From a virus, in the IMG/VR virus record IMGVR_UViG_3300034107_000416, positions 1 to 38,533 of that record: DNA of 38,533 nucleotides, one strand, 5' to 3'. A program made the translations under genes and the position numbers. Within the stretch, counting starts at the first letter, position 1; each line of letters starts with the position of its first letter. The notes below the pieces were generated by a model, which made no database searches, was not told where the DNA came from, and saw only the letters and a list, made by a program, of their open reading frames with translations. Positions 1-38,533 of this stretch are shown here, piece after piece.

Positions 1-127
1 TGCAATGATGATGCTTCTTCTGATGTTAATAAATATACTTGCATCATACGGCTCTACCTAAAGTTGATTGAAAGTTATTCACTAAAGTAGTCAATGATAT
101 TGCATCTGCATTTGTAAATGATCCAAG
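1..127. repeat. 127-bp direct terminal repeat, left copy
   Basis: These 127 bases are identical to the last 127 bases of the window (38407-38533). The length equals a common maximum assembler k-mer, so it most likely marks the closing overlap of a circular assembly. When joined, the unit is 38,406 bp and the gene that begins at 38453 runs continuously into the gene ending at 44. Bases 1-47 hold a duplicate of the 5' end of that 67-codon gene. Confidence 0.95.
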
Positions 128-829
128 GCCAGCCAAAAAAGCAAATGCTATCTGCTGCGTTGTATATGTACCAGCAGTTCCGTTTTGATTTCTTGCACCC
201 AAATACATTTCAAATGCTGGTAATGCTGTTATAGTTGCAGTATTGGTTCCAACACTTGCACCATCTCGATATGCTTCAATAAACGAAGTTGATGTGCGCC
301 TTGCCATATGGAATTTAGTACCAATAGTATTGGAATATACTATTTGAGATGCAAGACTGCCGACAATAAAATTTGATCCGTTAAAGCTATGAGATGTATA
401 TAATCCTAATGTAGAATTTAATGCTCCCCATGCCCTAGAGCCACTTATATCTTGCGTTCTCGAATAAACACCCATAGCAATCTGACTGGTTGATGCGTGA
501 ACTGTTGGCGTGAAATATGTTCTTGCATATGTATTTGCTCCATTCGGTGCTGCTCCATTACTAGAATGCACCCAACCACCAGAAAAGAACAACCTAAATG
601 CAGGATCAGTATCAGCAGTATTTTTAAGGTTGAACTTATGTGATGTTGCTGTACCTCCAACCATTGGATATATGGCATTTATTTTAGTCCATAATGATGC
701 AGATTTCAATCCGATGACTAAAGTATTAATGGCATTGATTGAAGTGAAATCAGTCAAGCCAGCAGCCGTTATGAATGCTTGCGCATCGGCATCATATACT
801 GGCTTCAATATAAATGGATTAATTATCAT
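44..829 (-). CDS. LamG-like tail or receptor-binding protein
   Basis: A 261-residue protein rich in Gly, Ser, Thr and aromatic residues. The N-terminal stretch (DADAQAFITAAGLTD, residues 14-28) and the region around VGGTATSHKFNLK (57-69) match a type seen at the distal tail of many Bacteroidota phages, with a concanavalin/LamG-like beta-sandwich. Such proteins probably bind glycans on the host surface. The start overlaps the stop of the upstream fibre gene by four bases (ATGA), and its own stop overlaps the start of the 67-codon gene across the circular junction, so it sits in the middle of the late operon. Receptor binding is inferred from family and position, not from catalytic residues. 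Confidence 0.7.
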   Translation of the reverse strand: MIINPFILKPVYDADAQAFITAAGLTDFTSINAINTLVIGLKSASLWTKINAIYPMVGGTATSHKFNLKNTADTDPAFRLFFSGGWVHSSNGAAPNGANTYARTYFTPTVHASTSQIAMGVYSRTQDISGSRAWGALNSTLGLYTSHSFNGSNFIVGSLASQIVYSNTIGTKFHMARRTSTSFIEAYRDGASVGTNTATITALPAFEMYLGARNQNGTAGTYTTQQIAFAFLAGLGSFTNADAISLTTLVNNFQSTLGRAV

Positions 830-2835
830 ACTCTTGTTCCGATTAAGGTGATTTTCAAACCAGCAGCACCAGATGCACCAATCTGGTCAATATCAATTGT
901 GATCTCGGCATCATCAGTCAGCGCAGATGTTGATATGACTGGTTGAGTTGCTGCCGTTACCGTTGTTTTTTCCGTATTGTCAAAAGTTAATTTTGTCGAA
1001 AGAATCGAAGTTCCATTCTGGTTTACATCGACAGTTAATAAGCTGCTAGATGCTTGTGCCGTTGTCAATGATGCCCTTATTCCAGTCAAGGTCATTGCGT
1101 ATGGCATTCTGAATGTAACCTTTCCAACTCCAGTTGTCAATGCGGTGGTTTCATCCGATGCAGCTGCTTGAACTACCGCAGGCAAGGAAGCAAGTGTGCC
1201 ATCGCCTCGGATGTATTGCGATATTGTTCCAGTTGGATTGTCATACTTGTTATCGAATGTATCCCAATCTGCCCTTGTTAATAACCCTCTGGTAAGTGTT
1301 GATGCTGATGGAATATTGAATAAGTGAGTATCGCCAGTTGAATCAATATACCAATCGAAATCTATGGAATTATCGCCAATTGCAAAGTATTGGACTTGTT
1401 CCGTTAATCCATTGAGTGCATTTAATCCAGTTGAAAATGTAGTAATAACTTGACATAGGTGATTATCTTCTGTATGTAGTTTGATTGTCTTGCTGCTATG
1501 GTTTACAAAAACTCTTATAGCAAGTCTATCAGTTGTAAGAAGAACTGTACTTGGAACTGCAACCGCAGTTGTGTAAAGGTCGATAGCAGTTCCATTAGTA
1601 ATGCCTTCTGGAGTTGTAGAATTGGAAGCAATCAATGTTAATGTACCTCCACTTAGTTTGTATAATTCAATATAAAATGATGGACTACCTCCACCGCTAC
1701 TTGCGCTGAAATACATTTCGAAGTTCCAATTTCCAGCAGGAATAGCTATTTGATTTGGTACATTTACATCTGTTATGAATGATTGAATATAACCATTTGC
1801 ATTAATTGTAAAGTCTGTTCCTGCTCCAATAAATGGGATGCTATTCATTTCTTTGAATGCCACACCGCCCAATGTACCTTGATCAACTGAACCATTCAGA
1901 TAATAATTAAGACTTGAACCCCCACCACTTGATGTTGGAAAATTAGCCAAAACACCATCGCCCCGAATGTATTGCGATGCCGTTCCAATTGCCGTTACAT
2001 CTAATGATCCGCTGGTAGTTACTGGACTGTTTGCAACACTAAATGCTGATGGCATAGTTAATGCAACAGAAGTTACTGTTCCACTTCCACCACTTGGAGT
2101 TTTATTTTCCCATAAAGAAGTAGAATCGTTATATGTTAATACTTGATTATTTGTAGGTGTTAAAATAGTTACACCAGATAAATCGTCAAGTGTAGCACTT
2201 GATCCACTTAACACTAATCCTTTTTCATCGTAGCTAATTTTCATTTTATTACTTCCTCCAGTAATAGCGGTATTAGCGTTTACTTTTTCGTCTAAAGCCT
2301 CTTGTAAGTCAGTCTGTGCTGATAGCGTTCCAGTAATTGAACCCCAAGTACCACTTCCGCCACCACCGCCAACCAACGCAGTACCATCTGCACGTTGATA
2401 AGCTACGCATCGCCAGTTGTCAGATCCTTCTGAAATCATAAATGCCGTATCGCCAACAGCAGTTGTTATGTTGGCAGCAGTCGGCAAAATCAAACTGGTT
2501 GCGTTGTAGGTCAACAACAATATGCCATCAAAAACGATGACAAACCTAGCACCGGCCTGAACTGATCCGAAGGATGTAATGGTACTTGTACCGGTTACAT
2601 GAACAAGATTACCATTTGCACCGGATAAGTCAACAGTCGATCCAGAAGCAATACTGTTGGCTCGATTCTCTAGCATCACAGCTTGCAATTCGCTGGCATC
2701 CTTAACAGATAAGAATGAATCAATCGTATCAGTATTATAAGTGCGATGCAAGGATGGTGTGATCAATCCGGTTGAATTGTCCACGAATGTCGATGCACTT
2801 TCGGTTGCTAGTTGGGCTTTGGTTTTTATCGCCAT
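826..2835 (-). CDS. Tail fibre protein
   Basis: A 669-residue fibre-like protein. It is Ser/Thr/Gly-rich, with glycine linkers (VGGGGGSG near residue 155; SSGGGSS near 300) and two copies of the motif QYIRGDGxLAxxP, a recurrent fibre-shaft element in Bacteroidota phages. The region at about residues 305-470 looks like a beta-rich globular module, and the last 110 residues another. It lies between a baseplate-hub-like gene and the LamG-like gene, the usual place for adhesion proteins. There is no chaperone or peptidase motif and no transmembrane segment. The start (MAIKTKAQLATESAS) lies 8 bases after the upstream stop. Fibre assignment is good; the receptor cannot be told. Confidence 0.75.
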   Translation of the reverse strand: MAIKTKAQLATESASTFVDNSTGLITPSLHRTYNTDTIDSFLSVKDASELQAVMLENRANSIASGSTVDLSGANGNLVHVTGTSTITSFGSVQAGARFVIVFDGILLLTYNATSLILPTAANITTAVGDTAFMISEGSDNWRCVAYQRADGTALVGGGGGSGTWGSITGTLSAQTDLQEALDEKVNANTAITGGSNKMKISYDEKGLVLSGSSATLDDLSGVTILTPTNNQVLTYNDSTSLWENKTPSGGSGTVTSVALTMPSAFSVANSPVTTSGSLDVTAIGTASQYIRGDGVLANFPTSSGGGSSLNYYLNGSVDQGTLGGVAFKEMNSIPFIGAGTDFTINANGYIQSFITDVNVPNQIAIPAGNWNFEMYFSASSGGGSPSFYIELYKLSGGTLTLIASNSTTPEGITNGTAIDLYTTAVAVPSTVLLTTDRLAIRVFVNHSSKTIKLHTEDNHLCQVITTFSTGLNALNGLTEQVQYFAIGDNSIDFDWYIDSTGDTHLFNIPSASTLTRGLLTRADWDTFDNKYDNPTGTISQYIRGDGTLASLPAVVQAAASDETTALTTGVGKVTFRMPYAMTLTGIRASLTTAQASSSLLTVDVNQNGTSILSTKLTFDNTEKTTVTAATQPVISTSALTDDAEITIDIDQIGASGAAGLKITLIGTRV
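1199..1987 (-). repeat. Two-copy intragenic repeat in tail fibre gene
   Basis: A roughly 33-base sequence coding for the core of QYIRGDGxLA occurs at 1199-1231 and 1955-1987 in the same frame with few substitutions. The copies bracket the central globular region of the fibre, so recombination between them could swap or delete that domain in frame. Confidence 0.65.
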
Positions 2836-2843
2836 AGTTTTAC

Positions 2844-5075
2844 TTATTCAAATCCATCTGAATAACCATCGGAATATGGTCGGCCAGTTGGCAATGTTTT
2901 GTTTGACAAAATTAACGTAAATTTAGTTGTGCCACCGGAAGGATCTTCTGGTTTGTTCGCAGATTCTTGAATAAATGCAAGACCGCTTAAACTACCTGAA
3001 GAAAATTGAACAATTCCATTACCTGGATCGCCCATTCCAATAAAGTCGCACAATGTCTGCGGATATTCAAATTCTACTGCGATGGGTTTGAATATATATT
3101 CTTGAAATGCCGGTTGAATTATGTCAACGGAAATATCAATATTTTCTGCCAATACTTCGCCTTGTATTTCCTCCAAACAACTTGATGCAATTTCACTTGA
3201 ATATGTTGTGTAATATTCACCGACCTGGAAGAACAGCTTGGCATCCACAGCGTCAAGACCAAAAGTGTGCATCCCGTTCATTTTCCACCATCGGATGGCA
3301 TTGCGCATCGGAGTCAATGGTATATTGTAGATCCTTCCAATTGGTGCATTACTCACAGCGATAAAGTTGCTGCCATAACTAACTGTTGCCGGTGAAAATG
3401 TTACTGGGCCTGACTCACCTTCAAATCCATATCCAGATCCAGCAATTTCAGCAATTGAAACTGATCCAGAATTCAAGGCAATGATAAAGGTTTCATAGTC
3501 ATTTGGTCGGTCAGAAGAACCTGAATCATCACGTAAAAACTGCAACCGCCTACTGAACTCAATAGCATAACCAGAGGCAATAATATCAGACTTCAAATCT
3601 AACTTGGCAGTTGACCCATTCGTTGTGGCTTTGTTTTTTATAAAGTAATTGCGTTCTGTATGGATTTCAAAGATTCCAGAAACAGCGATGTTTTTCCACT
3701 TGTCAGAATAGCCAACAGTAATGTTGTTCATCAACTTATCGGTCATTGCATACTGCCTGATATCACCAACATTTTCGAAGGAAGCCATCAGATTTGCCTG
3801 ATAAAAGTAGTCTACTTGCTCAATGCGGATCTTCCATGATAAGTCAAGTTGCTGTTCATATTGCCAGCCAAGACAGAATATTTTGCTAAGATTTTCGAAT
3901 GTCTTTTTAAAGCTGGTTTTTATAGAAGGATTTGCTTGATCAATCAATTGGCCATTTCGAATGTAAAGTCCGGTGGTAAGCATATTTGCCCATTCACAGC
4001 CAGCATCATCAATTGAAAAATAGTCTGAAACGATGCCATACTGCTGCCCAGTCAGGATCCACACCAATCGTTCTAAGTAGTCATATACTAGCAATCCTTT
4101 GGCACTCGATGCATATGCAGATGAATTCAATTCTGTCATTCTTAAAGTATTTTCTTTAAAGAATGTCATCGTATATCCGCTGATATTGGCTTCCATCGAT
4201 ACACCATATGATATTCGATATCCAACTGGTATTGTTATATCCTGCGACCAAGTGAAGTCATAATTTCTTGTTTGATTGTGCGGAATTAATGGAATTGTAA
4301 ACAATGTATAACTAGTAGCCAATGTGCCACCAGCATCAAGAAGACTGATAAAAACAACTCCTCCATATGAATTTACATTGTGATTATTTGTCATTGAAAA
4401 CTTTGATCTACCAGAAAAACTTATTGTCCTGGTGAATTCTGAATTATTTTGAAACAATACGTTTGTTCCTGAAAAATAGCTACCGGTCAAACTTAATGTA
4501 TTCCCAAAAACACCTTTAAAATCAGATGTCCTAAAAAATACCGGAAACAATGGTTCAAATGGAATTCCAAAATTCAATGTCCGATCATCATTCTGGAATG
4601 CATCAGCTTGCAGATATAATTCTTGGCAATGAAGTCTGGTATCGTGAAACGTAAGTGCTGGAATTGCATCTTGATTCAAATCCTTCAAAGAAAGCAAATC
4701 AACTTCGACATCCATTCTTGCCTTGAACTGCTCACGAAAGTTATCTTCAAGGATACCGACTGTTATCTCCCAGCTGTCTGTGTCGCAGACATTCTTTTCA
4801 GAATATATTGACAAATCAACGAATCCTTCATATGACCATGCTGTGCCATTGACCTTGACATCTGAAGTGATTAGTAAAGTGATATTGGCATTGATGAAGT
4901 GTGCATCATACTGCGCCTTTATAAGTCTTGCACCAACACCATCAAATGTAAGTTCTGTGCTGAATGGCTGATCCATTCCATGCGAATCCATCCGTTTTGC
5001 CGTGAATTCAACAGCATCCCATCCAATCGGTTCTTCGACTTCGGTTCCATTTAGGAAAAAACTCCATCCTGCCAT
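2844..5075 (-). CDS. Tail or baseplate structural protein downstream of tape measure
   Basis: A 743-residue protein with no transmembrane segment, Asn/Ser-rich and mostly beta in character. It follows the tape measure gene directly (the stop and start overlap by one base, TGATG), where siphophages encode distal tail or tail-associated hub proteins. The N-terminus (MAGWSFFLNGTEVEEPIGWD) is a compact domain of the kind found in such proteins in Bacteroidota phages. No lysozyme or peptidase signature was seen, so cell-wall hydrolysis cannot be claimed. Role assigned from position and size only. Confidence 0.55.
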   Translation of the reverse strand: MAGWSFFLNGTEVEEPIGWDAVEFTAKRMDSHGMDQPFSTELTFDGVGARLIKAQYDAHFINANITLLITSDVKVNGTAWSYEGFVDLSIYSEKNVCDTDSWEITVGILEDNFREQFKARMDVEVDLLSLKDLNQDAIPALTFHDTRLHCQELYLQADAFQNDDRTLNFGIPFEPLFPVFFRTSDFKGVFGNTLSLTGSYFSGTNVLFQNNSEFTRTISFSGRSKFSMTNNHNVNSYGGVVFISLLDAGGTLATSYTLFTIPLIPHNQTRNYDFTWSQDITIPVGYRISYGVSMEANISGYTMTFFKENTLRMTELNSSAYASSAKGLLVYDYLERLVWILTGQQYGIVSDYFSIDDAGCEWANMLTTGLYIRNGQLIDQANPSIKTSFKKTFENLSKIFCLGWQYEQQLDLSWKIRIEQVDYFYQANLMASFENVGDIRQYAMTDKLMNNITVGYSDKWKNIAVSGIFEIHTERNYFIKNKATTNGSTAKLDLKSDIIASGYAIEFSRRLQFLRDDSGSSDRPNDYETFIIALNSGSVSIAEIAGSGYGFEGESGPVTFSPATVSYGSNFIAVSNAPIGRIYNIPLTPMRNAIRWWKMNGMHTFGLDAVDAKLFFQVGEYYTTYSSEIASSCLEEIQGEVLAENIDISVDIIQPAFQEYIFKPIAVEFEYPQTLCDFIGMGDPGNGIVQFSSGSLSGLAFIQESANKPEDPSGGTTKFTLILSNKTLPTGRPYSDGYSDGFE

Positions 5076-7747
5076 CAGTTACTTGGGAAACGATTGTTTA
5101 AAATCTTAGTTGTGCGTTTCGGTGTGCGAATATACTTTTCGAATCCACGTTCATCCATATTCAATTGTGTAATTGGCAATCCCATTAATGCATTTTCAAT
5201 GCTTGCCAATCGTTCAACTACTCGATCACTTCCATTCGACTGCCTGCCTTGTCTGGACATCGCAGTTCCAAGAAACAATTCTTGCGACAACTGCTTTTGG
5301 TTGAATACTTGCGATCCTTTTGGCAGATCAACCAAAGTTGTAGTTGCAGGACTCCAGAATGACTTACCGCCTGGCGTTGTGATTAATTCTGATTCTCCAC
5401 CATCACCGACAAACGCATAACCACCTTTGTGTCCTTTGCCTTTCGTACCATCCTTATATGCCGGAACTGGTTGCGCCAATATGAAAGCAATTTGTGCTGC
5501 TGCAATTCCTGCTGTTAATACTGCCAATGCTCCCGTTAATGGATTAGAAGATTGTGCAGCAAATAATGGTGCAGTTTTAAAGATTACTTCTGCCACAGCT
5601 GCTGCCTGCTGTGCACGAAACATTTCAGTTCTAATTTGTTTTTCTTTTGCTCTACGTTCTTCTTCTAGTTGTACTTTCTTTTGTTCATTATCACCAGCAA
5701 GTCGCATCTGTTCATCATAATATGCTGATGTTGCTGCAAGTTCATTTGATTTTCCAGCAAGATATAAATCGCTAAATCCTTGATATAATGTACTAGCCAA
5801 TTCGAATGACTTTTCAACAATTGCATCACGTTCTTCAGCAGACATCTTGTCGGCATTTTTAAGATCAGCATTCAATTTATTGTTGATGGCTCTTAATTTA
5901 TCAGCTTTTGCCTGCGCATTTTCAATGCCTTTCTTCGCAGCATCTTCTTGAACTTTGATTTCTTGTTCATTAAAATTGATATTGTTTTGGATAAGTCTTT
6001 TCTTTTCTTCCTTTTCAGCTAGTCCAAGTGCTTGAATATTTATTTCTTCAATCTCCCTGCGATTGTTAATCATTTCCACATCTGCTTTGTACCGGTCTTC
6101 TTCTGCACCTTGAATAAGTTGACCACGTTTCCTTGCTTTGTCAATTAATGATTGTGTCAATTCATCCCACTTCTTTTTGATTTCTTCATTGTGCTTTTTT
6201 TCGTTGGCAACAATGTCAGAATTATATTTCAAGTTTTCTGCGACTCGCAAATCACCATTTAATTTGGCATCTTCAACTCTTAATTTTTCATACTTGCGAT
6301 CAACTACCAATCGTTTTTGATTGAATGCAATCTGGTTTTCAAGTAGTTTCTGACCACGTTTGAAATCATCCGGTGTTGTGGCTTCAATCTTCAATGCAGC
6401 AATCTTTTCTTGGGCATCAATGATGTCCAACATCGCTTTATATTCAGCCTTTAACCGCTTGATATCTTCAGCACTAAGTTCTTGCTTTTTCTTACTTAAT
6501 ACTTCAGTTCCATTAATCAACTTTTCAACTGCTTCCAATGCTATATCGGCATATTTCAGATTATTTTCAGCTGTCTTCAGTTCTAAGGTATTCATTGAAC
6601 CGGCACTTTTGACCCGAAGAACTGCCAAATCATCAATCAATTTGGATCTGTATGCTTGGATTTCAGTCCATTTTTGCAAAGCAACCTGATCCATTGTTGC
6701 TTCCTTACTTGTAGTCTTCTGAATTTCCTTCAGTCTGGTATCAAGTTCCTTTTTGAGATTTTGCGTAATATTTGATGCAACCTTCGCAGCTTCTTCCTTT
6801 TTTAGCGTTTCATCATCGGTGAATAATTTTCGACTTTCATCAAAAATCATTGTCAATAAATTCAAGGTTTCAGCCATATATTTTCCAAGACCTGGCGAAT
6901 TCAGCAATCGATCCCATGCAGTGCTAAATCGACCAAGTGATGCAGTCATGCTGTTCATCTTAGCTTCTGCACCAGCACCAAATGCTTTTTCTAATTCAAC
7001 TGCAAACTTTGGAAGAAATTCTTTCGAAATTACTTCGCCTTTCTGAAGCATTTTTCCAAGTTGTTGCGTTGTAACTCCCATTGCTTTTGCAGCAAGGTTA
7101 AAAGCACCTGGTAATCGTTCACCAATCTGACCACGCAATTCTTCAGATGCGACAGTTCCTTTTGAAATAATTTGCGAAAACGCCAGCAAAATACCTTGCG
7201 TATCTTCATTTGACTTTCCAAGTGCTGTTGATGCCATCACAGCAGATTCAAAAATCTTATTAGATTGTTCAAGACTTATACCAGCAAAATTAGCTGCTGC
7301 TGTCATTGATGAATAAGAACCAGCAAGTGATTGCAAGTTCTTTCCATATGTATTGCTTAAAGTAATTAGATATTGAAAACTTTCAGCACCTTTTTCTTGG
7401 CTTCCAGTTGCAGCATCGATGCTGGCTCTTAATGATTCAAATGATGCTGTCGTATTGAATATTGATGTTGCAAATTGCTTCAATGCACCAATTGCAAATA
7501 ATCCACCAAGTGTAGATTTTAAACTATTCGCAACATTTCCAAGACCAGAAAAGCCATCCTTAACATTTTTTGCAGACTTCTGGCCTTCATCACCAGTTTC
7601 TTTTAATGCTCGATTGAGCTTCTTTGTTTCATTTATTGAAGCACGTTCAGCATTGGTCAGATTGTCGAACTGGTCAGCTGCCTTGTTTAATGCATCAGAA
7701 TTGACAACATAATTGACAACAATATTATTGGATGAAATGGTACTCAC
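5075..7747 (-). CDS. Tail tape measure protein
   Basis: An 890-residue tape measure protein. Residues about 100-290 hold the conserved tape-measure N-terminal domain (SYSSMTAAANFAGIS, GTVASEELRGQIGERLPGAF, GKMLQKGEVISKEFLPKF). A long charged helical and coiled-coil middle follows (about 300-700), then a hydrophobic Ala-rich stretch (about 725-770) and a Gly-rich globular end. By the usual rule of about 0.15 nm per residue the tail would be near 130 nm. The start codon is GTG, and its GTGA overlaps the TGA that ends the frameshifted reading of the upstream chaperone gene, the classical gene order for long flexible tails. There is no sheath gene nearby, which argues for a siphovirus. Confidence 0.93.
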   Translation of the reverse strand: MSTISSNNIVVNYVVNSDALNKAADQFDNLTNAERASINETKKLNRALKETGDEGQKSAKNVKDGFSGLGNVANSLKSTLGGLFAIGALKQFATSIFNTTASFESLRASIDAATGSQEKGAESFQYLITLSNTYGKNLQSLAGSYSSMTAAANFAGISLEQSNKIFESAVMASTALGKSNEDTQGILLAFSQIISKGTVASEELRGQIGERLPGAFNLAAKAMGVTTQQLGKMLQKGEVISKEFLPKFAVELEKAFGAGAEAKMNSMTASLGRFSTAWDRLLNSPGLGKYMAETLNLLTMIFDESRKLFTDDETLKKEEAAKVASNITQNLKKELDTRLKEIQKTTSKEATMDQVALQKWTEIQAYRSKLIDDLAVLRVKSAGSMNTLELKTAENNLKYADIALEAVEKLINGTEVLSKKKQELSAEDIKRLKAEYKAMLDIIDAQEKIAALKIEATTPDDFKRGQKLLENQIAFNQKRLVVDRKYEKLRVEDAKLNGDLRVAENLKYNSDIVANEKKHNEEIKKKWDELTQSLIDKARKRGQLIQGAEEDRYKADVEMINNRREIEEINIQALGLAEKEEKKRLIQNNINFNEQEIKVQEDAAKKGIENAQAKADKLRAINNKLNADLKNADKMSAEERDAIVEKSFELASTLYQGFSDLYLAGKSNELAATSAYYDEQMRLAGDNEQKKVQLEEERRAKEKQIRTEMFRAQQAAAVAEVIFKTAPLFAAQSSNPLTGALAVLTAGIAAAQIAFILAQPVPAYKDGTKGKGHKGGYAFVGDGGESELITTPGGKSFWSPATTTLVDLPKGSQVFNQKQLSQELFLGTAMSRQGRQSNGSDRVVERLASIENALMGLPITQLNMDERGFEKYIRTPKRTTKILNNRFPSN

Positions 7748-8555
7748 TTTTTCGCATTACGTTTTTTCTCTTGCTGTGCCTTGATCCAGCTGCTATACAT
7801 CAGATAGTATTCGTAGATTGGCCTAGTGACCAACTCTTCATATCTTCTTGGATCTCTGTCAGCAAATATAAGGATTTCCTCATATCTTCGCTTAAATTGT
7901 CGGATGGTATCAGCGTAGTAAGATGCTTCAATTCCTTTAACATCATCAGACTTTCCCCTTCCATATAAGTCCTTAAACTCTTCTCGAATTCTGGCCCAGA
8001 TGGCAGAAATTGATTCTGCGGCAACATCAAAAAAAAAGTAGCAATGTCATTGTGCTTCATCCAATGCTTGATTTTGTCCTGATTATATGGGAACTGATAG
8101 CCTAATGGATTTTCGGTTTCATCAAAGTATTTGACCGTTGCCAGCTTGATGTTCAGCTGGATGCTGACAGCTAATCCAAGACGTTCCTTGATGCGATTGT
8201 TTAGGATTGCCATTTCCATGATCTTCTTTTCTGGCTTCACTTTCGAATCCATCAGCAGCTTTTCGATGGCAATAGTATGCGCAGTCAGGATAGTTGGATT
8301 GATGCCATATTCAAGTTCTCGATATATGTCTAGTGCTGCATTGGCACGTTCCATTGGAATATTGAGATCAGCAACAAACTGGAAGTAGTTCACACCACCG
8401 GAAGTGAATGCATATTCTATCTGATCCCATCGATTCTTTGGCGCACAGCCATTATACTTGATGGTTGTCGATGGCTCTGTCGATAAGTTTGTTGGCGATG
8501 TAGATCCATCCACAGCCGAATGCGATTTGAAAAACGATTTCAAAAACTGGAACAT
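7744..8555 (-). CDS. Tail assembly chaperone, -1 frameshift fusion product
   Basis: Reading the first 173 codons of the gene starting at 8555, then slipping back one base in a T9 run (plus-strand A9 at 8029-8037), gives a 270-residue product whose last 94 residues begin DVAAESISAIWARIREEF and end KKRNAKK. The new frame has a stop four codons upstream of the slip and no usable start before the slip, so it is reachable only by frameshifting or if the run is miscounted. Its TGA overlaps the GTG of the tape measure gene, and its codons show the RNY-like pattern of this genome better than the zero frame. Position and mechanism match the G/GT chaperones of lambda-like phages. An indel error in the homopolymer is the main alternative. 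Confidence 0.7.
7800..8555 (-). CDS. Tail assembly chaperone, zero-frame product
   Basis: The unshifted reading gives 251 residues. The N-terminal part (to about residue 170) has a low-complexity Ser/Thr stretch (14-32) and then a helical domain (NGCAPKNRWDQIEYAF; NIPMERANAALDIYRELEYG). Residues 176-251 come from the frame opposed to the fusion product and may be an extension read when ribosomes do not slip. The gene lies immediately upstream of the tape measure, where the tail chaperone is expected. Its first 104 bases overlap the preceding membrane protein gene in another frame; no closer in-frame ATG exists before residue 68. Confidence 0.65.
   Translation of the reverse strand: MFQFLKSFFKSHSAVDGSTSPTNLSTEPSTTIKYNGCAPKNRWDQIEYAFTSGGVNYFQFVADLNIPMERANAALDIYRELEYGINPTILTAHTIAIEKLLMDSKVKPEKKIMEMAILNNRIKERLGLAVSIQLNIKLATVKYFDETENPLGYQFPYNQDKIKHWMKHNDIATFFLMLPQNQFLPSGPEFEKSLRTYMEGESLMMLKELKHLTTLIPSDNLSEDMRKSLYLLTEIQEDMKSWSLGQSTNTI
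8028..8037 (-). promoter_or_regulatory. Probable -1 ribosomal frameshift site
   Basis: On the minus strand the codons ACT TTT TTT TTG form a T9 run ending in G, containing the heptamer T TTT TTG in the zero frame, a known type of slippery site. Slipping by -1 joins the 173-codon N-terminal part to an open frame of 94 codons that ends exactly at the tape measure start. No stimulatory structure was worked out. Confidence 0.6.
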
Positions 8556-8754
8556 AAAAAATTATTATTGTTGATAAAAAGAAAAACCAAACCGAAAAAC
8601 AGTATTGGCAAAGACCTAGCACGTTGGCCCAGTTCCGGTCAAGTGTGTATAACCAATCGCTGTACCATTGCAAGTATGGTACTTCATGAATTGCATATTC
8701 GAAGAACCATGCGAAGAATGCGCATGATACTGCCATCAGGATTAATTCAATCAT
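8452..8754 (-). CDS. Small membrane protein
   Basis: A 100-residue hydrophobic protein with probable membrane segments at about residues 3-20, 52-70 and 75-90, and a CQYC pair at 49-52. It starts on an ATGA overlap with the 20-codon gene upstream, and its 3' end overlaps the tail chaperone gene by 104 bases in a different frame. The overlap region still encodes a plausible membrane helix (FGCGWIYIANKLIDR), so both frames look genuine. Function unknown; an accessory or holin-like role is possible but unsupported. Confidence 0.65.
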   Translation of the reverse strand: MIELILMAVSCAFFAWFFEYAIHEVPYLQWYSDWLYTLDRNWANVLGLCQYCFSVWFFFLSTIIIFYVPVFEIVFQIAFGCGWIYIANKLIDRAIDNHQV

Positions 8755-8813
8755 TTCCTGGGCCTTCTTGGTCTTGATGGTTTATTGCCACCACAGTTAC
8801 ACTTATTCTTCAT
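8751..8813 (-). CDS. Very small basic Cys-containing protein, 20 residues
   Basis: A 20-codon reading frame that exactly fills the gap between two larger genes. It begins MKNKCNCGGNKPSRP and ends in a run of Arg, Pro and Lys. Its ATG overlaps the stop of the 131-residue gene (TAATG), and its TGA overlaps the start of the membrane protein gene (ATGA), the coupling pattern used throughout this operon. The CNC pair and basic tail suggest metal or nucleic acid contact, but this is only composition. Its length makes it easy to miss; the precise fit at both ends is the main support. Confidence 0.6.
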   Translation of the reverse strand: MKNKCNCGGNKPSRPRRPRK

Positions 8814-9208
8814 TAGTACGGTTCAGGTATATCGTTGGAAAATATATTAAGAAACACATCAGAATCTTCTGTGATGGTCTGAATCAACTGGAAATCTATG
8901 CAGGTATAAGTCTTGCCATCAGTCGGCACAAATGGCAATGGTGTATTGTTCAGCGATGGATCGAAGAACTGAATCTTGTAGTTGCCGGCATAGGAATTGA
9001 AGAATGCTTTCGGATATAAGTCCAATGGCAATTCAATCGCACCACCATACACTTCCAATGTAGATTCCACAGCAACATTCTGCGAATTGGTGATTCTGAT
9101 CTTGATGGTTGCGCCTTCATAAGTCAGCGGAACATAGACAATAAAGAAATCAGGACAGCTATTGATGGCCTCACAGACATGGTAGCACTTATTGCAGCAT
9201 TTGTCCAT
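8813..9208 (-). CDS. Hypothetical structural protein with Cys-rich N-terminus
   Basis: A 131-residue protein. Residues 4-18 carry five cysteines (CCNKCYHVCEAINSC), possibly a metal site, and the rest is beta-rich (ATIKIRITNSQNVAVES; GNYKIQFFD). It begins inside the end of the large terminase gene (20-base overlap) and is coupled to the 20-codon gene. The position between terminase and tail chaperone suggests a virion or assembly role. Family not recognised. Confidence 0.65.
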   Translation of the reverse strand: MDKCCNKCYHVCEAINSCPDFFIVYVPLTYEGATIKIRITNSQNVAVESTLEVYGGAIELPLDLYPKAFFNSYAGNYKIQFFDPSLNNTPLPFVPTDGKTYTCIDFQLIQTITEDSDVFLNIFSNDIPEPY

Positions 9209-10523
9209 TGAATTTTTCTAGGTTAAAATTGGAAGTAATTTCAGCAAAGTTAGAATAAATAAAATATCTGAATGCATCGAGTGCGTGAGATTTATCAGGG
9301 TTCTTTGTCTTCCAAGGATCGATGCTTCCTTTCCGGTCAACTTTTGCTTCCTTCAAATCGATAATCAGCAAATCACAATCAATCCTGCTGATCTGGATCT
9401 TGGACTTCTGGAAGGTCAAAATCGTGACTAATCTGCTGGCAATGTGGCTTGGATTCGACCTTGGAACTTGAATCTGAAGGTCTGACAGACCTAGATAATT
9501 CCTAATAAGTTGATAGGCATTCAGGTTGTCTTGTGTGAATGCACTTCTATTACCACCGGATGCATCACCATTGATGGCAAACATCACGTTTGGATATTCT
9601 GCCTTGATTGTTGCGCATAGTGCTGCAAGATCGCCAATGCGATACACCTTAATTACGTTTATGGTTGCGTAATGCAATGCACCTTCGGCATTCTTTTGGT
9701 ACTGGCAAACGATGCAGGTATTCGTTACGTTGAAGTCAAATGCCAGATACACCGGCAATGATGGCAACACACCAATCTGCGAATTGACTGTATGCAATGT
9801 GTAGTCAAATGATGTCAAGAATAACGATTCCCGATCCCACACACCCCATTGACCAAGTGCATAGACTTCATAATATGTCTGGTTGACCTGGCGAAGTGCT
9901 TCCATCCGTATTGGATACTGATCATCAAGGAATGGCAAAGCATCCAGATAAGTACCATGCAGTGTCAGGATTTGACTGCGTTCTGTGTCCGGTACTTCAT
10001 CAAAGAATCGCTTCTTAATCCAATGTGAGTCGCTGACCGGATTGAATGTCAAGAAGAATCGCTTAGGATGCTCTGACTTACCACGCAGTCGAAGTGTGAT
10101 CTGCGTGAAGTCATCCAATGTCAATTCGGTTGCTTCTTCAATCCAGATGTACTTGGCCTGACTTAGCGACTTCAATTTCTCTGGATCATCGCAGCCAAGA
10201 AAAACAATCTTGTTACTTCCAGAATGAATTTCAAGGTATCCTGGCTTGACTCGCACAAGACTGTCCAAACCCCAATCTGATATCTTGTTGCGGAAGTCTG
10301 CGAATACTGAATTGCGCAGCGTTGCAGCAACCTTGCGGATAACAAAGTAGGTTTGATTCTGATTCTTCCGCTGGTTGATGATTTCAGCCAAAAGCAGCTG
10401 AATCATTGTCTGCGATTTTCCCGATCCTGCTCCGCCCCATAGAATATTGTATGTCTTGGGATTAATTATGGCTTCCAGATACTTGCTCTGCCACAACTTC
10501 TGATTGGATAGATCAACCTTCAT
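9189..10523 (-). CDS. terL: Terminase large subunit
   Basis: A 444-residue packaging motor and nuclease. Walker A is GGAGSGKS (30-37), Walker B is YIWIEE (125-130), and the coupling motif region is LTFNPVSDSHW (158-168). The C-terminal RNase H-like nuclease domain shows FDFN (262-265), NGDASGG (acidic Asp320) and SHALDAFRYF with Asp416, matching the three-metal-ligand layout. The length and motif order fit the PBSX-type large terminases. It overlaps the small terminase gene by 11 bases. It would cut and pump phage DNA through the portal, here encoded far downstream in the same operon. Confidence 0.96.
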   Translation of the reverse strand: MKVDLSNQKLWQSKYLEAIINPKTYNILWGGAGSGKSQTMIQLLLAEIINQRKNQNQTYFVIRKVAATLRNSVFADFRNKISDWGLDSLVRVKPGYLEIHSGSNKIVFLGCDDPEKLKSLSQAKYIWIEEATELTLDDFTQITLRLRGKSEHPKRFFLTFNPVSDSHWIKKRFFDEVPDTERSQILTLHGTYLDALPFLDDQYPIRMEALRQVNQTYYEVYALGQWGVWDRESLFLTSFDYTLHTVNSQIGVLPSLPVYLAFDFNVTNTCIVCQYQKNAEGALHYATINVIKVYRIGDLAALCATIKAEYPNVMFAINGDASGGNRSAFTQDNLNAYQLIRNYLGLSDLQIQVPRSNPSHIASRLVTILTFQKSKIQISRIDCDLLIIDLKEAKVDRKGSIDPWKTKNPDKSHALDAFRYFIYSNFAEITSNFNLEKFNGQMLQ

Positions 10524-10902
10524 CTGGTGATTTCGGCATTATAACATCGTGAAAACTGATGTTGGATTCAGTTTCATGTCGATCCTTCCAGTCATCCTTG
10601 TACCGGTTCTTCATGTTGAATATCCAAGAAACAGCATTCCCTTGAATCCTTCCGTTGGCAATTGTCTTGCCAATTTCTTCCCATCCTAGCCGACCATTTC
10701 TGATTGCTTTTTCAATCTCCTTTTTTTCGGAAGACAATTCTATGGCATATTTTTCAATCGCAGATTCCATTGTTCTGAAGTCGCAGTCTGGAAAACATTG
10801 CTTAGAATAACCTTCTGCAAGGTGTGCAGCATACTTTGGAAGAAGTATTTTCAGTTCTTCCAAAGTGTAGCCATTATGATTGTTGCCTTCTGGTGCTGGC
10901 AT
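10513..10902 (-). CDS. terS: Terminase small subunit
   Basis: A 129-residue protein starting MPAPEGNNHNGYTLEELK. It resembles small terminases or DNA-binding starter proteins of Bacteroidota phages, including the helical region SKQCFPDCDFRTMESAIEKY and the end SWIFNMKNRYKDDWKDRHE. It sits directly before the large subunit with an 11-base overlap. A longer in-frame start at 10968 exists, but its 22 extra codons lie entirely inside the upstream 51-residue gene in another frame, while the chosen ATG follows that gene's stop by ten bases. It would recognise phage DNA and start packaging. Confidence 0.82.
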   Translation of the reverse strand: MPAPEGNNHNGYTLEELKILLPKYAAHLAEGYSKQCFPDCDFRTMESAIEKYAIELSSEKKEIEKAIRNGRLGWEEIGKTIANGRIQGNAVSWIFNMKNRYKDDWKDRHETESNISFHDVIMPKSPDEG

Positions 10903-10912
10903 ATATTGTTGT

Positions 10913-11068
10913 TTATTTTTTCTTTTTTCCGGCTGCTTTTTTGGCTTTTTTAGCCACAGACAAAGCAATTGCCACAGCTTGCTTTTGCTTCATTTTTGGG
11001 TTTCTTTTCATTTCAGAAGAAATATTTTTGCTGATAGTCTTCTGTGAATATCCTTTCTTTAATGGCAT
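10913..11068 (-). CDS. DUF6496-like small basic protein
   Basis: A 51-residue, strongly basic protein beginning [20 protein letters not shown], followed by [17 protein letters not shown] and a Lys-rich end. This matches a recurring family of short phage proteins (DUF6496 as I recall it) that often lie beside terminase genes; the function is unknown. It is the first gene of the late operon, lying just downstream of a well-formed promoter. The Lys/Ala-rich tail suggests contact with DNA. Confidence 0.8.
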
Positions 11069-11084
11069 AATTGAAAAGTTTTGT

Positions 11085-11116
11085 CAAAGGTATAGAATCA
11101 ATTTTTGATTTTGCAA
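11085..11116 (-). promoter_or_regulatory. Late operon promoter (Bacteroidota type)
   Basis: On the minus strand TTG (11116-11114) is followed after 21 bases by TACCTTTG (11092-11085), an exact match to the Bacteroidota -7 element TAnnTTTG with near-ideal spacing to the -33 element. It faces the first late gene, whose ATG is at 11068, leaving a leader of about ten bases. Expression of the whole terminase-to-tail-to-portal operon probably starts here. Confidence 0.65.
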
Positions 11117-11215
11117 TTATTTAATTGGGCGTTTAAGTACATCGTGATTTTACTAATATAAACCTTCTTCAAAAACAATATAAATATTTTTTAGAATATT
11201 TGCAAGGATAATGCA

Positions 11216-11251
11216 ATGGCACAAATGCCAATACAATATGATCAAGAATGA
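11216..11251 (+). CDS. Possible 11-residue leader peptide of lysis cassette
   Basis: The frame MAQMPIQYDQE ends in a TGA that overlaps the ATG of the next gene in an ATGA junction, as in other coupled pairs of this genome. It would couple translation to the first lysis gene. It is too short for any independent support, so the call rests on the junction alone. The 147 bases between this and the late operon hold promoter sequence on the minus strand and a weak AATATTTG box at 11195-11202 on the plus strand without a -33 partner. Confidence 0.25.
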   Translation: MAQMPIQYDQE

Positions 11252-11520
11252 AGTCAATATTAAACCTAGTTAATGACCTGAAAGGTGAATCATCATCGTT
11301 TCTACATGATGTACCGGTTCATGTGATATCGCTGTATAAGTTAGTAGAATGGATTCAACGTGATACGTTGCGATACTTCGACCATTGGACATTCACCGAC
11401 TGGTTCAGCTTTCTTTGGGTTGGTATCTTCAATATTGGATCGATGTATCTGTTGTTTGCCAGAATTGCCACAATCAAACGATTTCGAGATAAAAACGATA
11501 AATTTCAACCATACCTTTGA
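11248..11520 (+). CDS. Small membrane protein of lysis cassette
   Basis: A 90-residue protein with one clear hydrophobic segment (about 52-72, DWFSFLWVGIFNIGSMYLL) followed by a basic tail (KRFRDKNDK). It is the first full gene of a four-gene plus-strand set that includes an endolysin-type peptidase, three bases before the next gene. A holin or holin-regulator role fits the context but there is no family signature. Confidence 0.6.
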   Translation: MKSILNLVNDLKGESSSFLHDVPVHVISLYKLVEWIQRDTLRYFDHWTFTDWFSFLWVGIFNIGSMYLLFARIATIKRFRDKNDKFQPYL

Positions 11521-11523
11521 GTT

Positions 11524-11829
11524 ATGAATAAAAATCCAATAATTAGTGCCGTTCTCGTATTGATATGCGTTGGCACATTGTACCGGTCAGAAACACAGAT
11601 CAAATCTGTTCAGGTTGCAGCAATCACGCAACATTCGCTTGATTCTGCCAGATATGCATCATTATCGCATCGCATTGATACGATGATAGTGTATCAGCAG
11701 AAGGATTTTAAAAATCTACAACTTAGTCTGGATTCACTTGCTAAAGTTGAAGGTCAGAAAGGTAAAGGATGGAAGGTTTTAGGTAAAGTAATTGGTGGAT
11801 TTGTTAAAGTCGCAATACCTGGGTTATGA
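11524..11829 (+). CDS. Spanin-like or holin-associated membrane-anchored protein
   Basis: A 101-residue protein with an N-terminal signal-anchor (about residues 6-20, IISAVLVLICVGTLY), a polar helical part (about 25-75) likely in the periplasm, and a Gly/Lys end (GKGWKVLGKVIGGFVKV). The topology resembles inner-membrane spanins of phages of Gram-negative bacteria. Its stop overlaps the endolysin start (ATGA). The role is inferred from topology and location; sequence alone does not identify a spanin. Confidence 0.5.
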   Translation: MNKNPIISAVLVLICVGTLYRSETQIKSVQVAAITQHSLDSARYASLSHRIDTMIVYQQKDFKNLQLSLDSLAKVEGQKGKGWKVLGKVIGGFVKVAIPGL

Positions 11830-12185
11830 TACATTTTAAAATAGAAGAATTCGAAGACAAAACTGCACCTGGTTCTGGAAGCAAGATGCAGCCACGATTC
11901 TTGCAGATGATTGACAATGCAAGAACCATTGCCGGTGTGCCATTCAGAATCAATTCTGGATATCGTACACCAGAACACAATGCAAAGGTTGGTGGAAAAA
12001 AGGATTCTGCCCACGTTAAAGGATTCGCAGCTGACATTGCAACCACCGATGCCAGAAACCGATCCATCATTTTGACTGCGCTAATCAAAGCCGGATTCAC
12101 CAGAATTGGCATTGGCAAAACGTATCTTCATGCCGATTGTGATGACAGTCTTCCGCAGAATGTAATGTGGGATTATTACGGATAA
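11826..12185 (+). CDS. Endolysin, M15 family peptidase
   Basis: A 119-residue zinc peptidase of the M15 (D-Ala-D-Ala carboxypeptidase/L-Ala-D-Glu endopeptidase) type. The hallmark RINSGYRTPEHNAKVGG (41-57) leads into SAHVKGFAADI with zinc ligands His63 and Asp70; the third ligand is His102 in YLHADCD. The protein is a bare catalytic domain with no signal peptide and no wall-binding domain, so it needs a holin for release. It lies between the spanin-like and the holin-like genes. It would cleave peptide cross-links in peptidoglycan at lysis. Confidence 0.9.
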   Translation: MIHFKIEEFEDKTAPGSGSKMQPRFLQMIDNARTIAGVPFRINSGYRTPEHNAKVGGKKDSAHVKGFAADIATTDARNRSIILTALIKAGFTRIGIGKTYLHADCDDSLPQNVMWDYYG

Positions 12186-12187
12186 AT

Positions 12188-12436
12188 ATGGCATTCTACG
12201 ACATCAATGGAAGACGCATCAACTGGTCGGACAGAATCACTAAAAATTTTCTGTTTATTATGCTGATGCTTGCTTTTATCGGTCGATTATTTGCGCCATA
12301 TTGGTTACCAATTCCAGATGATAAGCAAGATTCTGGACTTGTGGAAACCTTGAAGACATTGATTACTGCTGTAATATTCTACCACATTGGCAGAGAAACT
12401 ACTAAGGCGCAGGAAGTCAAACCACCGGAATTGTAA
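12188..12436 (+). CDS. Holin-like membrane protein
   Basis: An 82-residue protein with two probable membrane segments (about 21-40 and 52-67) and a short polar tail (ETTKAQEVKPP), the size and topology of class II holins. It starts two bases after the endolysin stop; a longer in-frame start at 12167 would overlap the endolysin and lacks support. It is followed by a strong terminator, so it is the last gene of the lysis cassette. No specific holin family was recognised. Confidence 0.6.
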   Translation: MAFYDINGRRINWSDRITKNFLFIMLMLAFIGRLFAPYWLPIPDDKQDSGLVETLKTLITAVIFYHIGRETTKAQEVKPPEL

Positions 12437-12459
12437 GTTTGTTTTTTTTGTTGTTGATA

Positions 12460-12493
12460 AAAAAATGCCATCCGAATTTCAGATGGCTTTTTT
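12460..12493. terminator. Bidirectional terminator
   Basis: A run of A is followed by GCCATC (12467-12472), a loop in which GAA and TTC can extend the stem, GATGGC (12482-12487) and T6. It lies between the convergent lysis cassette and the minus-strand 75-residue gene and would act in both directions. Confidence 0.85.
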
Positions 12494-12496
12494 GTT

Positions 12497-12724
12497 TTAT
12501 TTATCACCAAAAGTCTTTTTGTAATACTGTTCTGCATAATATCCTGCACGTTCATAGCTGGTTGAATGATAGTCAAAGCTATTAAGAATGCCTTTTTTAT
12601 GCGCAATTACAATATCTGATTTTTCATCGAACATCAGGTAATCAATTTGCATTAAGACAAAGTTTTTATTGACAGTTTCTTGATCTTCTATAATAGATTT
12701 AAGGATTTCAAGTGTTGTTTTCAT
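12497..12724 (-). CDS. Small protein, member of a three-copy paralogous family
   Basis: A 75-residue protein ending in YYAEQYYKKTFGDK. The C-terminal EQYYxxTF motif and the preceding KKGILNSFD part match two other small proteins of this phage (at 14226 and 15857), and the type is common in Bacteroidota phages, where copies are scattered among early genes. Function unknown. A TACTTTTG box at 12741-12748 lies 17 bases upstream, but without a convincing -33 element. Confidence 0.65.
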   Translation of the reverse strand: MKTTLEILKSIIEDQETVNKNFVLMQIDYLMFDEKSDIVIAHKKGILNSFDYHSTSYERAGYYAEQYYKKTFGDK

Positions 12725-12767
12725 GCTTTTGAATAAAAATCAAAAGTAAGTAAGAATATAAGGAAAA

Positions 12768-13769
12768 TTATAGAATTTTTCCTTTGTAAATTCGCTTATT
12801 TCTTACTTCGAAGTCGATGCCATTAGAATCAAGATCAATGACAGCGAATCCATGATTCCAGTTATTGATTGGTGCATAGGCTGGATGCAGTTCACATAGG
12901 CATCCGGTTGACCATGTAGTCATTACTTTGCCATTGATATCAACCTGCGAATGTTCGCTAGACTGATGATTGTGTCCTTGTATCGCACTTGCCTTGGCTC
13001 GAAGTGCTAATCCTCTGGCAACATTGACTGGCGAAAAAAATCCTTGACTAAATTCGTGACCATGAATGATGTTCAGATTGTTGGCATGAATGATGCGTTT
13101 ATCACCGATTATCTGTATGCCTTCTGATCTGGCCTTTATTATATTGTCCAGAACAAATTCATCCATTCCTATTAGTTCACCGGCCTTCTGTTGCAAAAAG
13201 TGGTCATATCGTTCTTCGTGATTACCATGTTTGAAAATGACCTGGCAACCGAATTCCTTGTTCAGCACCTGGAAGAATTGCTTTAATGTGGCAATCTCAT
13301 GTGCGAAGTTGCGTTTCTTGGGATCTTTACCAAATCGACTTAATTGATAGCAATCTAGTGTATCGCCATTTAGCAGAACAAGATCAGGTTTTTCCTTCTT
13401 ACAATATTGTATTGCGATGCTCAACGCATCAATGTTATGATATGGAAGATGTATATCGGAAAATAATGCAATGCGCTTAAATCCCTGCAAAATGAATGGT
13501 TCATATGATGATTCATCCGATTCTGGCAACTTGTATGGATTATATGATCTGGCTTCTTCAACAATGAATTCTGAACCTGCTAACTTCCTTTTATTTTCTG
13601 CACCAGATTTGCCTTCAATATATCTCAATCGCTGTCTGGCATCTTCTACATCCTTAAATAGTATATTATTTTCATTGAACATTATTCTGGCCAGCTTCAA
13701 TGTCGGCATTTCAGAACCATGATTTTTTCGATATTGCCTTGCAACATCACTTTTTGAAAATTGTTCCAT
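12768..13769 (-). CDS. Metallophosphoesterase
   Basis: A 333-residue calcineurin-type phosphoesterase. Metal-binding motifs appear in order: SDIH (about 104-107), NGD (134-136), GNHE (182-185), an IIHGHE region and the closing GHNH. The N-terminus (DVARQYRKNH, MPTLKLARIMFNENN) is a helical DNA-binding-like extension often seen on such phage proteins. The start MEQFSKSDVARQ was chosen because the longer frame from 13871 would have to read through a transcription terminator and adds a low-complexity tail. The substrate is unknown; nucleotides or DNA ends are likely given the replication neighbours. Confidence 0.88.
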   Translation of the reverse strand: MEQFSKSDVARQYRKNHGSEMPTLKLARIMFNENNILFKDVEDARQRLRYIEGKSGAENKRKLAGSEFIVEEARSYNPYKLPESDESSYEPFILQGFKRIALFSDIHLPYHNIDALSIAIQYCKKEKPDLVLLNGDTLDCYQLSRFGKDPKKRNFAHEIATLKQFFQVLNKEFGCQVIFKHGNHEERYDHFLQQKAGELIGMDEFVLDNIIKARSEGIQIIGDKRIIHANNLNIIHGHEFSQGFFSPVNVARGLALRAKASAIQGHNHQSSEHSQVDINGKVMTTWSTGCLCELHPAYAPINNWNHGFAVIDLDSNGIDFEVRNKRIYKGKIL

Positions 13770-13806
13770 ATCAGATTGAAAGTCAAATATTAACCGATTG
13801 AAATGC

Positions 13807-13835
13807 AAAAAAAAACAGACCTGATTTTGGTCTGT
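13807..13835 (-). terminator. Intrinsic terminator after MazG-like gene
   Basis: On the minus strand ACAGACC, a seven-base loop and GGTCTGT are followed by a run of T (plus-strand A run 13807-13815). It lies between the MazG-like gene and the metallophosphoesterase start, and so separates two transcription units. Confidence 0.8.
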
Positions 13836-13867
13836 AATTTTTAAGTCAAAAATTGATATTAAATCAA

Positions 13868-14239
13868 TCAATATCCTTTTCCATGCAATCGTTCTCTTGT
13901 AGCATTATATGCAACCTTATGACTGATGTGGGCTTCAAGATCAATACCTAATCCTGCTGACATATCCAGAAGTCTAATGACTGCATCAGCCAATTCATCT
14001 TCGAATGTATCTTTAATGGTAGATTTAAAATCACCAGTTGCGGCATACAGCAACCAGTTTTCATCAGTTGTCATCAATCCTTTCCGATGGGCCTCCATTG
14101 CTTCACCCAGTTCCGATACCACTAGCATCAGCATTTCACCAACATTCCGTTCTTTATCCCAGAATCCTTTGGCCTTATTCCCTTCAAAAATAATTTGTGC
14201 TGATTCATTCAGGCCAGCTACCAATTCAATTTTCCCCAT
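13868..14239 (-). CDS. MazG-like nucleotide pyrophosphohydrolase
   Basis: A roughly 123-residue all-alpha NTP pyrophosphatase. The signature SELGEAMEAHRKG supplies the first ExxE-type metal site and FEDELADAVIRLLDM the second (E-x-x-x-D). Such phage enzymes hydrolyse NTPs or (p)ppGpp-like compounds and can prevent starvation responses or clean nucleotide pools. The chosen ATG (MGKIELVAGLNES) gives a 14-base overlap with the upstream gene; starts at 14260 and 14290 are possible. A terminator follows the gene. Confidence 0.82.
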   Translation of the reverse strand: MGKIELVAGLNESAQIIFEGNKAKGFWDKERNVGEMLMLVVSELGEAMEAHRKGLMTTDENWLLYAATGDFKSTIKDTFEDELADAVIRLLDMSAGLGIDLEAHISHKVAYNATRERLHGKGY

Positions 14240-14441
14240 TGTTTTTGTTATAATTTTCATTGTAATACTCTTCTCCATTAAGAAATTCACCCCATTGATT
14301 TATTGAGCAATCATCAAGTGCATCAATTATCTGCTGTTTTTCCATTTCTTTGGCTTGTTCCAAAATAGCATACCAAACCATTTTATCTTTTGGCTCATCC
14401 CATAATTGCTTGAATAGCCACTCAGTTGCTGTTTGTTTCAT
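14226..14441 (-). CDS. Small protein, member of a three-copy paralogous family
   Basis: A 71-residue protein beginning MKQTATEWLFKQLWDEPKD, with AKEMEKQQIIDAL in the middle and EEYYNENYN near the end. The helical TATEWLF..KEMEKxQIIDA..YYN layout is a very common small early protein of flavobacterial phages; function unknown. It is two bases downstream of the stop of the 3D-domain protein gene, and overlaps the MazG-like gene. Paralogues lie at 12497 and 15857. Confidence 0.68.
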   Translation of the reverse strand: MKQTATEWLFKQLWDEPKDKMVWYAILEQAKEMEKQQIIDALDDCSINQWGEFLNGEEYYNENYNKNNGEN

Positions 14442-14443
14442 AG

Positions 14444-14854
14444 TTATAAAATCATTACTGAATCAACTGCTATTTTTCCATAAGATAGCAGGTCAATTTT
14501 TTTCTTAAATCTCTTGTTCATCGTATCTTCTACCTTCCAGCATCCACGCAGATGCTCTGGCTGGTGGATGTATATCTCCGAATGATACGGATATTTTTTT
14601 AGCAAATCTCTGGATACTGCCAGAATGCGGATCTGTTTTTTTTTCAACTTCCGTAAGTTGATATGGTATCCAGTTGCAGTTTCCAATGGACTAGCGTCAC
14701 ACTGGCCCGCTGATGGATTGTAATACGTTGCCTTCACCTTTGTGTAGACTGCCGGCATTGGGAAGTGTGTAGCCGTTCTGTATGGCCTATGCACCTCAAA
14801 GTATATAGTGCAGAGTATGGCGCAGAGTATGAATGCGAAGATGTTACGTTTCAT
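14444..14854 (-). CDS. 3D-domain (MltA/RlpA-like) secreted protein
   Basis: A 136-residue protein with an N-terminal signal or anchor segment (about 4-19, NIFAFILCAILCTIYF) and a double-psi beta-barrel-like domain: KATYYNPSAGQCDASPLETATG (41-62, Thr-rich entry loop), ILAVSRDLLKKYP (77-89) and GCWKVEDTMNKRFKKKIDL (104-122). This matches the 3D (Asp-Asp-Asp) domain of lytic transglycosylase-like proteins, with Asp53 and Asp110 the obvious candidates for family acids. It may act on peptidoglycan or in superinfection exclusion. It lies in the early region, away from the lysis cassette, which is unusual for a lysis enzyme. Confidence 0.7.
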   Translation of the reverse strand: MKRNIFAFILCAILCTIYFEVHRPYRTATHFPMPAVYTKVKATYYNPSAGQCDASPLETATGYHINLRKLKKKQIRILAVSRDLLKKYPYHSEIYIHQPEHLRGCWKVEDTMNKRFKKKIDLLSYGKIAVDSVMIL

Positions 14855-14893
14855 TTTGCTTACAATTTTACTTTAATTGCGGATATTTACGAG

Positions 14894-15121
14894 TTAGCAG
14901 CAATTAATCGGATGTATCAACAACGACTTTTATAATATCGCTTGTCGGGTCTAATATAACTCTGTCAACTGTCATTAGTGTTTCTCCATCCGTAAATTCA
15001 TCTTTATAATCTAACCTTATCCAATCGCCTTTTCTTGGCACTATTGGCAATTTAATGGTTAATGTTTTGTCGTTTTCTTTGTTGTCTAATAATATTGTGA
15101 ACATAATTTAACTGCTGCTAA
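14894..15121. repeat. 14-bp inverted repeats flanking a small gene
   Basis: TTAGCAGCAATTAA at 14894-14907 and its reverse complement with one mismatch at 15108-15121 flank the 66-residue gene almost exactly; the left copy contains the stop codon. The right copy overlaps the outer arm of the attC-like palindrome. This arrangement suggests that the gene is a mobile cassette. Confidence 0.6.
14904..15104 (-). CDS. Small beta-rich hypothetical protein
   Basis: A 66-residue protein, beta-rich, with PRKGDWIRLDYKDEF in the middle and a C-terminal IIKVVVDTSD. Small proteins of this outline (an 'RxGDxI' turn followed by a strand pair) occur widely in Bacteroidota phages and mobile elements; function unknown. 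It lies between a short inverted repeat and a 100-bp attC-like palindrome and is not overlapped by its neighbours, unlike most genes here, so it may have been inserted as a cassette. Confidence 0.6.
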   Translation of the reverse strand: MFTILLDNKENDKTLTIKLPIVPRKGDWIRLDYKDEFTDGETLMTVDRVILDPTSDIIKVVVDTSD

Positions 15122-15213
15122 CAGCGTTTTTATGCAAGCGGGCGGACAGTTTGCGGTTAATAATTAAGTTCGTGCTATGCCCGCCTGACATAAACACGCA
15201 AAACGTTACCAGC
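15114..15213. repeat. Imperfect palindrome resembling an integron attC site
   Basis: The outer arms are GCTGCTAAC and GTTACCAGC. The inner arms are GCGTTTTTATGCAAGCGGGC and GCCCGCCTGACATAAACACGC, which pair along most of their length with a few bulged bases. The loop is about 36 bases. On the minus strand the element starts at the TAA stop of thyX (TAACG) and ends in CTGTTAGC, just before the next gene, as attC sites do in gene cassettes. It is clearly more GC-rich than its surroundings. It could also be an ordinary structured intergenic repeat. Confidence 0.55.
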
Positions 15214-15856
15214 CAAGTGCTGAATAAATATTTGGAAACTGCTCCTTAAATATAACCTTAATCTCATCAGCAATCAATCTATGTTCCAATTGAGTGTGTT
15301 CATCGCATCGAATCTGAAGGTAATGAATCCAGCTTCTGATTGACCCCTTCATGTAAAGCGTTGTGCTTGTCGCTAATGGAAGAACCATTCTTGCGCATTC
15401 CTTAGCGATACCATTATCTAATAAATCTTGATAGGCTTCAAATGCAATATCTACTGAATACTGTACATATTTGTAAAGAAGCATATCATCTTCTGAACGT
15501 GATAAAATATTGCTGCTACTTTGGCGATTACTTTCAGCCTTTAATCGTAATTGAATCTGCTCTGCAATTTCGGCCTTAGAATATCGCTGGCTGAACTCTT
15601 GGAAGCTGAATGACCTATGGCGCAGGATTTGTGCTGCGATTGCTCTGCTCGTTGTTATCTCGATGGTCATGTCAGCCATCTCGAATGGTGACCAATGCTT
15701 GTTTTTAATCAGATATGCAATTAGCCGATCTGATGTTTCGAAGTTCATCTGGTTGTCAGGATTCGATACCCTGGCAGTATAAACAATTAACTGTTCTGGT
15801 GATAAGATATTACCACCAATGTTACCGGTGGTAACCGAAATTAGTTTGGTTTTCAT
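15206..15856 (-). CDS. thyX: Flavin-dependent thymidylate synthase
   Basis: A 216-residue ThyX, which makes dTMP from dUMP with FAD and methylene-tetrahydrofolate. The diagnostic RHRX7S motif is RHRSFSFQEFS (79-89), followed by QRYS. Other conserved parts are the substrate-binding HWSPFEM (54-60) and the C-terminal LPLATSTTLYMKGSIRSWIHY with its ARMVLP lead. Length is normal for the family. It would supply thymidine for phage DNA synthesis. It begins one base after the stop of the 70-residue gene region, and its stop lies in the attC-like palindrome. Confidence 0.95.
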   Translation of the reverse strand: MKTKLISVTTGNIGGNILSPEQLIVYTARVSNPDNQMNFETSDRLIAYLIKNKHWSPFEMADMTIEITTSRAIAAQILRHRSFSFQEFSQRYSKAEIAEQIQLRLKAESNRQSSSNILSRSEDDMLLYKYVQYSVDIAFEAYQDLLDNGIAKECARMVLPLATSTTLYMKGSIRSWIHYLQIRCDEHTQLEHRLIADEIKVIFKEQFPNIYSALGW

Positions 15857-16069
15857 TTAGTCTTTAAAATAAGTTTGTTCAAAGTATTCTTCTGCAAGTT
15901 GCTGGTCTGCGAATGGTTTGTTTGCTTCCATAAACGCATCCAAAATTTGTTTTTTTTCCTTATGAAGCAGCAGAAGTGCCTTCATATAGATTTTTTCTCT
16001 GATTGGTTCAATTCCTTTGACTTCTGATTCGAAAAGCCAGATGATCAATTCTGATAGTGCTGTGTTCAT
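15857..16069 (-). CDS. Small protein, member of a three-copy paralogous family
   Basis: A 70-residue helical protein: ALSELIIWLFESE (4-16), HKEKKQILDAFMEA (36-49) and the end AEEYFEQTYFKD. It shares the EWLF/IWLF start, the EKxQILDAF core and the EQxYF/EQYYxxTF tail with the proteins at 12497 and 14226. Function unknown. It lies directly upstream of thyX with no gap, and its ATG overlaps the stop of the coiled-coil membrane protein gene (ATGA). Confidence 0.68.
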   Translation of the reverse strand: MNTALSELIIWLFESEVKGIEPIREKIYMKALLLLHKEKKQILDAFMEANKPFADQQLAEEYFEQTYFKD

Positions 16070-16335
16070 TCCTTGTTGAATAATGCGAATATGAATGCTG
16101 ATGTTGCTGCTGATGCTAGTGCGATTTTTTTCCAGATTGACTTTTTATTTGATAACTCAAAAAGCATTGAATTTTTTTGATTTAAGACTTCATTTGTCAG
16201 AAGAATTTGCGATTCCAGATCAACAATTTTCTTGCGCAATCTGATTGATAATTCCTGCATTTCAATGATTTCTTTTTCTTCATTTTCCAGCAGAATTTCA
16301 ATCTGTTCCTTTGTCAATTTTGAAATATCGTACAT
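16066..16335 (-). CDS. Coiled-coil protein with C-terminal membrane anchor
   Basis: An 89-residue protein with a long charged helix (about 8-62, rich in Glu, Leu, Ile and Lys, coiled-coil-like) and one hydrophobic segment at the end (about 68-86, IWKKIALASAATSAFIFAL). The layout matches the 115-residue protein at 21207 but the sequences are not obviously alike. A tail-anchored topology would place the coil in the cytoplasm. Function unknown. Confidence 0.6.
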   Translation of the reverse strand: MYDISKLTKEQIEILLENEEKEIIEMQELSIRLRKKIVDLESQILLTNEVLNQKNSMLFELSNKKSIWKKIALASAATSAFIFALFNKE

Positions 16336-16360
16336 CGTTTTTTGACAAATTTAGCAAAAA

Positions 16361-16519
16361 TCAACTTTTCAAATTTTTAGACTTTTTAGTGATTTTATAA
16401 TTCGAAAAATGTTTGTTCATTATGATTTGAATTCCCTTGTCATTGGATGCGTATAAGATCACCGGTGCTTGATTTATCCCATCAATCGTGAAGTACACCT
16501 TGACTGGTTGTTGTTTCAT
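16361..16519 (-). CDS. Small hypothetical protein, 52 residues
   Basis: A short gene beginning MKQQPVKVYFTIDGINQAPV and ending in a basic KKSKNLKS. Its ATG overlaps the stop of the upstream 79-residue gene in ATGA, and it fills what would otherwise be a 180-base gap. Predicted two or three beta strands and a helix; family not recognised. Confidence 0.65.
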   Translation of the reverse strand: MKQQPVKVYFTIDGINQAPVILYASNDKGIQIIMNKHFSNYKITKKSKNLKS

Positions 16520-16755
16520 AATATCAGGCTACAAACATTGATATCATGCGCAATTAGCATATCATCAATTTCTTTAAAAACATCATCAACACTTGGCCCA
16601 ATTATAGATTTTGAATCATAAGCACGATTCATATTCCGTTGAAGATTATTGCTAATATAATGCAGCACAATTGCCATATCAGTTGCTTTGATGCATCGCA
16701 GATGCGCCATCTGGTCATCTGCTTTATCCAGATCGAATTCAAGTGTTGCTTTCAT
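16516..16755 (-). CDS. Small hypothetical protein
   Basis: A 79-residue, acidic, mostly helical protein (MKATLEFDLDKADDQMAHLR; SVDDVFKEIDDMLIAH). The start was chosen because its ATG overlaps the methyltransferase stop (ATGA); a start at 16797 would lie deep in that gene. The pattern FDLDKADDQxAHLRCIKATDMAIVL is that of small phage proteins often found beside replication genes in Bacteroidota phages; function unknown. Confidence 0.7.
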   Translation of the reverse strand: MKATLEFDLDKADDQMAHLRCIKATDMAIVLHYISNNLQRNMNRAYDSKSIIGPSVDDVFKEIDDMLIAHDINVCSLIL

Positions 16756-17810
16756 TTTAAGTATGAAAAAATGTGCGAAATAACATCGACTGTCCATCCA
16801 TTGCCTATCATCTTATATCGTTGCGAATCGCTAACATGATTGGTATAATTATCCTTAACGGTTTGCAATCGTTCGCATTCGATTGGCGTTAATCTGCGAA
16901 TTCGTGATGTTGGTATAATCTCAATTGCATTCGTATTTCCGGTATCAAGGCAATATGTTTTGCCATCTGTTCGACTTAATGGCTCAGTACCACCTTTTCC
17001 AGTTGTTGATGATCTAGGCATTGTGTTGTGGACTATTAATTGATTATCTCTTCCTTGTTTGTAGTATCCACTAATTAAACACATAGATTTATTTTCATTA
17101 TCAAGACACTTATCGCCACCTTCTGACCTTGCAAACCTATCTATTGCTTTCTCACTCAAAAAATACTTTTCATCAACTTCAGTTTCAAGTATATCTTTTA
17201 GCAAAATACCTTTGTCTTTTGGTTGCTGAATTATACTTTCTAAATCGCCAAATAAGCCAGCTGGTTGCATTCCTATGTTAGTCCAATAAATGCGCTTGCG
17301 ATTCTGAGCCGATACAAGTGCAGAATTGATATGAATACCACGCAGTCCAATTGCCTTACTTAAAACCATTTCCCACTTTTCACCCATCTCCACATTTTCA
17401 AGAAGAAAATAAATATTAGGATTTTTGGCTCTGCATTCGTTCAGTACTCGCATATACTCCCAAAATAAATATGACTGGCCAACAAATTCATATCCTTCTT
17501 CTTTCAGTTGAAGATAGTGTTCTAGGGTTAGAATCTCAACTTCATCAACAGTTGACATTCCATTTCGCTTTCCGGCAAAGCTGAATGACTGACAAGGTGA
17601 TCCACCAATCAGTAAATCAATTTTTGGTAAATCGTTGCCATTAACATTTACAACCGATCCAAGTTGAATCGCATTGGGGTAGTTAGCCATTGTAACTGTT
17701 ATGGCATATTTATCAATTTCGGATGCAAAGTATTTTTCAACCTTGATTCCAGATCGTTCTAATGCTTGCTGACCACAAGACATTCCGTCAAACAGACTTA
17801 ATACATTCAT
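16752..17810 (-). CDS. DNA (cytosine-5) methyltransferase
   Basis: A 352-residue C5 methyltransferase. Motif I is SLFDGMSCGQQAL (5-17), motif IV is GGSPCQSFSFAG (69-80) with catalytic Cys73, motif VI is ENV (138-140), and motif VIII is SAQNRKRIYW (167-176). The C-terminal RRLTPIECERLQ and MIGNGWTVDVI are motifs IX and X, so all essential parts are present. There is no partner restriction enzyme nearby, so it is a solitary phage enzyme, probably shielding phage DNA from host restriction. It follows the DUF1599-like gene with an ATGA overlap. Confidence 0.94.
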   Translation of the reverse strand: MNVLSLFDGMSCGQQALERSGIKVEKYFASEIDKYAITVTMANYPNAIQLGSVVNVNGNDLPKIDLLIGGSPCQSFSFAGKRNGMSTVDEVEILTLEHYLQLKEEGYEFVGQSYLFWEYMRVLNECRAKNPNIYFLLENVEMGEKWEMVLSKAIGLRGIHINSALVSAQNRKRIYWTNIGMQPAGLFGDLESIIQQPKDKGILLKDILETEVDEKYFLSEKAIDRFARSEGGDKCLDNENKSMCLISGYYKQGRDNQLIVHNTMPRSSTTGKGGTEPLSRTDGKTYCLDTGNTNAIEIIPTSRIRRLTPIECERLQTVKDNYTNHVSDSQRYKMIGNGWTVDVISHIFSYLK

Positions 17811-18109
17811 TTTTTTTCGGTTAAAATCATGTGAAGAAGGACTGAATAATTGGCCAAATCCAAGACTGAATCCTGGATACTTTCATTGGATGGTTCACCT
17901 TTAGCATTTAGCAACACACCAAGTCTGGCAACCTTAGTTGCTATAATGGACAGACAATTGACTTCTGGCTTGATGCCACATATCTGACCGGCCATCTTGA
18001 AGTTGGACAGCCGGTCATTGTTTGCATAATCGTTGGATTTTGAAATCAAAACCTTGTGCATTTTAGCTGTGAATGCTTCGAATGCTTCGAATTGTTCTTG
18101 ATGATTCAT
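17807..18109 (-). CDS. DUF1599/Nmad1-like protein
   Basis: A 100-residue helical protein with the conserved core KSNDYANNDRLSNFKMAGQI (about 24-43), then KVARL and QDSVLDLANYSVLLHMIL. This matches the DUF1599 family, which I recall as 'nucleotide modification associated domain 1', found with base-modifying enzymes in phages. Its ATG overlaps the upstream stop (TAATG), which rejects a longer start at 18142, and its end overlaps the methyltransferase start, consistent with a shared role in DNA modification or nucleotide handling. No catalytic mechanism is established. Confidence 0.75.
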   Translation of the reverse strand: MNHQEQFEAFEAFTAKMHKVLISKSNDYANNDRLSNFKMAGQICGIKPEVNCLSIIATKVARLGVLLNAKGEPSNESIQDSVLDLANYSVLLHMILTEKK

Positions 18110-18378
18110 TAATCGTTTTCTCCACAATAATCTACACCCCAATTCTTAATTTCTTGTTGCCATTCTGCAATCATATCGCAGGTTGCAATGTCAATTTCTT
18201 CATCCTCCGGTGTATTCGCAGATAAGATTTCAATTGATTCAATATCCCAAATAGGTGATCCAATATCGGTGTATGTTGAACCCCAATATTCATACTGGCC
18301 AATCCCAGTTGTGCCATTCTGCACCCAGTTGATAGTGTAATGGATGACATATCCATTGATTTCAATTTCACGTTCCAT
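18109..18378 (-). CDS. Hypothetical protein
   Basis: An 89-residue acidic protein beginning MEREIEINGYVIHYTINWVQ. The first half is beta-like, the second helical (IDIATCDMIAEWQQEIKNWG). The ATG overlaps the stop of the 34-residue membrane protein gene (TAATG); a longer reading from a TTG at 18528 would run over a promoter and another gene and was rejected. Family not recognised. Confidence 0.7.
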   Translation of the reverse strand: MEREIEINGYVIHYTINWVQNGTTGIGQYEYWGSTYTDIGSPIWDIESIEILSANTPEDEEIDIATCDMIAEWQQEIKNWGVDYCGEND

Positions 18379-18482
18379 TACCATCCTTCGATTATAGATG
18401 AAACAATGATTAAGGCGAATAAGGTTGCGAATGCTTTGACAGCAACCCAGTTTTCGTTTGGCATTTTTTCTTCTTGGTACAT
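18378..18482 (-). CDS. 34-residue single-pass membrane protein
   Basis: A short gene: MYQEEKMPNENWVAVKAF, then a hydrophobic segment (about 15-31) ending ...IIEGW. It starts about 24 bases after a strong Bacteroidota-type promoter and its stop overlaps the next start (TAATG). A second 34-residue membrane protein at 28778 follows the same kind of promoter. Function unknown; small phage membrane proteins of this size may modify host envelope processes. Confidence 0.62.
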   Translation of the reverse strand: MYQEEKMPNENWVAVKAFATLFALIIVSSIIEGW

Positions 18483-18505
18483 TTTTTTTGTTTTTGATTG
18501 TTTGG

Positions 18506-18537
18506 CAAATGAAGTATAGAGATTTCAATTCTGCAAA
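18506..18537 (-). promoter_or_regulatory. Early promoter, repeated type
   Basis: On the minus strand TTTG (18537-18534), 20 bases, then TTCATTTG (18513-18506). The upstream flank GAAAATAAATTTGCAG and downstream CCAAACA are nearly the same as at the promoters at 22284 and 28461. It drives the genes from 18482 leftward (membrane protein, DUF1599-like, methyltransferase). Confidence 0.65.
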
Positions 18538-18550
18538 TTTATTTTCAAAA

Positions 18551-18736
18551 TTATCTATTAAGAAATTTGGAAAGGTAGAAGGTTGCTGATTCCATCAATT
18601 CGATTTCACCTTCTAATCGCTTCTTTAGCGTTCCGTATTTGGCCTGCGTCAACTTGTACCGGTTGCGATGTGATATGCGACTGAAGGCATCAATGACATC
18701 CTGAAGAAGCATCTTCTTGTCATCGTTTGTCTTCAT
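18551..18736 (-). CDS. Small basic hypothetical protein
   Basis: A 61-residue basic helical protein (DVIDAFSRISHRNRYKLTQAKYG; KKRLEGEIELMESATFYLSKF). It begins within the last 17 bases of the 107-residue gene, and a later ATG at 18712 is possible. It is the last gene before a new promoter. Family not recognised. Confidence 0.55.
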   Translation of the reverse strand: MKTNDDKKMLLQDVIDAFSRISHRNRYKLTQAKYGTLKKRLEGEIELMESATFYLSKFLNR

Positions 18737-19043
18737 GATATTCGAATTTATTCAGATGATCAATCAACGCATTGCGTTCATTGGCTTCCATGTCGAAGAT
18801 GTCAGCAACTAACTTAACCAGACTGGTATTCAGATTTTCTTCATCATCTGCATATGTTCCAAGTCCTTTGTGAAGTGTTTTTTCGAAGTTTTCGCAATCA
18901 TTCAGGATCCGGTTAAAGTGCAGCTTCATTTCACCTTTCAGTCCTTTTGCATCATTGAATTTCACAACTGTGCCAAAGCAGATCAATGCCTTAACTGCAT
19001 ATACGAATTTTGAAAAGTCTAAAGCACGATTATTTTTTGTCAT
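18720..19043 (-). CDS. Hypothetical helical protein
   Basis: A 107-residue, mostly helical protein (RALDFSKFVYAVKALICFGT; NRILNDCENFEKTLHKGL; ERNALIDHLNKFEY). It overlaps the 3' end of the 274-residue gene by 14 bases. It resembles small helical proteins accompanying replication genes in Bacteroidota phages; no function is known. Confidence 0.65.
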   Translation of the reverse strand: MTKNNRALDFSKFVYAVKALICFGTVVKFNDAKGLKGEMKLHFNRILNDCENFEKTLHKGLGTYADDEENLNTSLVKLVADIFDMEANERNALIDHLNKFEYHEDKR

Positions 19044-19854
19044 TTAAGCTGTTTTTATAAATTTGAAGTAATTGTTTTTTGTCAGTCGAATTAATAAAGT
19101 TGATCAGCATTTCCTTTTTGCTGGCTTCAACTGCCTTTTTGAAGATTGGATTTTCTCGCCATTCTGGAATTGACATCGCAGAATAATCGGGTAATGCATC
19201 CAGATAATCCTTGAATTGATATGCTTGCTTTCTTTTCGCATGATCTCGCAGGACTTCCATCGGCATCCCTTCAATGAATTTTTTTAACTGTTTGTATAGG
19301 ATATTTAATTTTTCTTCATTAGATGGCTTGTAAGCACCGATATTTTCCAATTTGGCATAATATACTGCAATGCCAGTTTCATGCTTCTGTGGATCGTTTA
19401 TGAAGTCGCTGAAGGCATTCAGCATGATAGAATGCTTTTCGGTTTCTGAAACTTCTTGAATTTCTCTAATTGGTAGGTATGGCATTGTTGATTTTTCTGA
19501 ATGATTTAATCTGAATTCTTTGTACCAACAGAAAATATTTGCTGCCGATAGGACTGTCAATTGATTTTCTAGCTTGATTTCTCCATAAGATGCCATGCTG
19601 ATCGATAGGCATATGTCATCGACAAATGCACCTGGATATGTTGCCAGTATTTTTTTGATGACTTCTTGTGCTGTAATTGCAATTACTTGTCCAGATGTCG
19701 ATACACCCATGACCATTGCAGCTTTGAAAATTGAATCTGCAATCTTGCTTTCAACTGAATTTCTATTCTGCGAATAATCGTAATTCAGTCGACCTGGTTT
19801 TTCTAGTGCTGGATTTCGTTCCAGACTTGAATTAATAATTTGTAATTGGTTCAT
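19030..19854 (-). CDS. Putative replication-associated protein
   Basis: A 274-residue protein with the central stretch ATYPGAFVDDICLSISMASYGEIKLENQ and SAANIFCWYKEFRLN (about 93-155), then a basic helical C-terminus ending in DKK. The arrangement recalls a family of Bacteroidota phage and plasmid proteins (DUF6633-like) that follow a replication initiator; I could not confirm it. The 3' end of the initiator-like gene overlaps its start by 23 bases, so they are translated together. A helicase loader or initiator-partner role is a guess. Confidence 0.5.
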   Translation of the reverse strand: MNQLQIINSSLERNPALEKPGRLNYDYSQNRNSVESKIADSIFKAAMVMGVSTSGQVIAITAQEVIKKILATYPGAFVDDICLSISMASYGEIKLENQLTVLSAANIFCWYKEFRLNHSEKSTMPYLPIREIQEVSETEKHSIMLNAFSDFINDPQKHETGIAVYYAKLENIGAYKPSNEEKLNILYKQLKKFIEGMPMEVLRDHAKRKQAYQFKDYLDALPDYSAMSIPEWRENPIFKKAVEASKKEMLINFINSTDKKQLLQIYKNSLNDKK

Positions 19855-20602
19855 TTTTTTGAGAGTTAATTAAGTTCATTGCGATATCGTATTCAATTTT
19901 TATTGAATCAATTTTATCTGGTTTTTGATTTTTAAAACCATTTCCAGTTTTTAAGGCAAAAATTCCTTTGTATCCAGATGCGATTGATGTGTCAATAATT
20001 TTTTCAGCGATTTCAAATTGTCCGTTAGATAATTCAATTAATTTTTTTACAAAAGTATTAAGGGTATCCTGGCTCTTGTACTTTTCATTGTGCTGGCTTT
20101 TCTTGTAATCCAACCACCGATGAATTAACGGTTCAAAAAAACCAAAATCATCAAAATTTAATTTTGACTGAATTATAGTCTTATTGTTCTGTATTATTTC
20201 ATTGTTCTTATTAGTTCTAATACATTCTATTATGGTATCAACTGCTTTATCAGTTGCTTCATCAACTGCTTTGTCAGTTGCTTTGTCAAGTGCTTTGTCA
20301 ACTGCTTTGTCAGAATTTGATAAAGCAACTATTTTACTTTGATGTTGATTGCTTGAATTTTTAACAATAATCACAAATCCAAATTCCACCAAATCATCAA
20401 GAATCTTCTTATAAGTGTTATAAGAAGCAATGCCAAGTGCTTCCATAGTATAAGTTGTAGGAAGACCAAATTCGGATTTTTGGCCTATCCTATTCCACTT
20501 ATCAACCAAGTAAAAATAAAATTCAGAATGGTTTGCTTTTATTTTTTGAGAATTTTCAAATTTAAAATCAAACCAATTTCTGGTTAATTCGTACCCATTC
20601 AT
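19832..20602 (-). CDS. Replication-initiator-like winged-helix protein
   Basis: A 256-residue protein. Residues 1-95 (NGYELTRNWFDFKFENSQKI, LPTTYTMEALGIASYNTYKK, ILDDLVEFGFVIIVKNS) form a winged-helix domain of the type seen in Bacteroidota phage and prophage replication proteins. Residues 98-122 are six tandem DKAx units (DKAVDKALDKATDKAVDEAT...). The C-terminal half is helical and DnaD-like (NEKYKSQDTLNTFVKKLIEL, FEIAEKIIDTSIASGYKGIF). It probably binds the origin and recruits the host helicase, since no polymerase gene is present. The repeat may itself lie in the origin. Confidence 0.75.
   Translation of the reverse strand: MNGYELTRNWFDFKFENSQKIKANHSEFYFYLVDKWNRIGQKSEFGLPTTYTMEALGIASYNTYKKILDDLVEFGFVIIVKNSSNQHQSKIVALSNSDKAVDKALDKATDKAVDEATDKAVDTIIECIRTNKNNEIIQNNKTIIQSKLNFDDFGFFEPLIHRWLDYKKSQHNEKYKSQDTLNTFVKKLIELSNGQFEIAEKIIDTSIASGYKGIFALKTGNGFKNQKPDKIDSIKIEYDIAMNLINSQKNEPITNY
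20237..20311 (-). repeat. Tandem DKAx-coding repeats
   Basis: Six in-frame 12-base units (encoding DKAV, DKAL, DKAT, DKAV, DEAT, DKAV) sit inside the replication-initiator-like gene. Repeats inside initiator genes are known to act as binding iterons in some phages, so this is a possible origin segment. It is not a CRISPR array. Confidence 0.75.
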
Positions 20603-20608
20603 AACCGG

Positions 20609-20833
20609 TTACGATTTGGTTACTTTTAGTAACTGATCTGTTTCTACTTTATCAATCATTCCATTCAATTCATTTCTAAATTCAATAGCTGTTTTATAGT
20701 CAAGTTTAATATTTGTGCATATGTTAGAATCAAATTGATCATATATATGAATAAATATTTCATTTGATTTTGGTATCAATAAAGCAACCATTTCCATTTC
20801 TGGATACCCAAGAAAAACTTTTTTAACTGCCAT
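20609..20833 (-). CDS. Hypothetical protein downstream of leader or attenuator
   Basis: A 74-residue beta-alpha protein (VKKVFLGYPEMEMVALLIPKSNEIFIHIYD; DYKTAIEFRNELNGMIDKV). It lies directly after a transcription terminator with only about 11 bases between T-run and ATG, so its expression, and that of the initiator-like gene six bases downstream, depends on readthrough or regulated antitermination. Family not recognised. Confidence 0.65.
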   Translation of the reverse strand: MAVKKVFLGYPEMEMVALLIPKSNEIFIHIYDQFDSNICTNIKLDYKTAIEFRNELNGMIDKVETDQLLKVTKS

Positions 20834-20844
20834 AATTTTAAAAT

Positions 20845-20913
20845 AAAAAAACCTTATTCTACTTTCATTGGTGATCCCAGCTAGCAGCTGCCAATTACTT
20901 ATAGAATAAGGTT
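20845..20913 (-). terminator. Intrinsic terminator with 12-bp stem
   Basis: On the minus strand AACCTTATTCTA (20913-20902) pairs perfectly with TAGAATAAGGTT (20861-20850), followed by T7 (20851-20845). The loop is 40 bases and can form an inner ATTGG/CCAAT stem. It lies just before the ATG at 20833, so it can act as an attenuator. Confidence 0.85.
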
Positions 20914-20975
20914 CTTAATGTCTTCGTTTTGCTAGATGTGTTGCTGCATGGGATCAATCATGTTTTTCAGCTACG
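20845..20975 (-). ncRNA. Candidate small RNA or regulatory leader with pseudoknot potential
   Basis: A noncoding interval of about 137 bases carries, in minus-strand order, a promoter, TGATCCCA (20956-20949), the first terminator arm (20913-20902), TGGGATCA (20879-20872) and the second terminator arm with T-run. The first and third segments are complementary, as are the second and fourth, so the pairs interleave: either a pseudoknot or two competing structures. GCAGC and GCTGC extend the first pair. The only frame inside is nine codons (MIDPMQQHI, 20961-20932), which could be an attenuation leader. A stand-alone RNA of about 125 bases or an attenuator for the downstream replication genes are both possible; no known riboswitch was recognised. 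Confidence 0.5.
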
Positions 20976-21207
20976 GATGCAAATATAAATCAATTTTTAT
21001 ATGGCTGCAAATCGTTTTGAAAATTTTTAGCTGTTTTTCGTACTGTTCAAGAAAATGAAGATTTGACTTTATGTAGTCGATTTCTTCACGAATGATATGC
21101 TTGGCATCGGCATATCTTGGATGATCATATTTCTTCTGCGCAAAATTCAATTCCCGATTCAACCGGTACTTTGTGCGTCTTATATCGTATCCAATTGATT
21201 CTGCCAT
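20971..21207 (-). CDS. Hypothetical helical protein
   Basis: A 78-residue basic helical protein (MAESIGYDIRRTKYRLNREL; IIREEIDYIKSNLHFLEQYE). The ATG at 21207 overlaps the stop of the upstream gene (TAATG), so I prefer it to an ATG six codons earlier. The -33 and -7 elements of the next promoter lie in its last codons. Family not recognised. Confidence 0.65.
   Translation of the reverse strand: MAESIGYDIRRTKYRLNRELNFAQKKYDHPRYADAKHIIREEIDYIKSNLHFLEQYEKQLKIFKTICSHIKIDLYLHP
20980..21011 (-). promoter_or_regulatory. Promoter of the structured leader
   Basis: On the minus strand TTTG (21011-21008), exactly 20 bases, then TATATTTG (20987-20980), an exact Bacteroidota consensus. It overlaps the last codons of the upstream gene and initiates transcription just before the structured leader. 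Confidence 0.7.
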
Positions 21208-21554
21208 TATAGTGATGCAATCCAAGTTATGATGCCAATTAAATTTATTGCAATCATTGCGAAAAAAGCAAACTTGAAAAATGTTTTAGTATTTTCAATT
21301 GACTTCATATCTTCTGCATAATCTTCAAGGTGTTCCAATACTACTTGATAATCGGCAACCTGGATATCATACTGTGATGACAGCTGATTGTACTTGCCTT
21401 CCATCCGGATGCCGTAATCAGTTGCAGATTCCAGACTCTTGACAAGTTCTTCCTGCATGAATTTCTGTTTGTCAAGTTCAATCTTGTAGTAGGACTTGGA
21501 GTTTTGCAGTTTCTTAATTTTCTCCTGAAGGGATTCGATTGTTGGTTTTTCCAT
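21207..21554 (-). CDS. Coiled-coil protein with C-terminal membrane anchor
   Basis: A 115-residue protein: helical charged region (about 1-90, EKPTIESLQEKIKKLQNSK, YYKIELDKQKFMQEELV) and a C-terminal hydrophobic segment (about 92-113, FFKFAFFAMIAINLIGIITW). The start at MEKPTIES was chosen because the alternative TTG at 21572 lies in the promoter -7 box. A tail-anchored cytoplasmic coil is likely; function unknown. It is the first gene of a new transcription unit. Confidence 0.65.
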   Translation of the reverse strand: MEKPTIESLQEKIKKLQNSKSYYKIELDKQKFMQEELVKSLESATDYGIRMEGKYNQLSSQYDIQVADYQVVLEHLEDYAEDMKSIENTKTFFKFAFFAMIAINLIGIITWIASL

Positions 21555-21569
21555 TGTTTTAATTTTTGG

Positions 21570-21600
21570 CAAATAAATATGTAGTCATTTTATTTTGCAA
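21570..21600 (-). promoter_or_regulatory. Early promoter, repeated type
   Basis: On the minus strand TTG (21600-21598), exactly 20 bases, then TTTATTTG (21577-21570), with ATG 16 bases further on. It shares CTTGCA and TTTATTTGC with the plus-strand promoter at 28461 and sits at the 3' end of the VRR-NUC gene. Confidence 0.7.
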
Positions 21601-22015
21601 GTTTTTTTTCATTGAAATACCAGTCAACCCAATATATAACTTCATCCAGCGAATTGCTGACTAATATCAACCAGTTCCGGTCATGTAGTGCCTTCAGACA
21701 TTGAATCTGTAATGGTGATGGTTTATTCTTGCCAACCTTCAATTCAATCGCAAATCCTGAATATCCATTTTTCTGATCAAAAATCAGAATATCTGGAATA
21801 CCTGGTTTCACTCCCATTTTCTTCAATTTGGTTGCCACAATTATATTCCGTTGACCGCCATTCGGTGGATGTGTCCAGAATGCGTTGCTGAAGTTCAAAT
21901 ACGATGCCACCACCATCTGCAATTGATCTTCTGTGCCAATGTATGGTTTAAATTGTGCAATTGATTCTGGTGCATTTGTGGACTTAGGAATAAATTCAAA
22001 GGAAAATCCGGTCAT
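21590..22015 (-). CDS. VRR-NUC domain nuclease
   Basis: A 141-residue stand-alone VRR-NUC protein. The core is HPPNGGQRN (49-57), LKKMGVKPGIPDILIF (64-79) with catalytic Asp75, and FAIELKVGKNKPSPLQ (88-103) with Glu91 and Lys93, the PD-(D/E)xK set; Glu29 in TEDQLQ completes it. Phage members act as Holliday-junction or structure-specific endonucleases in replication and recombination, which fits the SSB and ERF genes across the divergent promoter region. Length is normal for the stand-alone phage type. Confidence 0.9.
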   Translation of the reverse strand: MTGFSFEFIPKSTNAPESIAQFKPYIGTEDQLQMVVASYLNFSNAFWTHPPNGGQRNIIVATKLKKMGVKPGIPDILIFDQKNGYSGFAIELKVGKNKPSPLQIQCLKALHDRNWLILVSNSLDEVIYWVDWYFNEKKLAK

Positions 22016-22066
22016 ATTTTTTATTGTTTGCTTTTTTGTGTTCTATTTTGCAAAAATATTAATAAA

Positions 22067-22276
22067 ATGGAAACGGAACTACAATTAACGATGGCAGAGT
22101 TTGCAAGAAAATATGATATGACTCAATCAATGGTTTTTCGCCATATTAACTTGCTGGAAACCATCAAATCTGATCATTCAATCAAGCCAAAAATATTTGA
22201 TAATGAAAACAATCGACTAGCAGTTGATACCATTCGAGCCATCAAAAGAGGAGTAAAAAAGAAAGTAGCAATTTGA
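22067..22276 (+). CDS. Small HTH DNA-binding protein
   Basis: A 69-residue protein: TMAEFARKYDMTQSMVFRHI is a helix-turn-helix, with a basic end (RAIKRGVKKKV). The ATG at 22067 follows an A/T-rich leader; a longer start at 22028 would lie in the divergent promoter region. It is the first gene of the plus-strand recombination unit and is transcribed away from the VRR-NUC gene, so it may regulate both directions. Family not certain. Confidence 0.65.
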   Translation: METELQLTMAEFARKYDMTQSMVFRHINLLETIKSDHSIKPKIFDNENNRLAVDTIRAIKRGVKKKVAI

Positions 22277-22283
22277 AAATAAA

Positions 22284-22315
22284 TTTGCACAATACATTTG
22301 AACCTTGTTTATTTG
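22284..22315 (+). promoter_or_regulatory. Early promoter, repeated type
   Basis: TTTG (22284-22287), exactly 20 bases, then TTTATTTG (22308-22315), 24 bases before the SSB-like gene start. The flank GAAAATAAATTTGCA upstream and CTGAACA downstream recur at 28461. A second overlapping -7 match, TACATTTG, lies in the spacer. Confidence 0.65.
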
Positions 22316-22339
22316 CTGAACATTTAAACAATATCAAAA

Positions 22340-22648
22340 ATGGCAACAATAATTTCAGCAAGCATCGATTTGACAAAAATTGACAAGTCAAGAATCGTAC
22401 CTGGTAAAAATGGTGCGCAGTATTACAACATTCAAGTAAATCTTAATGACGAGGTTGATAATTATGGAAACAATGTTTCTGTGACTACCAACCAATCGAA
22501 AGAAGAAAGAGATGCCAAGACTCCAAAGACTTATCTGGGCAATGGTAAGACTGTCTGGTCATCACAAGGCACACCGGCATCTGCACCAGCACCAGTTGCG
22601 CCAAAAGTTAGTGTTCCGGTTGTTACATCAGATGATCTTCCATTCTAA
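22340..22648 (+). CDS. SSB-like single-stranded DNA-binding protein
   Basis: A 102-residue protein with an OB-type beta domain (ISASIDLTKIDKSRIVPGKN; YYNIQVNLNDEVDNYGNN), a Pro/Ala linker and the acidic-hydrophobic tail SDDLPF, the hallmark that SSBs use to contact partner proteins. It belongs to a compact SSB type of Bacteroidota phages. It directly precedes the ERF gene (two-base gap), as expected for a recombination unit. Confidence 0.82.
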   Translation: MATIISASIDLTKIDKSRIVPGKNGAQYYNIQVNLNDEVDNYGNNVSVTTNQSKEERDAKTPKTYLGNGKTVWSSQGTPASAPAPVAPKVSVPVVTSDDLPF

Positions 22649-22650
22649 TC

Positions 22651-23211
22651 ATGGAAACACTAATTAAAATTCAGATGGAGTTGAAAGTGCCGAAAGGTAA
22701 CTTCAATTCCTTCGGGAAATACAAGTATCGGTCTTGTCAGGATATATTGGAAAATCTTAAACCAATCCTGGCGAAGTATTCAGCTGTGCTGATTCTAACT
22801 GATCGTATTGTTGTGATTGGTTCAAAATTCTTTATGAAGTCAACAGCTTGCCTGACCATTGCAGACAAAGAAATATGTGTTACCGGATACGCAGAACTTG
22901 CAGAACATAAAGGAATGTCTGCGGAACAAGCCACCGGAACTGCATCATCATATGCAAGGAAGTATGCGTTGAATGGTTTGTTTCTGATCGATGAAACAGA
23001 AGCAGATCCAGACTATCAGACAAAGCAACCAGATCCACAGCCAAAGCAGCAAGAATCACCGGCAAAGCAATTACGATTAATATCAGCAGCGCAATACGAA
23101 AAATTGCTTGAAAGGATTAAGACTGGTGATGCCAGCGCAATCGAATCAGCACAGAAGGCATTCAGCCTAAATGAAGGACAAATCAAAGAACTTAAATCAA
23201 ACTTACCATGA
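22651..23211 (+). CDS. erf: ERF family single-strand annealing protein
   Basis: A 186-residue ERF recombinase. The N-terminal domain shows FGKYKYRSCQDILENLKPIL (21-40) and the family signature KGMSAEQATGTASSYARKYA (87-106) followed by LNGLFLIDETEADPD. A Gln/Pro-rich linker (about 122-142) leads to a helical C-terminus. It would anneal complementary strands during recombination-dependent replication, together with the SSB. Its stop overlaps the next start by four bases (ATGA). Confidence 0.92.
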   Translation: METLIKIQMELKVPKGNFNSFGKYKYRSCQDILENLKPILAKYSAVLILTDRIVVIGSKFFMKSTACLTIADKEICVTGYAELAEHKGMSAEQATGTASSYARKYALNGLFLIDETEADPDYQTKQPDPQPKQQESPAKQLRLISAAQYEKLLERIKTGDASAIESAQKAFSLNEGQIKELKSNLP

Positions 23212-23669
23212 CCAGTACATCAATTATCAATCTAGGGCCAACCAATGGCCCTGAAATTGAATCATTCGCAGTTCAGACAATCAAACAGATTGAAGATGGC
23301 GAATATTCAGCACTTGAATTATTTATAAAGTGCAAGGCATTCATGAAGTCAATTGACTTGATTATTCAAGGCATTGAAGAATCTGCATTAAACGAAGCAG
23401 AACGTGAAGGAAAATCGTTTTCCAAGTATAATGCATCAGTTTCCATTCGAGAACTTGGAACAAAATGGTATTATGATAAGACCAATGATCCGACCATTGC
23501 AGAGATATTAGAACAAAAAGCTGAAATCAGCGAAAAGGAAAAGGATCGCCAGAAATTTCTGAAGGCATTGAAGACTGCAATTGTAGTGATGAATGAAGAA
23601 ACCGGTGAACTTATCCAAGTTTTTCCGCCACGCAAAGAATCAAAGACTGGCATCGTAATTACATTCTGA
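23208..23669 (+). CDS. Recombination-associated hypothetical protein
   Basis: A 153-residue, mostly helical protein. The central segment (AFMKSIDLIIQGIEESALNE; ILEQKAEISEKEKDRQKFLK) and the C-terminus (EETGELIQVFPPRKESKTGI) match a conserved but unnamed type that usually follows the annealing protein gene in Bacteroidota phages. It may modulate or partner recombination enzymes; no function is established. It overlaps the erf gene by four bases. Confidence 0.68.
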   Translation: MTSTSIINLGPTNGPEIESFAVQTIKQIEDGEYSALELFIKCKAFMKSIDLIIQGIEESALNEAEREGKSFSKYNASVSIRELGTKWYYDKTNDPTIAEILEQKAEISEKEKDRQKFLKALKTAIVVMNEETGELIQVFPPRKESKTGIVITF

Positions 23670-23671
23670 TC

Positions 23672-24034
23672 ATGGAATTTATCAGAATCGAAAACAGACT
23701 TGCGATATTGTTAGATGACAATGATATCGATATGATGAATAAGTTCAGAAGTCCAGTTGAACAGCTGGTGCTTTCTGAACCAAAGGAAAATCCAATGAAA
23801 GGATTCAAGACTAAGACCATTGATTTTTATAAAAAATTGGTTCAAACATTTGGCTATAATACATCAATTGAAAGACGCAATTCAAAATTGCTGGATCTTG
23901 AATATGAATTTTACATTAGGGATATGAGTCAATATCTACTACAATTTGAAAGCAGAAACTTGATTGAAATCAAAAGGAAGAACTTCGAGAAATCTAGCAG
24001 ATATGAATCATTTAAGATATTGAATTGGGATTAG
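23672..24034 (+). CDS. Hypothetical protein
   Basis: A 120-residue basic protein with helical segments (MEFIRIENRLAILLDDNDID; KTIDFYKKLVQTFGYNTSIE). It lies two bases after the previous stop, and a bidirectional terminator follows, so it is the last gene of the recombination unit. Family not recognised. Confidence 0.65.
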   Translation: MEFIRIENRLAILLDDNDIDMMNKFRSPVEQLVLSEPKENPMKGFKTKTIDFYKKLVQTFGYNTSIERRNSKLLDLEYEFYIRDMSQYLLQFESRNLIEIKRKNFEKSSRYESFKILNWD

Positions 24035-24062
24035 GTTATCATTTTGATTTTTGGTTTAAAAT

Positions 24063-24096
24063 AAAAAAGGAAGGCTTTTGGCCTTCCCTTTTTTTT
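24063..24096. terminator. Bidirectional terminator
   Basis: A-run, then GGAAGGC (24069-24075), loop TTTTG, GCCTTCC (24081-24087), C and T8. It separates the plus-strand recombination unit from the minus-strand capsid unit and should stop both. Confidence 0.92.
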
Positions 24097-24111
24097 GGAA
24101 CAATCCTAAGA

Positions 24112-25230
24112 TTAGGCTTGTGTGAATGTAGCAGCAAAAACACCATTAACACCTTCAAGGTAATCACCAGCAGGGAACATGGTAGTAGGAGCAGCATAGA
24201 CATCGAAGTAGGCTTCCATCCATACAGCGTAATTTTCATCGCACTCATTTGGAAGAATTCGAACATCGCATTTCACGTTTGGCAATCCTGGGATTGGCAT
24301 TGTGAATCGTTGCATTGTACCGATTTGACCGAAGTTTCCGGCATACTGCAAAAATGGAGTATAAACCAATGAACCTGGTGCGAAAATCACAGCCTGAGAC
24401 TGACCAGACAAAACAGTATTTACGTTCTGATCGTAGTAGAATTGAGCAATTCCAGTATTATCACGAACAGTTGAAAAATTGATACCATTGGCAGCTTGTC
24501 CGAAGTATCTTGTATCATTCATCCATATACGTTGCAATGCACCAGCACCACCAATGATTATTGGCGCACCATTGAATCCGGTGATCATATATTCTTGCTT
24601 CATGTCGAATAGACCATCAGCATAAATAGCACCATCAGATGTTTGAACTTGAAATGCTTTAGTAGCAGCACCACCGACATAAGTACCAGTTGCACCAGCT
24701 ATTGAAGTCAACAAATCGCTGTTGATACCTTGAACCAATGCTTCGGCAGCAAGTTGGAAGTCCATAAACATTTCACGAACAACTGACAATGCACCTTGTG
24801 CATTACCCATACCACCGGCACGTTGAACAATCTGACCTGGATCAGTTGAGCCAGTCAATCGTACAAGTTCAGAATAAGATGCGCAATAAGTGCGAAGTTG
24901 TGCTTCGGTCATTGAGAATGGAATTCCACGATAATTTTGGATCGGGAATGTTTCTTCCTGATACAACATTTCATCTCCAACAACGCAATCTTTTTCGATT
25001 ACGGTATCAGATTTCAATAATCGTTGCTTGTAAACGATTCTAACTTCCTTTGAATGACCAGTTCCATCATCATTTGCATTTCTGATGATTTGGCCAGATC
25101 GCAAGTTGGATGGATCGTTCAATGCAGCTAGTGTACCACCATTGATGTTGACATTCGCTGGGTTGTTTATTAAGTTGTCAGACAACGATGTAAGAATCGC
25201 TGGACAGACATTCGCTAAAGATAAAGACAT
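24112..25230 (-). CDS. Major capsid protein
   Basis: A 372-residue protein, the likely HK97-fold capsid subunit. Its size, its place after a scaffold-like gene, and its composition (Asn/Gly/Ala-rich; NARELATED-type hydrophobic loops such as IAGATGTYVGGAATKAF) fit. Conserved-looking parts are EETFPIQNYRGIPFSMTEAQ (about 92-111), AAEALVQGINSDLLTSIAGA (about 158-177) and the C-terminal beta-rich region. It is followed by a strong terminator, so it is the last gene of its operon. No Lys-Asn crosslink assignment is possible from this alone. Confidence 0.85.
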   Translation of the reverse strand: MSLSLANVCPAILTSLSDNLINNPANVNINGGTLAALNDPSNLRSGQIIRNANDDGTGHSKEVRIVYKQRLLKSDTVIEKDCVVGDEMLYQEETFPIQNYRGIPFSMTEAQLRTYCASYSELVRLTGSTDPGQIVQRAGGMGNAQGALSVVREMFMDFQLAAEALVQGINSDLLTSIAGATGTYVGGAATKAFQVQTSDGAIYADGLFDMKQEYMITGFNGAPIIIGGAGALQRIWMNDTRYFGQAANGINFSTVRDNTGIAQFYYDQNVNTVLSGQSQAVIFAPGSLVYTPFLQYAGNFGQIGTMQRFTMPIPGLPNVKCDVRILPNECDENYAVWMEAYFDVYAAPTTMFPAGDYLEGVNGVFAATFTQA

Positions 25231-25234
25231 GATT

Positions 25235-26146
25235 TTAAGAAGGATTTTGCATCTGCGCAGCAGTTCTACTGATGTCAGCTAATGCACTCGCCATTGAAGG
25301 AGAGATTTTTTGAGTGCCTTGTCCACCTGATGGTGGAATAAACTGTGTGCCTGAAGGTATTACCGGTGTGCCACCACCATTTGAGTCCTTCAATAATTTA
25401 TTCTCTTGCAAAACTAATGAATGCAAATCTGAAAATGCAAATTCTTTTGAACCATTCATCAATGGAAGACTCGAATCCTGGGCATTTACAACTTTAGCGG
25501 ACTGTGTTTCAGGATCAAAAATTAATTTGCCACCAAGCGAAGAAAGTTTCGCATTCAGTCCAGCTTCATATGCTGGCACTCTAGCAATCTCTGGAAGTGC
25601 ATCATTCCAACTGATGCCGGATAGATGTGATTGCTTCCATAGTGATTCCATTTTGCTGACATACTTGTGCTGAATCTGATTTTTTTCTGATTCAGACAGT
25701 TGTTTGTAATCTTCCAATTCCTTCTGTTTCTCTGCGATTTTACGCACAAATTCATCGGAGTTGCCACCTTTGCCAGACTTCCTTGCATCTTCTTCAAGTG
25801 CCTTCATTGCTCTGAATGCCAACTTCACCTTGTCGCCTGAATTCTTTGCAGACTTGATTTCAGCAATAGTTTCCAATGCCAGACCAGATTCCTTTGCCAA
25901 ATCAACCACCGATTCATCATATCCTTTCATGTAATCACCGATGAAGTGATTCTTTAAGTCCAATTTTGCCTTGGCTTGTTGCATATCCATCAGGTTTTCT
26001 CTGAATGCCGACATCGCAGAATCAGGTATTTCGAATGCTCGCAGCGTATCTGCTGCACTTCCTGCCAATGCCAGATCTAGTTCCTGATTGTTTGATAGAC
26101 CAGCTTTTGCAGCTAATTCTTTAATTGCATCAAGTATATTTGCCAT
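25235..26146 (-). CDS. Probable scaffolding protein
   Basis: A 303-residue protein, highly charged and helical in the middle (KAKLDLKNHFIGDYMKGYDE; EKQKELEDYKQLSESEKNQI), with a Gly/Pro-rich part (about 258-280) and a basic/helical C-terminal end (ISPSMASALADISRTAAQ). Size, helical content and the position immediately upstream of the capsid gene (four-base gap) are typical of phage scaffolds. No protease is visible, so the scaffold may leave by exit rather than cleavage. Assignment is from context and composition. Confidence 0.7.
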   Translation of the reverse strand: MANILDAIKELAAKAGLSNNQELDLALAGSAADTLRAFEIPDSAMSAFRENLMDMQQAKAKLDLKNHFIGDYMKGYDESVVDLAKESGLALETIAEIKSAKNSGDKVKLAFRAMKALEEDARKSGKGGNSDEFVRKIAEKQKELEDYKQLSESEKNQIQHKYVSKMESLWKQSHLSGISWNDALPEIARVPAYEAGLNAKLSSLGGKLIFDPETQSAKVVNAQDSSLPLMNGSKEFAFSDLHSLVLQENKLLKDSNGGGTPVIPSGTQFIPPSGGQGTQKISPSMASALADISRTAAQMQNPS

Positions 26147-26147
26147 A

Positions 26148-26525
26148 TTATTGTTCGGTGGTTATGTTATCAGCACTTTTCTTGCTTTCCTTTTCCATTG
26201 CTCTTAGTTGCTTCATTAAGTCTGGATTGTTGGCTAGTTGCATCAACAAGTCTGGATTCGATAAAGAATTCTGATCAATCGGCTGGATATTGCTCTGCAT
26301 ATAACTTGGTGCATTGCCATATGGTCGGATCATCTGCCATGTTCTGCTGCGTTTATTCAATGGTTTTTCAAGAATTGATAAGGCAATTGATGCCGTTACA
26401 GTTATGTGGAATGGCTTGTCTTGGAATCCAGTTTTGGGATCTTTTTCCCACCTGGTAACCTGGACTTGTGCGCCTCTGCCATCCTTAGCGATGGCATCTC
26501 TGATGTATTGAAGTTGATCTTTCAT
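26148..26525 (-). CDS. Hypothetical protein of capsid operon
   Basis: A 125-residue protein with a beta-like first half (GAQVQVTRWEKDPKTG; DKPFHITVTASIALSIL) and a Gln/Asn-rich helical second half (LLMQLANNPDLMKQLRAMEK). It sits one base before the scaffold-like gene and after the GT25 gene. It may be a capsid-associated protein; family not recognised. Confidence 0.6.
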   Translation of the reverse strand: MKDQLQYIRDAIAKDGRGAQVQVTRWEKDPKTGFQDKPFHITVTASIALSILEKPLNKRSRTWQMIRPYGNAPSYMQSNIQPIDQNSLSNPDLLMQLANNPDLMKQLRAMEKESKKSADNITTEQ

Positions 26526-26529
26526 ATTA

Positions 26530-27195
26530 TTATTGTGTATGCTTAATTGTCGAAGGATTCGACATGGTTACTTTTAATTGCTTAATTAATTCTGGTGAAA
26601 ATCCGAATGATTTGATCTGGCCCTGCAAGCCGGTCAACTGCCAGTCAACGCATCCGAGTTGAACATTGGTATTGCGATAGAAGTATTCTGCTGCCTTCTT
26701 TTTGATTGCATATGCGTGAGTCAGCCACATTCCAGCACCGGAATACAATGTCTTGAAGAATGGATTCTGGACAATCTCCAGCCGGTCTTCAATGCTTCCT
26801 TTTATTGGCTTGAATCCAAAATTAATGTAATCCCATTCCGGAAGTGAATCAAAATTGGTCATAAAGTCAAGGAATTTATCAGATTCGAATCTGGCATCAT
26901 CTTCAAGGATTAGCACAGTTTCTGCATCACCTTCAGCCACCAGTTTCCAGATGGCCCGATGCGAGGCAAAGCATCCAATTTCAGACATTGACATCTTGGC
27001 TCTGCGATTCTGCAACTTGATTGAATTATCAACTAAGTGATCGACATTCAATCCGCTGTTTGCTTCGTACCAAATTGGTGATTTTTCATGCTTGTCGATT
27101 AGATTAATATCCAGAATATAATTTTCCATCTTCAGTCTTCTGGATGGATAATTTTTTAGTGATATATAATAGACCTGATCGAATGGTACAATCAT
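26530..27195 (-). CDS. Glycosyltransferase family 25 protein
   Basis: A 221-residue GT25-type sugar transferase. Hallmarks: VYYISLKNYPSRR near the start (8-20, the donor-site NLxxRxxR pattern), SEIGCFASHRAIW (71-83, the GEIGCALSH motif), and VLILEDDARF (94-103) with the metal/donor EDD. GT25 enzymes usually act on LPS or collagen. Here it is the first gene of the minus-strand unit with the capsid and scaffold genes (four-base gap), so modification of virion proteins is plausible. No signal peptide or membrane segment. Confidence 0.9.
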   Translation of the reverse strand: MIVPFDQVYYISLKNYPSRRLKMENYILDINLIDKHEKSPIWYEANSGLNVDHLVDNSIKLQNRRAKMSMSEIGCFASHRAIWKLVAEGDAETVLILEDDARFESDKFLDFMTNFDSLPEWDYINFGFKPIKGSIEDRLEIVQNPFFKTLYSGAGMWLTHAYAIKKKAAEYFYRNTNVQLGCVDWQLTGLQGQIKSFGFSPELIKQLKVTMSNPSTIKHTQ

Positions 27196-27227
27196 TTTGC
27201 AAAAGTATTATTAAAATTGAATATTTG
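27196..27227 (+). promoter_or_regulatory. Early promoter, repeated type
   Basis: TTTG (27196-27199), exactly 20 bases, then AATATTTG (27220-27227), with ATG 17 bases on. The -7 box differs from TAnnTTTG in its first base only. Its -33 element overlaps the start of the divergent GT25 gene. Confidence 0.55.
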
Positions 27228-27243
27228 CATATTCAAATTAACT

Positions 27244-27462
27244 ATGAGCAGAAAAGAAAAGACTGATCAACTGGTTCAGATAATTGCAAGGGAATTACAA
27301 GGTGATTCAGAAAATCAACCAACCAAGAAAACTTTGGCTCTGATAGAGCAAATTGCTGCCAAAGCAATACAGTCGGTAGAAACTGATTTGCTGCATAAAC
27401 TTCGAAAGCATTATGCAGGACTTACACCGGAACAATTCATTCAGAAACATATTCTGAACTAG
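27244..27462 (+). CDS. Small helical protein of unknown function
   Basis: A 72-residue helical protein (SRKEKTDQLVQIIARELQGD; AAKAIQSVETDLLHKLRKH; GLTPEQFIQKHILN). It lies alone on the plus strand among minus-strand head genes, with its own promoter; its stop overlaps the stop end of the convergent head gene by four bases. The start at 27244 is preferred over 27217, which lies in the promoter. It looks like an independent insertion. Confidence 0.62.
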   Translation: MSRKEKTDQLVQIIARELQGDSENQPTKKTLALIEQIAAKAIQSVETDLLHKLRKHYAGLTPEQFIQKHILN

Positions 27463-27929
27463 CAGTCAAGACATACAATTGTTTCCACACAATCGAAATC
27501 CATTGAAAAGAATGCCGTTTCAAAATTGTGTTCAGTCAGGCCGAAATACGTTGTTGCGATGGCTTTATTGTCGAAGTCTGAACCATTATATGTAACACCT
27601 TTGGTTTGATTGAGCAAAACCGAAAGTGCATATTCTGAACTGACATTCCTGGCATTGGCAACCAGCTTGAACTTGACATTTCTTGTCAACTTATTCTTCC
27701 GGCCACCACGCACCTGATCATTGGGATCAGCAGTTGTTCGCACAAAGAAAATCACCATGTCGAATCCATCGTTTATTGCACATGGTTCATAATTCGTTGT
27801 ACTGACATAATTCGCACCATCCTGGTCGGTGATCTTCTCAACTCCTTCGCCATAGATCAGCACATTGGATATGTTGCCAGTTATCTGTTGGCATATCGCA
27901 TCAAGGGCATTGCTTACGTTTATCTTCAT
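27459..27929 (-). CDS. Head-tail connector or tail completion protein
   Basis: A 156-residue protein, beta-rich (NISNVLIYGEGVEKITDQDG; FKLVANARNVSSEYALSVLL), without membrane segments. It begins in the last bases of the 172-residue gene (four-base overlap). The pair at this position, upstream of a scaffold-capsid set, resembles head-completion or tail-terminator proteins. Family not recognised with certainty. Confidence 0.55.
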   Translation of the reverse strand: MKINVSNALDAICQQITGNISNVLIYGEGVEKITDQDGANYVSTTNYEPCAINDGFDMVIFFVRTTADPNDQVRGGRKNKLTRNVKFKLVANARNVSSEYALSVLLNQTKGVTYNGSDFDNKAIATTYFGLTEHNFETAFFSMDFDCVETIVCLDC

Positions 27930-28444
27930 TGTCCTAAGTATTTTATTGCATTTTTTACAATTGATGCAAGTGCGATTTGTTCTTCTTGTTTTGACAAATC
28001 GAATGTAATTCCAAATCGTTTTTCCAAGCTGTTTGCAATGTCAAATTGCTCCTTTGATGTAAATGTAACACCCCAGCTGTTAGCACCACTCGGAACTGGT
28101 CGCCATGTTTTAAACATATCGCCAGAAAAAGTGAAGTCAATATAATTGGTTTGCAGACCTAATTTCTGGCGCAAAACAATGTACGGATCTTCATTCGATA
28201 CCTTCTTCAATCGCTTCTTGCTGCCAAATGACTGTGCCTTACTGATGGCTGATTTGATGACTCGCTGGCCATACTTGCCAATCTGACCACCATCGGATTT
28301 CTGGCCATTCTGCTGCACTCTGTTCAAGATAGCCGGTGCAGTTATGATAGCAGCTTCACGCACCACCTTCGATGCGGTTGTTGCTTCCTTGAAGTTGCGC
28401 AACTGTTGCTTTATGAAATCCCTTGTGTTCTTGTAGTCTGGCAT
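27926..28444 (-). CDS. HK97 gp10-like or neck protein
   Basis: A 172-residue basic protein. Its helical N-terminal half (KNTRDFIKQQLRNFKEATTA; NRVQQNGQKSDGGQIGKYGQ) and the SFSGDMFKTWRPVPS-like later region (TFSGDMFKTW) fit the virion morphogenesis or neck proteins of siphophages (gp10-like/tail-completion class). It is the first gene of the minus-strand head unit, facing away from the plus-strand promoter at 28461. The gap of about 70 bases before 28515 holds that promoter. Confidence 0.6.
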   Translation of the reverse strand: MPDYKNTRDFIKQQLRNFKEATTASKVVREAAIITAPAILNRVQQNGQKSDGGQIGKYGQRVIKSAISKAQSFGSKKRLKKVSNEDPYIVLRQKLGLQTNYIDFTFSGDMFKTWRPVPSGANSWGVTFTSKEQFDIANSLEKRFGITFDLSKQEEQIALASIVKNAIKYLGQ

Positions 28445-28460
28445 AATATTGAAAATAAAC

Positions 28461-28491
28461 TTGCAGAATATATTTATCTGTTATTTATTTG
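28461..28491 (+). promoter_or_regulatory. Promoter of the glycosyltransferase unit, repeated type
   Basis: TTG (28461-28463), exactly 20 bases, then TTTATTTG (28484-28491). The flanks GAAAATAAACTTGCA and CTGAACA nearly equal those of the promoter at 22284. It drives the small genes and the three glycosyltransferase-type genes to 31037. Confidence 0.7.
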
Positions 28492-28514
28492 CTGAACAAA
28501 AACAAAAATACAAA

Positions 28515-28781
28515 ATGAAAAATCTAATTCTTGAAAAAATCGCTGAAGCAAGGAAAAACCATGAAATGGTTGCATTACTTGATTTAAGCATAAATCATTT
28601 ATCATTCAATTACAAATTGTCATTTGATGACATTACATCTTTGGATGAAGAATTTTTGCAAGAAAATAACTTAAAAAGAAGCATTGATGTTGAAATCAAG
28701 CATTGCAATGTGGCATCATTACGCACTTCAGATTATAGCGTTGATCCATCAATTTTCATTCACTTCATTGGCATAAAATGA
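28515..28781 (+). CDS. Hypothetical protein
   Basis: An 88-residue protein (MKNLILEKIAEARKNHEMVA; SFDDITSLDEEFLQENN). The ATG at 28515 follows the promoter by 24 bases; a start at 28449 would lie upstream of it and was rejected. It is the first gene of the glycosyltransferase unit, and its stop overlaps the next start (ATGA). Family not recognised. Confidence 0.6.
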   Translation: MKNLILEKIAEARKNHEMVALLDLSINHLSFNYKLSFDDITSLDEEFLQENNLKRSIDVEIKHCNVASLRTSDYSVDPSIFIHFIGIK

Positions 28782-28882
28782 AGCAAAATGACCATCCAAT
28801 GAATGCTCGATACTGGGCATTTTTTGCTGCAACAATCCTAATTATTATAATTCTTGAAGTTATTACATTATTAGTTCTATGA
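28778..28882 (+). CDS. 34-residue single-pass membrane protein
   Basis: A short gene: MKQNDHPMNARYWAFFAATI followed by a very hydrophobic Ile/Leu-rich segment to the end. ATGA overlaps exist at both ends, with the upstream 88-residue gene and the downstream 64-residue gene, which is the main support for translation. It could anchor a partner at the membrane. It is the same length as the membrane protein at 18378. Confidence 0.65.
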   Translation: MKQNDHPMNARYWAFFAATILIIIILEVITLLVL

Positions 28883-29073
28883 CTTATATGTATCACATTG
28901 CCTTTACTTTGGAAGAAGTCATTGGCAAAAATGGCATTGCCTTTATACAGCAAGCTAAAGTAGTAATTCTATCTAATCCTGATCAAATCAATCATGTAGT
29001 GATTTCTTCCTATGGCGATTATCGTAAAAACACAAAATGTAATATCAACAATTTAAAAATCGGTGAAAAATGA
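28879..29073 (+). CDS. Small hypothetical protein
   Basis: A 64-residue protein (MTYMYHIAFTLEEVIGKNGI; VVILSNPDQINHVVISSYGD). It is coupled by ATGA overlaps to the membrane protein before and the glycosyltransferase after it, so it is part of the same translational chain. Family not recognised. Confidence 0.62.
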   Translation: MTYMYHIAFTLEEVIGKNGIAFIQQAKVVILSNPDQINHVVISSYGDYRKNTKCNINNLKIGEK

Positions 29074-29759
29074 GTGAAATCACAATCGCAATTACATCAT
29101 GCGGAAGGTATGATTTATTGCAGCGAACCATTACCAGCCTGGTGAAATATTGGGATGGCAATCCACCAAAGGAATTGCTGATTTATGAAGATGCCGAAAT
29201 TCATGGATCTGAAATCAATGATTACAAGGCATTGATTGCACGATGGCTGGACAATTTTTGTCCATTCGAAGTATTCGGAATCGGTCAAGAAAGGAAAGGT
29301 CAAATCATTGCTATTGATACAATGTATTCAAGAATCACCACACCATACATCTTCCATTGTGAGGATGATTGGGAATTTGATAGGACTGGATTTGTTCAAG
29401 ATTCAATGAAGATATTGGAAGCAGCACCAACCATCTGCCAAGTATGGATTCGATATCCGAATGACCGAAATAAGCATCCAGTAACTGGACAAATAATGTC
29501 CATAAATGGTGTGCGATGTCAGATGATGTCAACCAGATACAAGGAAACATGGCGAGGATTTTCATTCAATCCTGGGTTGCGCAGGCTGGATGATTATGAA
29601 CAAATCGGTGCATATGGCAAGTTGACATTGTTCAACAGAAGCAGACCATATGAGTCAGAAATTGCAGTTGGCGAAGCATATTACAATGCTGGATTCAAGG
29701 CTGCAACATTGCTATCTGGATACGTTAGGCACACCGGTAATCAAAGACATATAAACTAA
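29070..29759 (+). CDS. GT2-like (GT-A fold) glycosyltransferase
   Basis: A 229-residue GT-A type protein. The N-terminal IAITSCGRYDLLQRTITSL (6-24) is the nucleotide-sugar binding start, and IFHCEDDWEFD (94-104) supplies the DxD-like metal site. The C-terminal part (RGFSFNPGLRRLDDYEQIG; YVRHTGNQRHIN) is what such short phage transferases show around acceptor sites. No membrane segment. It overlaps its upstream neighbour by four bases and its downstream neighbour by one. It would transfer a sugar to an unknown acceptor. Confidence 0.8.
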   Translation: MSEITIAITSCGRYDLLQRTITSLVKYWDGNPPKELLIYEDAEIHGSEINDYKALIARWLDNFCPFEVFGIGQERKGQIIAIDTMYSRITTPYIFHCEDDWEFDRTGFVQDSMKILEAAPTICQVWIRYPNDRNKHPVTGQIMSINGVRCQMMSTRYKETWRGFSFNPGLRRLDDYEQIGAYGKLTLFNRSRPYESEIAVGEAYYNAGFKAATLLSGYVRHTGNQRHIN

Positions 29760-30454
29760 TGGAAATATTTACTAGATCGAACAATGATATGCTGTATAAG
29801 ATGGCATCTTCATTCTGGCCAAAAGATATAACTGCACACCAAATCAAAGGAATGCAGCATTGGACTGATGCAGTTGGTTTCTTGTACCACGTTATTAATA
29901 ATGCAAAGGACATTGTAGTCATTGTTGATGAAGATTGCTTCATATATGATTGGAAGACCTGCAATGAATTAATTCAATGCTGCATCGATTACAAGTACAC
30001 CAACATTGGAATGCCTGATGGTGGAGTTTGCGAACATCGGCAGCACAGTTGGATCACGCAGAATCCTTTTTTCCTTGTCCTAAATTGTGCCTTAATTCGT
30101 GATTTGATTGAGTCATCAGGATTTACTTATCAGCAGATTAATATGATGGGATATCATCCAATGATGGAAGAAAAACAACCATTTTTTCTGCATGATGACA
30201 TCGGATTCAATCATGATAATGTTGAACCATTCGCTGGACTGTTCTACTTTCTGATGTATTATGGCAATCCATATTACTTGGATGCAGTTCAGCATTTCGA
30301 TGGCATCAGCACCGGCCTGATTCATGTTGAAAAGCAATTCTGCTGGCATTCCTGGTATTCAAGGGAATATCTTGAAAGTGTATCACACAACCACCGAATT
30401 AATGATCTATTCGTAAAATCACAATATCTTCATGACATTCATCATTCCATATAG
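29759..30454 (+). CDS. Putative glycosyltransferase-like protein
   Basis: A 231-residue protein with a candidate DxD site in IVVIVDEDCFIYD (52-64), in the position expected for a GT-A fold, and an aromatic, His-rich C-terminal half (HFDGISTGLIHVEKQFCWHS). It lies between two clear glycosyltransferases with overlapping ends. The family is not certain; it may be an enzyme or a partner of the neighbours. It overlaps the GT7-like gene by 23 bases. Confidence 0.6.
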   Translation: MEIFTRSNNDMLYKMASSFWPKDITAHQIKGMQHWTDAVGFLYHVINNAKDIVVIVDEDCFIYDWKTCNELIQCCIDYKYTNIGMPDGGVCEHRQHSWITQNPFFLVLNCALIRDLIESSGFTYQQINMMGYHPMMEEKQPFFLHDDIGFNHDNVEPFAGLFYFLMYYGNPYYLDAVQHFDGISTGLIHVEKQFCWHSWYSREYLESVSHNHRINDLFVKSQYLHDIHHSI

Positions 30455-31037
30455 AGATCGAGAAAAACACCTTGTTGAACTGATTCCGCATTTGGTGCAG
30501 CATGGCAGAATCATTGTAGTTGAACAATGCGATGACAAGCCATTTAATCGTGGTAAAATGATCAATATCGGATTCAAGTACATTGATCCGCAGGAAACTG
30601 CAATCTGCATTCACGATGTCGATATGATACCGGTTAAGGTAAATTATGCCCTAGATTCATTTGTCTGGCATCTTGCTGGTAAAGTTCAGCAATTCATTTA
30701 TCGAATGCCATACAAGGAATATTTCGGTGGTGTTGTCATTTTTCCAGTCGATTCATTCAGTAAAATCAACGGTTTTTCGAATGAATATTGGGGATGGGGA
30801 GCAGAAGATGATGACCTATATCGCAGATGTGCATCTAAAAAAATCAAGATATTCCGACAAGCTGGTAGATTTGACAGTTTGCCACATCCGCACCAGAAAA
30901 GTATTAATCTTCACAAAGAAAATCTGATTACCTTGAAAAAAGGATTGAATTTTGATTCTGGTCTTTCAGACTGCATGAATAATGTAAAAATAATTTCAAA
31001 GCAAATGAAGGATTATACCTTAATTTGCGCAGGGTAA
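30432..31037 (+). CDS. GT7 (beta-1,4-galactosyltransferase-type) glycosyltransferase
   Basis: A 201-residue protein with all the diagnostic elements of the GT7 family in order: FIIPYRDREKHL (3-14), FNRGKMINIGF (38-48), HDVDMIP with the metal-binding DVD (61-67), YFGG (97-100), KINGFSNEYWGWGAEDDDLY (111-130), and a late His-rich segment (HPHQK). In animal enzymes the same blocks bind Mn and UDP-sugar and receive the acceptor sugar. There is no signal anchor or stem, so it is a bare cytosolic catalytic domain. It ends the unit, before a terminator. Donor and acceptor are unknown. Confidence 0.9.
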   Translation: MTFIIPYRDREKHLVELIPHLVQHGRIIVVEQCDDKPFNRGKMINIGFKYIDPQETAICIHDVDMIPVKVNYALDSFVWHLAGKVQQFIYRMPYKEYFGGVVIFPVDSFSKINGFSNEYWGWGAEDDDLYRRCASKKIKIFRQAGRFDSLPHPHQKSINLHKENLITLKKGLNFDSGLSDCMNNVKIISKQMKDYTLICAG

Positions 31038-31064
31038 ATTTTAAGATTAATTGGTTTACGATTA

Positions 31065-31096
31065 AAAAGCCAGCGGATGTTCTGCTGGTTTTTTTT
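31065..31096. terminator. Bidirectional terminator
   Basis: An A run, then CCAGCGGA (31070-31077), loop TGT and TCTGCTGG (31081-31088) with one G-T pair, then T8. It lies between the convergent glycosyltransferase unit and the end of the late operon and should stop both. Confidence 0.88.
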
Positions 31097-32132
31097 ATGG
31101 TCGCAATCTGCCAACCTGAACCAATGCAGCTTCTTCACAATTGAAGCATAGACCTTCAGCAGCAAGATTTAACTGTCTGGCCCACGTTGCCAACATTGCC
31201 TTATATTTCTCATCCATCGTTGTCATGTTGCGTTCTGTGATGTCTTTATTGCTTTGGGCAAAATAGTTACCACGTTGTGTCAACATCTTATTCCACAGCA
31301 CTTGATAGGCTAACTTGTAAGCGTATGCCATCTTCAAGAATTCACGTTGGCCACAAATAAATGCATCAAGTGAGCAGAGCAATTCCGCATCCCAATAGAT
31401 TCCGGATTGGCTGTTGTCCTGCGACCAGTCCACACCAAGACCATATTCCAAAGGTGCTGTGATTGGGAAAATTGACCAGCCATTGCGCCACAGATAAGTG
31501 AATCTGGTAGCACATTCGATATCCATCTGATTCCAGCCATAGTCAATAAATGATCCTTGCAAGGTATCCAAATCAGTACAATCGACCATCAATGCAATGT
31601 TCACCTTGTCGAAGTCAGAATAGAATACTTGATTCACCGGTATGTAGTTCATGCCTGGGAGAAGTTCAACGGAATCGCACCACAGCAACTTGGCATCCTG
31701 CGTCTGGTATATTTTCAAGTCAACATCCTGAACTGCGATTGCACCGGCATTGTAGATATATAGCTGCTTTACTCGCAGACCAAGATACTTACTGCCTTCG
31801 ATTGATACGAACACACCACGATATTCAGCTGCTGCTGGCAATGGATCAATCTGCTGCCAGTTCTGTACGAAATTCTTGGAAGTCTGGAACAATACCTGAT
31901 CAAGCTGTGCTTCTGCACTTAGGTACAAGGCATTCTGAATATCGAATTTGAAATCCTCATATGCAGATCGCTGAATCGATTCCCACACACCAGCATATGT
32001 GATCTGGTCGGTGGTTGCAATCTTATCCAGCAGTTCAGTTGACATACCTGGAAGATCATTGATCCATAGATTGGACAATGGTGTGCCAGCTGTGCATGAT
32101 CTAAGTCCGATGTAGTTTTCTAAGCAATTCAT
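31095..32132 (-). CDS. Structural protein at the end of the late operon
   Basis: A 345-residue protein with no membrane segment, beginning MNCLENYIGLRSCTAGTPLS. It contains an N-terminal helical part (DKIATTDQITYAGVWESIQR) and a beta-rich centre (GLRVKQLYIYNAGAIAVQDV), and ends in a helical part with a CFNCEEAA site. The type recurs in Bacteroidota phages near portal and tail genes; role probably virion-associated but unknown. It is the last gene before the bidirectional terminator. Its stop overlaps the terminator T run. Confidence 0.55.
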   Translation of the reverse strand: MNCLENYIGLRSCTAGTPLSNLWINDLPGMSTELLDKIATTDQITYAGVWESIQRSAYEDFKFDIQNALYLSAEAQLDQVLFQTSKNFVQNWQQIDPLPAAAEYRGVFVSIEGSKYLGLRVKQLYIYNAGAIAVQDVDLKIYQTQDAKLLWCDSVELLPGMNYIPVNQVFYSDFDKVNIALMVDCTDLDTLQGSFIDYGWNQMDIECATRFTYLWRNGWSIFPITAPLEYGLGVDWSQDNSQSGIYWDAELLCSLDAFICGQREFLKMAYAYKLAYQVLWNKMLTQRGNYFAQSNKDITERNMTTMDEKYKAMLATWARQLNLAAEGLCFNCEEAALVQVGRLRP

Positions 32133-32144
32133 AATTCAAAGATA

Positions 32145-33014
32145 TTATTTTAATCCTGCTGTGCCATTCCTTTTGGCAATCTCATATTGCACCTTAGTTA
32201 CTGGCCAGATGGTGTGCCGACAGTTATAGCCACCAGCATTGGTGAAGATAGTGTTTTCATTTGTTCCGGCCATCCTTCCATTCCAGTTGCCCAACTTGGA
32301 CCAGTTTTGCACTTCTTTTTTTGTAAAGTATCTGCCAGTTCTTGGCTTGCAAAAACTTCTGGAATCAGCAATCAATGTGCCGGCATAGAAGTAATATGCA
32401 AGATTCAAATCTTCGCTGACTGTCTGAATATATTCCCGATTGAATCCCATCACAGCATCGTTAGTTGTCTGCTTGATGTAACGGTTCAGAAATGGTTGTT
32501 CTTCTGGTGTGCCTTCAATGAATTTGCGAAGTGTAGAATTCAATGTTGTACGATTTGAAATGCCAGAAACATTTTCCTTCAGCACTTGCGTGATTGCGTT
32601 ACCAAAGTTGTTGCGAATGCCAGCACCTAGGAGATTGTCCTTTGTCAATGTGATATTGGCATTCAGGATTTCCTTGTATAATTCATCTTTAGCGGAAAAA
32701 CCATCAATCAATTCTGAAAAATAAGCATCACTTAGATTCTTCAATTCCTTAAATCCAGTGATCACCTTGCCAACTTCCTGCTGGTATTCCTTGTTGTTGA
32801 TGATGGTTGCAGCAATCTGCTGTTTCAATGTGATAGTTTCACGCAATAGTTTTGCACGATCCTTCGCATCCAATGGAAGCTGATTTGCCAATTCAATGAC
32901 CTGGTCAGATAGCTTCGAAAAAATCAAAGGTAATCGATTGTCCATGCTGCTTTCAATGCTGGATTGCAGCAGTTGGATTTTCTTGATTATCTCTAATTGT
33001 TTTTCGGTGATCAT
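32145..33014 (-). CDS. Minor head (MuF-like) morphogenesis protein
   Basis: A 289-residue protein: a long helical N-terminus (KKIQLLQSSIESSMDNRLPL; LLRETITLKQQIAATIINNK) and a C-terminal region with DSRSFCKPRTGRYFTKKEVQ, NTIFTNAGGYNCRHTIWPV, which is the conserved end of SPP1 gp7/MuF-type head proteins. It starts in the last bases of the portal gene (ATGA), the usual portal-MuF pair. It would bind the portal and be packaged in small copy number. Confidence 0.82.
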   Translation of the reverse strand: MITEKQLEIIKKIQLLQSSIESSMDNRLPLIFSKLSDQVIELANQLPLDAKDRAKLLRETITLKQQIAATIINNKEYQQEVGKVITGFKELKNLSDAYFSELIDGFSAKDELYKEILNANITLTKDNLLGAGIRNNFGNAITQVLKENVSGISNRTTLNSTLRKFIEGTPEEQPFLNRYIKQTTNDAVMGFNREYIQTVSEDLNLAYYFYAGTLIADSRSFCKPRTGRYFTKKEVQNWSKLGNWNGRMAGTNENTIFTNAGGYNCRHTIWPVTKVQYEIAKRNGTAGLK

Positions 33015-34813
33015 CCTACTGGCATTATTGGCACAATACCAGCTTTGATTTCATCAAGTTTAATCTGCGACAATCCAACCAGTAATGCCTTCTGTTCTGG
33101 CATCGGCATCTTAACAAAGTCCGGATTGGCATCAATCAGCTGCGCAATGAATGCAGGAAGATATGTACTCATTATGTAGTCAATCTCTGTGCATCCCATA
33201 CTTTCCTTGATCGCCATTTTTTCATCTGCTTTCTTGAATGGCAAAGGATCAAGTTTGTTGACCAATTTCAGCACAGTCAATTGATAGCTATTTTCACCAT
33301 ACAATTTTTCGGTGTAATCCATCTCAATGCCATTGATGATGATTGGATTGAAATTGTTATTCCTGGCAGTTGATAGCATCTCGCCAATCATTGATGTTGT
33401 CAAGACATCGAAGTCAGTCGGAACAGTTATCTGTGGCAATGCTGCAATCTGCTTTTCGTAATTCAGAAGCCCAGAATCAACTAGACCTGAATATCGTTGC
33501 AGCAGGATCAGTTCACACAGATGTTCATATACAGCTGACAGATGGACTGCAACTGAATAACAAAATGTGTTGATTTCTTTGCGATCATATTCCTTCGCAA
33601 TGCCTGATTGATTGCTTGGAATTTGAGTCAATATTTCAAGACCTATGGCTTGGAATCCTTGATAGATCTTATCTTCAATATCCTTCTTGAATGCATCAAC
33701 AGAATCCAATGGTCTTTCGACATATCCCATTGGTGGTGTTGGGATATTCACTGGATTTGGTTGCAATGCTGATGCCTTTGGAAGATTGACTTCAACCACA
33801 CCGAATGGTGTTGCAGAATCCAGTCCAGAACCGTTACAAGTTCCGCATCCAACCAGTTCATTATTTTTGGACTTAGTTTGTCCAGATCCTTTGCAAGTTT
33901 TGCAATTCGATGTTTTCACCATCCACTTCTGTGGAAGTGCATGAATGGCCCATATGATGTTCAAATCATCTGTGCGATACAATGCTTCATTCCATGCCGG
34001 AAGACATGGTGCAAGAATCGAATCGTACAGCAGATGCCCATCTTCGACTTCATCAATAATGTTCCCAACTTTAACAACTGGCAACCTTCTGAAGTTGAAT
34101 TCTTGCGAATAGATTTCAAATGAAAATATACCTTTTTCGTATGGCATCACCTGGCGATACAGCAAGATTCCACCTTCGTGAATTGCCATGAATTGATCCC
34201 AATCCCTACCAGATGAATCGCAGTATTCTTCAACCTTCACAATGACTACGTTGTCATCCTCATAAATCAAATATTCAGAATCAAAAATCTGCGGAAATGG
34301 TTTAGTGAAATCAAGTTGAATCAATTCCGGTTCTTCAATCCAATCGTTGATGTCTGGAAGCATTAGAACAATTGCATTGGCATCCTGAAGATAAGTCTTC
34401 AAGAAGACATTGAATGTCCATGTTTCTAAGTTCTTGAATTTTGGCAGCTGAAATGTAACATAGTCAGCCAAAGTATTTGGTTGACCATCGACAACTTCAA
34501 CGATGCCGGTTTCTGCAAAATCCTTTTTGAACTTGATCTTGAAGTCATCCGCTTGCTGGATTTTCTGAAGAAAAGTATAAATGCGACCAGTTGATGACAT
34601 CGTAACCGGTTGCCATCTTCGCCTTCTGTATTCCTTCATCCATGCTTCTTCAGATGGATGTTGTGTCCTTAGAAGGTCATCAGGGTAATCAGTATCGAAA
34701 TGATATTCCAATACTTCTGCCTTTTCTCTGGCTTCTTCAATATAGTCCAATTCGCCATTACGCACCTTGCTGGTGGATAATAAACTACTGATTGCCCTGA
34801 TTAACTCTTCCAT
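33011..34813 (-). CDS. Portal protein
   Basis: A 600-residue portal, through which DNA enters the head. Position before the MuF-like gene, size, and the helical C-terminal core (QSGIAKEYDRKEINTFCYSV, SAVYEHLCELILLQRYSG) support it. A notable insert has two CxxCxGxG motifs (CKTCKGSGQ and CGTCNGSG) that could bind one zinc, like the DnaJ zinc finger. The N-terminal ~230 residues form a wing-like beta/helical part. It overlaps the MuF-like gene by four bases. It is far from the capsid gene in the genome. Confidence 0.85.
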   Translation of the reverse strand: MEELIRAISSLLSTSKVRNGELDYIEEAREKAEVLEYHFDTDYPDDLLRTQHPSEEAWMKEYRRRRWQPVTMSSTGRIYTFLQKIQQADDFKIKFKKDFAETGIVEVVDGQPNTLADYVTFQLPKFKNLETWTFNVFLKTYLQDANAIVLMLPDINDWIEEPELIQLDFTKPFPQIFDSEYLIYEDDNVVIVKVEEYCDSSGRDWDQFMAIHEGGILLYRQVMPYEKGIFSFEIYSQEFNFRRLPVVKVGNIIDEVEDGHLLYDSILAPCLPAWNEALYRTDDLNIIWAIHALPQKWMVKTSNCKTCKGSGQTKSKNNELVGCGTCNGSGLDSATPFGVVEVNLPKASALQPNPVNIPTPPMGYVERPLDSVDAFKKDIEDKIYQGFQAIGLEILTQIPSNQSGIAKEYDRKEINTFCYSVAVHLSAVYEHLCELILLQRYSGLVDSGLLNYEKQIAALPQITVPTDFDVLTTSMIGEMLSTARNNNFNPIIINGIEMDYTEKLYGENSYQLTVLKLVNKLDPLPFKKADEKMAIKESMGCTEIDYIMSTYLPAFIAQLIDANPDFVKMPMPEQKALLVGLSQIKLDEIKAGIVPIMPVG

Positions 34814-34816
34814 TTA

Positions 34817-35668
34817 TTATACTATTGGGCCGGTAAAGGCAGTTACAATTTGTTCACCAAAAATACAACCGAAAATATTGGTTACAGTTAGCGTGAATGT
34901 AGTTGTTTCATTTCCAAGGGCCGGAGCAATTACAGTTACAATACCAGTTACGGAATCAACTGAAACTGTAAAGTTTTCATTGCTTGGTGCAGAAACAGAC
35001 CATACCAAATCAGGATCTGACATCAATGAAACATTTAATGCAGCGGTAAATGTTGATGTTTCAGTTCCATCATTTGGAACTTCAATTGAAAAATCTGGAT
35101 CAGTTACACCGGTGATTTCATAATACATACCATCCAACAATGTATCAACATCAAATTCGCATGGCAAAGGATTTCCTTTTGAAACCCACTTAATTGTAGC
35201 TTCAGATCCGATGTATGTATTCAAATCAGCTGTGATAACTGGATCAGCAACCAATGAAATTGTTTCACCGGCAACATCCCAAATCAAGTCTGGTGTGAAG
35301 TAGTATAAATCGTAGTTCTTGGAAGTTCTAGCAATCTTGTTGTAGAAATCAACATTCACAACACCTTGCATATCGGTGAAGTTTAATGTATGAGTTTTCC
35401 CACCTGGTTTATTCAACTGTTTTCCACGACCTGGAAGTTCAGCAGTATCCGGTCTTGGTTTTTCGCCTGATATATTCAGAATCAAAAATCCATTTCCATT
35501 TAATGCTGCTATTAATAAACTATCAAGCCATGTAGCTGATGTGGTTTTTGTAATTGTGACTCCCTTCTTGACAAGAACAGCAGCCACAATTCTATTTTCT
35601 TTTTCGATGTCGCACAGATAATTGGCATAGCAACCATCGGATGGACAAGTGATTGTGAAACAAGACAT
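34817..35668 (-). CDS. Structural protein with Ig-like domain, possibly tail tube
   Basis: A 283-residue protein. It starts with a Cys-rich segment (MSCFTITCPSDGCYANYLC) and has a beta-rich body (NFTDMQGVVNVDFYNKIART; YDLYYFTPDLIWD). The final ~90 residues (DGTETSTFTAALNVSLM..., VSVDSVTGIVTVIAPALGNE) look like an Ig-like or BIG-like domain of the kind fused to tail tube and decoration proteins. A major tail tube function fits size and abundance of beta strands but is not proven. It precedes the portal by three bases. Confidence 0.5.
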   Translation of the reverse strand: MSCFTITCPSDGCYANYLCDIEKENRIVAAVLVKKGVTITKTTSATWLDSLLIAALNGNGFLILNISGEKPRPDTAELPGRGKQLNKPGGKTHTLNFTDMQGVVNVDFYNKIARTSKNYDLYYFTPDLIWDVAGETISLVADPVITADLNTYIGSEATIKWVSKGNPLPCEFDVDTLLDGMYYEITGVTDPDFSIEVPNDGTETSTFTAALNVSLMSDPDLVWSVSAPSNENFTVSVDSVTGIVTVIAPALGNETTTFTLTVTNIFGCIFGEQIVTAFTGPIV

Positions 35669-35682
35669 TTTTTTATATGAGT

Positions 35683-38250
35683 TTAACAGCTTAAGCAGCT
35701 GTTGTTGTAAGGCTGATAGCCTTGCACAAGTGCCTGAAACTTCATTTGGCTCAGAGTTTCAAAAGAGCTTTCATTGGTGAAATCCTGAGTTGTGGCAACC
35801 TCAATATCACCGTTGACAAAGATATTCTGATTTTTCCAGATCAAAAACTTATGTCTTGTGGCAGAAGTCATGGCCTTGATGGCTGGTAAATCTAAATAAT
35901 CAGTATGCAAATCTAATGATAAATCTGTCTTATTCGCTGGTCTGCGATGAATTCCATTTGACTGCCGATATAATGATTCTTGCAGTTGGATCTTCTCACC
36001 ACCACCATTGATGCCAATCCTGATGCGTTGTGTCCAATTACCATAGTATTCAAATCCTTCAACTATTCCATCGCCCCAGAATTCTATTATTTCTGAAAAA
36101 CATTCAAAATTATCAATCCTAATCGGGTTTGAAGTGGAATATATTTCTAAGGCTGATTCTGATTGATTGTATAGCCCAAATTTGTATTCACCAGTTGGAA
36201 CTGATGGAATGTCTGTTGATGCTTGGAATTGATTTAAAAAACAATCATCCGCTGGGAGATCAAATGAAAAGAAAATTTGCTTAATATCATTCGGAGTAGC
36301 CGTAAGTGCATAACTGCACCCTATATTATAAATAGCTTCACAATATTTTTTATTTTTTGTAAATGTAGCATTATAATCTACGCTTGGAGTTGGATCGCAA
36401 GTGCAGGATGCTGGATCAGTAGTAAATAAAGGTATTGCTAATAAGGTTTCTGGATTATACATAATCCATTCACTTGTTATATCTCCAGTTCCACAATCAT
36501 TTTCTATTTCCCAAGTGAATATGAATGAACCCTCTTCAGCACCAGAAGTAATTAAAAACCCCGGTATGCCTGAAGATTCACCCCACGTAATTAAATCACT
36601 AATTGTAAAAAATTCATCTATTGGCGCATAATAAGAATATACAACACCTTCATAACTATTTGAAAATCCTAAATCTGGATAAATAGTTCCTATATAAGAT
36701 TTTATTAAATTTTCTAAATCTAATGCTTCAGCTGCCGTAAATGATTTTGTATTTATAGTTGTACAAGTTGTCTGAATTGGTGGCCCGATAACAGTTGAAA
36801 CTTCTAATAAATTATTACTATTCGAAAGTGCTATTAAATAATTTATCAATTCATCATTTGTTGCAAATATTGGTGGAGTAACATTCGTTAATCCAACAAA
36901 TTCTGTGCTAGATGGCGATACTGAATTTATGTAAAATCCAATATTAATTGGAGTTCCAAAATCAGAATTTATTAATTCTCTGGCAGCTGTAAAATTATCA
37001 AATAATGCCGTATCTGTATCAGACCTAAAACAATCAATTCTTGCCTCTCCAATTTCTTGTATGAAATTTTCTTGGCAATCAAACAGACCAATTTTAGTAT
37101 ATATTATATCTGCCAGATTGCTCATTGATGGAATCACATTGAACTGATAATGGTCAGCTGTTTTTGCTGGCATAGGATAGTATTCGGTATCATCGCAGCA
37201 GAAATCAGCGAATATTATTTGCTCAAAATCATACCAGTTGTTTTCTGGATCATTCGAGTAACCCTTTCCAACCGTTGGCAAATATGGAAGTTGTGTGACA
37301 GGTGATGTGATTTCAATAACAGCCAACTGACCTATTGTTAAGCTAGTCCATCGATTAAAAAATCTTTGCCATTGCCATTCAGTATCGAATCTTCCAACTA
37401 TTCCCAATGCTTCTTTGGTAGCATTATTAAAAAATGTGTATTGAACTCTTGGATATCCAGTTAAATCAAAACCTCCTAAAACTGCCCATCCATCAGGTAA
37501 AATCAAATAAAGTATGTAATTTTCAATGTCTGCTGCTGTTTTAGTCGCATCTAATGCATAATTAAAAATTCTATTAATTAGCAACAGCATATATCGTTCA
37601 TCAGCCGACATTGAATTAACGGTCAAACTCCAATAGGGTGAAAATGGTGCAGTAATTATTGGAAATCGTTCACCAAAACCAGTTGCTGGATTAAATTTGC
37701 AATCTTGAAATCTAGCCACACTAGATGTTGCAATACCGGTAATTGAATTATAAGTATATTCTTGCGGAAAGAATGCAGCACCATTTTCATATGCAATTTC
37801 TAATGCTCTATATGCTTGTATTTCAACTTGGAATAATGGCAGCGAATAGTTAGAAGGATAGCTGGTATCTGTGTTCGCAGTTACGGTCAAGGAATCAACA
37901 ATTCCATCCGTAGTAACTATATCCATTACATACTTTTGCGCTGAATGTACTGATATTAACTGCAAGTCAGTTATGTAATACTGCCAAGTCTGAGTGCCAG
38001 AACCAACTGGAGGCAATGGAATCGGGTAAGATGGAACTAGAACAAAGTTGAAATAATAAGGTGCTGCATTCCTTTCATCAATAAAATTCTGGATTAATTT
38101 CAACGCAAAACCAAGTGATGCGCCAATACCAAACCCACTTGGGATATCAGTTACAAACCCATACAAGGCATCTACGGTAGGAGTAAATGCTGGTTCAAAT
38201 CCAGTATTCCAGTTGGAATTTTCGAATCTGTAAAAAGGATTTGTAGTCAT
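35683..38250 (-). CDS. Large tail-associated structural protein
   Basis: An 855-residue protein with no membrane segment, rich in Asn, Thr, Tyr and Ile. N-terminal part (ENSNWNTGFEPAFTPTVDAL) and C-terminal domain (NGIHRRPANKTDLSLDLHTD, LDLPAIKAMTSATRHKFLIW) with a Cys pair at the end (SCLSC). Size and position next to tail genes suggest a tail or baseplate component; it could carry receptor-binding parts. No enzyme motif seen. The ATG overlaps the stop of the 67-residue gene (TAATG). Confidence 0.55.
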   Translation of the reverse strand: MTTNPFYRFENSNWNTGFEPAFTPTVDALYGFVTDIPSGFGIGASLGFALKLIQNFIDERNAAPYYFNFVLVPSYPIPLPPVGSGTQTWQYYITDLQLISVHSAQKYVMDIVTTDGIVDSLTVTANTDTSYPSNYSLPLFQVEIQAYRALEIAYENGAAFFPQEYTYNSITGIATSSVARFQDCKFNPATGFGERFPIITAPFSPYWSLTVNSMSADERYMLLLINRIFNYALDATKTAADIENYILYLILPDGWAVLGGFDLTGYPRVQYTFFNNATKEALGIVGRFDTEWQWQRFFNRWTSLTIGQLAVIEITSPVTQLPYLPTVGKGYSNDPENNWYDFEQIIFADFCCDDTEYYPMPAKTADHYQFNVIPSMSNLADIIYTKIGLFDCQENFIQEIGEARIDCFRSDTDTALFDNFTAARELINSDFGTPINIGFYINSVSPSSTEFVGLTNVTPPIFATNDELINYLIALSNSNNLLEVSTVIGPPIQTTCTTINTKSFTAAEALDLENLIKSYIGTIYPDLGFSNSYEGVVYSYYAPIDEFFTISDLITWGESSGIPGFLITSGAEEGSFIFTWEIENDCGTGDITSEWIMYNPETLLAIPLFTTDPASCTCDPTPSVDYNATFTKNKKYCEAIYNIGCSYALTATPNDIKQIFFSFDLPADDCFLNQFQASTDIPSVPTGEYKFGLYNQSESALEIYSTSNPIRIDNFECFSEIIEFWGDGIVEGFEYYGNWTQRIRIGINGGGEKIQLQESLYRQSNGIHRRPANKTDLSLDLHTDYLDLPAIKAMTSATRHKFLIWKNQNIFVNGDIEVATTQDFTNESSFETLSQMKFQALVQGYQPYNNSCLSC

Positions 38251-38453
38251 TAGAATTCTGGATCTGGCTTTGGAAAATAATCAATCAAAGGTAATTCTTT
38301 AACCCATTCAATTGAGCATTGATCAACTTCTTCTTGCGAAATTATCCAATCATCGTTGATGTCTTGAATCGGGTTGAAGTAGCAGTCTGGAATGAATGGC
38401 ACACCTTGCAATGATGATGCTTCTTCTGATGTTAATAAATATACTTGCATCAT
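38250..38453 (-). CDS. Small hypothetical protein across the circular junction
   Basis: A 67-residue acidic protein (MMQVYLLTSEEASSLQGVPF; DINDDWIISQEEVDQCSIEW). Its start at 38453 equals base 47 of the circular map and overlaps the stop of the LamG-like gene by four bases. Its stop overlaps the start of the 855-residue gene. It is a linker gene of the late operon; a tail adaptor role is possible. Family not recognised. Confidence 0.62.
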   Translation of the reverse strand: MMQVYLLTSEEASSLQGVPFIPDCYFNPIQDINDDWIISQEEVDQCSIEWVKELPLIDYFPKPDPEF

Positions 38454-38533
38454 ACGGCTCTACCTAAAGTTGATTGAAAGTTATTCACTAAAGTAGTCAA
38501 TGATATTGCATCTGCATTTGTAAATGATCCAAG
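38407..38533. repeat. 127-bp direct terminal repeat, right copy
   Basis: Identical to bases 1-127. See the left copy: it closes the circle at 38,406 bp and includes the first 47 bases of the 67-residue gene. Confidence 0.95.

Follow-up and report, generated by a model that had tools for sequence, protein, structure and literature searches.

What do the roughly 135 noncoding bases do that extend from a promoter towards a replication initiation gene in a 38.5-kb IMG/VR virus record? The question concerns the minus strand of the stretch analysed here at its full length of 38,533 nucleotides (the window), where an element at approximately 20979-20844 combines a promoter, a 5' hairpin, a large-loop terminator hairpin and an 8-bp loop-loop (kissing) helix. 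The Bacteroidota promoter TTTG-N20-TATATTTG proposed in an earlier note on this DNA was present in the letters at 21011-20980 (minus), with the -33 box TTTG at 21008-21011 and the -7 box TATATTTG at 20980-20987 separated by 20 bases. The -7 box was common to nearly all members of the family described below. The -33 TTTG is the softer half of the promoter; TTG or TTTG was found 17-25 nt upstream in 16 of 30 elements, compared with a background of 20%. Transcription would start a few bases past TATATTTG, at about 20975.

Folding to minimum free energy placed the 5' hairpin P0 at 20943-20971 (minus; GCTG/CAGC at 20971-20968/20946-20943), where an inner CATG/CATG pairing is optional and the loop presents the 5' kissing strand TGATCCCA at 20949-20956. 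A single-stranded linker (20914-20942), delimited from the sequence and by comparison with the relatives L002, L093 and L194, leads to the terminator stem P1, and a AAGACATTA-type motif recurrent in many relatives stands immediately 5' of that stem. P1 is a perfect 12-bp stem, its 5' arm being AACCTTATTCTA (20902-20913). Enclosed within it are an internal loop with AGTA (20896-20899) opposite GAAA (20863-20866), and the helix P2 formed by ATTGG (20891-20895) and CCAAT (20871-20867). The same AGTA/GAAA was seen in L002, L035 and L080, and it may resemble a loop E (bulged-G) motif. Inside the terminator loop, the 3' kissing strand TGGGATCA (20872-20879) lies directly 5' of the P2 3' strand, an adjacency found in most members. 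The P1 3' arm TAGAATAAGGTT (20861-20850) and a T-run to 20844 complete the intrinsic terminator (20844-20861, minus), which is missed by a general terminator scan because its loop is too long.

The predicted RNA folded at -33.5 kcal/mol, compared with -23.6 (sd 3.0) for shuffled sequences (z -3.3), exceeding all 200 shuffles, and TGATCCCA and TGGGATCA are exact complements. The energy of the leader-loop helix was matched by 33 of 5000 shuffles; evidence for this helix is modest in the window by itself and decisive across relatives. The earlier claim of a structured noncoding RNA that has an interleaved pairing and closes with a terminator was borne out by the fold, the exact complements and the retention of pairing in relatives. 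Likewise, the claimed 12-bp terminator stem just before an ATG was found (arms 20913-20902/20861-20850, ATG at 20833). Beyond the earlier note, the 5' kissing strand was seen to sit in a hairpin loop of its own, so that the contact is one of loop with loop.

The ATG, 13 nt past the stem, opens a 74-aa ORF (20609-20833, minus) with a weak match to phrog_23129; neither Pfam nor PADLOC gave a match, and no relatives were found with the ORF as search query. It is followed by the gene of an O-like replication initiation protein of 256 aa (19832-20602, minus; phrog_678, E 6.5e-8), in agreement with the earlier placement of the RNA upstream of a replication-initiator-like gene. Within this gene, about six 12-bp tandem repeats were observed at 20238-20312 (TCAACTGCTTTG on the plus strand), encoding DKAxDKA repeats that are kept in relatives. 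The repeats are iteron-like, as in the lambda O gene, and the origin may therefore lie within the O-like gene.

A DNA similarity search of phage records and an exact-pattern scan were of no use, owing to the turnover of the RNA sequence, and the search had to be anchored in a protein. Searching with the initiator protein gave 7 loci, and an alignment-based search gave 80. The nearest relative, L002, has an initiator 89% identical to that of the window and the same layout, with kissing helix GTGAAG/CTTCAC, P2 TCTGG/CCAGA and internal loop AGTA/GAAA. In L004 the kissing helix GCTCTCAC/GTGAGAGC was found upstream of a ParB-like gene, and in Polaribacter phage Danklef_1 GGTGGAA/TTCCACC was found ahead of an O-like gene. 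Further elements were sought by DNA-pattern scans without gene anchoring. A covariance model, R1, built without the kissing helix, returned 32 elements from 70 sources. A second, broader model, R2, with the window outside its training set, recovered the window element at 20841-20987 (minus) with 38.2 bits and an E-value of 0.012, model E-values being rough. In all, more than 50 distinct elements were collected, most of them from metagenomic contigs, revealing a multi-copy, widespread family that extends past replication initiators, of which the earlier note had said nothing. The window element shares the family layout of a TAnnTTTG promoter and a large-loop terminator stem within about 150 nt, and has a kissing helix of at least 6 bp with its 3' strand adjoining P2.

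For a test blind to the pairing, elements were selected by the TAnnTTTG promoter and terminator stem only, within 700 nt upstream of 67 O-like loci. Such an element was present at 25 of the 67 loci; at the other 42 none was detectable, the stricter criteria missing some and some contigs being cut. In every one of the 25, the leader-loop helix reached -10 kcal/mol or better. Its mean energy was -14.53 kcal/mol; permuting leaders and loops gave -7.97 (sd 0.51), and none of 20,000 permutations went beyond -10.3 kcal/mol. Some of the sequences entered in the permutation test are related to one another, which inflates its significance; complete replacement of the helix in many families is independent of that inflation. 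Among R1 matches that were full-length and outside training, the kissing helix was found in 22 of 22, even at E near 1, with a mean of -15.2 versus -7.96 when permuted.

In a MAFFT alignment of 10 sequences (A4), the kissing helix was paired throughout (100%); both partners had changed in 5 of its 8 pairs and in all four P2 pairs, and the P1 stem covaried as well. For the whole structure, 93% of cells pair, compared with 69% after shuffling and at most 54% when slid, and covariation was 0.70 versus 0.24 shuffled. In type A members, the equivalent of the P0 hairpin showed double changes in 4 of 5 pairs. Compensatory changes in both pairings, named earlier as the support to look for, were thus found by alignment and by the leader-loop test alike. 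Linker length and helix length, for which simple geometry predicts a relation, showed no link (Spearman 0.12, p 0.52).

Across relatives the kissing sequence was replaced and the pairing kept. Between the window and L002, identity is 89% upstream, 92% in the promoter region, 55% in the leader, 89% past the terminator and 92% in the initiator, and the kissing helix is wholly replaced. Close relatives, at 86-95% identity between initiators, have different helices in almost every case. In other close pairs the upstream DNA differs as well, being equally divergent in many, so that selection for diversity and mosaic exchange are inseparable here. The turnover may report a specificity function. A loop-loop helix whose sequence changes fully while the fold stays constant is an unusually clean case of RNA covariation.

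A co-directional ATG ORF follows 5-33 nt past the stem in all 30 elements measured (median 17.5), and the element precedes initiators of unrelated families as well as non-initiator genes. Genes found after it encode DnaD-like helicase loaders (L093, L197, L194), DUF6291 or related replication proteins (L154, L200, L322), a BT4734/PriCT primase (L157), primosomal or initiation proteins (L317, L314), DNA helicases (L154:5186, L302), HNH endonucleases (L021, L218 and, twice, L317), a methyltransferase/ParB-like protein (L079) and a metal-dependent hydrolase (Freya); others belong to a thymidylate synthase operon (L232), an antirepressor operon (Riemerella phage CRP19) and a PAPS reductase operon (L038), and one is uncharacterised (L259). 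Among cultured phages, the element stands at the replication cassette of Freya, Danklef, phi18:3, elemoE, lillamy, tooticki and Tenacibaculum JQ. Of 199 genomes of one bacterial family, a single one gave a match; the contig concerned carries a gene for a replication initiation protein too and is probably phage. No convincing match was obtained in seven genomes that have O-like loci.

Several phages carry two copies and the contigs L086 and L317 three, with kissing sequences differing within a contig. The three elements of L317 (1293-1405, 3699-3807, 7120-7217) have three different kissing helices, two of them directly preceding HNH endonuclease genes, and those of L086 (2885, 5787, 6436) likewise each have their own. 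A near-identical element (GTCGTCG/CGACGAC) stands at HNH endonuclease genes of two phages (L218:11590-11678 and L317:7120-7217), as if leader and endonuclease had moved together. A second subtype (L087:782-912, L065:9460-9591, L208:3662-3793, L090:371-502, L091:5111-5242) carries a separate hairpin 5' of the kissing strand and an additional one following P2, the latter being GGTTGCCAAACC in L090, L091 and L208, which gives a three-way junction in the terminator. The CRP19 element (L220:28055-28213, minus) is an extended form whose kissing helix measures 12-15 bp, and it lies before a small ORF and the antirepressor gene; an annotated opposite-strand ORF (28066-28320) that overlaps it may be spurious. 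In Cellulophaga phage phi18:3 (L223), the annotated hypothetical gene gp058 (23539-23640, plus) overlaps with a kissing element predicted at 23584-23685 and is perhaps not a genuine gene. A promoter-led element of different shape, ATATTTGCAGAGAGGGTTGAGCC...CCCCTCTCCTTTTTTT, directly precedes the O-like gene of L004 (2900-2985, plus), and GAGAGG-type stems were seen ahead of the O-like genes of L015, L023 and L054; together these are maybe a second leader type.

The reading we favour, with somewhat more confidence than doubt, is that the element acts in cis as a transcription-attenuating leader RNA whose structure is of a new type, with one copy per operon. Based on the observed promoter motif, hairpins, kissing helix, terminator arms, gene order and family-wide covariation, the following course may be proposed. 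Host RNA polymerase would start at the TATATTTG promoter, and the first 30 nt or so of RNA would form P0. As the terminator hairpin emerges (P1, the AGUA/GAA internal loop and P2), its loop bases would pair with the P0 loop, and polymerase would halt in vivo at the U-run, about 10-25 nt ahead of the first codon. The 74-aa ORF and the O-like initiator would then be reached only by readthrough or upstream transcription, because the gap between stem and ATG is too small for another promoter. The leader would thereby keep the replication operon low or delayed and release a compact RNA of about 130 nt, until relieved by an outside factor or by plain leakiness. That the spacing to the ATG stays constant, whatever gene follows, is more readily expected of a leader than of a free sRNA gene, but compact phage operons often have short gaps before an ATG as well.

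The released RNA of about 130 nt might instead be the functional product, a trans-acting phage sRNA stabilised by the loop-loop contact that binds protein or RNA, with the downstream genes living on leaky readthrough. Its own promoter and terminator, its compact fold, the conserved non-helical motifs (ACATTATA in the type A P0 loop; AGTA/GAAA or TGAA/GGAT in the internal loop) and the presence of up to three copies per contig would fit such a product. It is nevertheless unlikely, given the placement of all 30 elements just before the ATG of many unrelated genes and little or no excess complementarity to the remaining phage genome: the longest complement was 11-15 nt, close to that of shuffled RNAs (null means 11.1-12.3), and lillamy alone exceeded its null (15 versus a maximum of 14). 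More doubtful still is copy-number or immunity control by intermolecular kissing, in which accumulated terminated RNA would pair with a nascent leader of the same type and set termination, the kissing sequence serving as specificity (incompatibility) determinant. Replacement of the helix between flanks of 89-92% identity, its near-constant difference among close relatives and the differing copies in one genome are in line with this. However, intramolecular pairing should win at equal sequence, antisense promoters were no more frequent than expected (2 of 36 elements versus 2.5), and the turnover may be explained by mosaic exchange.

Control by a ligand or a leader peptide through two alternative folds, as in a riboswitch or a trp-like attenuator, is very improbable. 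The order of promoter, structured leader, terminator and gene fits an attenuator, but pairing of the leader with the P1 5' arm (z +1.2) and 3' arm (z -0.6) was at chance level, revealing no evolved, conserved antiterminator. The nine-codon frame suggested earlier as a leader peptide exists (MIDPMQQHI) but is unconserved, internal ATG frames of at least five codons occurring in 4 of 30 elements at unrelated positions, and the suggestion was dropped. The earlier note had offered a pseudoknot or a switch between two structures. Of these, the pseudoknot stood; the switch found no support, because the kissing helix is built from loop bases, so that the arms stay free, and leader-arm pairing was no better than permuted. 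A proposed GCAGC/GCTGC extension of the pairing is in the letters, but it competes with the 5' hairpin and is absent from the nearest relative, and was discounted. The interleaved strands meet loop to loop, which the terminator can accommodate; kissing helix and terminator coexist, as no conserved antiterminator helix or leader peptide was found. For the favoured leader this means that a built-in ON state is missing, so that the outside factor or leakiness must be assumed. An ordinary promoter and intrinsic terminator with accidental complementarity can be given practically no weight: the shuffles that equal the helix energy in the window would allow it, but the uniform presence of the helix in both sets of relatives, and complete pairing despite sequence turnover, refute it by covariation.

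Since copies in one genome share their shape and not their kissing sequence, a common shape-reading factor of host or phage would be likelier than antisense RNAs for each operon. A wider picture, which we put forward as a long shot, is a phage-wide RNA regulon in which each DNA-metabolism operon is gated by a kissing-loop terminator leader, one factor reads the shape, and the fast-diversifying kissing sequence is an identity tag. If so, the tag could, for instance, restrict replication control to the phage's own kind when relatives co-infect. How Bacteroidota phages time their genes seems to be sparsely documented; the recurrence of the element in cultured phages, at operons for replication, helicases, endonucleases and nucleotide metabolism, would give a directly testable regulatory code, and the element offers a sequence-level handle for locating replication operons in uncultured phages.

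In Rfam 15, no match was obtained at the gathering threshold for the window or for 12 relatives, including to the C4 antisense RNA (RF01695), and permissive scans gave chance-level matches only. Our search of the literature on Bacteroidota phage transcriptomes found no paper with such an element, and no RNA regulator of Bacteroidota phages was found in Rfam or the literature searched. The P4 CI RNA with the P4 leader and the C4 antisense RNAs of P1 and P7 are leader-encoded small RNAs with mutually complementary segments, which act between molecules and control premature termination ahead of replication or antirepressor genes; to our knowledge, they have no fixed hairpin-loop-to-terminator-loop architecture. 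Complementary segments in a leader upstream of such genes are shared with our element, for which an Rfam match is absent. In plasmid rep leaders (the IncB/ColIb repZ pseudoknot, pT181/pIP501 attenuation), a loop-to-distant-strand pseudoknot or a terminator stands before the initiator gene; these leaders need an antisense RNA, and their pseudoknot drives translation, not a terminator, whereas the kissing element is without an antisense promoter. Type III toxin-antitoxin RNAs (ToxI) consist of a pseudoknot-forming RNA followed by a terminator and gene; this identity was rejected, as the element has no tandem repeats and the adjacent, downstream genes gave no toxin or PADLOC match.

A candidate phage RNA with predicted terminated and readthrough forms recalls IsrK of the Gifsy-1 prophage, a Salmonella phage, whose promoter is described as giving a short terminated form and a readthrough form into phage regulatory genes, IsrK acting in trans to activate translation of the latter (PMC4825925). 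The abstract of that report mentions no loop-terminator kissing helix (PMC4825925), and Rfam indicated no relationship of IsrK to the window element or its relatives. The STAXI motif is outlined as a pseudoknot RNA near genes for DNA-binding or DNA-manipulating proteins, usually in 2-3 tandem repeats (PMC2864571), whereas the kissing element is a single copy with promoter and terminator in Bacteroidota phages. None of IsrK, P4 CI/C4, plasmid rep leaders and STAXI is known to share the architecture. We conclude that the kissing-loop terminator RNA is probably an undescribed kind of genetic brake and, as predicted from sequence, a new structural class of phage terminator leader.
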